A stretch of 64,000 nucleotides of DNA from Bacteroidota bacterium (lineage in GTDB: Bacteria; Bacteroidota; Bacteroidia; Bacteroidales; F082): the NCBI GenBank assembly GCA_018336075.1, contig JAGXRB010000098.1:38219-102218 (forward strand), in the 5' to 3' direction. Shown piece after piece: positions 1 through 64,000 of this stretch. The notes beneath the pieces are model-generated. The model had not been told where the DNA came from, did no database searches, and was given only the letters and a program-made list of their open reading frames with translations. Made by a program: the position numbers and the translations under genes. Position 1 is the first letter of the stretch, and the number at the start of each line of letters is the position of its first letter.

Positions 1-125
1 TATTTTGTTTCAAAATCATGGGGAACACGACGTAAAATGCCACTTTTAGCTAAAAAATCGTTCAGCCAGCTTTGGAAAGAAAGAAAAGAAGAATAGCCAA
101 CTTCATCTTTGACTTACAACCCGCA

Positions 126-677
126 TTATTTCACCCTGTTCGGATTTTCTGCAAGAAAAGCCTTCCAGCCAGTATATGAACTTTGACTTGTATCGATTTT
201 TCCTTGAAAAAAGTGACATACGGCAGCAGCTACACCATCAGTGGCATCTAGATGTTCGGGTTGATTATCAAACTTTAACAGGGTTTTGAGCATGGCTGCA
301 ACTTGTTCTTTTGAAGCACTTCCATTGCCTGTTATAGATTGTTTTATTTTCTTTGGCGAATACTCAAACATTGGAATATTATTATTGAGAGCCGCCGCAA
401 TAGCTACACCCTGTGCTCTGCCCAATTTGAGCATCGATTGCACATTCTTACCAAAGAAAGGAGCTTCTATGGCCAGTTCATCAGGATGATATTCCCGAAT
501 AAGCTCGGTAGTGCGATCAAATATCTTTTTAAGTCGCAGAGCCTGAGTTGTATACTTATTCAGTTTTAGCACGCCCATCACCATAAGCTCCATCTGTGTG
601 CCTTTTTGCATGATTAACCCGTATCCCATAATGGTTGTTCCCGGGTCAATTCCTAAAATTATTCGTTCTGTTTTCAA
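126..677 (-). CDS. ruvC: Crossover junction endodeoxyribonuclease RuvC
   Basis: 183 aa; N-terminal [14 protein letters not shown] and [26 protein letters not shown] plus C-terminal [14 protein letters not shown] are RuvC signatures. Confidence 0.96.
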
Positions 678-697
678 AAAATTCCGTACTTAGCTAA

Positions 698-1723
698 ATG
701 AAAACAAAAGTAAGCAAAACGACCAACATTTTGCTGCGTGTGATGATCATGCTGCTTACCTTTGGATTTGCATACAAGCATCTTCTTGGCCGAAACGACT
801 GGCAGCAATGGCTTGATCTCTGGAAATTGATTGTGTATCAACCTGAGAAGTACTTTCTTTTTGCAATTGTTTTGTTATTGCTTCCTGTAAATATTTTTAT
901 CGAAAGTATCAAATGGAAACTATTGATAGATAAGATTGAAAAGGTGAAACTTAACAAGGCTTTCACTGCAGTTTTAACTGGAATTTCGGTTAGTATGTTT
1001 TTGCCCAACAGGGTAGGAGATTACCTGGGAAGAGTCTTTGTGCTCAATTATGCCAGCCATATCAAAGGTATTTTGGTTACCATAATTGGCAGTCTTGCAC
1101 AAATGATTACCACCATTCTTGCTGGCGGAATTGCACTTATTTTTGCCATACCACTTATTTACGATTTTGCCGAACCCTTTTCAGGGCTGCTGTATTTTGG
1201 TTTGGTATTTTTGATAATTATTTCAATCACTGTTTTTTTTCTGATTTATTTTAATGTTGGCCTTCTAAAAGTTATTTCAGGGAATATTTTTAAAAAGAAA
1301 AAAGAGCAGATAGAGCGTTATGCTGAAGTTTTTACAATGTATGATAAGCTTGAATTATTTCGCGTTTTTTCACTTTCTGTCCTGCGTTATGGAGTATTTT
1401 CGTTCCAGTTTTATCTGATGTTGCTTATTTTTGATTTCCGTTTGAGTTATCTTGATGCTATCATGGTTATTGCACTCATATACCTTGTTATTACAATTAT
1501 TCCAACCATCGCCATCACCGAACTTGGAGTTCGTGGTTCTGTTGCTGTCAGCTTGTTTTCATTTTTTTATCGTGATGCTGCAATATGGACGGAATATGCC
1601 GCAGTTTCTGTGCTTGCCGCAAGTTCTGCAGTTTGGCTCATCAACCTTGCTTTGCCTGCTTTGATAGGTGCAATATTTGTTTATCGGTTAAACTTTATAA
1701 GAGAGGAAACAGATGGAAATTGA
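698..1723 (+). CDS. Flippase-like / lysylphosphatidylglycerol synthase TM-region family membrane protein
   Basis: 341 aa polytopic protein; GISVSMFLPNRVGDYLGRVF and ELGVRGSVAVSLF motifs typical of the UPF0104/flippase-like family. Confidence 0.8.
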   Translation: MKTKVSKTTNILLRVMIMLLTFGFAYKHLLGRNDWQQWLDLWKLIVYQPEKYFLFAIVLLLLPVNIFIESIKWKLLIDKIEKVKLNKAFTAVLTGISVSMFLPNRVGDYLGRVFVLNYASHIKGILVTIIGSLAQMITTILAGGIALIFAIPLIYDFAEPFSGLLYFGLVFLIIISITVFFLIYFNVGLLKVISGNIFKKKKEQIERYAEVFTMYDKLELFRVFSLSVLRYGVFSFQFYLMLLIFDFRLSYLDAIMVIALIYLVITIIPTIAITELGVRGSVAVSLFSFFYRDAAIWTEYAAVSVLAASSAVWLINLALPALIGAIFVYRLNFIREETDGN

Positions 1724-2858
1724 ATATATTTGGATGTATCTGCGTATTGCAGAATTTGTGGCACTGTCTTATCTTTTGTTGATAAGTACCTATACAATAG
1801 GCTGGTATAGATTAAAAAAGAGTCCTCCGGCTGAATTGGGCGGCCAAATTCCAGTAAGCATTCTGGGAGCCGTGCGCAACGAAGAATCAAACATTTTCAA
1901 TCTAATTCAAAATCTTTCAAAACAATATTATCCTTTAGAAAAAATCCAGATTATTATCGCTGATGATCATTCTGAAGATTCAACTAAAAGCAAAATCAAT
2001 GAAGCTCAGAATGCCTTCCCTGATCTAAACCTTATGCATTTTTCTGCAATTGGAACAGGTAAAAAATCTGCACTTTCGGAAGCCCTTGAACTGGCTCTGG
2101 GGGATTTGGTTCTTGTTACCGATGCTGACTGCAGGCCCGGACCTTTTTGGGTAAGTCAGATGGTTGCAAGTTACAGAGAGGGAAATGCCAAATTGCTCCT
2201 TGGTCCTGTTCTTTTTGATCCGGCAAATACTATTTTTGAAAAAATTCAAACACTTGAATTTATCAGTCTGATGGGCAGTACAGCTGGTGCAGCGGGCATT
2301 GGGCTTCCAATGATGGGCAATAGTGCCAATTTGGGCTTTGACCGAAATGCAGTTATTAATGCCGGTGGTTTCAATGCAAGTTCCGGGTTTTCTTCGGGAG
2401 ATGATGTATTTCTGTTGATGAACATCATAAAAAATTACGGAAGAAAGTCTGTCCGGTTTGTCTTTTCTGAGCAAGCGATTGTAAGCACTTTACCATTGAG
2501 CAGTATGAGCGCATTTTTAAGTCAACGCCTGAGATGGGTATCTAAAAGTGTTGGCTATAAGCGACCCGAAATCATATTGCCCGCACTCATCGTTTTTTTA
2601 TTCAATTTTTTGCTTTTAAGCATGCTTTTTTCAGCTGTCTTTTATCCCTTTATGGCACTTATTTTTCTGCTTTTCATCTTGCTTAAATATCTTGTTGACT
2701 ATCCTTTACTCCATGCAGCAAGTGGTTTTATGAAACGCAGAAACCTTCTTTTATTCTCGCTTCCAATCGAATTTATTTATCCATTTTATGTCGTCATCAT
2801 TGGTTTGGCCGGAAACTTTGTGAAAGTGAAATGGAAGGGCAGGGGAGTAAAAAAATAA
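1713..2858 (+). CDS. Family 2 glycosyltransferase, membrane-anchored
   Basis: GT-A motifs (ILGAVRNEESNI, IIADDHSEDST, LVTDADCRP, QRLRWVSKSVGYKRPE); C-terminal TM helices; start overlaps the upstream stop. Confidence 0.88.
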   Translation: MEIEYIWMYLRIAEFVALSYLLLISTYTIGWYRLKKSPPAELGGQIPVSILGAVRNEESNIFNLIQNLSKQYYPLEKIQIIIADDHSEDSTKSKINEAQNAFPDLNLMHFSAIGTGKKSALSEALELALGDLVLVTDADCRPGPFWVSQMVASYREGNAKLLLGPVLFDPANTIFEKIQTLEFISLMGSTAGAAGIGLPMMGNSANLGFDRNAVINAGGFNASSGFSSGDDVFLLMNIIKNYGRKSVRFVFSEQAIVSTLPLSSMSAFLSQRLRWVSKSVGYKRPEIILPALIVFLFNFLLLSMLFSAVFYPFMALIFLLFILLKYLVDYPLLHAASGFMKRRNLLLFSLPIEFIYPFYVVIIGLAGNFVKVKWKGRGVKK

Positions 2859-2905
2859 AACCTGATGCTGTAAATGATACATTATTCAGCACACTCTTTT
2901 ACTAA

Positions 2906-2940
2906 AAAAGCCTTCCAAGCCATTTGGCTGGAAGGCTTTT
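2906..2940. terminator. Bidirectional rho-independent-like terminator between convergent genes
   Basis: AAAAGCCTTCC-A-AGCC-ATTT-GGCT-GGAAGGCTTTT stem-loop with A/T flanks. Confidence 0.85.
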
Positions 2941-2959
2941 CGATTATTCAAAGAAACTT

Positions 2960-3961
2960 TTATGCTCCTAAAGTTGCAACCATAACAGCTTTGATGGTAT
3001 GCATACGGTTTTCGGCTTCGTCAAAAACCAATGAAGCGGGCGACTCAAAGACTTCATCATTGACTTCCATTGCTTCAATGCCAAATTTTTGGAAAATCTG
3101 CTCGCCAATGGTTGTTTCACGGTTGTGGAATGCAGGAAGGCAGTGCAGGAACTTTACATTTGGATTGCCTGTTTTTGCAACCATGCTTCCATTCACCTGA
3201 TAAGGAAGCATCAGCTTGATGCGCTCTTCCCAAACATGATCCGGCTCTCCCATTGAAACCCAAACGTCGGTATACAAGAAATCAACACCTTTAACACCTT
3301 CGTCAACGCTCTCGGTAAGCGTAATTTTAGCGCCAGTTTCTTTCGCTATTTCGCGACAGCTTGCTACAAGTGTTTCTTCTGGCCAGTTTTGTTTTGGTGC
3401 AACAGCTCTGAAATCCATTCCCATTTTTGCAGCACCTACCATCAATGAATTACCCATATTGTTGCGGGCATCGCCGCAGTAGGCAAAAGCTACCTGATGC
3501 AATGGCTTGTCGCTGTGTTCCATCATGGTTAAAAAATCTGCCAGAATCTGTGTTGGATGGAACTCATTGGTGAGGCCGTTCCAAACAGGAACTCCAGCAT
3601 ATTTACCCAGTTCTTCAACGATTGACTGACCATAACCACGGTATTCAATGCCATCATACATGCGGCCCAACACGCGCGCAGTATCTTTCATTGATTCCTT
3701 TTTTCCAATCTGTGAGCCCGAAGGTCCAAGATAAGTCACATGAGCTCCCTGATCAAGGGCTGCTACTTCAAAAGCACAACGTGTGCGGGTCGAATCTTTT
3801 TCGAAAATAAGGGCAATATTTTTGCCTTTCAGCCGCTGCTGTTCGGTTCCGGCATATTTTGCTTTTTTCAGCTCTAACGAAAGATCAAGAAGAAATTTGA
3901 TCTCTTGTGAAGTAAAATCAAGCAGTTTAAGAAAATTGCGGTTTCTAAGGTTAAAAGCCAT
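2960..3961 (-). CDS. argF: Ornithine carbamoyltransferase
   Basis: [15 protein letters not shown] carbamoyl-phosphate motif, [15 protein letters not shown] and FLHCLPAFH ornithine-binding motif. Confidence 0.95.
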
Positions 3962-4278
3962 AATGAATAGTTTTTAGTGTTTATAATGAATTGATTTAAT
4001 TCTATTTATGCAAATCAGATGGCAAAATTAAAGAAAATTGTGAATTATTTCACACATAATCATTTATGAAGTGGTTTTTTCACCTTTTCAAGAAAAAACG
4101 TCCGTAAATGAACGATTTTTCAATAATTATTTTTAAGTAGCATCTGCATGAACTGACTTAATAAAGCAATTTTCAAAATTAGTTCAAGGTGAAAAGTATA
4201 GAAACGTTCAAATTCCATTGTCCGGGTGAATCCAAACAAAAATAATATTTGTCCTTTGTCTTTCATTATTTTTGCGCC

Positions 4279-4845
4279 ATGATAATTATAAACGATACTA
4301 TTATAAGCGAAGGCCTGATAAGCGCCAGATTTATCTGCGATCTTCCACGATGCAAAGGCGATTGCTGTGTGAGTGGCGATGCCGGCGCCCCTCTTGAAGA
4401 TAATGAAATAGGCATGATTGAAGACGATCTGGATCAAATTATGGAATTCATGACCGATGCCGGAAAGCAGATTGTGAATGAAAATGGCGTTTTTGATTAC
4501 GATATAGTAGGAAATTTAGTCACGCCTCTGGTAAATGATCGTGAATGTGCCTTTGCAGGATTTCATGACAATGGCGTCAGTTTTTGTGCCATTGAAAAAG
4601 CATGGCTGGCAGGCAAAACAGAATTTAGAAAGCCCGTGAGTTGCCATCTTTATCCTGTCAGACTTGAAAAGAAAGATGGTTTCACCCATGTGAATTATCA
4701 CCAATGGAGCATTTGTGTGCCTGCAATTCGAAAAGGAGAAAAAGCTGGGTTGCCTTTGTACAAATTTTTGAAAGATGCGTTGATTCGCCGTTTTGGTGAA
4801 AATTGGTACAAAAGTCTTGAAAAGGAAGTGAAGTCCAGAAGGTGA
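4279..4845 (+). CDS. DUF3109 family protein (Cys-rich)
   Basis: CDLPRCKGDCCVSGDAGAPL and CHLYPVR motifs; start chosen at internal ATG (MIIINDTII). Confidence 0.8.
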   Translation: MIIINDTIISEGLISARFICDLPRCKGDCCVSGDAGAPLEDNEIGMIEDDLDQIMEFMTDAGKQIVNENGVFDYDIVGNLVTPLVNDRECAFAGFHDNGVSFCAIEKAWLAGKTEFRKPVSCHLYPVRLEKKDGFTHVNYHQWSICVPAIRKGEKAGLPLYKFLKDALIRRFGENWYKSLEKEVKSRR

Positions 4846-4874
4846 TTCACACAAAAAATTTTGCTTAAATAAAA

Positions 4875-4906
4875 ACGGCCACCTCATTAAAAGTGGCCGT
4901 CTTTTT
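4875..4906. terminator. Bidirectional terminator between convergent DUF3109 and mscL
   Basis: ACGGCCAC-N10-GTGGCCGT followed by CTTTTTT, preceded by an A-tract. Confidence 0.9.
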
Positions 4907-4920
4907 TAAGGCATGACCTT

Positions 4921-5346
4921 TTACTGCTTTTTTAGCAGATCACGGATTTCCGCGAGCAGCTTTTCTTCATTGGATGGAGCTGGAGGTGCGGGAGCCGGAG
5001 CTGGCGCAGCTACTTCCTTCTTCTTCAGATTGTTCATCGCTTTTATCATCATAAAGATGGCAAATGCAATGATAATGAAGTCGATTACACTGTTTACAAA
5101 GGCACCGTAATTGAGTGTTACAGCCGGAGTAACAATTTCAGTGCCCTGCATAACTGCTTCTTTCATAACGACTTTCAGGTCACTGAAATCAACACCACCA
5201 ACCAGTAAACCGATTGGCGGCATAATAACATCACTTACAAATGAAGCCACGATTTTGCCAAAGGCACCACCGATAATGATACCTACTGCCATGTCCATAA
5301 CATTGCCGCGCATGGCAAAAGTTTTAAATTCAGATACAAATCCCAT
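4921..5346 (-). CDS. mscL: Large-conductance mechanosensitive channel MscL
   Basis: [40 protein letters not shown] signature; C-terminal helix. Confidence 0.97.
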
Positions 5347-5410
5347 AGTTTATAATGTTGGTTAATTAAAAAAAGACGCAAGATAATAAACCGATTGAAT
5401 AATGTCAATA

Positions 5411-5583
5411 AAAAAACCAGATACAATAAGTACCTGGTTTTTGACATGATACCGATTGCACTTTCAATATAGTGCAATATTCCGCCAAAGGCGGAGAAAT
5501 TGGACTATTTTCAAGTAGCATCGGCATTTACCTTTGTAAAATTTTAAAATGGTCCAAAACCATTTTAAAATTACAAATGGTAT
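5411..5583. repeat. Intergenic cluster of four consecutive hairpins
   Basis: AAAACCAG..CTGGTTTT (5412-5442), ATTGCACT..AGTGCAAT (5455-5478), TCCGCC-aaa-GGCGGA (5481-5495), long AT-rich inverted repeat (about 5530-5583). Confidence 0.75.
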
Positions 5584-5629
5584 GAATTGAAATGTATAAC
5601 CAAAACCAAAAGATAAACAAGGAAAAAAT

Positions 5630-6190
5630 TTAATTGTTCAATAAAGACAAAGAAACATCAACATTGATTTCTATAGTTTCTGAGATGTTTTTTACTACCG
5701 TCCTCGGAATTTTTATGTCATAATCGGCCAGCTGAATGTAAAAAGTCGATTTTCCATTTATCAGGCCGTCTTTTACTTCAAAAACACCCTTTTCAGTTAC
5801 TTCTTTTGTTACGCCTTTAATCGTCATATTACCCGACACTTCAGCTTCGAAAGTGCCATTTTTGCTCAGATCGATATCACTCAGATTGCTGACTTTTCCA
5901 ACAAAAGTGGCATTTGGAAACTTATGTGACTCCACATAATTTTCGTTGAAATGCTCTTGCATAAGGGCCTTTTCAAATTGAAAACCCTTCATGAGAACTC
6001 TGAATACAAAATCTCCTGAATTGAGGTCGATAGCACTGTTCACCTGACGGTTGAATGCCTCAATATTTTCGGCCGGAGCTTCAGAATAAAATCTGATCAC
6101 ACCTGTTTTTGTGGCATATTTTTGCGCTTGTACACCAAAACTACTGATCAAAACCAGCATTGCAATTAATAGGATTTCTTTTCTTTTCAT
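5630..6190 (-). CDS. YceI-like family protein
   Basis: Signal peptide then YATKTGVIRFYSEAPAENIEAFNRQVNSAIDL; LMQEHFNENYVESHKFPNATFVGK typical of YceI; start at internal ATG (MKRKEIL). Confidence 0.85.
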   Translation of the reverse strand: MKRKEILLIAMLVLISSFGVQAQKYATKTGVIRFYSEAPAENIEAFNRQVNSAIDLNSGDFVFRVLMKGFQFEKALMQEHFNENYVESHKFPNATFVGKVSNLSDIDLSKNGTFEAEVSGNMTIKGVTKEVTEKGVFEVKDGLINGKSTFYIQLADYDIKIPRTVVKNISETIEINVDVSLSLLNN

Positions 6191-6231
6191 TTTTATTCTT
6201 TTTAATATTTCTTTGATTAAAACTTTCATAA

Positions 6232-6666
6232 TTAATTGATTAAAGATCCATGCTCCATTACAACATCCGTTTCATTGTACCCCGTGACAAATCCTTTGAT
6301 GATTACAACCGAACCTTGAGGTGTATTTTTTAGCCTTTCCTGTTGGTTTTCAAGCATACTTATTCTGATGCCTTCGTTGCCAAAAATACCTTCATCGAGC
6401 ACAAAAACAGCAATGGTTAAATCGTGGATGGATTCAATTTCAGATAATATACCCGAAACCTCAACCACTTTTCCGTTGTATTTTAATTCTGCAGAAGCCT
6501 GATCGCTGCGATAAAACTCAAAAAGTTCTTCAGCTGTAAGTGTAAAGTCGGCTGCCTTCTTTTCAAAATCCGGATGTGATTTATTGTAAACAAAAACATA
6601 TCCTATTACCGCACCTACAGCTCCCATAGTGACCATAATGAGTATGATTTTAATCCATTTGTTCAT
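6232..6666 (-). CDS. OB-fold (tRNA_anti-like) putative membrane-anchored protein
   Basis: N-terminal TM; AELKYNGKVVEVSGILSEIE ... LKNTPQGSVVIIKGFVTGYNETDVVMEHGSLI. Confidence 0.65.
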   Translation of the reverse strand: MNKWIKIILIMVTMGAVGAVIGYVFVYNKSHPDFEKKAADFTLTAEELFEFYRSDQASAELKYNGKVVEVSGILSEIESIHDLTIAVFVLDEGIFGNEGIRISMLENQQERLKNTPQGSVVIIKGFVTGYNETDVVMEHGSLIN

Positions 6667-6831
6667 GTTTTTTGCATTTTAAATTATTCTGCAAAGAAAA
6701 GGTACAGACATCCCTGTTTCAAAACAATGTTTTCTCAACCGGAAAAAACAGTGAATGAACAAGCATTATCGATAGGTAAGTACTGAGAAATCTGATGATA
6801 AAAAATCTATAAAAGCCTGAAATCTGGTTTT

Positions 6832-7614
6832 TTATGAATTAAAATCATCGCTGAGCCATGAGCGAAACAAAGGAGAACGTTCGGTGCTGGAGATGGATTC
6901 TTCTTCGCAGACAGGTTTCAAAATGACTTTAATGCGCGACTTGCTGTAGGTATGGAGTTTGTCAATTGCTGCAAAGCTGATTATAAATGCTCTGTTGATG
7001 CGAAAAAAACTTTTTTGGTCGAGTGAATGTTCCAATTGATCCAAGGTATAATCTATTGGATAGCGATCTCCATTTTTTAGCCTGGCAAAAACAATTTTTT
7101 CAGCGATATAGAAGTACGCAACATCTTCGGTAGTGAAAACCTTTATCTGTTGCCCCGCTTTTACCATAAAGCGACTCAGCAGTTTAGGCTGTTTTCCTCC
7201 TAAAAGTTCCATTATTTGCAGATATTCTGCTGTGGGTTTTGGAACAGAAAGTCTTTTCATTTTTTCGACAGCCTTTTCCAAATCCTGCAGTTTAAGCGGC
7301 TTCAACAGGTAATCGATGCTGTTTTCTTTGAAGGCCTGTAGCGCAAACTCGTCATAGGCAGTTGTAAAAATCACAGGAGAAACGACCTTAGTCTGACTAA
7401 AGATTAAAAAACTGTTTCCGTCGGCAAGTTGAATATCCATCAGTATCAAATCAGGTTCAGGATGCGATTTAAGCCAGGCAACCGTACTTTCGATGCTGTC
7501 GGTCATTCCTGCTACAATTGCATCGGGTAAGGCCTGAAGCAACAATGATTTGGTGCGTTCAGCTGTAGCTTCTTCGTCTTCAACAATCAATACCTTCCAT
7601 CCCATAGCGTTCAT
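6832..7614 (-). CDS. LytTR-family response regulator
   Basis: Receiver domain (VEDEEATAE, LILMDIQLADG, KPLKLQDLEKA) plus LytTR domain (RINRAFIISFAAIDKLHTYSKSRIKVIL). Confidence 0.93.
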   Translation of the reverse strand: MNAMGWKVLIVEDEEATAERTKSLLLQALPDAIVAGMTDSIESTVAWLKSHPEPDLILMDIQLADGNSFLIFSQTKVVSPVIFTTAYDEFALQAFKENSIDYLLKPLKLQDLEKAVEKMKRLSVPKPTAEYLQIMELLGGKQPKLLSRFMVKAGQQIKVFTTEDVAYFYIAEKIVFARLKNGDRYPIDYTLDQLEHSLDQKSFFRINRAFIISFAAIDKLHTYSKSRIKVILKPVCEEESISSTERSPLFRSWLSDDFNS

Positions 7615-7616
7615 TA

Positions 7617-10508
7617 TTAATGAATTAAAGGTAATTTTACAAGAAACAACTCCTGTGTTTTTTCAATAATTATCTGTTTTCCTGCAAACAAACGGAAACG
7701 CTCAGAAATGTTTTTCAGACCCAATCCTGTCGATATTTCCTTGCTTTGTTTGGGTTGCAGGTTATTTTGAACCAAAATAAATCCATTGTTGACAATGATT
7801 TCAATATAGAGCGGCTTGCTTTTGGAAGCCATGTTGTGTTTTAAGGCATTTTCTGCCAGTATTTGAAGTGTCATAGGCGGAATTTTGGCAAAATGAAAAT
7901 TTGATGGAATTTCTGTTTTTAGCATAAGGCCAGATCCATAGCGTTTTTGCTGAAGATAAATGTATGTTTCAAGCAACTGCATTTCTTCGCTGAGTGGAAT
8001 CAATTCGCTGTCGCGGTATTGAAGGATTTGTCTGAAATAATCTGAAAGTTTTTCAACGTACCCTACAGCACTTTTTCCTTCATTTTCAATCATCGCGATG
8101 AGTGTACTAAAACTGTTGAATAAAAAATGCGGGTTCACCTGATTGCGAAGATTCCGGTATTCAAACTCCAGCTTTTCCTGTCTGATGCGCTGTTGCAACT
8201 TTATTTTATTTTCGCGTTCACGCAGCCACCAATACAAAAGCACTGAGAATAGAACAAGCGTCCCGGCAAGAAACCACCATTGTATCCAAAAAGGTTTTTT
8301 TATCTCGATTTCAAACGTCAAAGTATTAAACGCAGATTTTTTATTTCCAGCCTCTGCTATATGAAATTGATATTTTCCCGGACTTAAACTGCCATAGTTT
8401 AATACCTGATCACGTGTTTCGAATTCACTGCTTTCTTTGCCACTCAGATTTACCAGGAATCGAACCTCTTCAGGATTTGGATACCAGATTCCAGAAAACG
8501 CTATGCTGACCTGACTTTCGTTATGCTTAAGCTTGATGTTTTGTTCGAAATCGAATGGCTTAAGATTCACCAATAATTTTTTCATTTTAATCAAAGGCAT
8601 TCTGTTTGCCAGATTGGAGATGTTTTCTAAACGGAGCATTCCTTTGTTGGTACTAATAAAGAAAGCAATGTCTGCGTCGGCGGCAATGCTGTTTAATGCC
8701 GTTTGCTGTAAATTCATTCCGTAATGTCTGCCTGCCTGAACCACCTCACCACTGTAAATATTTATCAGATCGATGCCGTTGTTTCCTGCGACAATCAAAT
8801 GTGGCGATTGGGTTGATGCCAAAGAAGTAATTGTAAGTGAGCTCAGACCTTCTTCAATTCCAAAATGCTTCAAACTATCGCCTTTAATGCGGTATAAACC
8901 ATCATCAGAAGAAGCAAGCCAAATGGCGTTTTGAGTATCTTCGGCAATAGCATAAAACACTTTTTCTTTCAGAATTTCATGTTTTGGCTGATGAAAACCG
9001 CCATTTTCAAAATAACTGATACCTCTGCCATCTGTTGCGAACCAGATTCGTTGTTGACTATCTGTTTTAACATGGTAAATATAGTTTGTACCCAGCCCTT
9101 CGTTCTGGCTGAATGACTGAAATTGGATAGTTCCATCGGTTTTTTTGGTAGCTTTTGATGCTCCGCCCAAAGTTGCAAACCAGATTTCATTGCCATTACC
9201 ATCAATAGACAATATGCTGTTGTTCGACAGGCCATCAGCTTCGCTATAATGCGCAAAAGTCTTGTTTTCGGGCTTCAACACTTTTAAGCCTTCATCAAAA
9301 GTTCCAAGCCAGATCCAACCTTCATCATCTTCATAAATGCTTGAAACAATGGTAGAATGATACTTTGAACTGATTTTAATTTCTTGAAAATCTTCGCCCG
9401 GATTGGAGGCCTTGGTTTTGAAAAGTCCATTTTCATTGCTAAACCAAAGAAAGCCATGTTTATCAACCAATAAAGCAAATAAATCAACCGTGGATTGGGT
9501 TCCTATCATTGGAATATTTTCGATTTGCCGGCCTGCAGTCCACAAAATTTGTTCTGAATTAACGACCCAGAAACCTCTTAAATGGCTTTCAATGAGCTGA
9601 ATAATCCGCTGAGGAATTCCATTTTGAAACGGAAAAAGTTTTTCAGTTCTCGTACACCATGCAAAAAGACCTTTGTCCTGACTTGCAATCCAAACGTAGC
9701 CATCCATCATAAAAATTGATTGCACAACGCCATTTTTCCAGTCTTCAGAAAGTTTTGGCAATTCTATTTTCTCAGCATCAATATCGAAATAACAAAACCC
9801 TCCATTGTGCATTCCCAGCCAAAGATTGTTCTCAATATCGATTGCAAGAGTGGTAACAATAAGGTCAGGCAGACCTTCTTTTTGGGCAAAAACCTGAATA
9901 TTTATGCCACTATCCTCCAATTGCATTTTCACTAATCCGGCATCAGTTCCGGCCCACATATTGCCCGAAAAATCTTTTTGAAGATCATAAACATATGCAT
10001 CCGGAAGCCCGTTTTCGGTGTTTATATGCAGCGTTTCCTGTTCATTTCCAAGCAGATAAATGCCATTGCCATATGTTGAAACCCACAAATGTCCTTTATC
10101 ATCAACTTCAATAGCTGTAATGGAAGCCTCACATTGAAGAAGTTTTTCCGGCTGCAAACCCAAATGAAGTTGACGATATGAAAGCAGTGTTCCATCAGAA
10201 AGACCTGCAAAAACCAATGCACCTTTATGTCCAAAAGTTTTCACTTCTGTCTCGCTCAGGCTATCGGGAAAGGGGAGCTGATTGTAGTTCAGGCCATCAA
10301 AAACAAACAATGCTCCTTTTGTACCAATCAGCAAAAATCCATCAAAGTTTTCGGAGGCAGCAGTGATTTTTCGTTGCTCAATGCTGTAACCCGGAGAGTA
10401 AGTATGTACAAAAATTTCTTGTGACCAAAGCAACACCGGAAGGAGCAAAACCAAAGCTGTTAAAAGTTTCAGGTAACTCCGAAAGCTATTTATTTTGACA
10501 CATTTCAT
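7617..10508 (-). CDS. Two-component propeller (Reg_prop/Y_Y_Y) LytS-type sensor histidine kinase
   Basis: Repeated WVSTYGNGIYLL/WAGTDAGLVK/WLGTFDEGLKVL propeller motifs, Y_Y_Y domain, TM, LRNQVNPHFLFNSFSTLIAMIE His_kinase motif. Confidence 0.92.
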   Translation of the reverse strand: MKCVKINSFRSYLKLLTALVLLLPVLLWSQEIFVHTYSPGYSIEQRKITAASENFDGFLLIGTKGALFVFDGLNYNQLPFPDSLSETEVKTFGHKGALVFAGLSDGTLLSYRQLHLGLQPEKLLQCEASITAIEVDDKGHLWVSTYGNGIYLLGNEQETLHINTENGLPDAYVYDLQKDFSGNMWAGTDAGLVKMQLEDSGINIQVFAQKEGLPDLIVTTLAIDIENNLWLGMHNGGFCYFDIDAEKIELPKLSEDWKNGVVQSIFMMDGYVWIASQDKGLFAWCTRTEKLFPFQNGIPQRIIQLIESHLRGFWVVNSEQILWTAGRQIENIPMIGTQSTVDLFALLVDKHGFLWFSNENGLFKTKASNPGEDFQEIKISSKYHSTIVSSIYEDDEGWIWLGTFDEGLKVLKPENKTFAHYSEADGLSNNSILSIDGNGNEIWFATLGGASKATKKTDGTIQFQSFSQNEGLGTNYIYHVKTDSQQRIWFATDGRGISYFENGGFHQPKHEILKEKVFYAIAEDTQNAIWLASSDDGLYRIKGDSLKHFGIEEGLSSLTITSLASTQSPHLIVAGNNGIDLINIYSGEVVQAGRHYGMNLQQTALNSIAADADIAFFISTNKGMLRLENISNLANRMPLIKMKKLLVNLKPFDFEQNIKLKHNESQVSIAFSGIWYPNPEEVRFLVNLSGKESSEFETRDQVLNYGSLSPGKYQFHIAEAGNKKSAFNTLTFEIEIKKPFWIQWWFLAGTLVLFSVLLYWWLRERENKIKLQQRIRQEKLEFEYRNLRNQVNPHFLFNSFSTLIAMIENEGKSAVGYVEKLSDYFRQILQYRDSELIPLSEEMQLLETYIYLQQKRYGSGLMLKTEIPSNFHFAKIPPMTLQILAENALKHNMASKSKPLYIEIIVNNGFILVQNNLQPKQSKEISTGLGLKNISERFRLFAGKQIIIEKTQELFLVKLPLIH

Positions 10509-11086
10509 CAGTTTTGTTGTTTTTCTGATGTGATGTTTGGAGAAAGCGTGGCTTCAACTTTTACTTTTATCTCTGGTGCAATTTTTCTGGATACCACTTT
10601 TGGAATTCTTATCTGATGGTCGTCCAGAAAAATACTAAAGTCTGATTTTATGTAAATATTTTCATCTTTGTAACTAATCTCAGCTGAGATAATTCGTTCT
10701 TTTTGAATGCCATGCAAATCCAAAATACCTTTTGCTCTGACGGTTTGCGTTTCGCCTTTTTTCCATTGTGGGTCTTCGATAATTTTCCCTTTGAAGACTG
10801 TTTTTGGATATTTTTTTGTTTCAATATAATTTTCGTGAAAATGCTCCTGTTGCAATTGGCTGTTAAAACCTTCAAAACTTGCATTGTCAAGCACAAAGAT
10901 GAATGTTTTATTTTTTAAATCTATTGCAGCTTTCAGCTCGCCTGAACCAGCTTTGATAATCTCAAGCGGGGCATCTGAAACAAAGTCTATACGACCATTT
11001 TCGGTTATGAAAACTTGATTTTCCTGTGCAAACAGACTTCCTGCAAACAAAATACAAGCGAACAAAACTATCCGAAAAGCATGCAT
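10508..11086 (-). CDS. YceI-like family protein (paralog)
   Basis: Signal peptide; NGRIDFVSDAPLEIIKAGSGELKAAIDL, LQQEHFHENYIETKKYPKTVFKGK. Confidence 0.85.
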   Translation of the reverse strand: MHAFRIVLFACILFAGSLFAQENQVFITENGRIDFVSDAPLEIIKAGSGELKAAIDLKNKTFIFVLDNASFEGFNSQLQQEHFHENYIETKKYPKTVFKGKIIEDPQWKKGETQTVRAKGILDLHGIQKERIISAEISYKDENIYIKSDFSIFLDDHQIRIPKVVSRKIAPEIKVKVEATLSPNITSEKQQN

Positions 11087-11090
11087 AATT

Positions 11091-12143
11091 CTAGTTTAGG
11101 ATAACATCCAGACGAACGGGATTGTGGTCACTATAAGCAAAATTAAGATCTTCAACTTTAATCGATTGAATAGAGATATTTGGTGAAACTATGAAATAGT
11201 CTATTGTTTTTGATCCTATAACACCCTTTATGTATGCCTTATCGAGATTTCTGTTGGTGGGAGCGTTTGGATCAAAAGCGTAATTCCATCCATCAGGTAA
11301 AAAATTCCCTGGAATCTTTACAACGGGTTCATCATAAATATGGCCGTTGTAATCGTTTTCCGGCTTAAAATCTGGCGGATTCAAATTCCAATCGCCGCCA
11401 ACAATCACATAATTTCCCAGTTCATATTCGCGGAGCATCTTCGCTTGAATCACCTCAAGTTCTTTATCCATAAGCAATTGGTCGGAAACAAAAGCAGAAT
11501 TATGGGTATTGATTACAACAAGTTCTTTGCCTTCACCAACTGTATAGCGTGTTTCGATAAAGCATCTGTCGAGCAGAAACATTCTATCGGGCCAGCCGGC
11601 AATCATCGGAAAGCCATAGCGACGGCTCAAGCGGGGAGAAGCTTTCGAAAAAGTCATAATTCCAGATAGCACTCTTCCCATGGGTTCGCTGATAGGTACA
11701 GGCACAAAAGGTACATCATAATTTATTGCTTTAACATGGTTGAAACCAGGCAAGGCCTCTGCAAGAATCACTGCCTGATTTTGATTATATGAACGCTTTG
11801 CTTTAAAATCGACTTCCTGAAACAGCCAAAAATCAGGATCCCGCGATTTCAAATAATCAAGCACTTGCTGCTGATATTGATCTGTGAGCTCTTTGCTGCC
11901 ACGAACCATTTTGCCGCCATCGTAGAAAAAATCCATTTCCTGGCCCAAACCGGCATAACCAATATTCCAGCTCATCAGACTGATGCTTTTGCCTTCCAGG
12001 TACTGCGGATTACGATGTACAACCTGCAACTCTTCAATTGGCTCAGGCAGATAATCCGTGAAATTTATATAGAGTAAAAACAAGCCGAAAAGCAATATTA
12101 CAGCCAATATTATGCCTCCAAGTATACTGAAAATCATTTTCAT
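11091..12143 (-). CDS. Endonuclease/exonuclease/phosphatase family protein
   Basis: SLMSWNIGYAG, FWLFQEVDF, VGGDWNLNPPDF, YSDHNPVRLDV motifs. Confidence 0.88.
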   Translation of the reverse strand: MKMIFSILGGIILAVILLFGLFLLYINFTDYLPEPIEELQVVHRNPQYLEGKSISLMSWNIGYAGLGQEMDFFYDGGKMVRGSKELTDQYQQQVLDYLKSRDPDFWLFQEVDFKAKRSYNQNQAVILAEALPGFNHVKAINYDVPFVPVPISEPMGRVLSGIMTFSKASPRLSRRYGFPMIAGWPDRMFLLDRCFIETRYTVGEGKELVVINTHNSAFVSDQLLMDKELEVIQAKMLREYELGNYVIVGGDWNLNPPDFKPENDYNGHIYDEPVVKIPGNFLPDGWNYAFDPNAPTNRNLDKAYIKGVIGSKTIDYFIVSPNISIQSIKVEDLNFAYSDHNPVRLDVILN

Positions 12144-12419
12144 TTGCCTTTATTCGTTATAGGATTATTAAATTTAGCGGATAAAAGTAGTGGATTTCAA
12201 GCGATAGTTCTATTGATAGGACATTTTTAATTCAAAAAATGAAAAAATTGTAGTGTTTATTAAAATAGCTGTTAATTTTTATTGCTAAAAATTCGCACAT
12301 TGCAGGTTGATAGCGGTGGATAAAAACGAAATTATTTATGCTATTTTTCAATGCTTTAACAATTTTTATGTAGCACAAGCACCAATGTTTGAAAGCTTCG
12401 CCTTAATTTCGCCCAACAA

Positions 12420-13052
12420 TTGAAAACATTGCGACATCTAATCTTTGTTACTTTTCTGTTCATTTTTTCCAGCTCACTTTTTGCGCAGGAACGCCTTTGG
12501 ATTGAAGGTGTTGTAATTTCCGCTGACAGTCTCTTACCAATTAAGAACGTGCATATTATAAGCCAAATGGCACGCAGTGGAACCATCAGTGACGATCAGG
12601 GAAGCTTCATTCTTCGAGGTAAAGATATTGATTCAGTCATGTTTTCTGCCATGGGATTTCAAAGAAAAATTGTTCCTTTTGATGCGCAGAAAATTCAAGA
12701 AGGCAGCATTTGGCAAGTGAAACTTCATAAAGATACCATCATGATGGAAGAGGTTATCGTTCGATCGTTTTATGACTGGCCTACATTTAAACATATTTTC
12801 GTGAATATGCGACCCATAAAACCTGTAAACCTTGATTTCATCAATGAAGAACTGAAGGATATTCTGCTTTATATGAATCCGGCGCCTTTCACGATCAAAG
12901 GACCAATTCAGACTTTGTACGACCTTTTCAACGATGTGGCACGGTTGCAACGCAGAATGGAACGAAACAGACGTGCGTATAATCAGCAGCTAATGAAAGA
13001 GGGGCGCCTGAACGAAATTATTCCTGAAAAGCCGGATCATTTGGATGAGTAA
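12420..13052 (+). CDS. Secreted protein with carboxypeptidase-like regulatory domain; TTG start
   Basis: Signal peptide (LRHLIFVTFLFIFSSSLFAQ), IEGVVISADSLLPIKNVHIISQMARSGTISDDQGSFIL. Confidence 0.7.
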   Translation: MKTLRHLIFVTFLFIFSSSLFAQERLWIEGVVISADSLLPIKNVHIISQMARSGTISDDQGSFILRGKDIDSVMFSAMGFQRKIVPFDAQKIQEGSIWQVKLHKDTIMMEEVIVRSFYDWPTFKHIFVNMRPIKPVNLDFINEELKDILLYMNPAPFTIKGPIQTLYDLFNDVARLQRRMERNRRAYNQQLMKEGRLNEIIPEKPDHLDE

Positions 13053-13057
13053 AATCA

Positions 13058-13567
13058 TCAGATTTCATCCATGTTTTCACTGTCAAGCGAGATAGTTTTT
13101 TGTAAAACAATAGTATTGGGTATCGAAACCAATTGGCCTTCGGTTGTTTTGATGTACATAAAAAAGAGCGAAATATTCACAACAACGCCTTCGATGGGAT
13201 ACTCTTTGTCGAGAATTTTTATTTGTGATCCAATGCGTACCGGGTGATTAAAGAAAAGAATCAGACTGGAACTGATGTTTGAAAGGATTGACCACTGCGC
13301 AAAAAATGCAACACCCAAAATTGTCAGGATTGAAGAGATAAAAATAGTGACCTCCTGTGATTTGACGCCCCAGATGGCAGTTATAAGCACTACGGCTACA
13401 ATAAGGATAAAAAAATTGATGATTTTTGAGATAATTCTTTTCCTCTCAAGTGCAAAGTGCAGCTTGTTCATGAACTTGTTTATGATTCCTCTCAAAAGAA
13501 ACTTTATTGCAACAAGGCTTATTATTACTGCCAGTGTCTGAATTATTTGAAGTTGATAGGGCTCCAT
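13058..13567 (-). CDS. MscS-family mechanosensitive ion channel (short)
   Basis: GVAFFAQWSILSNISSSLILFFNHPVRIGSQIKI and EGVVVNISLFFMYIKTTEGQLVSIPNTIVLQ. Confidence 0.88.
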   Translation of the reverse strand: MEPYQLQIIQTLAVIISLVAIKFLLRGIINKFMNKLHFALERKRIISKIINFFILIVAVVLITAIWGVKSQEVTIFISSILTILGVAFFAQWSILSNISSSLILFFNHPVRIGSQIKILDKEYPIEGVVVNISLFFMYIKTTEGQLVSIPNTIVLQKTISLDSENMDEI

Positions 13568-13688
13568 GACAAGATTATTTATCTGTGTTTTTTAAATATA
13601 TTGACCAACAAATTGAATATGAATTAATTGCTGCCTTTCTCTTCGAAAAGCATGGCAGATTCCTTTAAAGAGCAAAAATAGTGTCTTC

Positions 13689-13901
13689 TCAGCACTTAGC
13701 ATTGAATTCACACAGCAATTTAGTTTGGCTGATTGAAGCTTCCGGCTCCACGATACTTTTCAGATTTTCGTTTTGTATTTTTTCGGCTTTTTCCTTATTG
13801 AGAAATTGAAATAAAAGCGCGGCAATTATTGCAAGAAAAAGCACTAAAGCGATTATCCAGTCCTTCTTTGAAAGGCTTTTTGTTTTTTGATTTTCTTCCA
13901 T
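13689..13901 (-). CDS. Small hypothetical single-TM protein (70 aa)
   Basis: MEENQKTKSLSKKDWIIALVLFLAIIAALLFQFLNKEKAEKIQNENLKS...; TACCTTTG (TAnnTTTG-type box) just upstream on the minus strand. Confidence 0.55.
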   Translation of the reverse strand: MEENQKTKSLSKKDWIIALVLFLAIIAALLFQFLNKEKAEKIQNENLKSIVEPEASISQTKLLCEFNAKC

Positions 13902-13944
13902 TTTTGGGTAGAATTTTTAAGACTTCAAAGGTAGATCAAAATAA

Positions 13945-13984
13945 ATGACCTGACAGAATCTTCAATGAAGTGCTGTCAGGTCAT
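13945..13984 (-). terminator. Stem-loop downstream of the M56/BlaR1-like gene
   Basis: Perfect 12-bp inverted repeat ATGACCTGACAG-N16-CTGTCAGGTCAT, then TTATTTT on the minus strand. Confidence 0.7.
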
Positions 13985-14002
13985 AACTAAAAAATTAGTT
14001 AT
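13983..14002. promoter_or_regulatory. Operator-like palindrome, copy 2 (upstream of the 70-aa gene)
   Basis: ATAACTAA-AAAA-TTAGTTAT; same arms as the copy upstream of blaI. Confidence 0.65.
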
Positions 14003-14025
14003 ACAAGTCAAAAAAATAGTGAAAG

Positions 14026-15354
14026 CTAGTCCAGCAAGAATTTTACCGGCAAATTGAAAGATACTCTTACAGCCTGTCCGCGTTGTTTTCCCGGAGTCCA
14101 GTCTGGCATCATTTCAACTACACGCAGGGCTTCCTCATCGCATCCGCCTCCAATACCACGTAAGACTTTTGCAGATGAAACGCTTCCATCTTTTTCAATG
14201 ATGAAATTCACATATACTCTTCCCTGAATGCCTTCTTTTCTTGCTTTCTCAGGATATTGAATGTTATTTGAGATGAATTTCATCATTGCCTCAGGACCTC
14301 CCTGAAAAACAGGCATTTCTTCAACAACAGTGAAAATATCACCCTCTATCGGTTCTGCATCTGCAAAAGCTTCTTTTGGATTTACCATTGATGCTGTCAC
14401 ACTACCGGCAGAATCAACTTTTACCGACATGACATCTTCCGGCCGGGGCTCAGTTTGCACCTCTTTTTTATCGAAACTGCACGACTGTATAAGTATAGCA
14501 GCTGTCATAAATGGAAGGATTATCAATAATTTTAACCAGTTTTGGGCAGGTTTGTGCCGCTTGTTTTGATTCATCATAAGCATACGTTTTTTAATAAGTG
14601 AAACATTGAAAGGATTAGAAATTGGTATCATACCACCAGAAAAACTCAAAGAAAGCAATGTCTGCTGATAATCTTTTTTGTCGAAAATTTTTAGCGCCAT
14701 TGCATCTGCTTCAAATTCGTGCATGGTTTTGAGTTCATTTCTTAGATAATAATAGGCCGGATGAAACCAGAAAAGCACATGCAATAACTCAAAAACTAAT
14801 ACATCAAATGAGTGCAAACGCTTGTAATGGGCATGCTCATGAGCGAGAATTTTAGCAAAATCCTGCTGATTTGTTAATTCTTTTGCTGCAAAAAGCCAAT
14901 GAAAAAATGAAAAAGGTGGCGTGTTATTATCAATTTCAACCAAAGTGAGTCCCATAAATCTGCTTCCGGGATTTTGATTGATTAACAGCATTATTTTTAT
15001 CAACTGAACAAAAACAATCGTCAAAACTACGAGGCCGGAAAGCAATATCAGCACTTGAATGATTTCGATTTCACGCAGACCATTTGCCAGAAATGATGTA
15101 GTTTCAATATAACCACTGTTGGCGTATACAACAATTTCCGGCAAATCAACAACCGGATTGGGCACGGTATTGCCTGAAAAAGTAAAAGTAAAGCCGGTGA
15201 AAAAACCAAGTAAAGCTGCTCCAATGCCCGAAAACAGAAGGTAGTATCGATTGAATTCGGGATTGATTTTACGGCTTAGCAACATTTTATAAGCCAGGGC
15301 AAAAACAGCCAGATAAATAGAAACACGGACAATATAAAGGAAAAACTGTTCCAT
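14026..15354 (-). CDS. M56/BlaR1-like membrane metallopeptidase with C-terminal TonB domain
   Basis: AHEHAHYKRLHSFD zinc motif; MPVFQGGPEAMMKFISNNIQYPEKARKEGIQGRVYVNFIIEKDGSV TonB_C. Confidence 0.92.
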   Translation of the reverse strand: MEQFFLYIVRVSIYLAVFALAYKMLLSRKINPEFNRYYLLFSGIGAALLGFFTGFTFTFSGNTVPNPVVDLPEIVVYANSGYIETTSFLANGLREIEIIQVLILLSGLVVLTIVFVQLIKIMLLINQNPGSRFMGLTLVEIDNNTPPFSFFHWLFAAKELTNQQDFAKILAHEHAHYKRLHSFDVLVFELLHVLFWFHPAYYYLRNELKTMHEFEADAMALKIFDKKDYQQTLLSLSFSGGMIPISNPFNVSLIKKRMLMMNQNKRHKPAQNWLKLLIILPFMTAAILIQSCSFDKKEVQTEPRPEDVMSVKVDSAGSVTASMVNPKEAFADAEPIEGDIFTVVEEMPVFQGGPEAMMKFISNNIQYPEKARKEGIQGRVYVNFIIEKDGSVSSAKVLRGIGGGCDEEALRVVEMMPDWTPGKQRGQAVRVSFNLPVKFLLD

Positions 15355-15356
15355 TG

Positions 15357-15734
15357 CTATTTCTTTTCCTTGGTGTTAATTTCGTTTTCTATGATTTGTT
15401 TTAACTCCTCAAGTTCTGCCAGACTAAGACCTTTTTCTTTGCTGAAAAAAGATACCATCTGATGCATCGAATTGCTGAAATAGCCATTCAATAAGCCCTT
15501 AAACATGAATTTCGTATAAACCTTTTTTTCAATAACAGGGTGGTAGCGATGAGTTTTCCCAAAGGCTTCATGATCAACAAAGCCTTTTTTCTCTAGTATT
15601 CTCACAATGGTAGAAACCGTGTTGTAGGCCGGCTTAGGCTTAGGAAGTTGTTCAATGATATCGTGAACAAAAGCCTGTTTCAGCTCCCATAGGATTTGCA
15701 TGATTTGCTCTTCGGCTTTCGTTAGCTCTTTCAT
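15357..15734 (-). CDS. BlaI/MecI/CopY-family transcriptional regulator
   Basis: ELTKAEEQIMQILWELKQAFVHDIIEQLPKPKPAYNTVSTIVRILEKKGFV winged helix. Confidence 0.94.
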   Translation of the reverse strand: MKELTKAEEQIMQILWELKQAFVHDIIEQLPKPKPAYNTVSTIVRILEKKGFVDHEAFGKTHRYHPVIEKKVYTKFMFKGLLNGYFSNSMHQMVSFFSKEKGLSLAELEELKQIIENEINTKEKK

Positions 15735-15757
15735 AGATAAACTATTTTAGTAGTTGT

Positions 15758-15777
15758 ATAACTAAAGAATTAGTTAT
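15758..15777. promoter_or_regulatory. Putative BlaI-type operator, copy 1
   Basis: ATAACTAA-AGAA-TTAGTTAT immediately downstream of a minus-strand promoter (TTG-N20-TAGGTTTG; -7 box at 15786-15793). Confidence 0.75.
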
Positions 15778-15933
15778 TTATTGTACAAACCTACGAACTT
15801 TTTGATCAGATGTCAAGAAGTTTGTTTAAAAAACATCTAAATGACTGCTATGGTGTAAATTAAAAAAGCAGGGGAGGTGATACATTGAGCTCGTTTTTTA
15901 TTTGGAAAGCTTTTTTGACTGGCTGAAACTTTG

Positions 15934-16629
15934 CTAACTTGGCGCACAGGCTGCTGCTGCAACGCTCACTTTGATGCCTTTTGCCTGAAGGAGAACATTG
16001 GCACAGGCTTCTATGGTGCTTCCTGTTGTGATTACATCATCAATGAGAAGAATGTGCCTGCCTTCAAAAAGTTCAGGATTATGCAAAACAAAGATGTCTT
16101 TTACATTTTGCCATCGGGCCTCGCGCGACTTTTTGGTTTGACTGGCAGTGGCAATCTGCCGCACTAAAACATCTTTGTTTATAGGTTTATTCATCACGCT
16201 ACGCATTCCAACGGCAATGACCTCACTTTGATTGTAGCCCCTGATCTTAATTTTTTTTGGATGCAAAGGAACAGGAACAATAAAGTCAACACCCTCATAC
16301 AATGGCGATTGAATTATTTCTTTCGCCATTTCAATACCAAGGAAATGCCCTGCATCCCGATTACTTTTATATTTCAGTTCATGAATAAGTGGCTGCACTC
16401 TTCCTTTTTTAGCAAAAAAATAACAGGCGCTTACTGCGTTCAAACGAACACGACCCCAAAACATACGGGCTATCGGGTTATCAGCAACAATTTCGTAACC
16501 CGTTTTCGGCATCAGAAAACGACAGCTTAAACAAATGGTTTTTTCATCTCTGTTGAGCAGATTGCCACAGGATGGACAAACTTCCGGGTAAAAAAGAGAA
16601 AGTAAATCGTATAATATAGGGGGCATCAA
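15934..16629 (-). CDS. ComF family protein / amidophosphoribosyltransferase-like
   Basis: CPSCGNLLNRDEKTICLSC zinc ribbon, VPVPLHPKKIKIRGYNQSEVIA, ILLIDDVITTGSTIEAC PRPP motif. Confidence 0.92.
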   Translation of the reverse strand: MMPPILYDLLSLFYPEVCPSCGNLLNRDEKTICLSCRFLMPKTGYEIVADNPIARMFWGRVRLNAVSACYFFAKKGRVQPLIHELKYKSNRDAGHFLGIEMAKEIIQSPLYEGVDFIVPVPLHPKKIKIRGYNQSEVIAVGMRSVMNKPINKDVLVRQIATASQTKKSREARWQNVKDIFVLHNPELFEGRHILLIDDVITTGSTIEACANVLLQAKGIKVSVAAAACAPS

Positions 16630-16861
16630 GGATTATTTTAAACCAAAAGCATTAACAAATATAAGATGAAAAATCAATCAAACATCACAAGAGTTGTTTT
16701 GCCTAAAAGTAAATTTATCAGATGCATTGCTGTAAAGTATTGTTTCATAAAAAATTCCAGTAAGCGTAGATTTATTGATAAACAGACAGAAAAGTCTTAA
16801 GGGTCATCCGGTCATGGACCAGCTTGCTTTTTCTTACATTTGCTCACTCATTATAAATAAT

Positions 16862-18589
16862 ATGGAAAAACCTGCGTCATTGCTTCAGGTGAACAAACTA
16901 AGTATTCGTTTCAGGCACGAAAATGCCTGGCTGTATGCAGTGCAGGATGTGAGTTTTAAAGTGGAGCGCGGGCAAACATTGGGTATCGTAGGTGAATCCG
17001 GTTCAGGAAAGTCGGTGAGTTCACTGGCTGTGATGCGACTCCTTCCTACTAAACAATCGAAGATAGAAGTTGATTCAATCTATTTTTCTGGCGAGGCTGC
17101 ACATTCCTGGAATGATGAACAAATGCGTCAGGCACGGGGAAGTAAAATGGCCATGATATTTCAGGAACCAATGTCTTCGCTCAATCCTGTGTTGCGCTGC
17201 GGATATCAGGTAGCCGAAGCCATCCTGACGCATCAGAAAACAACCAAAAAACAAGCAAAGGAAAAAGTTCTTGAATTATTCAGAAAAGTAAAACTTCCGC
17301 GACCGGAACAGCATTTCAGGGCTTATCCGCATCAACTTTCGGGCGGACAAAAGCAGCGTGTAATGATTGCAATGGCCATCGCCAACGAACCTGAACTTCT
17401 GATTGCTGATGAACCCACCACCGCTCTGGACGTTACAGTTCAAAAAGAAATCTTGCTTTTGCTTAAGGATTTGCAGCAACAAACCGGCATGGGAATGATT
17501 TTTATAAGCCATGATCTTGCCGTAATTGCAGATATAGCAGATAAAGTTGCGGTGATGCATCAAGGCATAATTGTTGAATCTGGCACCGTTGATGAAGTAC
17601 TCGGAAATCCACAACACCCATATACACGTGGTCTTTTAGCATGCAGACCACCACTTGACAGACGTCTCAGCCGCTTACCGGTTGTAAAAGAATTTCTGGA
17701 AAATAAGTGGTCCGGCGGACTACCCGAAATGCTGGCTGAACTCACTGTTCCATCAAATGAACGTGCAAAAGCACATGAGCTGCTATATGCCCAGGAGCCT
17801 GTAATGAAAGTTGAAAACCTGCGTACCTGGTTTCCTGTTCAAAAGGGATTTTTCAGTAGAGAAAAGGCTTACGTAAAAGCTGTTGATGACATTAGTTTTG
17901 AGGTTTTTCCGGGAGAAACCTTAGGTTTGGTTGGCGAATCCGGCTGTGGCAAAACTACGCTTGGCCGGAGCATTTTGCGCCTTCAGGAACCCACTGACGG
18001 AATCGTTAGCTACAAAGGTGTTGTTGTTAATAAACTGGACAAAAATCAGTTGCGTGATTTTCGCAAACAGCTGCAGATTGTTTTTCAGGATCCATATTCA
18101 TCCCTTAATCCACGTATTGCCATTGGTGAAGCCATTATGGAGCCTATGAAAGTGCATGGCTTGAATGGAAACGCAGCCCATCGCAAGCAGAAAGTATTTG
18201 AGTTGCTTGAACAGGTTGGTCTCGAAGAATCCCATTTCAGGCGCTATCCACATGAGTTTTCAGGCGGACAGCGACAACGTGTGTGCATAGCAAGAGCGCT
18301 CGCAGTGAACCCTGAACTTGTAATTTGCGATGAGCCTGTTTCAGCCCTTGATGTTTCTGTGCAGGCTCAGGTGCTTAATTTGCTCAACCGGCTGAAGAAG
18401 GAATACGGTTTCACGTATGTCTTTATCTCACACGACCTGAGTGTTGTACGCTATATGTCGGACCGCGTTTTGGTGATGAACAACGGCAAAATGGAAGAGT
18501 TGGCCGAAGCAGATTTGCTTTACAAAAATCCTCAAAGTGACTACACCAAAAAGCTGATTTCGGCCATACCGGCACGAAGTTTTATGTAA
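16862..18589 (+). CDS. Fused double-ABC ATP-binding protein of di/oligopeptide-type transporter
   Basis: Two Walker A ([24 protein letters not shown]), two signature motifs ([24 protein letters not shown]) and oligopeptide-type C-termini; start at internal ATG. Confidence 0.93.
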
Positions 18590-18741
18590 GAGGAGGCTTT
18601 AAATAATTGCCTTTTCAATTCGCTGAGTTTATAACCAAATTGAATCCCAAATTCATCTTAAAAAAAAGAAATCAAAGTTGAGGCTTTGTGCGTTAACTTT
18701 GTAGCCATAAACTGATAGTTTTCTAAAAAATACTGACTGCC

Positions 18742-20949
18742 ATGCCAAAAAAGAGAGAAGTTTCAGGTGGAGTAAAGAACACACTTACCGCCACCATATT
18801 GAGTATTTTCGGTTCAAATCCGTTCAAGTCGCTGAATTATAAACAAGTCAGCAAATTGCTGAGTATAAAAGATAAGGCAGGTAAAGATTTGATTCATAAC
18901 ATTTTGCTTGAGTTGACCAAAGAAGGGAAACTCACCGAAGAAAGGCCCTATCGCTATTTGCTGAGTAAATCAATGCTACAAGAATATGGCGAAGAGAAAG
19001 CTTTCATTACGGGCAAAGTTGATATGAAAAGTACGGGCAAAGCTTATGTGACACCCGACACCGGAGGCGAAGATGTTTTCATTTCGGCCAATAATACCGC
19101 ACAGGCTTTGCACGATGATCAGGTGAAGGTGTACCTTTTCCCTAGACGAAAAAATCATAAAACTGAAGGGCAGATCGTTGAAGTTATCAAGCGCAACAAA
19201 ACTGATTATGTAGGCGTGATTTCCATCTCCAAAGAATTCGGATTTCTTGTGCCTGACAGCAAAAGCATGGCCGTTGATATTTTTATTCCAAAGCCTTACT
19301 TCAACAATGCTAAAAATGGTGAAAAAGTCATTGTACGCATCACCGACTGGCCCGAGCATTCAAAAAACCCTTTTGGAGAAGTTATCAAAGTGCTCGGAAA
19401 ACCGGGGGATAACAATGTTGAAATGCAATCTATTCTGGCCGAACACAATTTCCCGCTCGAATTTCCTAAAGAGGTAGAAGATGAAGTAGAAAAAATAGAT
19501 CATGGCATAACAAAAGCTGAAATAGCCAAAAGACGTGACTTCCGCGAAATCACAACGATTACTGTAGACCCTGACGATGCAAAGGATTTTGATGACGCCC
19601 TGTCACTTCTAAAACTCGAAAACGGAAATTGGGAAATTGGAGTACATATTGCCGATGTTGCGCATTATGTTGTTGAAGGCACACCAACTGACCTCGAAGC
19701 CCAAAACCGCGGCACATCAATATATTTAGTTGACCGCACTATTCCAATGCTGCCTGAAAAACTATCAAACAACATTTGCTCGCTACGCCCGAATGAAGAT
19801 AAACTTTGCTTTTCGGCGGTGTTTGAAATGAATGAAGAAGGCGAAGTCCTGAACGAATGGATTGGAAAAACAATCATCAACTCAAACCGGAGATTTGCTT
19901 ATGAAGAGGTTCAGGTTGTTATCGAAGGAGGTGAAGGTGATTTTAAAGATGAAATTTTGATTCTGCATAATATTGCTTCAAAATTACGCAGTCAGCGCAT
20001 GAAAGATGGCTCAATAAATTTCCACTCTGAAGAAGTGAAATTTATCCTGGACGAAAACGGAAAACCGATTGATACCTTCGTTAAAGTGCAGCAGGAGAGT
20101 CATATGCTAATTGAGGATTTCATGCTGCTCGCCAACAGAAAGGTCGCCGAACGCATTGGAAAACCACTCGGAAAGAAGAAAGTAAAAACATTTGTTTATC
20201 GCATCCATGATGAACCCAACCCGGAAAAACTGAATACTTTTTTGCAGTTTATCGGCAAGCTTGGTTATAGCATGAACATCAGCTCAAGAGAAAAACTGGT
20301 AAAATCCTACAATGATCTTTTTAAAGCAGTTGATGGAAAAGGGGAGAAAACTCTTGTTGAAACCATCGCCATCCGCACGATGGCCAAGGCTGAATACAGC
20401 ACCCAAAACATCGGACATTATGGTCTGGCATTTAAGTTTTACACACATTTTACTTCACCCATCCGCCGCTATCCCGACCTTATCGTTCATCGGCTTTTAG
20501 AGCGTTACCTGCTCGAAAACAAAGATTCAGTGAGTCAGGAAGCGTATGAGCCTGTTTGCAAACATGCTTCAGAAATGGAACGCCGTGCCGCCGAAATGGA
20601 ACGCGATTCAATCAAATTCAAGCAAGCAGAATATCTTTCAGATAAAGTTGGTAAAATTTTCGACGGACTCATTTCAGGTGTCAGCAAATGGGGCATTTTT
20701 GTTGAATTAAAGCAAAGCAAATGTGAAGGGATGGTGCGCTACAACGAGATGCCCGGCGACTATTATTATCTCGATGAAGACAACTATCAGGTGATTGGAC
20801 AGAGTTTTGGTAAAGTTTTCAGATTGGGCGATCCTGTAACTATCCGTGTCAAAAAAGTGGATCTTACGCAAAAGAAACTCGACTTTGTAATCATCGATAT
20901 AGATGAAGCACGAAGTTTTGAAAAACCGGTTATCAGAAAAAGGCGTTAA
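18742..20949 (+). CDS. rnr: Ribonuclease R
   Basis: DPDDAKDFDDALSL, HIADVAHYV, FTSPIRRYPDLIVHR, C-terminal S1 domain. Confidence 0.95.
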   Translation: MPKKREVSGGVKNTLTATILSIFGSNPFKSLNYKQVSKLLSIKDKAGKDLIHNILLELTKEGKLTEERPYRYLLSKSMLQEYGEEKAFITGKVDMKSTGKAYVTPDTGGEDVFISANNTAQALHDDQVKVYLFPRRKNHKTEGQIVEVIKRNKTDYVGVISISKEFGFLVPDSKSMAVDIFIPKPYFNNAKNGEKVIVRITDWPEHSKNPFGEVIKVLGKPGDNNVEMQSILAEHNFPLEFPKEVEDEVEKIDHGITKAEIAKRRDFREITTITVDPDDAKDFDDALSLLKLENGNWEIGVHIADVAHYVVEGTPTDLEAQNRGTSIYLVDRTIPMLPEKLSNNICSLRPNEDKLCFSAVFEMNEEGEVLNEWIGKTIINSNRRFAYEEVQVVIEGGEGDFKDEILILHNIASKLRSQRMKDGSINFHSEEVKFILDENGKPIDTFVKVQQESHMLIEDFMLLANRKVAERIGKPLGKKKVKTFVYRIHDEPNPEKLNTFLQFIGKLGYSMNISSREKLVKSYNDLFKAVDGKGEKTLVETIAIRTMAKAEYSTQNIGHYGLAFKFYTHFTSPIRRYPDLIVHRLLERYLLENKDSVSQEAYEPVCKHASEMERRAAEMERDSIKFKQAEYLSDKVGKIFDGLISGVSKWGIFVELKQSKCEGMVRYNEMPGDYYYLDEDNYQVIGQSFGKVFRLGDPVTIRVKKVDLTQKKLDFVIIDIDEARSFEKPVIRKRR

Positions 20950-20971
20950 TTGCTTTTTTATTAAGCCTTTT
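20937..20971 (+). terminator. Rho-independent-like terminator of rnr
   Basis: AAAAGGCgTTAAT-N9-ATTAAGCCTTTT hairpin overlapping the stop codon. Confidence 0.6.
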
Positions 20972-21018
20972 GAAGAACGAAAAAGAAAAATTATTCCCTT
21001 TCAAAGAAGGTTTTGAGG

Positions 21019-22593
21019 CTAATCCAACGCACTGAAATACTTAAGTAATCCATCGGAATACCATGTATTGAGCGAATTATAAGTTAATGGATTTTGATTA
21101 GAAAGCTCTTTCTTCCAAACCATAAGCTGTGAGTCTTTATACACAAGTCTGTACCCTGCATTAATATCATGCAACTTGAAATTCTGCATTAAAAATACGT
21201 TCGCATATTCGTCATTAAGCAGAATCAAATCTATATCTTCATAAGCAGCAGTTTCTAAAAATTTATCAGACCTGAGATTCGGTGTAATTTTTAAACGCTC
21301 GTTAAAAGACATCAGGCTGTGAATTTCTTTGAAATTATCAATCTCGTCAAAAATAAATTCCATTGGCGCAAGAACAATCATGTCGTTGCTGTTTTCTGCC
21401 GCAAATGCCATTCTTATTTTGTTATTAAGTGTCGGATCATATTTACTTCTAATGATGTTCACATTGTAAAAAACCGACACAAGAAAATAAACGGAAAGCA
21501 AAACTGTGAGTGGAGTTAATCTGGTTTTAGACTTTTTCGTATTAAAACGATCGAAAGCTATACCAATAATCAATGTGATAAATGGAAGAAGAAAGATGAG
21601 GTATTTGCTTGTTTTGTTCAAAGCAAGCACAGCCATTGAAATCATGAGCAGTAGCGTGTAAAAAACAAGCAAATTATGTTTTTTAATTAGTTCTTTCCTT
21701 GCTGAAATGGCAGCAGCAATGAAAAGAAGTGTCAAAGAAATTTCTTTTGGGCTATGAAAGAACCGCATATGTTCACCTAAACTATTAAGAAGAATTTTGA
21801 TGAATGGATTTGTGTACGGACTATCTGAAGGAATAAAAGTGAGCTGTTGATACCAAAGTGAAAAGTCGCTCAAAGAACGAAAATCGTAAAAATAGCCCAA
21901 TGACGCGAAGATTGCTCCAACAGCAAAAAGTGCTGCAGGTTTGAACTTCATCTTGAAAACCAACAACAAAAATCCAGCAGAAATAAAAACTGCACCATTC
22001 AGATGAGATACCAGAGCGATGCCGGCAACAAAGCCGCCAAAAAACGCATAAAGTCTCGTATGTTCGTCATTAGTAAGTAATAGCCATAAAAGAAAAAAGC
22101 TCAGAAGTCCCAAAAACATCAGCATAGTTTCGGGTCTGAAAACAAAACTAAATTCAAAAATCAATGGGTTTGCAAGCAAAATCAAGAGCACCAACATCCA
22201 GCTTTGATTGTTTTTAAATAAATGCATCCGGTGTTGCAAAATCCAAAGCATAGCCAACGCTAAGGCTAAATAAACCAATGAAACTGCTTTTAACCATTGC
22301 AATGAAAACCCAAAAACAGAGATAATTCCAGCTCCCTGAACTGTAAAAAGCTTGTGGTGAAGCAACAATCTGTCTTCGCTGCCGGCAATGCCAGACATCA
22401 ATTTTGACTTTGCAACTCCATCCTGAAAAAGCCAGTAACTATGTTCACCAAGCCATGCATCGTCAATATGTGGTTTTCGGTTGGGCAGACTCAAAACATA
22501 CGCCATCAGTAAAATGGCAAATCCTACAATAAAAAACAGTGAGTTGGCTTGCTTCAAAGATTGAATTTTTGCGCGAAAATAAGTCATTATCAT
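21019..22593 (-). CDS. Polytopic membrane glycosyltransferase-like protein (GT39/ArnT-like)
   Basis: Many TM helices, HIDDAWLGEHSYWLFQDG acidic loop, FRPETMLMFLGLLSF; ORF extends to 22731 but MIMTYFRAK is the more likely start. Confidence 0.7.
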   Translation of the reverse strand: MIMTYFRAKIQSLKQANSLFFIVGFAILLMAYVLSLPNRKPHIDDAWLGEHSYWLFQDGVAKSKLMSGIAGSEDRLLLHHKLFTVQGAGIISVFGFSLQWLKAVSLVYLALALAMLWILQHRMHLFKNNQSWMLVLLILLANPLIFEFSFVFRPETMLMFLGLLSFFLLWLLLTNDEHTRLYAFFGGFVAGIALVSHLNGAVFISAGFLLLVFKMKFKPAALFAVGAIFASLGYFYDFRSLSDFSLWYQQLTFIPSDSPYTNPFIKILLNSLGEHMRFFHSPKEISLTLLFIAAAISARKELIKKHNLLVFYTLLLMISMAVLALNKTSKYLIFLLPFITLIIGIAFDRFNTKKSKTRLTPLTVLLSVYFLVSVFYNVNIIRSKYDPTLNNKIRMAFAAENSNDMIVLAPMEFIFDEIDNFKEIHSLMSFNERLKITPNLRSDKFLETAAYEDIDLILLNDEYANVFLMQNFKLHDINAGYRLVYKDSQLMVWKKELSNQNPLTYNSLNTWYSDGLLKYFSALD

Positions 22594-22770
22594 TAAAGAT
22601 ACCTCAGCATTTAAACTACTTAGACGTAAAACCAAATGCAATGGGTTGCAAATGAAAAAAAAGATTAACCACCGTTTTATGTATTTTTGAGGAATGTTCC
22701 AAAAACAAACCTGATTTGAAACTAAATTCATGTCGGTTTGTTATATGTAAAACCTTTAAAACATACACCG

Positions 22771-23178
22771 ATGAGAGTAGCCGTTTATCGCAAAGCCCAT
22801 TTCAATGCAGCCCACAGACTTTACAATCCAGCATGGAACCAGGAAAAAAATAATGAGGTTTTTGGTCTTTGCAACAATGTGAACTGGCACGGCCACAACT
22901 ACGATCTTATCGTAAAAGTTGTTGGAGAAATAAACCCTGAAACAGGATACGTTGTTGATATGAAAGTCCTTAAAGACCTCATTAAAAGCGAAATAGAAGA
23001 ACGTTTCGACCATAGAAATCTCAATCTCGATTGTCCTGAATTTGCAGGAATTAACCCTACCGCTGAAAATATTGTGATTGTCATTTACAATATCCTCCGC
23101 GCAAAACTTGACGCAAAACTTGATGTTCAGGTAAGGCTCTATGAAACTGAAAGAAATTTTGTAGAGTATCCTGCTTAA
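22771..23178 (+). CDS. queD: 6-pyruvoyl tetrahydropterin synthase / 6-carboxytetrahydropterin synthase family
   Basis: FNAAHRLYNP, CNNVNWHGHNYDLIVKV, DHRNLNLD, PTAENIV motifs. Confidence 0.9.
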   Translation: MRVAVYRKAHFNAAHRLYNPAWNQEKNNEVFGLCNNVNWHGHNYDLIVKVVGEINPETGYVVDMKVLKDLIKSEIEERFDHRNLNLDCPEFAGINPTAENIVIVIYNILRAKLDAKLDVQVRLYETERNFVEYPA

Positions 23179-23197
23179 TCAATCAACAAACCAAGCT

Positions 23198-23476
23198 ATG
23201 ACCGTTGAAGAATCAGACAGAATTATTGAAATGGCCTGGGAAGACAGGACACCTTTTGAGGCAATAAAAGCACAGTTCGGTTTTTCTGAAGCGGAAGTTA
23301 TTGCCTTAATGAGAAAAGAACTCAAACAAAGCAGCTTCAAAATGTGGCGAAAAAGAGTTAACAGCGGTGTCAGCCGAAAACATTTGTTAAAGCGATCAAC
23401 CGAAATAGATCGTTTCAAAAGTAAAATGCAAAGGGATATTTCGTTGAATAAAATCAGCAAGCGGGCCTCAAGATGA
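23198..23476 (+). CDS. TIGR03643-type small protein
   Basis: DRIIEMAWEDRTPFEAIKAQFGFSEAEVIALMRKELKQSSFKMWRKRV. Confidence 0.8.
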   Translation: MTVEESDRIIEMAWEDRTPFEAIKAQFGFSEAEVIALMRKELKQSSFKMWRKRVNSGVSRKHLLKRSTEIDRFKSKMQRDISLNKISKRASR

Positions 23477-23488
23477 AGCAAAAATTTA

Positions 23489-26400
23489 TCAAACCCTACT
23501 CAGAAGAATCCTTTTTACTACAGTTTGTTTTTCTGTGGAGAGCTTAAGGATATAACTTCCGGAAGGCAAATTTCCGGAATCGAAATAAAAGGTTTCAATA
23601 CCTCTTTCTACGTTTTTATCAAAAAGAACGACAGTTTTTTCTCCTAAAATATTGTAAAGTTCAAGCCTTGCTTTTGTGCTTTCATTAAAACGCATTTTGA
23701 TAGTTGTTATACCGGCAAAGGGATTTGGATAGTTGTAAAGTTGTAAAGGCTCTTGCTGCAAATCATGAGTTCCAACAACTTTTTTTCCTTCTAGCAGGAT
23801 ATTATCAAAACGGTTATTGCCAGAGTTGCCGCTTGCTTCCGGCCCGTGAAAAGTGATTTTAATGGCAAAATCTATTTGATTGTTCACTTCATCCATGTTT
23901 GTCAAGTCGAACTCAAAGCGTTCAAAAGTTTCCGAAATATTGACATCACCTTCAATTTGAACCCAAGGTGAAATGTCATTAATGCGATAAAAAACCCTTT
24001 GAATTCTTTGTCCGTTATTGGTTCTTAAAACAGCATAGCTAAATTTTATGGCTTCATAGCCTGTGGTTGGTATTTTTATTAAAAGCGCTCTTGTATCCGA
24101 TGGGTTTCGAACCCGAAGCGCACAACCGGCCGTCACATTAGGCAAGCCATTCAAGGTGCTTCCCTCGTTCACGCGATCCAAATAACCAGCACCTGTTCCG
24201 GGATAACTGATCAAAGCACCGGAAACAAGGCTTGAATCTGCTGAAACCAGTGTGATATTGCCTGAAGGCAGGTTGTTAAAATGCCAGTAATGTATAACAG
24301 CATTTGCCGGATTAAGGTCTTCAGCAAACAATGCTCTTATCAAATGTTGATCAGAATTGGGGATCACTTCTGCAATTTGTCTGCTACCTTCGGGCAATCC
24401 CTCCCAGCCTGTAAAAACATATCCGGGAAGCGGAACAGCCTCAAGTTGCAAAGGAATCCCCTGAAAATAGATGCCGGTCCATGGATAAGGATTTTCGCTT
24501 ATTCCGGGAGTTTCATCATTGACTTTAATACTGTTGATTTTGATGTAGCCAAAAGCGGGATCGGAAACCTCCAAGGTTATATGAGTTTCCGGAGCAAGTT
24601 CAAACTTATTGCGCAGATGCTGTCTTTGATTTTCGGGTCTGTGAATAGCAAAATAGCGCATTAATTCCAGATTGTTTTGCCATGCCTGCTGACTAGAAGG
24701 ATAGCCCCATCGGTTGACTTGTAAAGGCATGAAAACTTCAAGATTGCCTTCAAATTGGTTGATAATACTGATAACTCTTTCAGCTTTGAACCATGTGTTA
24801 AGCAGATCAGCAAACCGATTGATAAAAGTTACTTTGAAAGTTTCGTTTTCCAAAAATTTACGGAGCAATAAGGTCGCGTCAGGAGGATTGGCCCATGTGT
24901 TGCCTTCTGTAGTTGTTGCAAAATCAAGCATATCATGCATCGGCGCTTCGTAGCCTCCAACAAGTCCAAAACCAAAGTCGGTATCATGCATCATCCATCG
25001 CCAGCGACCATCAAGTCCGTATGGTGCTTCAGGCTGATAAGTATCTGTGCGAAATCGCCAGAAGCGCATATTATTTCCGGGCCAGTCGTGGTTATTGGCA
25101 TAAATATTTGCTATCTGATAGTTCATATAGTTATTAATATCTATGCGCCTTGAGACAGAGTCATAATGTTGATTCGCTTGTAAGCCATTATTATTGATGT
25201 AATTAAGTGTTTGCTGAAAGTGAACGCGGTCACCTTCATCTATCACCAGATAATAATCTCTGAGCATATCCACATTTTCAACATCAACACCATATGTCTG
25301 TCCAAGATAATATTTGTCGTAGCGTTCCCGCAGATTTGTGATGCCCCAGAATTCCCCATTGATAAATAATATTACCGGCTTATATTTTTGGGTATCAAAA
25401 CTCATATCTTCAACCAAAGCATGAATCATCGCATCTCTGAAAAGTGTAGGTAAACTATAGAAATCCTGTCCCGAATTTCTGAGAAGAAGTCTTTTATAGT
25501 CTCCAACACCATCATCAAAAACATCAAAATCAAGCGTGCTTGCCCCATATTCGCTTCTGGCATAAAGCCTTAATGCTTTCATTGGTGCAACACGAGTTCT
25601 TCCTCCATGAATGCGGAATCCGACAGCCTGGCTGATATAATTTCCATCGGGATAAATGAATTCAATATTGCCTGCCCTTTCCCATTCGTCGCCCTCCTGA
25701 TAATAGTTGGCATTGGGATAGCCAAAATAGTCTTCATAATTCCAGCCAAGTTCATTGTAGTAGTTTCCGGGCACATAGATTCCGATTGAGTCATCAAACA
25801 ACGATTCAGCATCAATGGCAACAGAGACTACCGGAAAATCAAGTGGTACTTCAAGTTTTGTTTTTGTTACTGTTTCCGATGAAAGATATCCTTGCCTGAA
25901 AGCCTTTGATCTGACAACAACAGCTCGCGGAAAATCACCTTGTGGCATATGCCATCCAAATCCGTTTGGATCAGCCTCAATTGGTGTTGTACGTATAAAC
26001 ATCAGGCTGTCGTATTGGATGCCTTCAATAGTGAACACACCGGAAAAAAGCAGTGAAGTGGTATCAGGATCTCCTCCATTAAGTGTGAAAAATACTTCAG
26101 CATTGTTGTCACTGTGCACAATTTCAAGCTCGAAAGTATCCTCATTTATTTTAGTAATTTGAATGTTTGGCGGACTTAGAAAACCATTATAACCTTCATT
26201 GACATTGCTAAATCCCGGCGTCGGCTGATCAAAATAAAGCAGTTGAAGACTACCATCGGGAGAGCGGCCATAGGAAACATCAGTTGGAATACATACGGGC
26301 GCGATAGCATCAATGCGTGTTCCATTGGGATGTGTAAGTAGAATTTCTTCGCCGGCAGCGCTGATGCTGTAGCTTGTGTGAAGATTGCCAGAAGGATCTG

Positions 26401-26719
26401 TTTTGTTCTTTCCAGAGGCAAATACAAGCAAAAACTCACCTGATTGCAGGGTCACTTCAGGAAAAATCCATTTAAACGGATTATTGTAACTATCACTCAA
26501 ACCATAGCCTGCAAGGTTCACCAAGTCTTCTCCACCATTATAAAGCTCTATCCAGTCAGAAAAATCACCATCTTCATCCGGAATTACGGATGCATTTGAG
26601 GCCATAATTTCATTGATAGAGATTTCTTGTGCAATAGCTGTCTTTGGTATAAGAAAAGCTAAAGCAAGGAGTAAAACAAAGACAAACTTTCTCATTGAGG
26701 ATGGATTTTCCTGAAACAT
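23489..26719 (-). CDS. Secreted CotH kinase-family protein with lamin-tail domain and T9SS sorting tail
   Basis: INEIMASNASVIPDEDGDFSDWIELYN lamin-tail motif; VGFRIHGGRTR..KALRLYARSEYG, LFRDAMIHAL, FINGEFWGITNLRERYDKYYL, MMHDTDFGFG CotH motifs; NYPNPFAGITTIKMRF..GSYILKLSTEKQTVVKRILL tail. Confidence 0.9.
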   Translation of the reverse strand: MFQENPSSMRKFVFVLLLALAFLIPKTAIAQEISINEIMASNASVIPDEDGDFSDWIELYNGGEDLVNLAGYGLSDSYNNPFKWIFPEVTLQSGEFLLVFASGKNKTDPSGNLHTSYSISAAGEEILLTHPNGTRIDAIAPVCIPTDVSYGRSPDGSLQLLYFDQPTPGFSNVNEGYNGFLSPPNIQITKINEDTFELEIVHSDNNAEVFFTLNGGDPDTTSLLFSGVFTIEGIQYDSLMFIRTTPIEADPNGFGWHMPQGDFPRAVVVRSKAFRQGYLSSETVTKTKLEVPLDFPVVSVAIDAESLFDDSIGIYVPGNYYNELGWNYEDYFGYPNANYYQEGDEWERAGNIEFIYPDGNYISQAVGFRIHGGRTRVAPMKALRLYARSEYGASTLDFDVFDDGVGDYKRLLLRNSGQDFYSLPTLFRDAMIHALVEDMSFDTQKYKPVILFINGEFWGITNLRERYDKYYLGQTYGVDVENVDMLRDYYLVIDEGDRVHFQQTLNYINNNGLQANQHYDSVSRRIDINNYMNYQIANIYANNHDWPGNNMRFWRFRTDTYQPEAPYGLDGRWRWMMHDTDFGFGLVGGYEAPMHDMLDFATTTEGNTWANPPDATLLLRKFLENETFKVTFINRFADLLNTWFKAERVISIINQFEGNLEVFMPLQVNRWGYPSSQQAWQNNLELMRYFAIHRPENQRQHLRNKFELAPETHITLEVSDPAFGYIKINSIKVNDETPGISENPYPWTGIYFQGIPLQLEAVPLPGYVFTGWEGLPEGSRQIAEVIPNSDQHLIRALFAEDLNPANAVIHYWHFNNLPSGNITLVSADSSLVSGALISYPGTGAGYLDRVNEGSTLNGLPNVTAGCALRVRNPSDTRALLIKIPTTGYEAIKFSYAVLRTNNGQRIQRVFYRINDISPWVQIEGDVNISETFERFEFDLTNMDEVNNQIDFAIKITFHGPEASGNSGNNRFDNILLEGKKVVGTHDLQQEPLQLYNYPNPFAGITTIKMRFNESTKARLELYNILGEKTVVLFDKNVERGIETFYFDSGNLPSGSYILKLSTEKQTVVKRILLSRV

Positions 26720-26987
26720 AGTCCAGCAATAATTGGCTGTGTTTTTTTGATCTTAATTCTAACACGATTTATGTTAAAAAATTGTTAAAATACTCAAAAA
26801 AACAGATGAAGGTTTAGTGAAAAAAGTTGCATCCATGCAGACCAAAAAGGTTTCTCAGAATGACTCACGCGCTATAAAAGTCATTTTTACCTTAATTCTT
26901 GAGTCCACTCCCATAAGTCTGTTCATCCCTAAAACTACTTTTCGGAGCGGACTCAATCTTTATTTTTTATACAGATTGAAAAAAAGT

Positions 26988-29900
26988 TTACATTTTTAAC
27001 AATTTTCGTGAAATCAAAAGCTTGTCTGTTTTGATAACGCAGTTATAATAACCAGCAGGGAGCTGGCTTGCGTCAAAAATAAAAGTATGGCCTCCGCTAT
27101 TTAGAAAACTACTCGACAATGTAGCCACTTTCACTCCAAAAAGGTTGAATACAGCAATTTCAACATTCGTGTTTTCCAATAAGTTGACAACTATTTCAGT
27201 TTGATCATTGAATGGATTCGGATAGCTTTCGACTGTAACAGTAGGATTGTTGGTTACATATTCTGGCACATCCATCGTGACAGTGCTGACAACAATATCA
27301 TCCAATCGCAACATATCACGGCTTCCATCACTTTGGTTTATTTGCTGACCGGTGAAAAAATATTTCCAGCGTAATTGTAAATAAGGCTGGTTGTTAGCTT
27401 CCGCTGGCAATGTAACCGGACTAAAAACTGTTGTATGTCCTGCTTGTTCATTTCGAATATATTCAAGAGGCTCTCCGTTTTGGTTTGTCACATTATAAAA
27501 AGAGCCTTCATGCCCAATTCTGTATTGCAAAATTATCGCATAAGCACGTGAATTTGGAATTACCGTGCCGGCAGTCCAGCCAACTGTAATATTTTCTAAT
27601 CCACGCGTATCTATTGCAAGAACTGCAGCTCCAAGGTCGCGGCCACGCCCGGTATTAATGAAAGAAACGCCTTCACTTCCCAGACCGTTAAGTCTTGTTC
27701 GCCGCGTTAGACGATAAGGAAAACCCACACTTCCCATATCATCTGCATGATATTCACCTGCTGGAATATGATAAGGGCGCGTCATTGGATCGTTTTGCAA
27801 TGGATCATTTTTGGAGCTTTGCTGAAACACCATGTTTTCAGGAAAGTTCCGTTCAGCATTGTTTTCGTCCCAATAGGTAAAATGATAGGGGCCATTAGCC
27901 AATCGGTAAGCCACCGGATTTAGTGAGTCACCGGCGAAATCGTTGCTTGGCTCAAAAACAGCTTCTACCAGGCTGTTGGCAGTCATAATTAGTTCTGCTG
28001 TTTCGCTTTGTGAACTAATCTGCCCCGTCCAGCCCACAAAACGATAGCCGTGTTTTGGATGTGCTTTTAGTTTTATAGGAATTTGTGTGAAGTAGATTCC
28101 CTGCCAGATCAAATCATCAATTTCGATTGAATTTACCTGCACAGTGCCCATTTCAGGATTATTGTTGCGGATTGTGAGTTGCGCAGTGCCTTGTAAACTG
28201 AATTGATTTTTGATATGCTGCCTCATAAATGCTGGTCTTTGTTGAGCAAAAACACGCATCACATTCACGTTATTCAGCCATTCAGACAATATTGTGGGCC
28301 GTCGCCAGCGCAGAATATGCTCCTGCATTTCGGGTTGAAGCATATTTTTCACAGAATCAATGACTGAAACCACATTGGTTTCTTTAAAACTAGTGTTCAG
28401 CAAATCGCAAAACCTGTTTATAAACTGATGCTTGTAATTCACATTTTTCAGCAAATTTCTCAGTAAAAAGGTTGACCATGGCGGATTAGGCCAGTTCGGG
28501 CCGTTTGTGGCAAGCGCAAAAGAAAGCGTGTTGTGTGATGCTCCGTAAGTGGCTCCGGGCACATAATTGAAATTTAAGCCAAATGCGAAATCCATATCGA
28601 GAAGCATCCATCTCCAGCGGCCATCACGTCCGTTAAGGGCTCCTGGCTCGTATCCGTTGCGCAGATAGCGCCAGAAAAGACTGTTGTTTCCGGGCCAGTC
28701 GGTATTCATCGCATAGATATTGGCGACCTGAAAATCGGTGAAGCTTTCAATGTCCATCCTGGTTGAAAGTGTCGTGAAATTTTCATCTGAAAGCAGGTTA
28801 TTGCTGTTCACAAAACTCCGCATACTATTATAATGATTGGCGCCTCCGGGATTTCCAAACTTAAAAGTTGAGTTGTTTTCAAGGATGGTCATTTCCATTT
28901 CCTCAATACCATATCTGGCGTAAATATAGTGTTCATCGTAACGGTCGCGCACATTGTGAATTCCCCAGTATTCTCCATTGATGAATAAAATCGCAGGCTG
29001 ATAGTACTGCCGGTCAACATCCAAATTGCGCATAAGGGATTGTACAACTGCATCTCTGAAAACCGTCTGATCCCAGTCGTTTCCTGAGTTTCGCAGTATA
29101 AACCGTTTAAACATATCTGTGCTTTTATCATGAAAAAGCTGATAGTTTATCCAGCTATTTCCGTATTCGTCTCTGGCATTAATGCGGAGCGATTTGCGCG
29201 GACGGCTGCGCGAGGTGTTGCCATGTATACGTATCCCAATATCTTCGTTGAATCCAAGATTACCCTCTTTTTCAAATAAAGTCAGGTTGGCAGGTCGCTC
29301 CCATTCCATTCCATCCTGAAAATAGTTATCGTGGTTGCCGTAAACATAAATGCCAATTTCGGCATCGAAGAGATTATCGAAATCTGTAGAAAGAGAAAAA
29401 ACAGGAAGAGAATATCGCTGATTTCCACTTGGATCAACAATGTAAGTATGTGTCGTAACTGGTCCGGGAGGCGCATCAGGGTGCACAGGCCTGACGCGAA
29501 TGACATTAATTTTGTAAACTTCTCCAAGCGGCGGCTGCCAGCCTTCGTAATAGGGTGGACCGGGATCGTTGTTGTTATTGGTCGGAATCATCGAAATCGT
29601 ATTGGGCTCACCAACCCTGCTTTGAACCAAAAACGGTTCTGTGTATAGATTACTTTCAGCGGTTGGAACAGAGCCGTCTGTGGAATAGTATATTTGCGCT
29701 TCATTTTGAGTGGTGCTCATGCTTAGCTCAATTGCAGAAGTGTAATAACCATCGGAATGTGAAACTGAAGCCGGTTGCAAAAACAAACTGAAACCCGTTT
29801 CGCTGTTGGCTGAACCAGGTGTTGAAGGACTGAAAAAACGCCATTCGCTGAACTGATTGCGCAGCCTGCCGTAAGATATGTCTGCCTGAAGTGTGATGGC

Positions 29901-30308
29901 AACTGTGCTGTCAACTCTATCACCAGAAGGATGTGTTAACAGCAGCGTTTCGCCGGCAGCACTAATACTGAAATTTGTATGAAGCGGCTGTTGACTATTG
30001 GTTCGGTTCTTTCCGGATGCCCAAATCAATAAAAATCCACCCGGCTGAATACCTTTGGCAGGAAAAACCCATCTGTAAGGCTGCCCGGGATCATCAGAAA
30101 GGCCATAGCCAGCAAGACTTATCGCCTGATTACTGGTGTTGTGCAATTCAATCCAGTCAGAATAGTCGCCGTCTTCATCAGCAATAGCTGTTGAATTTGA
30201 TGACATAAATTCATTGATAAGCAATGTTTGTGGAAAAACACAGAGGCTTATAAAAAACACTAAAAACACTATAAGTATTGAGGCCTTCGCCTTGAAATTA
30301 TTCAACAT
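26988..30308 (-). CDS. Secreted CotH kinase-family protein, tandem paralog, with lamin-tail and T9SS tail
   Basis: INEFMSSNSTAIADEDGDYSDWIELHN; IGIRIHGNTSRSRPRKSLRINARDEYG; FINGEYWGIHNVRDRYDEHYI; LLDMDFAFG; SYPNPFNDQTEIVVNLL..RKLLKM. Confidence 0.9.
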   Translation of the reverse strand: MLNNFKAKASILIVFLVFFISLCVFPQTLLINEFMSSNSTAIADEDGDYSDWIELHNTSNQAISLAGYGLSDDPGQPYRWVFPAKGIQPGGFLLIWASGKNRTNSQQPLHTNFSISAAGETLLLTHPSGDRVDSTVAITLQADISYGRLRNQFSEWRFFSPSTPGSANSETGFSLFLQPASVSHSDGYYTSAIELSMSTTQNEAQIYYSTDGSVPTAESNLYTEPFLVQSRVGEPNTISMIPTNNNNDPGPPYYEGWQPPLGEVYKINVIRVRPVHPDAPPGPVTTHTYIVDPSGNQRYSLPVFSLSTDFDNLFDAEIGIYVYGNHDNYFQDGMEWERPANLTLFEKEGNLGFNEDIGIRIHGNTSRSRPRKSLRINARDEYGNSWINYQLFHDKSTDMFKRFILRNSGNDWDQTVFRDAVVQSLMRNLDVDRQYYQPAILFINGEYWGIHNVRDRYDEHYIYARYGIEEMEMTILENNSTFKFGNPGGANHYNSMRSFVNSNNLLSDENFTTLSTRMDIESFTDFQVANIYAMNTDWPGNNSLFWRYLRNGYEPGALNGRDGRWRWMLLDMDFAFGLNFNYVPGATYGASHNTLSFALATNGPNWPNPPWSTFLLRNLLKNVNYKHQFINRFCDLLNTSFKETNVVSVIDSVKNMLQPEMQEHILRWRRPTILSEWLNNVNVMRVFAQQRPAFMRQHIKNQFSLQGTAQLTIRNNNPEMGTVQVNSIEIDDLIWQGIYFTQIPIKLKAHPKHGYRFVGWTGQISSQSETAELIMTANSLVEAVFEPSNDFAGDSLNPVAYRLANGPYHFTYWDENNAERNFPENMVFQQSSKNDPLQNDPMTRPYHIPAGEYHADDMGSVGFPYRLTRRTRLNGLGSEGVSFINTGRGRDLGAAVLAIDTRGLENITVGWTAGTVIPNSRAYAIILQYRIGHEGSFYNVTNQNGEPLEYIRNEQAGHTTVFSPVTLPAEANNQPYLQLRWKYFFTGQQINQSDGSRDMLRLDDIVVSTVTMDVPEYVTNNPTVTVESYPNPFNDQTEIVVNLLENTNVEIAVFNLFGVKVATLSSSFLNSGGHTFIFDASQLPAGYYNCVIKTDKLLISRKLLKM

Positions 30309-30465
30309 TCAGGTATTTTTCTAAAAACGCTGCAAGTTACAAAACAATTATGGGGATCAGGCTGAATAATAAGGCAAAGGTCTTTTACAGGCAGTAGGCG
30401 TTACTCATTTAAGTAACCTTATAATCTGGCTTTTCCGACAAGAAAAAATTGGTCAGAGGCCAAAA

Positions 30466-31146
30466 CTATTCTTCTGTTTCCTCGTTCTTTTGCTTACTCC
30501 AATCGACAAAGAATTTTCCGTTTGTCAGAACAATAGTATCTGTTTCGTCAGATTTTTTCGTGTTTTCATGATAATGTGGGTCGCCGTTTGCCAGCATTCC
30601 GCCTCCGGCCTTTGTAATCAGTTTCTTCTCAAGATTTCCTCTGATACCTGAGCCTGTCATGGTGGCGACGGCTCTTTTTTTGTAATAAACACCATTCAGC
30701 GTGGCTTCAAAAAATCCTTTTACAGAAGTTGAGGTAATTTCTTCAATTGTGAGCGATCCACTCATAGATTCTCCATCATGAAAAGCATGTCCCAGGCCTT
30801 TTGTTTCTTCGGTATAGTCAACTAAAACCCACACCATATCTTCTTTCTTATTTTTCTTCTTAGAGTTGGATTCAATTTCCTTTTCAGAAGTGATTTCATA
30901 GGTTCCAGGTTTTAACTCATCAGTAAAATAATACATTCTGATCCAAACCTGAATATCCGGACTCACCTGAAAAGCAGCAATGGCAAGGTATTCAAAACCG
31001 GAAATCGGAATTCTCAGTTTTTTTGCCTCTGCTTTCCACTCTTTGCCATCAACTTCGCAGGAAATAAAATTGGTATAATCCTGCGCAAACAGCGTACTTC
31101 CAAGTCCTAAGAGCAGGAAGAACATAACGATAATTTGTTTTTTCAT
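30466..31146 (-). CDS. Secreted hypothetical protein (DUF6252-like)
   Basis: Signal peptide MKKQIIVMFFLLLGLGSTLFAQ; FISCEVDGKEWKAEA; start at internal ATG. Confidence 0.6.
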   Translation of the reverse strand: MKKQIIVMFFLLLGLGSTLFAQDYTNFISCEVDGKEWKAEAKKLRIPISGFEYLAIAAFQVSPDIQVWIRMYYFTDELKPGTYEITSEKEIESNSKKKNKKEDMVWVLVDYTEETKGLGHAFHDGESMSGSLTIEEITSTSVKGFFEATLNGVYYKKRAVATMTGSGIRGNLEKKLITKAGGGMLANGDPHYHENTKKSDETDTIVLTNGKFFVDWSKQKNEETEE

Positions 31147-31309
31147 AGTTGTTATTTTGTTTATTAAATTCGTGAATAAAGTAAAAAAGTGATTGATTTT
31201 TTTAAATGTAGATATCAAAAGTAGCATTTTTAGAAACCAAATTCAATGATATTTTGATCATGAAACTCCATTTTTTATACTTGATATCTTTGCTGAAAGA
31301 ATAATCTGT

Positions 31310-31723
31310 CTATTGTTGTTTTACCGGACCAAAAGCCTTGTCAATAATTTCCGGCAAAAACGGCCTTCCATTGCGGTTGATTGAAGTTCCGGTGACTCTT
31401 GCACTGATGATGGGCTTGCGGTCGGACAGCCTGAAAATATTCTGTACAAAAGCAAACCGTAGCGGTGAAACTCTTTCTGCGACACAATCTACAAAGAAAA
31501 CATCACCGCTGCGTAATGGAAAATGATAATCAATTTCGATGCGTTTAACGACCAGAATGATACCTTCTTCTGTAAGTTTTGCAAAATCAAGTCCGATATG
31601 ATGGAGGTATTCGTGACGCGCGTGTTCCATATAATGCTGATAATTCGCATTGTTTACGATACCTTGCATATCGCATTCGTAATCACGTACTTTAAACTCC
31701 AGTGAAAAAGGTGTTTCGCCCAT
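31310..31723 (-). CDS. Hotdog-fold acyl-CoA thioesterase (4HBT)
   Basis: FKVRDYECDMQGIVNNANYQHYMEHARHEYLHHIGLDF; start at internal ATG (MGETPFS). Confidence 0.87.
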   Translation of the reverse strand: MGETPFSLEFKVRDYECDMQGIVNNANYQHYMEHARHEYLHHIGLDFAKLTEEGIILVVKRIEIDYHFPLRSGDVFFVDCVAERVSPLRFAFVQNIFRLSDRKPIISARVTGTSINRNGRPFLPEIIDKAFGPVKQQ

Positions 31724-31824
31724 TGTTAAATGTTTTTTTTGTTTGAAGGGGTAAAAATAGTTCATTTTAACCAAAACTCTGAAGGCATTCCGGAATCTTT
31801 AAAAAGCATAGTTTTGCAATAAAA

Positions 31825-32349
31825 ATGTCAATGGATTTTGTAAATTTTGTTTCAAAGCGTTATAGTGTGCGTAATTATGATCCTTTACGTAAGGTAGAAA
31901 AAGATAAGCTTTTACGCATTCTTGAGGCAGGCAGAATGGCGCCTTCCGCTGCAAACAGACAACCCTGGAAGGTGTTGGTTGTTCAGTCGCCGGAAAACCT
32001 AAAACGAATTCAGTCAGCTTATCCGGCAAATTGGTTTGCAAATGCATCAACGGTGCTTGTCGTAAAAGGAAGGCCGGAAGAGGCCTGGATACGCAAAGCA
32101 GATGGGTATAATGCCATCGAAACCGACCTCACAATATTGATGGATCACCTCATTTTGGCAGCTCATGCAGAAGGACTTTCCACTTGCTGGATTGCAGCTT
32201 TTGATAAGCAAAAGCTGATCGAAGCCTTGCAACTTACCGATGATGAAGTGGTCTTTGCCATTACACCTTTGGGCTATCCGGTTGAAGGTGAAACAGCCAC
32301 ACGTCCAAAATCACGAAAAAGCCTTGATGAAATTGTAGAATGGATATGA
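31825..32349 (+). CDS. Nitroreductase family protein
   Basis: VSKRYSVRNYDP, RILEAGRMAPSAANRQPW, LTILMDHLILAAHAEGLSTCWI, PLGYP. Confidence 0.92.
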   Translation: MSMDFVNFVSKRYSVRNYDPLRKVEKDKLLRILEAGRMAPSAANRQPWKVLVVQSPENLKRIQSAYPANWFANASTVLVVKGRPEEAWIRKADGYNAIETDLTILMDHLILAAHAEGLSTCWIAAFDKQKLIEALQLTDDEVVFAITPLGYPVEGETATRPKSRKSLDEIVEWI

Positions 32350-32924
32350 AAAAAGACAACACAAGTCTTTTACAGTCTTCAGCGCAAGAAAAGGATTTAA
32401 CTGAACTGCTCGTTTTGCTTCGGCAACCACTTTCGAAGCAACATATTCTGTTGATTGCCTCTTTGGTCGAAAAACGGCCTGAATTACTTGAATATGTATT
32501 TGAGATCATCAATAAAAATCATCAAAAAGATGCAATGCGGGCTTCATGGCTGCTGAGTCATCTCTGGGACAGAAGTCCGCAATTATTGAGACCGTTTCAG
32601 CACGAATTAACCGAATTACTCATTCAAACAGATTCTGATTCTGTGCGTAGAAACATTCTGAGAATTCTGGATGGAATGCCCGTCAATGAATCCAAAATGG
32701 GTACGCTTGTTGATCTTTGCATGAAATGGATGCTATCAGAAAATCATGCAATCGCCGTCAGATGCAATGCAATGCAAATTCTTTATCGCATTTGTCAGGT
32801 CGAACCGGATCTCAGTGGTGAAGTAAAGGCCTGCATCCTCGCGCTGAATGATTATGGTTCAGCGGGTTTCAAATCAAGAGCCAATAGAATTGTACGGCAA
32901 CTTAACGCACTTCAGCCTGATTGA
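32340..32924 (+). CDS. Hypothetical helical-repeat (HEAT-like) protein
   Basis: Alpha-helical repetitive sequence (KDAMRASWLLSHLWDRSPQLLRPF..DSVRRNILRILDGMP..IAVRCNAMQILYRI); overlaps upstream stop. Confidence 0.6.
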   Translation: MDMKKDNTSLLQSSAQEKDLTELLVLLRQPLSKQHILLIASLVEKRPELLEYVFEIINKNHQKDAMRASWLLSHLWDRSPQLLRPFQHELTELLIQTDSDSVRRNILRILDGMPVNESKMGTLVDLCMKWMLSENHAIAVRCNAMQILYRICQVEPDLSGEVKACILALNDYGSAGFKSRANRIVRQLNALQPD

Positions 32925-32948
32925 AAAACCATTGGTTTTTCAATCAGG
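32916..32948. terminator. Strong bidirectional hairpin between convergent genes
   Basis: Perfect 15-bp stem CCTGATTGAAAAACC-att-GGTTTTTCAATCAGG overlapping the upstream TGA. Confidence 0.8.
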
Positions 32949-32960
32949 AAATGAATTGTT

Positions 32961-35414
32961 TTATAGGGTAACCTGAATCTGCTTTTTTACTTGTGCTGCC
33001 AAGGCTTCGTAACTCATTTGTCCAGGATATACAGGATCAAGAAACTCGACAGTAATTTTTTTCCAGGGTTTTGGAAAAAAGCTTCCGCGGGGTAAAGCCT
33101 CAAATGCACCTTTGATAGAAACAGGTACAATGGGAACATTCAGTTCGCTGCTCAGGATTGCAAAAGTTTTCTTGAATTCTCCCAGACCTCCATTAAAAGT
33201 ACGGGTTCCTTCAGGAAAAATGATGATGTTTTTATTGCTTTTCAACACTTCAGCCATCTTTTGAATGGATTCTTTAAGATTGCGGTTCAGATCCATGATA
33301 ATGATGTTGTTGCGATTGGCAAGAAACTTAATCCATGGACGTCTGATGTGTTTTTCCTTGGCATAAAAGTAAGTGCGTTTTGCCTGTCCGAAACGCAGAT
33401 AGGAAGCGACAAACATGCCGTCGATAAAGCTTTGATGGTTTGGCGCAATAATACATGGCCCATCAGGAATTTTTTCAAGGCCTGTTGTTTTGTATCTGAA
33501 ATACAGCGAAAGAAAAGCCCTGGAAAACCACAATGCAATTTGTCCGGTGATCCATGTGTCCGGAAGCTTTAAAGAAACTTTTTCCTGCAAAATATCTTTC
33601 CAGTTTACAAGTGACTCTTCCATGCGGGTTTTGTTTTCACGCACCCATTCGCTCAAGGCATTAATGTTTTTATATTCGGCCATCTCTGCCGGATCAGGTG
33701 AAACGCCAAAGGTCTGCTGAAGATAAGACTGAAAACTTACTTTATCAAGCGAATCAAGGCCAAGATCTATTTCAATATGATGATAAGGCATTACTTTTCG
33801 ACCTTTTTCCTTAACAAGGTAATCAGCAATCATCAAAAAAACAGGATCTGTAATTTCTTCCTGAAGTGTTTCTTCAACCGCTACAATTTCAACCATCGAA
33901 GCCAGTTTGAAACGCTGTAGTTTACCCAGACGAGTGCGCGGCAACTCTTGTTCGGTTACATAGAAGCGCATTATCCTTTTGTAGGCCGACACACTTTTGT
34001 TGAAAGGTTCAATGAGTTTTGTACGGATTTCATCTTCAATAGCCGAAGGATCTGTTGTTGAGAAAGCCTCCATTTCGGGAATTATCATCAGCTGAAGCTG
34101 GTCGTTGAGTGCAAAAACACCACAATCGCGAACCATCGGAGAGGCCAGAAGAACCTCTTCCAGTTCTGTGGGATTAACGTTTTTGCCATTCGAAAGAATG
34201 ATAATTTCTTTTTTTCTTCCGGTAATAAAAAGATAGCCTTGCTCGTCGAGATAGCCCAGATCGCCTGTAAAAAGCCAGCCGTCTTTCAACACTTCAGCTG
34301 TTTCTTCCGGCCTGTTATAGTAGCCTTGCATTATATTTTCGCCGGCGGCAGTAATTTCGCCGTCAACAATCCGGATGTCTGTGCCGGGCATTGCTTCACC
34401 GGGTGAGCCTATCCGCACGTGTCCTGGCCGTGTAAATGAAATCATGGGAGCGGCTTCAGTCATTCCGTAGCCTTCAAGCACTTCAAATCCGAGCGTTTGA
34501 AAATCTTGTCCAACTGCCGGATCAAGTGCAGCACCACCCGAAACGAGGTTTTCAACTGCACCACCCAACTTTTTGTGTACTGTACCAAAAACCTTTTTTG
34601 AGAAGGCCTTGGAGTTCATTTTTTTTGCAACGGCAAAAAGTGTTCGGGCAACAAAACTTTTGTTCACCTTATCCATGACACCTTTTCTGATCGCTGCAAA
34701 AAGTCGCGGAACACCAATTATGATGGTGATTTTATTGTTTTGTAGCGTTGCCATTAAATCTTCTGAAGCCATCGAAGGAGATATTGCTAACATGCCGCCA
34801 ATTTTCAAAGGGATAATCATTGTTCCCATGAGCGGAAAAATATGATGGAGCGGGAGCAGTACCAAAACCCTTGAGTCTTTGTTGTAAATCTGGATGTGGT
34901 CAGAAACAGCTTTCACATTTTGCATCAGGTTGCGATAGCTGAGCATAACACCTTTCGGACTGCCGGTTGTGCCCGAAGTATAGATGATTACAGCGGTATT
35001 TTCAAGCGTTGGTTCCGGCATTTCAAATCCATCAGCATTTGCCGCTTCTTTGGATTCATGTTCCTCAATGATGAATAATTTCGAACTGATTCCGGCAATA
35101 GCAATGGCTTCCTGCATGACCTTCTTTGTTTTTTCAGAACAGAAAATCACTTCCGGTTGACTATCTTTTAGTATGTAACCTACTTCAGCAGCGGTGGCCA
35201 TGAAATCTACCGGAATGGCAACGCCCTGATGTTTCCATATAGAATAAAAGGCATAGATGTAACCAGGTCTGTTTTCTGAAAATACGACAGCACGTTGACC
35301 GTGTTCAATAAAATACAGACTTGCAAAATGCCTGATGTGAGCGAATAATTGATGATAAGTGATGGTTTCTGAGCCATATTGAATGGCTGTTTTATTGCCT
35401 GAATTTAGGAGCAT
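32961..35414 (-). CDS. Fused AMP-binding acyl-CoA/acyl-ACP synthetase, ACP-like domain and 1-acylglycerol-3-phosphate acyltransferase
   Basis: AVIIYTSGTTGSPKGVMLSY, LFTGDLGYLDEQGYLFITGRKKEIIILSNGKN, IEIDLGLDSLDKVSF (phosphopantetheine Ser), NHQSFIDG and FPEGTRTFNG acyltransferase motifs. Confidence 0.93.
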   Translation of the reverse strand: MLLNSGNKTAIQYGSETITYHQLFAHIRHFASLYFIEHGQRAVVFSENRPGYIYAFYSIWKHQGVAIPVDFMATAAEVGYILKDSQPEVIFCSEKTKKVMQEAIAIAGISSKLFIIEEHESKEAANADGFEMPEPTLENTAVIIYTSGTTGSPKGVMLSYRNLMQNVKAVSDHIQIYNKDSRVLVLLPLHHIFPLMGTMIIPLKIGGMLAISPSMASEDLMATLQNNKITIIIGVPRLFAAIRKGVMDKVNKSFVARTLFAVAKKMNSKAFSKKVFGTVHKKLGGAVENLVSGGAALDPAVGQDFQTLGFEVLEGYGMTEAAPMISFTRPGHVRIGSPGEAMPGTDIRIVDGEITAAGENIMQGYYNRPEETAEVLKDGWLFTGDLGYLDEQGYLFITGRKKEIIILSNGKNVNPTELEEVLLASPMVRDCGVFALNDQLQLMIIPEMEAFSTTDPSAIEDEIRTKLIEPFNKSVSAYKRIMRFYVTEQELPRTRLGKLQRFKLASMVEIVAVEETLQEEITDPVFLMIADYLVKEKGRKVMPYHHIEIDLGLDSLDKVSFQSYLQQTFGVSPDPAEMAEYKNINALSEWVRENKTRMEESLVNWKDILQEKVSLKLPDTWITGQIALWFSRAFLSLYFRYKTTGLEKIPDGPCIIAPNHQSFIDGMFVASYLRFGQAKRTYFYAKEKHIRRPWIKFLANRNNIIIMDLNRNLKESIQKMAEVLKSNKNIIIFPEGTRTFNGGLGEFKKTFAILSSELNVPIVPVSIKGAFEALPRGSFFPKPWKKITVEFLDPVYPGQMSYEALAAQVKKQIQVTL

Positions 35415-35755
35415 GGTTATTTTTCTGTTGAAGGTTAATTAAGATGAATCTGAAAGCGGAACGATGATTTGATATCAATAGCTGATCTGTTTTTTTGGAA
35501 TGATTTTTCCAGAATAACATATTTTGGATGGAAGACAATGGGTGTTAATTTAAACAAACTCATTCAGTTCCGGTATGTAAAAAAAGGTAAAGGCCTTTTA
35601 AGAGTTAAAAAAAATACTTTTTCAGAATTAAAAGAAAGTACAAAGATAGTGTATTTACAGCCATGATAATCAGGTAATGCTTTTAATAATAGTTAATTAT
35701 GGCCCTAACCACTTAAAATAAAAAGAGAAAAGAAAAAAATCATGATTCAACAAAA

Positions 35756-35790
35756 GCGTTTGATCTTGTTAAGTCAACAAAATCAAACGC
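35756..35790 (-). terminator. Putative terminator downstream of asnB
   Basis: 15-nt arms with one mismatch (GCGTTTGATcTTGTT / AACAAaATCAAACGC), 5-nt loop, then TTTTGTT on the minus strand. Confidence 0.65.
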
Positions 35791-35810
35791 AATGGATATG
35801 GCAGAAAGTT

Positions 35811-35835
35811 TTTAGTTAAGGCTGTCTTAACTAAA
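35811..35835. other. Second hairpin adjacent to the asnB stop
   Basis: TTTAGTTAAG-gctgt-CTTAACTAAA perfect 10-bp stem. Confidence 0.6.
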
Positions 35836-35836
35836 T

Positions 35837-37507
35837 TTATTTGATGTAAGATTGTTCGTGAACACCTGAAACAGCCCTGCCCGAAGGATCGATCATATTT
35901 TTGAATGATGCATCCCAGGCAAGTGCTTCCGGTGTGCTACAAGCTACTGAAGGCACTGAAGGCACGCAAGTTGCAGCAGAATCAGATGGGAAATGCTCAC
36001 TAAAAATGGATCTGTAATAGTATTCTTCCTTGCTTTGTGGCGTATTGATGGGAAAACGGAATTTTGCACTTGCCATTTCTTCATCTGTTATAAGTTCTGC
36101 AACAAGGTTTTTCAGACTGTCGATCCAATTGTAACCAACGCCATCCGAAAACTGTTCTTTTTGTCGCCATACAACACTTTCAGGCAGATAATCTTCAAAA
36201 GCTTTCCGAAGCACCCATTTTTCCATACGTCCGTTGCCGGCCATTTTATCGGTTGGGTTTATGCGCATTGCCACATCCATAAACTCTTTATCAAGGAAAG
36301 GAACACGGCCTTCGACGCCCCAGGAAGCGAGTGATTTATTGGCTCTCAGGCAGTCATAAAGGTGAAGTTTACTTAGTTTTCTTACTGTTTCTTCATGAAA
36401 AGCATTCGCATTTGGCGCTTTATGGAAATATAAATATCCGCCGAAAATCTCATCAGCGCCTTCTCCGGAAAGAACCATTTTTATACCCATTGATTTGATA
36501 ACCCGTGCGAGTAAATACATCGGGGTTGAAGCTCTGACAGTGGTAACATCATAGGTTTCGATATGATAAATAACATCTCGTAAAGCATCAAGTCCTTCCT
36601 GAACTGTGAAATTGACTTCGTGATGCACTGTCCCAAGATGGTCGGCAACTTTACGGGCTGCAGCCAGATCGGGCGAACCCTGCAATCCGATGGCAAAACT
36701 ATGCAAACGCGGCCACCAGGCTTGTTGTTCGTCGTCTGTTTCAATACGTTTTGGGGCAAAACGGGTGGCAACAGCAGAAATTATTGATGAGTCCAAACCA
36801 CCGGAAAGCAATACACCATAAGGAACATCAGACATAAGCTGACGGTGAACTGCGGCTTCAAGGGCTTCGCGGAGTTCTTTTATATCGGTCGTATTGTCTT
36901 TTACGTTTTCAAAACTTGTCCAATTGCGTTGATACCATTTTTTCACCACCCCATCTTTACTTGAAAGATAATGCCCGGGAGGAAATTCTTCAATTTTGCT
37001 GCATACACCTTCAAGGGCTTTCAGTTCGGAAGAAACATAGAAATTTCCGAATTTGTCCCAACCCATATATAAAGGTATAATTCCGATATGGTCGCGGGCG
37101 ATGAGGTAGGAGTTGTCGCTTTTGTCATAGAGGGCAAAAGCAAAAATTCCATTAAGGTCCTCCAAAAAATCAGTGCCTTTTTCATTGTATAAAGCAAGAA
37201 TGATTTCACAGTCGGATTCTGTCTGAAAAGCATAAGGTTTTTTGAGCTCAGTGCGCAAAAGCATATGATTATAGATTTCTCCATTCACAGCAAGCACAAG
37301 GTTTTTATCGCTGCTGTACAATGGCTGACCACCCGATATGGGATCAACGATTGCAAGCCTTTCATGTGCCATAAGCACTTTTTCGCCATAGTACATTCCA
37401 GACCAGTCCGGTCCGCGATGCCGAACTTTTTTTGACATATCAAGTATCTGAGGCCTTATCAGATGAGGCTCCGTTTTCAGATCAAAAACACAAACAATTC
37501 CACACAT
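35837..37507 (-). CDS. asnB: Asparagine synthase B (glutamine-hydrolysing)
   Basis: MCGIVCVFD Ntn nucleophile, RHRGPDWSG, GVLLSGGLDSSIISAVA, VLSGEGADEIFGGYLYFHKAP. Confidence 0.96.
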   Translation of the reverse strand: MCGIVCVFDLKTEPHLIRPQILDMSKKVRHRGPDWSGMYYGEKVLMAHERLAIVDPISGGQPLYSSDKNLVLAVNGEIYNHMLLRTELKKPYAFQTESDCEIILALYNEKGTDFLEDLNGIFAFALYDKSDNSYLIARDHIGIIPLYMGWDKFGNFYVSSELKALEGVCSKIEEFPPGHYLSSKDGVVKKWYQRNWTSFENVKDNTTDIKELREALEAAVHRQLMSDVPYGVLLSGGLDSSIISAVATRFAPKRIETDDEQQAWWPRLHSFAIGLQGSPDLAAARKVADHLGTVHHEVNFTVQEGLDALRDVIYHIETYDVTTVRASTPMYLLARVIKSMGIKMVLSGEGADEIFGGYLYFHKAPNANAFHEETVRKLSKLHLYDCLRANKSLASWGVEGRVPFLDKEFMDVAMRINPTDKMAGNGRMEKWVLRKAFEDYLPESVVWRQKEQFSDGVGYNWIDSLKNLVAELITDEEMASAKFRFPINTPQSKEEYYYRSIFSEHFPSDSAATCVPSVPSVACSTPEALAWDASFKNMIDPSGRAVSGVHEQSYIK

Positions 37508-37724
37508 ATGTATATATATATTTGAATAACAGCCCGCAAAAATAGCATTTCACTGACATATGGCGCTGTTTTTATTCAGGATTATTCGTTTATAGCAAAT
37601 ATGATGGGTATTTGTTTTATCTCTTACAGCCGGCAATCAATAAAGCTCAGACTTTTTAAAAGAAAAACATCATGTTGAATCAGTTAATTTACTGAATATA
37701 ACTACCGAAGTTGTGTTTTTACCA

Positions 37725-38558
37725 TCAAGACATGACAGCGGTTAAACGCACGACATTTTTTGCAAGAGCTTCATTTCCTGTGAATTGTATTTGATCCAGA
37801 TATTTACCTTTATCCCGGTCGGTATTGGTGAACAAAATCCAACCGATGGATGCAGGGATCTTTACAGAGGTGTGCGCCTCATCAGTTAAGTTTTCATGAA
37901 ATTCCCAATGCGATCCATAGTTTATCAAACGTTTGCGCAATCTTATTTCACCTGTGATTTCTACCTCTAACAGCTGTTCAGTAATTGAAAGAGCGCTTCT
38001 GTTCAGTTGTTCCGGAAGGCCTAAAAGCAAGGTTTCATATAAAGGTGTAAGAAAACGCTCCGACATTAAAAGGTTTCTTCCGGATGCAAGCCGCATCTGC
38101 ATTTGATGATGCCATTTTTCTGTATAGTCGCGTGCAACATCAAACCAGTTAGGTGATTTTTCCTGACCAGCCCACGAAACAGAGAAAAGCGCATCATCCT
38201 CGGGCTTAAGCCTGCAATAAAGCTCATAAACTTCCTGCTCATACTTTTTAAGCATCTCAACCAAAACTCTTGAGCTAAGACGCCTTGTTGCAACAATCCA
38301 TTCAAAGTTTTTTTGCTGAATAAATTCTACAAGTTCGTGATGGTTTTGCGGAACTATTGCTTCTGCCTCAAAAAAGTGGTCTCGCTGCATTGAAATTCGT
38401 CGCAGACAACCGTCAACTAAATGGGATGCCAAATCTTTAATGGAGCGCCCGTCGATCGGCGAAGGCAATAACCATTCGTCTGGTTTGAGATCAGCTAAAA
38501 AGTAAATGAGTTCTTGATTGAGATCCTGAAAGAGATGAAGCGTTTCAATTGGTTTCAT
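37725..38558 (-). CDS. DinB/mycothiol maleylpyruvate isomerase-N domain protein
   Basis: N-terminal DLNQELIYFLADLKPDEWLLPSPIDGRSIKDLASHLVDGCLRR. Confidence 0.7.
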   Translation of the reverse strand: MKPIETLHLFQDLNQELIYFLADLKPDEWLLPSPIDGRSIKDLASHLVDGCLRRISMQRDHFFEAEAIVPQNHHELVEFIQQKNFEWIVATRRLSSRVLVEMLKKYEQEVYELYCRLKPEDDALFSVSWAGQEKSPNWFDVARDYTEKWHHQMQMRLASGRNLLMSERFLTPLYETLLLGLPEQLNRSALSITEQLLEVEITGEIRLRKRLINYGSHWEFHENLTDEAHTSVKIPASIGWILFTNTDRDKGKYLDQIQFTGNEALAKNVVRLTAVMS

Positions 38559-38794
38559 GGGCAGCTGTGTAAAACTAAGCGGGCAAATTTAAGTAAATCT
38601 TTATAGGATTGAGGCAAATTCAGACATTTTTAAAGCGACCAAGTTGTTTTTTATCGTTAAAACTCTTTAAGTTTTTTTAACATTTATAACGTTTTTTAAC
38701 AAAACGCAACTTTAACGGAAATTTCGAGCTTAATTTCTGGATTATTTATAAATAATTGTAAAACAATTGTATACAAAATAAATTCGTAATAAAA

Positions 38795-38808
38795 TTGATG
38801 TAGATCAA
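38795..38808. promoter_or_regulatory. CRP/FNR-family type palindrome upstream of the cytochrome cluster
   Basis: TTGAT-GTAG-ATCAA, identical to the classical FNR consensus TTGAT-N4-ATCAA; overlaps a 9-bp inverted repeat GATGTAGAT-N14-ATCTACATC (38797-38828). Confidence 0.65.
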
Positions 38809-38862
38809 CTAATAAGATTATCTACATCGCTAAAAAATCAAGCAAATCTCATTAAAACGCGC

Positions 38863-38893
38863 TTGTCGGATTTGTTAATAAGTCTTAAACTTG
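38863..38893 (+). promoter_or_regulatory. Putative Bacteroidota promoter of the hexaheme gene
   Basis: TTG (38863-38865)-N20-TAAACTTG (38886-38893), close to TTTG-N19/21-TAnnTTTG. Confidence 0.5.
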
Positions 38894-38954
38894 CAGAGTA
38901 AATAGTGAAGAACCAAAAACTATTAAGAAAAGACTTTATCAAATTTAATATTTT

Positions 38955-40022
38955 ATGAAAATGATGAGAAAAATAAGTATGATGATCGCCATGATAATGG
39001 TCGCATCTTTGACATTTATGTCATGTACTAAGGAAGGTCCTGCTGGTTTACCAGGTAAGGATGGAAAAGATGGAACAAATGGTACTAACGGTATCAACGG
39101 ACAAGACGGCACTGCTGGTTGTATCGCCTGCCATGACAACAGTCAGGTTAATTTTGCTGTTACACAACAGTGGGAAATGTCTAAACATGCCACCGGTGGC
39201 TTGTATGTGCGCAACTCAAATAACTGCGCTGGTTGTCACACAAGTCAGGGTTTCCGCGAAATGATTGCAGCTGCAACTCCAAATGCCAACACCGCCGGAA
39301 CAATTCAAAACCCAGTTCCACCGAACTGCTACACTTGCCACAACATTCACTCAACCTACTCACCTGCTGACTGGTCACTAGCTACAACAGCTAATGTCAC
39401 CCTTCGCATCAAGCCTGAGGCAACACATGATTTTGGAAAAGGTAATCTTTGCGCTACCTGTCATCAGCCACGTATTCCAAGTCCAATGCCTGTTGTAGGC
39501 GGCCCAGATATTACTATTACAAGTGCAAACTGGGGACCTCACTACGGTGCTCAAGCTACGATTGTATCCGGTAAAGGTGGTGTTGAATTCGGAACCGGAT
39601 ATACCAACTCTTTCCATACTGCTGGCGTTGCTAACAGTTGTGTTGGTTGCCACGGCGGTGATGCTAACGGTATCAATGGTGGTGGACATATGTTCAATTT
39701 AGGGTATACAACTTCTACTGGTGCTGATGCTGTTATCACAACTACATGCACAAGCTGTCATACAGATGCAACATCACTTAATGCACTCATGGCTCTGAAG
39801 AAAGAGGAACTCAATACATTGTTATTGCAACTTAGACTAAGACTAAAAGATATTGGTATTATGCATGCAACCACTGACCGCATTGTTCCAGGAACATGGA
39901 CATCAGCCCAGGCAGGTGCTTTCATTAACCACAACCTTGTTAAGTATGATCACAGTAATGGTGTTCACAACTTCCCATATGCCAAGAAACTTCTTGAAAA
40001 CTCCCTTGCTGCCATTCAGTAA
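38955..40022 (+). CDS. Hexaheme c-type cytochrome lipoprotein with collagen-like (GXY)9 spacer
   Basis: Lipobox TFMSC; GPAGLPGKDGKDGTNGTNGINGQDGTA; six CXXCH (CIACH, CAGCH, CYTCH, CATCH, CVGCH, CTSCH). Confidence 0.9.
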   Translation: MKMMRKISMMIAMIMVASLTFMSCTKEGPAGLPGKDGKDGTNGTNGINGQDGTAGCIACHDNSQVNFAVTQQWEMSKHATGGLYVRNSNNCAGCHTSQGFREMIAAATPNANTAGTIQNPVPPNCYTCHNIHSTYSPADWSLATTANVTLRIKPEATHDFGKGNLCATCHQPRIPSPMPVVGGPDITITSANWGPHYGAQATIVSGKGGVEFGTGYTNSFHTAGVANSCVGCHGGDANGINGGGHMFNLGYTTSTGADAVITTTCTSCHTDATSLNALMALKKEELNTLLLQLRLRLKDIGIMHATTDRIVPGTWTSAQAGAFINHNLVKYDHSNGVHNFPYAKKLLENSLAAIQ

Positions 40023-40040
40023 GCTTTAAAAATATCGCTT

Positions 40041-40078
40041 CAGTTGAGCAGGCTTCGGGAACGGAACCTGCTCAATTG
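40041..40078 (+). terminator. Stem-loop after the hexaheme gene
   Basis: CAGTTGAGCAGG / CCTGCTCAATTG stem with one G.T pair; weak U-tract. Confidence 0.55.
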
Positions 40079-40200
40079 TTGTCAGAAAACAGTAAATCAA
40101 ACTAACTACTCAAGTTGAATTTAGTCTTAAAATCAGTCAGAATAATTTTTAAGAGTATCTTTACAGCTAACATAATCGATTAATCATTAATAATAATATT

Positions 40201-40584
40201 ATGAAATCACGGCAAATACTTGCGATTTTTACACTGCTTTTGGCCGGTTTACTCACATCATGTGAGTATGAATTCATCGTTCCTGATGTGCCGGTAATTG
40301 ACCCAGAAGTACCCATCAAATTTTCAGAGCAAATTGTACCAATTTTCACGAGTGGTAATGCATGTACAGCCTGCCATAAAACAGGAAGCACTCCACCGGA
40401 TTTAACAGCCGATAGAGCCTACAATGCAATAGTTCCTGCTCTTGTCAATACAGCCGATCCTGAATCAAGCAGTATTTATTGGTATGCTCACCCAAATTCA
40501 AGCTCCCATAGCTGGAAAAAGTATTCTGCTGCTGAAGCGGCCATAATTCTGGAGTGGATCAAACAAGGAGCGAAAAATAATTAA
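40201..40584 (+). CDS. Monoheme c-type cytochrome lipoprotein
   Basis: Lipobox LLTSC; single CTACH; FSEQIVPIFTSGNACTACHKTGSTPPDLT; C-terminal EAAIILEWIKQGAKN. Confidence 0.87.
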   Translation: MKSRQILAIFTLLLAGLLTSCEYEFIVPDVPVIDPEVPIKFSEQIVPIFTSGNACTACHKTGSTPPDLTADRAYNAIVPALVNTADPESSSIYWYAHPNSSSHSWKKYSAAEAAIILEWIKQGAKNN

Positions 40585-40596
40585 TACCTAATAGAC

Positions 40597-41478
40597 ATGA
40601 AAAAGACTCTTTATATAATGATCATGATGTTGGTTTTTGGCCTAACAGGTATTGCTCAAGACGAAACATCCGAGCCGGCAAAGGAAAAGGACAGACCTGT
40701 CAGACCACCATTCCAGAGTGGGTATCTCATCGATAATCAAACTACCTATATCCCATCACAGGGGACACTTGAGTATGTGATTCAACATAAGTTCGGCAAC
40801 ATGAATAATGGGTTTTCTGATCTTTTCGGTTTATATGCTCCCGGAGCAAATGTCCGTATGGTCATGAATTATGTGGTCATGAAAAACGTTCAGGTTGGAT
40901 ACGGTCTTACACGTTTGAATATGTACAGCGACTTTAACGCGAAATGGACAATTCTTGAACAAACGAGAAACAATACTATTCCAGTAGCTGTTGGTTTGTA
41001 TGGCAATATCGCAATCGATGGACGCAATGAAAAAGCATTTGGAAAAGATTATGCTTTTACAAACAGATTGTCCTATTTTTCTCAATTGATCGTTGGCAGA
41101 AAAGTAAACGATTGGTTGTCTGTACAAGCGAATGTAAGCTTTACGCATTTCAACAAAACTGATTCTCTGATTGACCATGATAAAATTTCTGTTGGGATTA
41201 ATGGTCGTGCGCAATTTTCACCACAGTCGTCAATCCTTTTCCAGTATGATGTACCACTGAAAATTCAAGGAATTGCTGAACACAGAGAATTTACAAACCC
41301 ATCAAAACCAAACCTTGGAATAGGATGGGAAATATCTACAAGCACACACGCATTTCATCTTTTTGTTTCAACAGCCGGCGCAATTGTACCGCAGCACAAT
41401 GCGATGTACAACAACAATGACTGGACTAAAGGAGAACTGATGTTTGGGTTTTCAATTACCCGACTTTGGAGTTTTTAA
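40597..41478 (+). CDS. DUF5777-type outer-membrane beta-barrel protein
   Basis: Signal peptide; IPSQGTLEYVIQHKFGNMNNGFSDLFGLYAPGANVRMVMNY; alternating beta pattern; C-terminal aromatic residue. Confidence 0.8.
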   Translation: MKKTLYIMIMMLVFGLTGIAQDETSEPAKEKDRPVRPPFQSGYLIDNQTTYIPSQGTLEYVIQHKFGNMNNGFSDLFGLYAPGANVRMVMNYVVMKNVQVGYGLTRLNMYSDFNAKWTILEQTRNNTIPVAVGLYGNIAIDGRNEKAFGKDYAFTNRLSYFSQLIVGRKVNDWLSVQANVSFTHFNKTDSLIDHDKISVGINGRAQFSPQSSILFQYDVPLKIQGIAEHREFTNPSKPNLGIGWEISTSTHAFHLFVSTAGAIVPQHNAMYNNNDWTKGELMFGFSITRLWSF

Positions 41479-41507
41479 TATAATTAACCTCTAAAAAGGA
41501 AATCACT

Positions 41508-41924
41508 ATGAAAACAAAAATCATTATTTTAAGCATTATTTTTCTGGGATCAATGACTCTTATGTCATTAAGTTTTCCACAGGATCAGAAAAAAGGTCCT
41601 GCATGGGAAATTCCGGCAAAATACAAAAGCATGACTAACCCTGATAAAGGAGATGCTGATTCCGAGAAACTTGGAAAAGCACTTTATGCAAAACACTGCC
41701 GTTCATGTCATGGCAATACCGGGTTGGCTGATGGTCCAAAAGCTAAGAATCTTGAAACATGGCCAGGTGATTTTTCTGTTGCAAAATTCCATGCTGCTAC
41801 AGATGGTGAATTGTATTTTAAATCAATAATTGGACGTGATGAAATGCCTAATTTTGAAAAAAGCATACCAGATGAAGAGTCAAGATGGGCAATCATCAAT
41901 TATATCAGGACTTTTAAAAAGTAA
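41508..41924 (+). CDS. Small monoheme c-type cytochrome
   Basis: Signal peptide; YAKHCRSCHGNTGLADGPKAKNLETWPGDFS; ISNxxx-like distal Met (GRDEMPNF). Confidence 0.92.
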   Translation: MKTKIIILSIIFLGSMTLMSLSFPQDQKKGPAWEIPAKYKSMTNPDKGDADSEKLGKALYAKHCRSCHGNTGLADGPKAKNLETWPGDFSVAKFHAATDGELYFKSIIGRDEMPNFEKSIPDEESRWAIINYIRTFKK

Positions 41925-41978
41925 TCATTTTTGGCACAATTTTGGCATTAATTATTAACACACTTAAATTTATATGTT

Positions 41979-42398
41979 ATGAGAACTAAAATCTTTTATT
42001 TAGTATTAATCTTTGTTGGTTCGATGGCTTTCACAGCGTTCAACGTTCCACAGGATCAAAAAATTGGTGGCCCATGGGATATTCCGGCCAAGTACATCAG
42101 CATGAAGAACCCAAATAAAGCCGGTGACGCAGATGCAGAAAAACTAGGAAAAACCCTCTATGCTAAACATTGCCGTTCTTGCCACGGTAATGCCGGATTA
42201 GGTGATGGCCCAAAAGCTAAAAACCTTGAAACTTTCCCAGGCGATTTCTCAAGCGCAAAATTCCAGGCTTATAAAGATGGTGAATTGTATTTCATGTCTT
42301 ACATTGGCCGTGACGAAATGCCAAACTTTGAGAAAAACATTCCTGACGAAGAAAGTCGCTGGGCAATTGTCAGTTATATGAGATCACTGAAAAAATAA
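41979..42398 (+). CDS. Small monoheme c-type cytochrome (tandem paralog)
   Basis: YAKHCRSCHGNAGLGDGPKAKNLETFPGDFS; highly similar to 41508-41924. Confidence 0.92.
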   Translation: MRTKIFYLVLIFVGSMAFTAFNVPQDQKIGGPWDIPAKYISMKNPNKAGDADAEKLGKTLYAKHCRSCHGNAGLGDGPKAKNLETFPGDFSSAKFQAYKDGELYFMSYIGRDEMPNFEKNIPDEESRWAIVSYMRSLKK

Positions 42399-42439
42399 AA
42401 AATCTGTCTGCCAAAGGCTTAACAGTATTTGAATCAATG

Positions 42440-42495
42440 AAAGGTTTATAGCTCGGTTGTGACAGGATTACACCTAAAGTTATAAACCTTTTTTA
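42440..42495 (+). terminator. Stem-loop downstream of tandem cytochromes
   Basis: AAAGGTTTATA-N30-TATAAACCTTT followed by TTTT. Confidence 0.7.
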
Positions 42496-42596
42496 TTTGC
42501 TTGAAAGCACAGTTCTTTCCTAAACTCTATCAGCCCATATCATGATACTATACACCAAATTTTAAGCATTTTTAATGTAAATCAAAACCAAAAATC

Positions 42597-44096
42597 ATGA
42601 AACTACCAAAACATTATTTTAGCTGGACAACTTTTCTCGGAGGATTAATTGCCGTGATATCCTTGTTCATGATAATTATCTTGTTTTTAGCTTCACTTGT
42701 TTTAGGTGTAGGAGATAATTATTCGGGGCTTTTTACATTTATCATACTGCCAGCAGTGATGATTGCCGGACTTGCACTAATGTTTATTGGCTTGATCAGA
42801 AGCAGAAAGAAAAGAAGGTTGCAATCGTCTGAAACCGCAAAGCTTCCAATCGTTGACTTCAATGATCCTAAACAGCGTATGATTGTTTTTGTTCTTACAA
42901 TAGGCTTGTCCGTTTTTGTAGTTTTATCTGCTTTGGGCGGCTATCAGGCTTTTCATTACACAGAATCTAATCAATTTTGTGGTACAGTTTGTCATTCTGT
43001 TATGGAGCCTGAATATACAGCTTATCAAGGATCTGCCCACGCAAGGGTAGATTGTGTTGAATGTCATGTTGGCTCCGGAGTAAATTGGTATGTAAAATCA
43101 AAACTGTCAGGATTATATCAGGTATACTCTGTCATGGCCAATGCATACCCGCGCCCGATTCCCACGCCTTTGCATGATTTACGTCCTGCTCAGGAAACCT
43201 GTGAAAAATGCCACTGGCCTGAGAAATTCTACGATAGAAAATTTGTTTTTCACAAACATTATCTTGCTGATGAGGAGAATACGGAGTGGGATATTGCAAT
43301 GGTTATGAAAACCGGACCCGCCTATCGGGCACTTGGATTGCAGGAGGGTATCCACTGGCACATCAATTCTAATGTAAAAATTGAATATGCCTCCACAAAT
43401 ATTAAAAGAGACACCATTATTTTAGTAAAATATACAGATTTGCTTTCAGGCGAAACCCATATTTATATGGATGAAACTTATCCTTTAAATCAGGATCAGA
43501 TTTCAAATCTTGAATTCAGAACCATGGATTGTTTAGATTGCCATAACAGACCATCACATGATTATAAATCTCCGCAAAGATTTTTTGACGATGCGATGAC
43601 TTCTGGAAAAATATCCAGCGACCTGCCTGATATTAAAGTAGCTGCTATGGATATACTTCGCAATGTGTTTCCAACAAAAGACAGCGCTTTCAGTTATATT
43701 GAAAGCGAGATTTATAGCTATTATGACATGCTCTACCCCGAATTGATGGAAACTGATAAGGAAACAATAGACAGAGCAATATTGGCAATTAAAGAAGGGT
43801 ACTCGAGAAATGTTTTTCCTTACATGAAGGCTGACTGGAAAGCTTACCCAAATTTTATGGGTCATATTGAAAACGATGGATGTTACCGCTGTCATAATGA
43901 TAGATTCAAAAGCAAAAGGCAGACCAGAACCATATCACGTGATTGTACACTCTGTCATCTTATAAAGCAACAAGGACCTCCGGGTGAAATGATGTATGCT
44001 ACAGGAAATGATTTTCTGGAGTTTGTACATCCAGTTGACATAAAAGGAAAATGGAAAACGATGTTTTGTGCGGAATGTCATAAAGAATTATACTAA
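42597..44096 (+). CDS. NapC/NirT-family membrane multiheme cytochrome (six CXXCH plus one CX3CH)
   Basis: Two N-terminal TM segments then FCGTVCHSVMEPEYTAYQGSAHARVDCVECHVGSGVNWYVKSKLSG; further CEKCH, CLDCH, CYRCH, CTLCH, CAECH. Confidence 0.92.
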   Translation: MKLPKHYFSWTTFLGGLIAVISLFMIIILFLASLVLGVGDNYSGLFTFIILPAVMIAGLALMFIGLIRSRKKRRLQSSETAKLPIVDFNDPKQRMIVFVLTIGLSVFVVLSALGGYQAFHYTESNQFCGTVCHSVMEPEYTAYQGSAHARVDCVECHVGSGVNWYVKSKLSGLYQVYSVMANAYPRPIPTPLHDLRPAQETCEKCHWPEKFYDRKFVFHKHYLADEENTEWDIAMVMKTGPAYRALGLQEGIHWHINSNVKIEYASTNIKRDTIILVKYTDLLSGETHIYMDETYPLNQDQISNLEFRTMDCLDCHNRPSHDYKSPQRFFDDAMTSGKISSDLPDIKVAAMDILRNVFPTKDSAFSYIESEIYSYYDMLYPELMETDKETIDRAILAIKEGYSRNVFPYMKADWKAYPNFMGHIENDGCYRCHNDRFKSKRQTRTISRDCTLCHLIKQQGPPGEMMYATGNDFLEFVHPVDIKGKWKTMFCAECHKELY

Positions 44097-44357
44097 TTAT
44101 TTATGCTATTTATAATTGGATTATTTATAAATCAAGAATGCTAAATGTATGATATATAATGATATAAGTAAAAGCCTATATTTACGGTTTTCAAAATCAT
44201 ATTTCTGATAATAAGGAGATGTGTTGAATTTTCTTACATTCGCGAAATGAATAAAAATTTCAATTTAGCAGCACACTTTAACTGATTTTATAAAAAATAG
44301 ACACATGGGGTTTAAACCCACACAATATTACTTTAGGATTATATTAATTAACTATAT

Positions 44358-45314
44358 ATGCAAAATAAATTACTGATAACCATCATTGCCATCATGCTTA
44401 TTTGGGTGCATTTACCCGCCAGTTCACAGGTCAATATGGAGGACGAACCTGCAAACCTTGAGGGAAACAAACATTGTTTCGATTGTCATGCCAATAAAAT
44501 ATATTCCTACGAGAACGAAATGACAGGCCGCATTGATCGAAAAGCAATGAATCCTAATTTTATCTACAACCCTGATGACTTTTACAAGGGAGTTCACAGG
44601 CATTTTAGTTGTACCGACTGTCACTCTCCGGATTATGAAACTTTTCCTCATCAGGCAGAATTACGCCTTGAAGAAATGTATTCCTGCATGGATTGCCATG
44701 GCGGCGACCCTACCTATGCGCAATACCATTTTGATCTGATTGATGATGAGTTTCATAAAAGTGTTCACTCTACCAAACATGATGAGACTTTCAATTGCTG
44801 GATGTGTCATGACCCACATTCATACAGATCAATGACAAGAGGCAACTTTAAGGTTTCAGAAATAGTTACTTATCACAATAATGTTTGTGCAAGTTGTCAC
44901 GATAACCCTGATCACTTCCAACGTATAAGCGATAGTCTCAAAATGCCATTGGAGCAAATACATTCGTTTTTACCTAACTATAAACTTCATTTTTCCGCGG
45001 TGAGATGTATTGAGTGTCATACCTCTGTAGAAGATACCATGTGGGTAGCTCATAATATATTAGAAAAAGAATTGGCAGTAAAAAAATGTGTTGAGTGTCA
45101 CTCTGCAAACACAATGCTCATGTCATCACTATATAAATACCAAAATATTGAAGCACGTCGCAACAGAGGAACACTTAATGCTGTCTTTTTGAATGAATCC
45201 TATGTTATTGGTGCCAACCGAAATGTTTATCTCAATATCTTGAGTCTGGTCCTTTTTGGTATGACTATCCTGGGCATTATGATTCACGTCTACTTCCGAA
45301 TTAAAAGCAAATAA
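44358..45314 (+). CDS. Heptaheme c-type cytochrome with C-terminal TM anchor
   Basis: Signal peptide; seven CXXCH (CFDCH, CTDCH, CMDCH, CWMCH, CASCH, CIECH, CVECH); C-terminal VYLNILSLVLFGMTILGIMIHVYF. Confidence 0.92.
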   Translation: MQNKLLITIIAIMLIWVHLPASSQVNMEDEPANLEGNKHCFDCHANKIYSYENEMTGRIDRKAMNPNFIYNPDDFYKGVHRHFSCTDCHSPDYETFPHQAELRLEEMYSCMDCHGGDPTYAQYHFDLIDDEFHKSVHSTKHDETFNCWMCHDPHSYRSMTRGNFKVSEIVTYHNNVCASCHDNPDHFQRISDSLKMPLEQIHSFLPNYKLHFSAVRCIECHTSVEDTMWVAHNILEKELAVKKCVECHSANTMLMSSLYKYQNIEARRNRGTLNAVFLNESYVIGANRNVYLNILSLVLFGMTILGIMIHVYFRIKSK

Positions 45315-45317
45315 AAA

Positions 45318-45935
45318 ATGTCAGAAAAACTATATTTATATCCTGTTTGGCTGAGACTTTGGCACGGCATCAATGCCATTTTGTTTCTGGCTCTCATCGC
45401 CACCGGCATCAGCATGCAGTATTCAAGCCCAGATGCACCGCTTATTCGTTTTGACCTTGCCGTTAAGTGGCATAATATTGCCGGTGTGATCTTATCGCTC
45501 AACTACCTCATTTTTGTGCTGGGAAATCTGACTACAGGAAATGGGAAATATTACAAAATTGTGTTGAAAGGCTATGTGCAAAAAGTTCTCAAACAAATGG
45601 ACTATTATTTGCGAGGCACTTTTAAAGGTGAGCACACTCCTTTTCCTGTTACTAAAAAGAGAAAGTTTAATCCTCTGCAAAAACTTACTTATGTAGGTGC
45701 TTTGTATATGCTCATGCCTGTCATTATATTGACAGGACTTGCTTTACTATTTCCTGAATTTATCATTGATAAAGTGTTTAATTTCAGCGGAATATATTTA
45801 ACTGCTCTTTTGCACGGTGTTGTCGGATTTTTACTCTCTTTGTTTCTGGTTGTACACGTTTATTTTTCAACGATGGGATCAACCCCAACCAGTAATTTTA
45901 AGGGTATGATGAGCGGATGGCATGAGCCTCACTGA
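45318..45935 (+). CDS. Cytochrome b/b561-type membrane subunit (thiosulfate reductase / HydC-like)
   Basis: LYPVWLRLWHGINAILFLALIATGISMQY, WHNIAGVILSLNYLIFV, LHGVVGFLLSLFLVVHVYFSTMG; conserved His in TM helices. Confidence 0.9.
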   Translation: MSEKLYLYPVWLRLWHGINAILFLALIATGISMQYSSPDAPLIRFDLAVKWHNIAGVILSLNYLIFVLGNLTTGNGKYYKIVLKGYVQKVLKQMDYYLRGTFKGEHTPFPVTKKRKFNPLQKLTYVGALYMLMPVIILTGLALLFPEFIIDKVFNFSGIYLTALLHGVVGFLLSLFLVVHVYFSTMGSTPTSNFKGMMSGWHEPH

Positions 45936-46041
45936 TAATTTTATTTAAAACTACAGTGTTGTAAACTGCTGTTTCAATACTTTTGCTGACCATTAAGTTT
46001 ATATTTCTTCATCTTTGTCACTAAAATCAAAATTCAATACA

Positions 46042-46755
46042 ATGAAATCAAATCTATTTCTATTTATAGCGCTGCTGACAATTGCAGCCTGCCAGCCCAA
46101 ATCTTCTGGAGTTGACTATGCCGTTGACCCATACAACCGCACGGTCGTTGTTGACGAAGTTCTGCAAACAAGTTCTTACAGCTATCTCCAGGTTACAGAA
46201 AACAAAGAGCAATACTGGATGGCCGTTACATTGGCCGATGTTAAAAAAGGCTCTACCTATTATTTCTCTGAAGTCATGGAAATGAATGATTTCTACAGCA
46301 AAGAGCTCGACCGTAATTTTGAAAGTATATTTTTTGTCGGTAATTTAAGCGACAAACCAATTCCAGCGCAGCCACAAACAATGCAAAGTACGCCTCAAAC
46401 AGGCATCAGACCTGAAATTCAAAAACAAGATTTAAGCATAGAACCGGTTGATGGAAGTATAAGTCTGGCCGAACTTTACGAAAGAAGACTTGAACTGGAT
46501 GGCAAAACGGTTAAAGTAGTCGGTCAGGTAGCTAAGTTCAACCCAGGAATCATGAGCCGAAACTGGGTTCACATTCAGGATGGAACCGGAACCGAAGAAT
46601 TCTTTGATCTGACAGTTACTACACAAGATATGGTTTCACCAGGTGATATTATCCTTTTTGAAGGAAAGATTACACTTCAGAAAGATTTCGGATCTGGGTA
46701 TTATTATGAAATAATTATGGAAGAGGCAAAGGCTTCAAAACTGAGTTTACAATAA
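46042..46755 (+). CDS. Lipoprotein with OB-fold-like C-terminal domain
   Basis: Lipobox LLTIAAC; VVDEVLQTSSYSYLQVTENKEQYWMAV; LDGKTVKVVGQVAKFNPGIMSRNWVHIQDGTG; start at internal ATG. Confidence 0.7.
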   Translation: MKSNLFLFIALLTIAACQPKSSGVDYAVDPYNRTVVVDEVLQTSSYSYLQVTENKEQYWMAVTLADVKKGSTYYFSEVMEMNDFYSKELDRNFESIFFVGNLSDKPIPAQPQTMQSTPQTGIRPEIQKQDLSIEPVDGSISLAELYERRLELDGKTVKVVGQVAKFNPGIMSRNWVHIQDGTGTEEFFDLTVTTQDMVSPGDIILFEGKITLQKDFGSGYYYEIIMEEAKASKLSLQ

Positions 46756-46781
46756 ACGGGTCTACACCCAAGACACGGAAG

Positions 46782-46826
46782 CAGCGCCTGATTTCTATAC
46801 CAAATGGAAATTAAGCGCTGTTTTTT
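46782..46826 (+). terminator. Rho-independent terminator
   Basis: CAGCGCctgATTTC..GAAATtaaGCGCTG then TTTTTT. Confidence 0.85.
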
Positions 46827-46865
46827 GTTTTGGGAGAATCCGGAAAAATATCAATTTTTAGCTTT

Positions 46866-47546
46866 ATGTCGAAAAGAAATTTCTATTTAACACTTCTGTT
46901 GGTGCTACAGTTCAATCTTTTAGCTCAGGACTGGGCTGACCTTGGCCGTTATCGGGAAGATAATGCCAGACTTATCGAATCAAAATCAAGTGAAAACAAC
47001 GTTGTTTTTATAGGCAACTCAATCACCGACAGCTGGCCATCTTATATGCCTGAATTTTTTCAGGAAAATCATTATATCGGCAGAGGCATCAGCGGTCAGA
47101 CAACACCGCAGATGCTTGTCCGTTTCAGACCGGATGTGATAGCATTATCACCGGCCGCAGTAGTTATTCTGGCCGGAACCAACGATATTGCTGAAAATAC
47201 AGGGCGGGCAACTATTGAGGAAATTTTTGGCAATATTTGTTCCATGGTTGAGCTGGCCGCAGCAAATAATATCAAGGTTGTTTTGTGCGCTGTTTTGCCT
47301 GCTTTCGATTATCCCTGGAGACCGGGTTTGGAGCCTGCTGAAAAAATAGTGCGCCTTAACAGCCTTCTGAAAGATTATGCCAACAAAAACGGCCATGTTT
47401 TTCTGGATTATCATGGTCAGATGGCTGACAAAAAGAATGGATTGATTGAAACTTATACCTATGATGGCGTTCATCCAAATGATGCCGGATATAAACTGAT
47501 GGCCGCAATGGTTAAGGAAGTTCTTTCAACGATTTTAAAACAATGA
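46866..47546 (+). CDS. SGNH/GDSL-type esterase (PAF-acetylhydrolase-like)
   Basis: VVFIGNSITDSWPSY, GRGISGQTTPQML, VVILAGTNDIAENTG, YDGVHPNDAGYKLM. Confidence 0.93.
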   Translation: MSKRNFYLTLLLVLQFNLLAQDWADLGRYREDNARLIESKSSENNVVFIGNSITDSWPSYMPEFFQENHYIGRGISGQTTPQMLVRFRPDVIALSPAAVVILAGTNDIAENTGRATIEEIFGNICSMVELAAANNIKVVLCAVLPAFDYPWRPGLEPAEKIVRLNSLLKDYANKNGHVFLDYHGQMADKKNGLIETYTYDGVHPNDAGYKLMAAMVKEVLSTILKQ

Positions 47547-47560
47547 TCTTTTATAAAAGC

Positions 47561-48592
47561 CTATTTGCTTTTTATTGAGGATTCCCGGATAATAATATCA
47601 ACTGGAAGTACTACATGCTCTGTTTCGTGAGGTTGCTTTTTCACCAGTTGTTTCAACAGGATACTGAAAGCAACCTCACTGATTTTATCAATAGGTTGTT
47701 CAATGGCCGAAATAGAAGGCTGTGTATAGTCGAAATAAATTGTGTCGTCGAAACCAATCAATGCCGTCTCATCTGGGATTTTTACAGATAATTTACGCAA
47801 ATACTTAATGCATAAAGAAGTGAGATTGTTATTCAGAGAAAAGATGGCTTCAGGCATTTTTCCCTGTTGATAAAATTTTTGCAAATGACCTTTTACCGTT
47901 TCTTCAATATTGTCGAAAGGTGCCCTGATCAATCGTTCAGGAGGCAGCGACATGCCGGCATCCTCCAGCGCAGACATAAATCCCTGAATGCGTTCATGGA
48001 TACTGGAAATATGCTCTGGAGAAATCACAAATACTGCGATATCTTTAATGCCCTGAGTGAGTAAATGCCTTGCTGCCATGCGGGCTCCACCATAATTATC
48101 AACCGAAACACTGGATGATTTCATGTCTGGAAAAGTACGGTCGATTAATACATGGTGAATGCCTGAATCGTGCAGATCATTGAAATATTCGGCGTTTTCC
48201 TGGGAAGACGAAATGATAAGTCCATCAACTTTCCGGTCAAGCAAAAGCCGTATTTGTTTTTTTTCTTTTTCAACCTTTTCATCGGTGCTGCAGATGACCA
48301 CGCTGTAGCCGTGTTGCCAAGAAAGATCCTCAATGCTGCGCGCAATGCGTGAATAAAACCTGTTTGAAATGTCTGAAACAATCAAGCCAATGGTATTTGT
48401 TTTTCCGGTTCTGAAGCCCCGCGCAAGCACATTGGGCTGATAGTTCATTTCCTCAATCTTTTCTCTGACTTTGCGTTGTGTTTCCTGACTGATGCCATGC
48501 GCATCTCCTTTATTGTTTATAACAAGCGAAATTACGGTCTTGGAAAGACCAAGGCTGCCGGCGACATCTGCTAATGTTACTTTTTTAGTCAT
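47561..48592 (-). CDS. LacI-family transcriptional regulator
   Basis: KVTLADVAGSLGLSKTVISLVINNKG HTH; NTIGLIVSDISNRFYSRIARSIE; IGFDDTIYFDYTQPSISAIEQP. Confidence 0.95.
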   Translation of the reverse strand: MTKKVTLADVAGSLGLSKTVISLVINNKGDAHGISQETQRKVREKIEEMNYQPNVLARGFRTGKTNTIGLIVSDISNRFYSRIARSIEDLSWQHGYSVVICSTDEKVEKEKKQIRLLLDRKVDGLIISSSQENAEYFNDLHDSGIHHVLIDRTFPDMKSSSVSVDNYGGARMAARHLLTQGIKDIAVFVISPEHISSIHERIQGFMSALEDAGMSLPPERLIRAPFDNIEETVKGHLQKFYQQGKMPEAIFSLNNNLTSLCIKYLRKLSVKIPDETALIGFDDTIYFDYTQPSISAIEQPIDKISEVAFSILLKQLVKKQPHETEHVVLPVDIIIRESSIKSK

Positions 48593-48681
48593 TTGTTGAT
48601 TTTAGAAGGCGCAAAGGTAGATATAAAAGGCTTTTCAGCCTTGATTTTATTCACTTTTCCGTCACACAATCTATTGATTTT

Positions 48682-48699
48682 GTTGCACATTATTGCAAC
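48682..48699. promoter_or_regulatory. Candidate LacI-family operator
   Basis: Perfect inverted repeat GTTGCA-cattat-TGCAAC upstream of lacI-like gene; TACCTTTG -7-like box at 48612-48619 (minus). Confidence 0.45.
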
Positions 48700-48756
48700 C
48701 TGTGCTGTCATATTTTAATAAAGAAAAGGAGTGCTCGCTGCCGTCTCAGGGTAAAA

Positions 48757-51693
48757 TTATTCGATGATAATTTCATCAATAAAAATATAAGCGTCACCAC
48801 CTGCACCAAGATGCCATGCCGGAATCTTGCCGTAATTTGTTGCTTTTACCTTGACAAAGCGTCCGGAGGTATTCACTTTTGAACCTAAATCCTGCAACGA
48901 AAGTTCATAATCACTATCTGAAATTGTATTTTGAATTGTGATAATGTCTTTAAAGCTGATGCCATCATCAGAAATGGAAAAACTGACATCTTTCGGCATC
49001 CATATCCAGGAACGGATTTCCTGAACAAAACCTGCAGAGAGATTCCGTATTTGCTGCTTTTTGCCTAAGTCAACCACCGCTTCGAAGTCAGTTCCCCAAT
49101 AACCCTGCCAGCCACCAAGACGCCAGTTTTGGGCACCGCGAAGTCCGTCAATGAGTGCTTCTGGGCCACCTCCGTGGTAGTTGGGATGCCACTTTGATTT
49201 TATGTCAACCGTTCTCGTAAGATCAATTTTTACATAGCGGCTTTTTACGGCATTACTGAAACCGAATTCTTCTTTCCAGGCAGCAGCAGTTATAGTTGTT
49301 GTAGTTTCAATCTGCAAAGGCTCAGTGTAACGCATTGATTGTTTGTTTGGAACAGATCCGTCGAGTGTGTAATATATTTCACAATCAGGAATTATTGTGG
49401 CGATTTTCACTTCCATTTTATCCCGGATTTTTGAGTCTTCAGATTCAAAATAGGGTACAGGTAAAATCAGTTCTTCACCGATTTTGGTTGTTGGAACATC
49501 TTCATCATTGCTACCCCATTGCTTGTTGGGGTTTTTACCCATTTCAAAATGCAGATGACCTCCTTTCATAATGTCATCATGGGATAAGAAGCTTTTATTG
49601 TATGGCTTTCCATTAAGGCTGGACGATTGGATATAGTAGTTTTCTTTCGATACGTTCTTGGCTGTTATTTTGAAAGTATTGCCGTTTTCAAGCCTGATAT
49701 CAGTTTCAGGAAACCAGGGGGTTCCAATGATATAATCTGTTTGTCCTGGCGTGACGGGATAAAATCCCATGGCGCTCATGATAAGCCAGGCCGACATTTG
49801 TCCACAGTCTTCATTGCCACTCAAACCATCCGGATGAGCCGTATACAATTCATCCATAATCTGTCGCACGCGTGCCTGAGTTTTCCAGGGTTGGTTCACG
49901 AAATTGTAGAGATAAGCCATGTGGTGACTTGGTTCGTTGCCTTGTGCATATTGCCCGATCAAACCGGTTATATCTTTCATGTCTCTGCCACCAACTTCGA
50001 CATCTGTGGCAAAAAGCTCATCCATTTTCTTGTTGAGGTTTTCTTTTCCTCCATGGTATTCAATGAATCCGGAAATATCCTGAGGCACATAAAAACTGTA
50101 ATGCCAGGCGTTGGCTTCGGTGAAATGCCAGTCTACAGCGCTTGGATCAAAAGGTGTGAGCCAGCAACCATTCAGGCGCGGCCGCATAAATCCAGTTTCA
50201 GGGTCAAAAATATTTTTCCAGGATTGCGCCCTTCTTAAATATTCACGATACACATCATCCCTTCCCAGATCACGTGCCATCACGGCAATACACCAGTCGT
50301 TATATGCATATTCGAGGGTTTTCGAAATGGATTCATGCTCCATATCACCTGGAATGTACCCGTTTTGCTGGTAAACATCAAGGCCAAAATGAGACCTTGT
50401 TGCACTATGAATCATGGCATCGAGGGCTTTGTTTCCATCAAAACCACGAATGCCTTTCATCCAGGCATCGGTAATGACCGAAATGCTGTGATTGCCGATC
50501 ATGCAATAGGTTTCGTTGCCCGCCAGTTCCCAGATCGGCAATAATCCACCCTTTTCATACATATTCAGCATTGTGAGCACAAAATCTTTTGAACGTTCCT
50601 GCTCAATGATGGTCATCAGCGGATGCCATGCACGGTATGTATCCCAAAGGGAAAAGACGGTATAATTTGTAAATCCTTCAGCTTGATGTATTTCGCGATC
50701 CATTCCACGGTAGCGACCATCGACATCCATGAAAATGTTGGGTTGCAAAAATGCATGATACATGGCGGTGTAAAAAACTTTCTTCTGATCAACGCTTCCA
50801 CCCTTTACGCTTATTTTTCCCACCTCTTGATTCCACGATTCAAAAGCAGCTTTCTTAACAGACTCAAAATTCCAATCGGGAAGTTCGGTTTTCAGGTTTT
50901 TTAATGCTTCTTCAGCATCCACTGCAGAAAGCGCAACTTTGACTTCAATTACTTCGTTTTCAGTTGTTGAAAAACCCACAAAAGCTTTGATATTATTTCC
51001 TTGTGCTGAAGCAAGTCCTTCATTTAGAATATCATTTACAGCGATGCCGCTTCTTTCAAAAGGTTTTGAAAACTCCATATGAAAATACCAAACCATATCT
51101 TTGGCCCAGTTTGTCGAGCGTCGCATTCCTCTGATTTCGGTTTCGCTGACAAATTCAATCCATGAATCAACAACCTGATCGCGGTGAAATAAATCAATGA
51201 TGATATTGGCGGCATCAGATTCAGGGAAGGTATAACGATGATAACCTACACGCGTGGTAGCGGTCATTTCTGCCAGGACATCAGGTTTGTCAAGCTTTAC
51301 GCGGTAATAGCCAGCTTCGGCATATTCATTTTCTTTTTGAAAAGGAGAGTTGTATAGCGCTTTATCGAATACAGCTGCGCCCGTAACAGGCATCAGCAGG
51401 ATATCTCCATAATCTCCAACTCCGGTTCCATTGAGGGCGGTATGCGCAAAGCCATAAAGGATACTGTCGGTGAAATGATAGCCCGAAGCGCCATCCCAGC
51501 CATCGAGCCTTGTCTGCGGACTAAGTTGAACCATGCCGAAAGGAGTTGTGGCTCCGGGATAGGTGTGACCGTGCGCATCTGTTCCAATAAATGGATCAAT
51601 CCAGGAGGCAGGAGAAGAGTTATTTTCAGTTTTTTGACATGCTGTAATTGTCAAAATGATTGAAAACAGAGCGAAATAGAATTTCTTTGACAT
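48757..51693 (-). CDS. GH92 alpha-mannosidase with C-terminal FN3/discoidin-like modules
   Basis: WIDPFIGTDAHGHTYPGATTPFGMVQLSPQT, GFAHTALNGTG, NEDCGQMSAWLIMSAMGFYPVTPG. Confidence 0.95.
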   Translation of the reverse strand: MSKKFYFALFSIILTITACQKTENNSSPASWIDPFIGTDAHGHTYPGATTPFGMVQLSPQTRLDGWDGASGYHFTDSILYGFAHTALNGTGVGDYGDILLMPVTGAAVFDKALYNSPFQKENEYAEAGYYRVKLDKPDVLAEMTATTRVGYHRYTFPESDAANIIIDLFHRDQVVDSWIEFVSETEIRGMRRSTNWAKDMVWYFHMEFSKPFERSGIAVNDILNEGLASAQGNNIKAFVGFSTTENEVIEVKVALSAVDAEEALKNLKTELPDWNFESVKKAAFESWNQEVGKISVKGGSVDQKKVFYTAMYHAFLQPNIFMDVDGRYRGMDREIHQAEGFTNYTVFSLWDTYRAWHPLMTIIEQERSKDFVLTMLNMYEKGGLLPIWELAGNETYCMIGNHSISVITDAWMKGIRGFDGNKALDAMIHSATRSHFGLDVYQQNGYIPGDMEHESISKTLEYAYNDWCIAVMARDLGRDDVYREYLRRAQSWKNIFDPETGFMRPRLNGCWLTPFDPSAVDWHFTEANAWHYSFYVPQDISGFIEYHGGKENLNKKMDELFATDVEVGGRDMKDITGLIGQYAQGNEPSHHMAYLYNFVNQPWKTQARVRQIMDELYTAHPDGLSGNEDCGQMSAWLIMSAMGFYPVTPGQTDYIIGTPWFPETDIRLENGNTFKITAKNVSKENYYIQSSSLNGKPYNKSFLSHDDIMKGGHLHFEMGKNPNKQWGSNDEDVPTTKIGEELILPVPYFESEDSKIRDKMEVKIATIIPDCEIYYTLDGSVPNKQSMRYTEPLQIETTTTITAAAWKEEFGFSNAVKSRYVKIDLTRTVDIKSKWHPNYHGGGPEALIDGLRGAQNWRLGGWQGYWGTDFEAVVDLGKKQQIRNLSAGFVQEIRSWIWMPKDVSFSISDDGISFKDIITIQNTISDSDYELSLQDLGSKVNTSGRFVKVKATNYGKIPAWHLGAGGDAYIFIDEIIIE

Positions 51694-51807
51694 AAAGATT
51701 GTTTTTCCGATGACTAATTTTTGAAAATGATCTGGCAGTTTACTGTGATTTTACTTTTCATAAATATTTATAAGCACATGTAATTTACTAAATTATAGCA
51801 CTATAAA

Positions 51808-54123
51808 CTAATTCACGATTATCTCACTCGCAAAGAGCCATGCCTCTGAACCTTCTCCGGAATGTCCGGGAGGAGCAACAGAAATATTCTGCATACTGAC
51901 TCTCACAAAACGGATGTTTTCTGCATCAGTTTCAGCTTTGTAAACCTTTATGATATTTCCTTTTTGCAGCGGAGGCACATCATTTTGGATGATGGAAACC
52001 AAATCGAAATCTATACCATTGGCAGAAACTTCAAATTTCACTTCTAGAGGAAAAAATATCCAGGAAGCCATTTGATGCAGCGCATCCACTTCAATGCTGT
52101 TGACTTTTGTTGGTTCACCAAGGTCGATGGTTGCAATAAGATCTTTACCCAGAAAGCCTTTCCATGTGCCATCTGAATACATCGCGCTGCCTTTGATGCC
52201 ATTTACAAGACCAAACGAACCCTGCCCATCATATTGCTTACTGTTCGGATATTCCAAAACTACTTTTTTTGCGAAGGCTTTGTGAACTACAAATTCACGG
52301 CTGAGGACATAATCAGCCCTTTTACCGTCCTCAAAAACTGCTGCTTTCAACACAGTACTTTCCTTGATTTTGATGGGTTCTTTATACAAAGCTGAATTCA
52401 CCGAAGGCTCGTCTCCATTGAGTGTATATCTTATTTCCGGTTCAAAAACTTCCGATTCCAGGGTGAGCAGCAGACTTTTGTCTTCAATATCTAAAACAGG
52501 CGTTGCAGAAACCTGATAAATACTTTCAGCGTAATTGATGCCTTTGTATTTGTAACGTTGATATTGTGTTTTCATTCTTTGAGAGAAATCACTCCAGTTA
52601 CGTGTTTCTTTTGGTGACCAAAGCACCTCTGAAAGTGCTGATAATCTTGGAAACATCATATATTCCACTTGCTTTGGATCTGGCATATATTCAGTCCAGT
52701 GATTGGCCTGTGCCCCTAAAACAAACTTGCCTTCTTCTTCAGAAAGCTCCTCAGGTATGGGTTCATAATGGTAAACTTTTTTCAAAGTTGTGAACCCGCC
52801 GATGGCAAGTGGTTCTGTAGCCGGGTCGCCCTGATAATGGTCGAAATAGCAATGAGTTCCGGGTGTCATCACAACTTTGTGTCCCATTTTTGCAGCCTCG
52901 ATGCCTCCTTTTTCACCACGCCACGACATGACTGTGGCATTTGGCGCCAGTCCGCCCTCAAGAATTTCATCCCAGCCAATAATCGACCTTCCGTGGCTAT
53001 TCAGAAATTTTTCAATTCGATGAATGAAGTAACTCTGCAATTCATGTTCATCTTTTAAGCCTTCATTTTTAATGCGTTCCTGGCATTTTGGACAGCTTTC
53101 CCAATTGGTTTTGTCGGCTTCATCTCCGCCGATATGAATGAATCTTGATGGGAAAAGTGCCATCACCTCTGTAAGCACATCCTCTAAAAAATGAAAAGTT
53201 TCTTCCTTTCCTGCGCAATAAATATGGGTGATAGGCCAAACGCCACCGGGAGGTACGCCAAGATTTTCACCGGTACAGGAATATTCAGGATAAGCAGCCA
53301 AAGCAGACATAACATGGGCGGGCAGTTCAATTTCGGGGATGACAGTAATATTCCGCTCATTGGCATAAGCAACAAGTCGAATTATCTCCTCTTGTGTATA
53401 AAATCCTCCGTAAGTTGCTTTAGATCTATCAGTTGTCAATGGTCTTTCGTTCCAGTGAATATCTGGCATATTTTCACGGAATGCACCGATTTCAGTCAGT
53501 TTGGGATATTTTTTTATTTCAATCCGCCATCCCTGGTCATCAATAAGATGCCAGTGAAACACATTCATTTTGTGCATTTCAAGATAATCGATCACTTTAT
53601 AAACGAATTCAATTGGCATGAAATGACGCGACACGTCAAGATGCATTCCTCTGTAAGCAAAACGTGGAAAATCTGTAATAACAGCATTTGGCAGTGTTTT
53701 TTCCTGATTTTCATCCAGCATGTGACCGATGGTTTGAAGCCCATAGCGGATTCCGGCCGGACTGTTGGCGCAAAGAAGAATCCTTCCCTGATTGATTTCA
53801 AGCGAATAGCCTTCAGATCCGATTTCTAAATTCACTGGTTGCAACAACCTCAAAAAAAGTTTGTTATCGAGATTTTCATTATCAAAATGTCTGCTTTTTA
53901 ACTCAAAACCCAAGGGTTTTTTCCAGGCTTTTATGGCTTGGTTTGTCATTGCCTGAAGCGAAGCGCTTTCGTAAAGAATTGTAGTTTCAGCGTTGAACTT
54001 GAAATGACCCTCTTTTAAATCAACCTTTGCAGGATAGGGGATAACTGAAACCTGGGCCGACACCTGAAAAACTGTAAAAAGCAATACAGTTGCCAGCAGA
54101 ATTAATCTTGATGAATTTTTCAT
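51808..54123 (-). CDS. GH20 beta-N-acetylhexosaminidase
   Basis: RGMHLDVSRHFMP, FHWHLIDDQGWRIEIKKYP, FIHIGGDEADKTNW, VMSWRGEKGG. Confidence 0.96.
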   Translation of the reverse strand: MKNSSRLILLATVLLFTVFQVSAQVSVIPYPAKVDLKEGHFKFNAETTILYESASLQAMTNQAIKAWKKPLGFELKSRHFDNENLDNKLFLRLLQPVNLEIGSEGYSLEINQGRILLCANSPAGIRYGLQTIGHMLDENQEKTLPNAVITDFPRFAYRGMHLDVSRHFMPIEFVYKVIDYLEMHKMNVFHWHLIDDQGWRIEIKKYPKLTEIGAFRENMPDIHWNERPLTTDRSKATYGGFYTQEEIIRLVAYANERNITVIPEIELPAHVMSALAAYPEYSCTGENLGVPPGGVWPITHIYCAGKEETFHFLEDVLTEVMALFPSRFIHIGGDEADKTNWESCPKCQERIKNEGLKDEHELQSYFIHRIEKFLNSHGRSIIGWDEILEGGLAPNATVMSWRGEKGGIEAAKMGHKVVMTPGTHCYFDHYQGDPATEPLAIGGFTTLKKVYHYEPIPEELSEEEGKFVLGAQANHWTEYMPDPKQVEYMMFPRLSALSEVLWSPKETRNWSDFSQRMKTQYQRYKYKGINYAESIYQVSATPVLDIEDKSLLLTLESEVFEPEIRYTLNGDEPSVNSALYKEPIKIKESTVLKAAVFEDGKRADYVLSREFVVHKAFAKKVVLEYPNSKQYDGQGSFGLVNGIKGSAMYSDGTWKGFLGKDLIATIDLGEPTKVNSIEVDALHQMASWIFFPLEVKFEVSANGIDFDLVSIIQNDVPPLQKGNIIKVYKAETDAENIRFVRVSMQNISVAPPGHSGEGSEAWLFASEIIVN

Positions 54124-54130
54124 AATTGTC

Positions 54131-55936
54131 TTATTTGTAGTTTTCTATTTTGAATGTCCATGCCGATTGACAAGGCATTTCGCTGAATTTTATTGTTGTC
54201 AGATCTATCTTAAGCAGTCCGTTTTCAAAATGCCAGGGCAAATCTCCATCTCTTCCCAAAAGACTGATTTTAGTGGTTTTTTCAGGTGCCGAAAGAGGAA
54301 GTTCAAAAAATGTGTCAGGCCATTCAAAGCTTATAGCATATAGGTTTCCACCATTTGTTGTATACGCGATATGCTGTCTTAAAGAGCGATATTCGGCCAA
54401 TAAGCCGTTTTGAGACGCCAGACTTTCAGCCACGAAAAAGTTTTTTTGAGGGATTACTTCTTTTTTCTGAGAAGCACTTTCCCACGAAAGTGAAATTGAT
54501 GCATTTTGAAGACTTTCAAAATATTCGATACGCATAGGATAAAACTGTCCTTTTTGAAGTCTTATTTTTCCTGAATCACCGTCCTTTTGACTATCACGCA
54601 TAGCTTCCGAATCACTTTCATCAATCATTTTCTCCCATTGGTCAATGATTAATTCACCGTCGATAAATAATTTCATCCCATCGTCTGCAACGGCTGAAAA
54701 AGTGTATTCTTCGCTAAATTCAGGCTTAATATATCCCTCCCAGAAAGCTGAAAAATGGTCTTCAACAATGGGGAAACCTGGCGTATTTCGCACCCAGTTG
54801 AAATCAATATTCGGATCAATGCGATTAAGTTTTACCTCTTTTTCTTCCCCATTTCTGATCCATTGTTCAGCGCCGTAAATAGCTTCTTCGTTGACTTTTA
54901 TCCAGTTGCCAAGCTGCTCCAGCCTTTCCTGCTGAAGTAATGGAATCTTTCCATCGGCAGCCGGACCAACATTGATTGTGATACCGCCACCATTTCCAAC
55001 AGTTCTCGCAAAAAAGTGAATCAGTTCATCAGAAGTCATATAGGCATCCAGTTTTTCGTTGCGGTTGAGCCCGAACGAACGGCCAAGACCGCGTACTTCT
55101 GCCCAGGGCCGGTCTGTTTTTAATCCACCGGAACTGTATTCGGGCGTGAGAAATCCTATATCAGCTCCGTGACCCCAACGATCATTAACAATGGCATCGT
55201 CACCCACCAGATTGTAATACCAGGCAATAAGTTCGCGCGCATGCCAGTCTTCGGCTGTATGAAACCATTCTCCATCGGTGAAAAGCACTTCCGGCTTGTA
55301 GGTTTCAACCACTTCTTTAAACTGTGGAATCATATGTTCGCGGATATATGTATGAATAGAATCATTGTGATCAGTGTACCAGCGATGAAGTGGGTTGTTC
55401 CATTCCGGAAGTGAGTAATACAGTCCAAAACGGATATCACGCTTGCGAACGGCTTCAGATACTTCGCCAACGATATCTCGCTTGGGGCCTACATCCACGC
55501 TGTTCCAGCCTGAAGCAAATCTGCTTGGCCAGAGACAATAGCCGTCATGGTGTTTTGATACCAGAATGATATATTTTGCGCCTGCTTTTTCAAAGATGGA
55601 AGCCCATTCATCAGCATCAAAAAGCTCTGCTTTAAACAACGGAGCAAAATCTTCATACTTGAAATCTTCTCCGAAATGGCTTTTCATAAAATCAGTTCTG
55701 GTCTTATCGCCAGCAAGTAATCCTCTTAAAAACCATTCACCATAAGCCTCTGAACCTCCGTAGGAAGGAACGGAATAGACACCCCAATGAATGAAAACTC
55801 CGATTTTGGCTTCTTTGAACCATTGCGGATAAGGCCTGTTTCGCAGAGATTCCCATGTAGTGTCAACGACACTTTGCTGCGAAAAAAGCAGACTATAAAG
55901 CATTATTAAATAAAACAAAAGTGAAAGTTTTTTCAT
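54131..55936 (-). CDS. GH29 alpha-L-fucosidase with PA14 domain
   Basis: PYPQWFKEAKIGVFIHWGVYSVPSYGGSEAYGEWF, ILVSKHHDGYCLWPS, VLFTDGEW; PA14: YTFSAVADDGMKLFIDGELIIDQW. Confidence 0.95.
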   Translation of the reverse strand: MKKLSLLFYLIMLYSLLFSQQSVVDTTWESLRNRPYPQWFKEAKIGVFIHWGVYSVPSYGGSEAYGEWFLRGLLAGDKTRTDFMKSHFGEDFKYEDFAPLFKAELFDADEWASIFEKAGAKYIILVSKHHDGYCLWPSRFASGWNSVDVGPKRDIVGEVSEAVRKRDIRFGLYYSLPEWNNPLHRWYTDHNDSIHTYIREHMIPQFKEVVETYKPEVLFTDGEWFHTAEDWHARELIAWYYNLVGDDAIVNDRWGHGADIGFLTPEYSSGGLKTDRPWAEVRGLGRSFGLNRNEKLDAYMTSDELIHFFARTVGNGGGITINVGPAADGKIPLLQQERLEQLGNWIKVNEEAIYGAEQWIRNGEEKEVKLNRIDPNIDFNWVRNTPGFPIVEDHFSAFWEGYIKPEFSEEYTFSAVADDGMKLFIDGELIIDQWEKMIDESDSEAMRDSQKDGDSGKIRLQKGQFYPMRIEYFESLQNASISLSWESASQKKEVIPQKNFFVAESLASQNGLLAEYRSLRQHIAYTTNGGNLYAISFEWPDTFFELPLSAPEKTTKISLLGRDGDLPWHFENGLLKIDLTTIKFSEMPCQSAWTFKIENYK

Positions 55937-55969
55937 TTTTGATGATTTACAAGATAAACAGGCATCACT

Positions 55970-58474
55970 TTATACTTTCCGGTCAGGTGAAACCGGAATA
56001 GAAAATTTAAACGTACTTCCTATCCCTTCTTCACTTTCAACCCAGATTTTTCCACCATGTTTTTCAATAAAATCATGGCAGAGTATCAATCCAAGTCCGG
56101 TACTTGGTTCATCGTTAGTGCCCGGACGACCGATGTCTTTTCCAAGAATGAAAAGTTCTTTGGTCATTTCTTTTTCCATGCCGATTCCGGTATCTTTTAC
56201 CGAAACAACCACTTCATTTATAGTTGATTCTGCATATATAAGCACACTCCCTCCTGGCATGGTAAATTTAATTGCATTGCTGATAAGGTTTCTGAGGATG
56301 GTTTGCAGCATTGCTTTATCAGCGTACACCAAAGTTCTTGAAGGTATGGAATGTTCAAAAAAGATTGATTTCTGTATGGCAACATCTTTATACAGTTCCA
56401 TGCTTTCAGCTACTTCAGATTTGAGGCCAAGTATATATGGGCTGAACTGAATTTGTCCGGTTTGTGAGCGTGACCATTCAAGCAGATTTACCAATAATTC
56501 GTAAGCCCTTTTCGATGAATAGCTAAGATTTTCGGCATATAAACTTAGTTCATCAAAACTTTCTTTTGCGCTTATTGCTTGCATAAGCATATCACTCAGA
56601 TTAATGATACTGCTGAAAGGACTTCTTAAATCATGGGCTATGATTGAAAAAAGCTTGTCTTTTGTAATATTGAGCTCACGCAGTTTTGTCTCATTTGTTT
56701 TCAGTTTTTCTTCTGCACTTTTGCGCTCTGTAATATCCCGACACACCACATAAGTACCCTTGTAGTTGCCTTTTTCATCATAAACAAAACGAGCATTGTC
56801 TTCACGCCAGAAATAATGACCTCTTGCATGTTTAACGCGGTATTCATATTTAAGCTCTGAAACATTTTTAGAAATGGCCTCATAAATCATTTTGAACAAA
56901 GCATCTCTGTCTTCGTGATGAATTAATTCATAGATAAAAACCGAATCTGCACCAAGGTGAGCATCTGCATCAAGGCCCATTAGTTTCATGTAAGATGGAG
57001 AAACGTAAGTGATGATGTTTTCTGCAGAAAGCACAAAAATGCCATCTGAAGTGTTGTTTGCAATCAGCCGGTATTTTTCTTCACTTTTGCTGAGAGCTTC
57101 TTCTGTGAGTTTTTTCTCCGTTATATCATGCGCTACGGCATATAATTTGTCTCCCAGCGGCTTTGAACGCCATTCAATCCACTTATATGAGCCATTTTTA
57201 CATCTGTACCGGTTTTTGAAACTTAATACTTCTTCTTGATTTTTAAGTCTTGAAGACACTTCCATTGTGGCGTTTATATCATCCGGATGCACAAAATCAA
57301 GAAATGGTTTTCCTTCCATTTCTGAAAGCAGATATCCCAAAACCTTTTCCCACTCAGGGTTTAAACGAATAAACTCACCTGATATGCTTGCTATGCAGAG
57401 CAGATCAAGGCTGGAATTAAAATATCTGTCCAGTTCTTCAATTTTCTCATTTAGTTTAAATTCCAACTCTTTATATTCCGTTATATCGCGAAAAGAGGTG
57501 TAAACCTGAAATGGTCTTGATTCATTTTCCCTGAATTCAGGAACAGCATCAATGACAATCCATCGGTTGCAGTTTTTATCTGGATGAAATATACCCATGA
57601 TAACATTATGAACTTGTTTGCCTGTTTGCAGCGAAACGATGGATGGATGCTCGTTGCCGGGAAAATCTGAGCCATCCTGTCGGATGCTTTTCCATCTTGG
57701 GTCAATGGAAGTGCGCCCCAAAAGCTGATCCTGACTCAGACCCAGGATTTCCTCTGCTGCCGGATTCGCTTCTATTATTGTGCCTTCTGCATTTTGGTAT
57801 ACTATGCCCTCAAACATTGTGTTGAAAAGCTTCCGGTATTTCTTTTCGCTCTCCTCGATGGAATTTAACAGTATTTCTTGTTTCTTTTCCGAATATTTAT
57901 GTTCAAGATTTTTGTAGCCCAGGTTAGAAATCTGCTGTGCAAATTTTGTATAAAAACGCATGACCACTTCAAGTTTATTTCGACTGAAGCGCGGCACGCG
58001 ATGAAGTGCTTCCAGATATTCTTTTTCATCGAAATCATATTTGTGAGCTTGTTTTTTGAAAATGTCCGTATCAATTTCTTCGTCATCATAGAAAAACTGC
58101 CCAAGAAACAAATTACCCATATGCCGATTTCCAATAATGACTGGAGTAGACATATCCCACATATTGTTACGGCATTTGTACGTTTTGTAGGTGTTTATTT
58201 TTGTATTTCCAGAGAGAATTGTATCGCTTTCCAAACAATGCTGACATGATTTAGGATTTACTCTGTGAAATTGCGTACAGATATCCTGCCAGCCGGTGGC
58301 CACGAGCACTTTTCCATTCAGGTCGACAATTCCAAGACCAATTTTGGTCAGTTCAAAAAAATCATCCATCATCGATTGAACAGCATCAACATCAATAATG
58401 TCTTCGAGCTTGATGCTTAAAAATTCGCTTTCAGAAAAAATCATTTCGTCATAGTCTGTATTATAATTTCCCAT
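55970..58474 (-). CDS. PocR-domain multi-PAS sensor histidine kinase
   Basis: PocR: IDVDAVQSMMDDFFELTKIGLGIVDLNGKVLVATGWQDICTQFHRVNPKSCQHCLESD; three PAS-like modules; IAHDLRSPFSSIINLSDML HisKA; GLGLILCHDFIEKHGGKIWVES HATPase. Confidence 0.93.
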   Translation of the reverse strand: MGNYNTDYDEMIFSESEFLSIKLEDIIDVDAVQSMMDDFFELTKIGLGIVDLNGKVLVATGWQDICTQFHRVNPKSCQHCLESDTILSGNTKINTYKTYKCRNNMWDMSTPVIIGNRHMGNLFLGQFFYDDEEIDTDIFKKQAHKYDFDEKEYLEALHRVPRFSRNKLEVVMRFYTKFAQQISNLGYKNLEHKYSEKKQEILLNSIEESEKKYRKLFNTMFEGIVYQNAEGTIIEANPAAEEILGLSQDQLLGRTSIDPRWKSIRQDGSDFPGNEHPSIVSLQTGKQVHNVIMGIFHPDKNCNRWIVIDAVPEFRENESRPFQVYTSFRDITEYKELEFKLNEKIEELDRYFNSSLDLLCIASISGEFIRLNPEWEKVLGYLLSEMEGKPFLDFVHPDDINATMEVSSRLKNQEEVLSFKNRYRCKNGSYKWIEWRSKPLGDKLYAVAHDITEKKLTEEALSKSEEKYRLIANNTSDGIFVLSAENIITYVSPSYMKLMGLDADAHLGADSVFIYELIHHEDRDALFKMIYEAISKNVSELKYEYRVKHARGHYFWREDNARFVYDEKGNYKGTYVVCRDITERKSAEEKLKTNETKLRELNITKDKLFSIIAHDLRSPFSSIINLSDMLMQAISAKESFDELSLYAENLSYSSKRAYELLVNLLEWSRSQTGQIQFSPYILGLKSEVAESMELYKDVAIQKSIFFEHSIPSRTLVYADKAMLQTILRNLISNAIKFTMPGGSVLIYAESTINEVVVSVKDTGIGMEKEMTKELFILGKDIGRPGTNDEPSTGLGLILCHDFIEKHGGKIWVESEEGIGSTFKFSIPVSPDRKV

Positions 58475-58651
58475 AAATGGATGTAATTTTAAGAATTCAA
58501 AGATAATTAAAGTCATGCCAATAATAAAATCTTAAAGCAGACTTTCAGTTGGTTCTGAATTGATGTTTTTTGAAGAGGAAATCAAATAAAATTTTATGAC
58601 GTTGAGGTAATTATATCTTATTTTTAGGATGCCTTCATTACATTTTCTATC

Positions 58652-58691
58652 AAAAAAAACCCGCAGCAAACCTTTCGGACTTGCTGCGGGT
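58652..58691 (-). terminator. Terminator of the HlyD/ABC operon
   Basis: Minus strand ACCCGCAGCAA-N11-TTGCTGCGGGT followed by TTTTTTT. Confidence 0.92.
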
Positions 58692-58712
58692 ACCAAACCA
58701 ACACACAAAGCG

Positions 58713-59795
58713 CTACCTCGCGGCAGCTTTTATTTTATCAGACTCCTGCAGACCTTCGAGCACCTCAATCACCAATCCGTCAGAAAGGCCAGTTTTGATG
58801 ATGCGTTTTTCGTACGTCTGTGGAGAAGTTTCAATTTCAACATAGGTAGTATCACCGTCAAATTTGAGAAGGCTTTCATTGATGGCTAATACATTTTCGC
58901 GCCGTTCGAGCACGATATCAGCATTGGCACTGTAGCCGGCACGGATAAACTGATCTTGTTTGAGTTTTACTGCCGCCCTTATTTCGAACTGAATGGCGCC
59001 ATTTTCTTCCACTCCTTTTGGTGCAATACGCTCAAGCTCTGCTGTAAAACTTTCAGTTTCAATGGCTCCGATGGATAGAATTAATTCCATGCCTTCACGG
59101 ATTTTACCTACTTCTGACTCATCTACTTTTCCCTCGAAAATCATTTCATTCATATCGGCAATGGTGGCAATGGTTGTTCCGTCGTTGAAAGTATTGCTTT
59201 CAATCACCGACCGGCCCTCTTCTACCGGCACAGCCAAAACCATTCCGTCAATTGTTGAGCGGATAAGGGTGTTTGTTGCCTGACCTGCTTTTTTTGTGGC
59301 ACCTTCGCGAATGAGCTGCAGGTTGTCTTCTGCTGTGTTGAGTTCTTCGGTTGCTGTGCGGTAAGCTACCTCATAAGTCAGGTATTCTGCTTCCGGAACA
59401 ACATTTTGCTTGTAAAGTTCTTTGTAACGCTGATAGTTTTTCTTCGCATCTTCGAGCTGTATTTCGGCTCTTTTTACCCTGGATTCTGCATTATTCAGAT
59501 TGATCATATCCGGAATAATTTTCACTTTGGCAATGAGCTGATCCTTCTTCACAATATCGCCCGGTTCCACATAGATTTCTTCAACTATGCCCGAAACCTT
59601 GGGTTTAATATCTATTTCACGCCGTGGAATAACCGAACCTGTAGCCACAGTTTTCCGGATTATCGTTGTTTCGAACGCGCTGGCAGTTTCAAATTCCAAA
59701 GGCTTGGCCTGTGATTTTTTATAAAGATAAAAGATGGTTCCTGCAAAAACACCTACTACGATGAGGGCTGCAAAGATTTTCAAAAATGTTTTCAT
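58713..59795 (-). CDS. HlyD/RND-type periplasmic adaptor protein
   Basis: KTVATGSVIPRREIDIKPKVSGIVEEIYVEPGDIVKKDQLIAKV; membrane-fusion-protein organisation. Confidence 0.93.
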   Translation of the reverse strand: MKTFLKIFAALIVVGVFAGTIFYLYKKSQAKPLEFETASAFETTIIRKTVATGSVIPRREIDIKPKVSGIVEEIYVEPGDIVKKDQLIAKVKIIPDMINLNNAESRVKRAEIQLEDAKKNYQRYKELYKQNVVPEAEYLTYEVAYRTATEELNTAEDNLQLIREGATKKAGQATNTLIRSTIDGMVLAVPVEEGRSVIESNTFNDGTTIATIADMNEMIFEGKVDESEVGKIREGMELILSIGAIETESFTAELERIAPKGVEENGAIQFEIRAAVKLKQDQFIRAGYSANADIVLERRENVLAINESLLKFDGDTTYVEIETSPQTYEKRIIKTGLSDGLVIEVLEGLQESDKIKAAAR

Positions 59796-59853
59796 GACTG
59801 TTGTGGTTATTTGGATTTATATTTTCTCGTTCATGTTATAATTACAAAATGTC

Positions 59854-61119
59854 TTATTCATATCGCAAAGCATCGATTGGTTTCATGCTTACGGCTTTTT
59901 TGGCAGGAATCAAGCCAGCAACAATTCCTGAAATTACCAGAATCGCAAGGGCTGTAATAGCTACATTGAAATCGATTGTCGGGTTTAAAAACATGGTATT
60001 GCTCCCCGAAGGTGGAGGCAGGTTTCGGTTGATAAGCTCAATAACTGCAACACCTAAAACAAGGCCTGTATAGCCTGCCAGCGTTGTCAGAAATACTGAT
60101 TCTGTAACAATTTGTCCGATAACTTTCGCCGGCGTAGCTCCCAGCGCACGCATAATGCCGATTTCTTTGGTTCGCTCTTTTACAATTACCAGCATGATGT
60201 TGCTGATACCGATGACACCTGCAAGCAAGGTGCCCGTCCCAACGATCCATATAAGTCCGCTGATACCGGCAAAAAGGCCGCTCATTTGACGGAATTCTTT
60301 ATCAAGGTTAAAAAAGCCAACAGCACGATTATCGTCTGGCGCTACTTTATGACGCTCTTTCAGCAATTTGATTGCTTTTTCCTCAACCACACTTACCGGA
60401 ATTCCGGGTTTGGAAGTGAGCGCAAACCAGCCAACAATATCTCCGTAATTGAATGATGACTGTAGCGTAGTGAATGGCATATGGATGCTTTGCTCTTTGT
60501 CACCGCCAAAATTCATGTTCTGATTTTTTGGAGCAAAAACACCTACTACCTGAAAATATATACCGTTAACACGGATGTATTTTCCTAACGGATCTTCGTC
60601 TTTTTCAAATAGAATTTCATATACCCTTTTGCCGATAACTGCAACTTTTCTTCGCTGTTCAATGTCAATATTGTTGATAAAGCGACCTTTCGTGATATTG
60701 GCCGGATCAATCTGATTCCATTCGGGATAGTCACCATAAACACTGAAAGCGCCAGATTTATCGTTGCGTACAACATTGTTGCCGGAGCGTCTGCCGCCTC
60801 CTTCAAGACGAGGAGAAATCAGTTCAAGTTCTTCAATATTTTCTTTAAGGGCTTTAATATCATCGTTTTTAAAGAAATAGCGCCTGTTTCGTGGTAAGCC
60901 TTTATAGGGAATTGTAGTTGGGCGCGTCCACATGAAAACGCTGTTCGTTGCAAAATCACCCATGCCATGCATCACGCCATTTTGCAGCCCGCTTCCTGAA
61001 CCCAACATAATCACAAGCATAAAAATACCCCAAAATACCCCAAAAGCGGTGAGGGTGGTGCGCAGTTTGTTTTTTGCAAGGCTGCTCCATATTTCCTGCC
61101 AACGGTCGCGATCAAACAT
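59854..61119 (-). CDS. MacB-type ABC transporter permease (FtsX-like)
   Basis: NKLRTTLTAFGVFWGIFMLVIMLGSGSGLQ; IVKERTKEIGIMRALGATPAKVIGQIVTESVFL. Confidence 0.94.
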   Translation of the reverse strand: MFDRDRWQEIWSSLAKNKLRTTLTAFGVFWGIFMLVIMLGSGSGLQNGVMHGMGDFATNSVFMWTRPTTIPYKGLPRNRRYFFKNDDIKALKENIEELELISPRLEGGGRRSGNNVVRNDKSGAFSVYGDYPEWNQIDPANITKGRFINNIDIEQRRKVAVIGKRVYEILFEKDEDPLGKYIRVNGIYFQVVGVFAPKNQNMNFGGDKEQSIHMPFTTLQSSFNYGDIVGWFALTSKPGIPVSVVEEKAIKLLKERHKVAPDDNRAVGFFNLDKEFRQMSGLFAGISGLIWIVGTGTLLAGVIGISNIMLVIVKERTKEIGIMRALGATPAKVIGQIVTESVFLTTLAGYTGLVLGVAVIELINRNLPPPSGSNTMFLNPTIDFNVAITALAILVISGIVAGLIPAKKAVSMKPIDALRYE

Positions 61120-61185
61120 TTTTGCAAGTATTTAGTGTTTGGAATGTGTTATTTGTTTTCATGGTTTTGAGATCTAAATCTATCT

Positions 61186-62421
61186 TTATTCGTCTCTCAA
61201 AGCTTCAATGGGTCTGATAGAGGCTGCGCGTTGTGCCGGAAAAAAACCAGCCAAAGCTCCGGCAAAAACTAATAAAACGGTTGCTCCAACAGCGATCTGT
61301 ATGTCCACCTCGGGCCTTGTAAAAAAGGGCGCATCAATATTTTTTGAAATCAATTCAAGCAGACCTACACCAAGCACAAGCCCTATATATCCTGCAAAGC
61401 CAGTGATTAGAATGGCTTCCTGCATGATCAGACTTATTATGCTTCCGGGCGTGGCACCAAGTGCTTTTCGGATGCCGATTTCCTTGGTGCGGTCTTTCAC
61501 CACAATCATCATAATATTGCTAACTCCCACCACACCAGCGATGATTGTGCCTATGCCAATCACCCATATAAACATGCTGATGCTTGCAAAGAGCTTCTTG
61601 AATTTCTGAAACTCCTCAACGCTGTTCCAAAAAAACATTGCCCGTTCATCGGTCACATCAAAGCGGTGGCGTGCAGCAAGCTTCGATTTGATATTTTCTT
61701 CAATGGCCTTGGCTTCTTCTTCGTTTGCATTGCCAACGGTTACAACAATTCCCTGTACATTTCGTCCGGCGCCAAACACTTTCTGGGCAGCACTGAGCGG
61801 CACATAAACCAGCTGCATATTCTCATCGCGACCGTCGTCGTCGTTGAAAACACCAACTACTTTGAAAGGAATACCATTTACATTTACATATTTATCGAGG
61901 GCATCTTCACCATTTTTGAAAAGAGCATCTTTCACAAGCGTGCTTATCACAACTGATTTGCGGTTATTTGTCTGATCGAGATGGTTCACAAAACGGCCTT
62001 CAAGCATGGTTAATTTTTCAACAATTCCATAATCCGGATGAATACCGCGGATACTGAAAGAACCAAATTCGTTTTTGTATGAAACTGTGTTTCCGGACCA
62101 AATCTGATACCGCGAAGAAATCAATTCGATGCCATCAACTGTTTTGGCGAGATACTCATAATCTTCATTGGTCATTTGTATGGATCGGCCGGGTTTCATG
62201 CCTGCATGTGGCTTGCTTGTTTGTCCGTTCCACATCCAGATAGCGTTTGTGGCTGATGAACGAAACTGATTTTCGACACCATTTTGAAGGCCAATGCCCG
62301 AACCCTGGAGGATAATCAGCATAAAAATACCCCATGCCACCGAAAATCCGGTGAGAAAAGTACGAAGCTTGTTTTTTTCGATCGTACTGAAAATTTCCTG
62401 CCATTTATCGAGATCAAACAT
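61186..62421 (-). CDS. MacB-type ABC transporter permease (FtsX-like), paralog
   Basis: NKLRTFLTGFSVAWGIFMLIILQGSGIGLQNG; VVKDRTKEIGIRKALGATPGSIISLIMQEAILIT; start at internal ATG (MFDLDKW). Confidence 0.94.
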   Translation of the reverse strand: MFDLDKWQEIFSTIEKNKLRTFLTGFSVAWGIFMLIILQGSGIGLQNGVENQFRSSATNAIWMWNGQTSKPHAGMKPGRSIQMTNEDYEYLAKTVDGIELISSRYQIWSGNTVSYKNEFGSFSIRGIHPDYGIVEKLTMLEGRFVNHLDQTNNRKSVVISTLVKDALFKNGEDALDKYVNVNGIPFKVVGVFNDDDGRDENMQLVYVPLSAAQKVFGAGRNVQGIVVTVGNANEEEAKAIEENIKSKLAARHRFDVTDERAMFFWNSVEEFQKFKKLFASISMFIWVIGIGTIIAGVVGVSNIMMIVVKDRTKEIGIRKALGATPGSIISLIMQEAILITGFAGYIGLVLGVGLLELISKNIDAPFFTRPEVDIQIAVGATVLLVFAGALAGFFPAQRAASIRPIEALRDE

Positions 62422-62572
62422 CTTTTTGTGAATTTGATTTTTTAACTGATTGCCATACAAAAACAGGTGTGAGCCGGGCTTTTACATCATCATTACCAAC
62501 CAATCTTTCCCACTTGCTGAAGATTTCGAGTAAATAATCTGTTATCTTTTTCATCCTGTTAATTCTCTTAAT

Positions 62573-63292
62573 TTAAACAGCTTTATTGAGCATCTGAATT
62601 TCCTGGGGTGAGTGAAAACCGTTTTTCATGTCGGTTCCGATCAAACCATCGTGAAGACGGATGATGCGTTGCGTCTGATGTGCGATATCGTTTTCGTGGG
62701 TTACAATAATGATCGTGATGCCACTTTGATTTATTTCACGAAACAAGCCAATCACTTCGTTGGAAGTTACGCTGTCGAGTGCTCCTGTAGGCTCATCGGC
62801 AAGGATGACTTTTGGTTGCGAGATCAATGCTCTGGCAATGGCTAATCTTTGTTTTTGCCCGCCGGAAAGTTCATTTGGAAGATGGTCTGCCCATTCGAGA
62901 AGTCCGACCCTGTCGAGATATTCCATGGCCAGTTTGTTTCGTTTACGCCTTGCTACACCTTGGTAGTAGAGCGGAAGCGCAACATTTTCCATTGCATTTT
63001 TAAACCCTATCAGGTTGAAAGACTGGAAAACAAAACCCAGAAACTTGTTGCGCAGCGTGGCAGCTTTGGTTTCGTTCATGTTTTTTATTGGCATGCCGTC
63101 AAGCAGATACTCGCCTTTATCATGCACGTCAAGCAGACCGATGATATTGAGCAAAGTAGATTTCCCTGATCCGGAAGAACCCATGATGGCAACCATTTCG
63201 CCTGCATTTACCTGCAAATCGATGCCTTTGAGCACGTGCAGGCTGTTGCTGCCCATCTGATAGCTTTTGTGAATATTGCTTAAACTGATCAT
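62573..63292 (-). CDS. MacB/LolD-type ABC transporter ATP-binding protein
   Basis: [53 protein letters not shown]. Confidence 0.96.
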   Translation of the reverse strand: MISLSNIHKSYQMGSNSLHVLKGIDLQVNAGEMVAIMGSSGSGKSTLLNIIGLLDVHDKGEYLLDGMPIKNMNETKAATLRNKFLGFVFQSFNLIGFKNAMENVALPLYYQGVARRKRNKLAMEYLDRVGLLEWADHLPNELSGGQKQRLAIARALISQPKVILADEPTGALDSVTSNEVIGLFREINQSGITIIIVTHENDIAHQTQRIIRLHDGLIGTDMKNGFHSPQEIQMLNKAV

Positions 63293-63492
63293 TTTTTTTT
63301 GTGTAGTTTGGGTTTAAAAAAAATAGTCTGCTGTAAAAAATCACTTATTATGCCAAAAAGTGTAATAAGCAGATATTTAGAAATATATACACATTAAAAC
63401 TTTGCATCAAGAATTTTTGTGCATCTGTGTTGTGTGCGCTTGCGTTCATTTTTATTCGAAAACGAACACATTATTACAAGCTTTCTTCTTCA

Positions 63493-63556
63493 TTTTCGGA
63501 CACTTTTGTTCAAAATATCCCACTACTTTTTATATGGAGGTTGTGGTGTCCGAAAA
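63493..63556. repeat. Perfect 11-bp inverted repeat around 42 nt
   Basis: TTTTCGGACAC (63493-63503) and GTGTCCGAAAA (63546-63556). Confidence 0.8.
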
Positions 63557-63628
63557 CCTTCAGAATTCCTTTAAAATAATTAGCAGTTAGGAATTCAAAA
63601 AGAACTGTTCCCTTTTGAAAAAAGATAC

Positions 63629-63766
63629 ATGCATCCTCAGGAGTATTTTGAAATCATTTCGGAGCGGAAACAAACTTTCAAAACCAAATGGGAGGAAAAG
63701 TCTTTGCCCGAATGGAATCTGGCAGAATATATAGCTTACAGAAAGCTATTTAAAGAATCTGAATAG
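63629..63766 (+). CDS. Possible small protein (45 aa)
   Basis: MHPQEYFEIISERKQTFKTKWEEKSLPEWNLAEYIAYRKLFKESE; protein-like composition, absent from the supplied ORF list because of length. Confidence 0.35.
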   Translation: MHPQEYFEIISERKQTFKTKWEEKSLPEWNLAEYIAYRKLFKESE

Positions 63767-63775
63767 CCGAAGATA

Positions 63776-64000
63776 TCAAAGTACCTTGAGCAAATTTGCA
63801 ATCAGAAAGCCAAGATAGTTTCCAATGGCATAACCGATGATTCCGATTGTAATTCCAGGAAGGATTACTTCCTTGTTTTTGATAGCGCCTGCAACAACGG
63901 GTACAAAAGGCGGACTGCAAATCATGGCTGTGGAAGTAATCATGACAGTGTCGGCATCGATTTTAAAGATTTTAGAAAGCAAAACGTGCATAAATAGCGA
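63776..64000 (-). CDS. DUF819 family membrane protein, C-terminal part (truncated by window end)
   Basis: FKIDADTVMITSTAMICSPPFVPVVAGAIKNKEVILPGITIGIIGYAIGNYLGFLIANLLKVL. Confidence 0.75.
   Translation of the reverse strand, partial: SLFMHVLLSKIFKIDADTVMITSTAMICSPPFVPVVAGAIKNKEVILPGITIGIIGYAIGNYLGFLIANLLKVL

Follow-up and report, generated by a model that had tools for sequence, protein, structure and literature searches.

The perfect palindrome TTGATGTAGATCAA upstream of a hexaheme cytochrome gene in the window (the whole 64 kb stretch of DNA that was analyzed) is a genuine, evolutionarily conserved site, putatively for the docking of a Crp/Fnr-type regulator, and is not a product of chance. 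Redox control of the downstream genes by a Crp/Fnr regulator is well supported by sequence comparison. The site is probably the operator of an FNR-type redox regulator, most likely the Crp/Fnr protein termed C326 here, which would control a porin/multiheme-cytochrome electron-transport operon and activate it at low oxygen via an Fe–S cluster. Oxygen or redox control by a member of the CRP/FNR family had been suggested by the first-pass annotation. Operator conservation and the respiratory nature of the target genes support redox control by a Crp/Fnr protein, and we infer the remaining parts of this reading, namely the identity of the binding paralogue, the Fe–S cluster, the nature of the signal (oxygen), and the sign of control (activation, not repression).

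The operator and the regulator are of a known kind. An FNR-type TTGATnnnnATCAA regulon in Bacteroidota, the far-upstream tandem arrangement of sites, and CX2CX2C spacing of the regulator cysteines were not found in the literature searched. Oxygen/redox control in Bacteroidota is poorly known, and the present site would provide a candidate regulator and operator, open to test, for an operon of porin and multiheme cytochromes such as is associated with extracellular or anaerobic respiration; this operon is spread over about ten genera of one family.

Conservation of the Palindrome and Layout of the Promoter

As claimed in the first-pass annotation, the palindrome corresponds to the FNR consensus TTGAT-N4-ATCAA; the agreement is exact, and the sequence is identical to the Escherichia coli FNR operator TTGATnnnnATCAA and is the sole 0-mismatch TTGATNNNNATCAA in the 64 kb window (Table 1). 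The promoter-like TTG-N20-TAAACTTG, described as lying about 55 bp downstream, is likewise an exact match, with 54 bp between the palindrome and the TTG. A related sequence with one mismatch, TTAATGTAAATCAA, is located at positions 42572-42585, only 12 bp 5′ of the start of the NapC/NirT-like gene. This site was rejected as an operator, as it is missing from every relative checked.

The 4.79 Mb genome contains the bare pattern TTGAT-N4-ATCAA 30 times, mostly within genes (seven of the 30 copies are intergenic). Corresponding palindromes with spacers of N0–N14 (15 in all) sum to 436 places, or about 29 per spacer, and N4 is therefore not over-represented. Genome-wide enrichment of the bare FNR pattern, which had been proposed as a check, was thus not found, and the sequence alone is weak proof because of this lack of enrichment.

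Conservation provides a different type of evidence. Orthologues of the hexaheme gene were detected at E ≤ 1e-30 in 39 of 173 family genomes, the relatives in the genome scan being mostly metagenome-assembled genomes of Bacteroidales/Bacteroidota, and 40 upstream regions were examined, in which the palindrome was sought 50–250 bp 5′ of the hexaheme gene. With no more than one mismatch, the N4 palindrome is present in 31 of the 40 regions and is perfect in 18; for the other 14 spacers (0–14), the same 40 regions yield 0–7 cases with at most one mismatch and 0–2 perfect ones. Palindromes with at most one mismatch were found in 2.8% of shuffled controls and in 1.7% of segments taken at random from these loci. 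It is because of this conservation at a fixed position in the orthologues that the palindrome is not attributed to chance.

Among 18 closer relatives, mean column identity amounts to 0.87 for the palindrome, 0.77 for the −33 element, and 0.86 for the −7 element, compared with 0.33–0.45 between and around these conserved elements. The G005 protein is 95% identical, and the palindrome of this relative differs at two positions, both within the unspecified N4 (giving TTGATTTATATCAA). More distant hexaheme homologues also have sites upstream. The divergently oriented neighbor varies (a 277-aa gene, a purH-like gene, or an asnB-like gene), and the site remains with the hexaheme gene.

The putative promoter is of the Bacteroidota −33/−7 type (TTTG/TTG and TAnnTTTG about 20 bp apart), and TTG-N20-TAnnnTTG is conserved in orthologues. 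Numbered from the operator, TTG is found at +68 in 14 of 31 orthologues, and TAnnnTTG at +91 in 20 of 31 and at +89 or +90 in most others. In every orthologue with a site of at most one mismatch and a recognizable TTG-N20-TAnnnTTG, the distance from the operator start to the −33 TTG is exactly 68 bp; the operator–promoter distance is fixed although the intervening DNA diverges.

The palindrome overlaps a 9-bp inverted repeat, GATGTAGAT (38797-38805)-N14-ATCTACATC (38820-38828), to which the first-pass annotation had drawn attention. The repeat is exact in this sequence and is not a conserved element, in that it pairs at 9/9 in this genome only and at 1–8/9 elsewhere. It is no separate element and arises from the inner portion of the primary site opposite a site at +22, a putative degenerate operator that supplies its right arm. 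In a scan of 28 deduplicated promoters with the primary-site PWM, the second-best peak is at +22 (z 4.5); ATC occurs at +9 in 27 of the 28 and again at +31 in 18, and a conserved block covers +26..35 (identity 0.64). A right-half PWM peak follows at +44 (z 3.4), with TC at +54 in 19 of these 28 promoters and a conserved block at +48..58 (identity 0.72). As judged from these alignments, the promoter layout consists of one strong putative operator followed at 22-bp intervals by two weaker half-sites, each interval being about two helical turns.

TABLE 1. Features of the cytochrome promoter and cluster, and sites at nqrA in other loci.
Feature	Position	Strand	Remarks
Primary Crp/Fnr-family operator (putative), TTGATGTAGATCAA	38795..38808	.	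Center about −95 from the inferred start; conserved in orthologues
Second, degenerate operator (putative), ATTATCTACATCGC	38817..38830	.	22 bp downstream; right half TANATC conserved
Third, half-site-like block (...AAATCTCAT)	38839..38852	.	44 bp downstream; TCA(T) part conserved
−33 element TTG, Bacteroidota-type promoter	38863..38865	+	68 bp from operator start in orthologues with TTG-N20-TAnnnTTG
−7 element TAAACTTG	38886..38893	+	Inferred transcription start near 38897
Hexaheme c-type cytochrome lipoprotein, 355 aa (putatively regulated gene)	38955..40022	+	MtrC/MtrF-like heme domains, collagen-like GXX stretch
Rest of conserved cluster	40201..46755	+	Gene order kept in most relatives
Small heme lipoprotein	40201-40584	+	
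DUF5777 beta-barrel	40597-41478	+	
Two monoheme cytochromes c	41508-42398	+	
NapC/NirT-like protein	42597-44096	+	
Multiheme c7-like protein	44358-45314	+	
Cytochrome b561-like protein	45318-45935	+	
OB-like lipoprotein	46015-46755	+	
nqrA/T9SS plug sites	L221 (G005), L245 (G003), L227 (G007), L234 (G171), L236 (G004), L075:7596-7609 (G000)		

Respiratory Genes Sharing the Site and Candidate Regulators

A refined motif, KTGATNTANATCAA, which uses the conserved inner TA, has four copies in this genome and is found at 1–6 distinct places per genome in 11 relatives, with control matches of 0–2 per strand; in G001 and G011, the hexaheme promoter is the sole copy. As the hexaheme sites served to derive the motif, only the figures for non-hexaheme sites are independent. 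Altogether, 41 distinct sites were found in the 12 genomes, 27 of which are intergenic (11 hexaheme promoters and 16 others). These tallies of sites and neighbors were made by hand from listings, and the sites at G004 C18 and G035 C33 were counted as intergenic, the overlying ORFs being spurious or over-long. Electron-transport genes flank 25 of the 27 intergenic sites, and two have no respiratory neighbor. The probability of at least 15 intergenic sites among the 30 non-hexaheme sites is 7e-6 to 2e-4, assuming an intergenic fraction of 0.15–0.2. The refined motif, unlike the bare pattern, may show the enrichment near respiratory genes anticipated in the first-pass annotation. A motif so rare and precise permits prediction of respiratory genes in uncultured relatives.

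The largest non-hexaheme group comprises six sites, in six genomes, in the intergenic region shared by nqrA (Na+-NQR) and a T9SS plug gene (Table 1). The relatives are kin to each other, and these cases therefore do not represent six independent events; in this genome (G000), nqrA lies beyond the contig end, and the assignment is based on the homologous region of G005. Three sites are located between a gene for an octaheme tetrathionate-reductase-family cytochrome and a Crp/Fnr gene, and two are upstream of heme (cytochrome) lipoproteins. Single cases are upstream of cydA, of an SCO-like gene (assigned by inspection; no family match) followed by that for cytochrome c oxidase subunit I, and of an ArrA/PhsA-like molybdopterin oxidoreductase gene.

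The CRP/FNR homologue presupposed by the first-pass annotation is present: the genome encodes eight cNMP-domain proteins, four of which are Crp/Fnr regulators that also have the HTH_Crp_2 domain, and three have FNR-like cysteines. Sequence features and linkage point to the C326 protein (C326:6238-6939) as most likely the best candidate for the regulator. It has the two-domain Crp/Fnr architecture (PF00027, 58.4 bits; PF13545, 56.1 bits). In 14 genomes, a C326 homologue and the hexaheme gene are transcribed divergently, with a gap of usually 230–390 bp (about 1.3 kb in two). In 21 other genomes, including this one, the C326 orthologue is located elsewhere, and this set is disjoint from the 14.

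CX2CX2C is present close to the N-terminus of all 21 of these orthologues, along with a cysteine aligned with E. coli FNR C122, and all keep the recognition-helix Glu and Arg (TKESxTR), E209 and R213 being invariant. C326 thus resembles E. coli FNR in its cNMP-like domain, HTH_Crp_2, three N-terminal cysteines and C122-aligned cysteine, E209, and R213, and the respiratory target genes are a further likeness. It differs in having CX2CX2C rather than CX2CX5C, and in its recognition helix, in which Lys replaces Val at 208 and Thr replaces Ser at 212. The protein falls short of the curated Fnr family cut-off (NF008365, 47.9 vs. 228 bits) and is therefore regarded as FNR-like and not filed as Fnr. 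Several hexaheme-linked regulators of the C326-related clade have no N-terminal cysteines, and because of this an Fe–S cluster is not universal for regulators of this operator. Residues R180 and E181 of CRP are correlated with site positions G3 and A6 (PMC1274295). The C326 protein has Lys at CRP position 180 and Glu at 181, which would fit TTGA and not TGTGA, i.e., T at motif position 3.

In the promoter of the C326 regulator gene itself (L190, about 76 bp upstream of 6238), TTAATTTAAATCAA directly precedes the −7 element TAGTTTTG, and similar one-mismatch sites are found in the promoters of several C326 orthologues. Autorepression of the C326 regulator is possible.

Among Crp/Fnr proteins of Bacteroidota, those of Porphyromonas gingivalis, i.e., CrpPg (PG0396, PDB 2GAU), PgRsp, and HcpR, can also be compared. 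Of the sequences with solved structures, that of 2GAU is nearest to the C326 protein (76 bits), and the 2GAU recognition helix lacks the Glu, unlike that of C326. HcpR senses NO through heme (PMC6955866). A TTGATnnnnATCAA regulon is not described for CrpPg, PgRsp, or HcpR in the available parts of the literature on them.

Direction and Signal of Control

In the preferred reading, the four conserved cysteines of C326 would hold an oxygen-labile Fe–S cluster, and the Fe–S form of the C326-type protein would dimerize under low oxygen. A dimer would then occupy TTGATGTAGATCAA about 95 bp upstream of the transcription start, and more dimers or weakly bound subunits may occupy the degenerate copies at +22 and +44, the three sites, spaced by two turns of the helix, all facing roughly the same side of the DNA. 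The distance between the bound regulators and RNA polymerase on the −33/−7 promoter would be fixed, and the regulators would contact the enzyme. In this manner, the cytochrome operon would be switched on together with a small respiratory set (Na+-NQR and the octaheme cytochrome), to which cydA, cytochrome oxidase, and the molybdopterin reductase would be added in relatives. More tentatively, uncultured Bacteroidales may have an FNR-like regulon with a CX2CX2C-type regulator, in which one perfect operator near −95 and two conserved half-sites in exact 22-bp steps, all fixed in position with respect to the −33/−7 promoter, would form a short array that reaches RNA polymerase from far upstream.

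The operator near −95, the tandem half-sites in 22-bp steps, and the Bacteroidota −33/−7 promoter are all unlike the E. coli FNR system. In E. coli, the sites of FNR-activated promoters are mostly at −41.5, and sites at −50.5, −71.5, −96.5, and −98.5 belong to the repressed class (PMC3688515). The operator lies at about −95 and not at −41.5, the usual position for an activator in E. coli. Repression is therefore a serious alternative, albeit a less probable one: tandem occupation at about −95, −73, and −51 would bar the contacts of RNA polymerase, and the operon would be shut when the regulator is active. The two extra half-sites between operator and promoter would suit such an arrangement, as would the positions of the repressed class. 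Repression at the ndh promoter of E. coli uses a pair of FNR sites separated by 44 bp. However, the targets include genes for anaerobic-type reductases and the bd oxidase, which are typically induced, and the invariant distance of 68 bp also suits class I activation, which is known for CRP near −92.5.

Activation by C326 remains the favored reading, and the main rival to this protein as the regulator is its paralogue C274. C274 might act at the same operator, alone or in competition with C326, and the signal would then not be oxygen via Fe–S, the FNR cysteines being absent from this protein. C274 has a palindrome in its own promoter (TTGATCTGTATCAA, 73 bp upstream of its gene), and TTGAT-N4-RTCAA is kept in the promoters of 10 of 11 C274 orthologues. 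On contig C274 of G000, the perfect palindrome TTGATACAGATCAA (L025:5728-5741) lies between this Crp/Fnr gene and the divergently encoded octaheme tetrathionate-reductase-family cytochrome, and the C274 recognition helix, VESIAR, is FNR-like at V208/E209/R213. Control by C274 is nevertheless unlikely: no close orthologue (at least 65% identity) was found in G006, G172, G173, G168, G169, and G174, where the hexaheme operator is perfect and C326 orthologues are present in all six, and the divergent linkage with the hexaheme gene belongs to the C326-related clade.

With a similarly low probability, the operator may be read by a Crp/Fnr regulator of the DNR, NnrR, or HcpR type that responds to NO/nitrite or another signal instead of oxygen. 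The motifs of the DNR and FNR types closely resemble each other (PMC8510549), these regulators likewise have FNR-like palindromes and frequent divergent regulator–target linkage (PMC1274295), and the linked regulators that lack N-terminal cysteines are compatible with such a signal. In contrast, the four cysteines are present in 21 of 21 C326 orthologues, and HcpR, DNR, and NnrR do not have the FNR cysteine motif; their targets are hcp and denitrification genes, and the Bacteroides HcpR2 site is GTAACnnnnGTTAC (PMC1274295). The targets found here are general respiratory genes, with none for denitrification.

Finally, a chance palindrome, or a DNA or RNA hairpin formed by the 9-bp inverted repeat, is so improbable that it can be set aside: the genome does contain 30 instances of the bare pattern and the single strand of the repeat folds with significance here (z −4.4), but the palindrome is fixed in position in 31 of 40 orthologues, 9/9 pairing is unique to this genome, the repeat is upstream of the promoter and therefore outside the inferred transcript, and no Rfam match was found. 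The repeat was rejected as a second regulator site on the same grounds.

The Cytochrome Cluster

The hexaheme gene has six CXXCH motifs and is followed by the cluster listed in Table 1. No NCBIfam equivalog scores above its cut-off among the parts of the cluster, which is accordingly not assigned to a named pathway. In G000, contig C403 (L034) encodes a DnaA/replication-like protein that looks foreign compared with the rest, and the assembly is listed with 8.58% contamination. In G007, the hexaheme gene is present a second time, on contig C73 (L052), with a single in-frame stop at the edge of the contig; this copy is either a pseudogene or an assembly error. The two monoheme cytochrome c genes are in tandem and very similar (138 and 139 aa), and probably result from duplication; many relatives seem to carry one.
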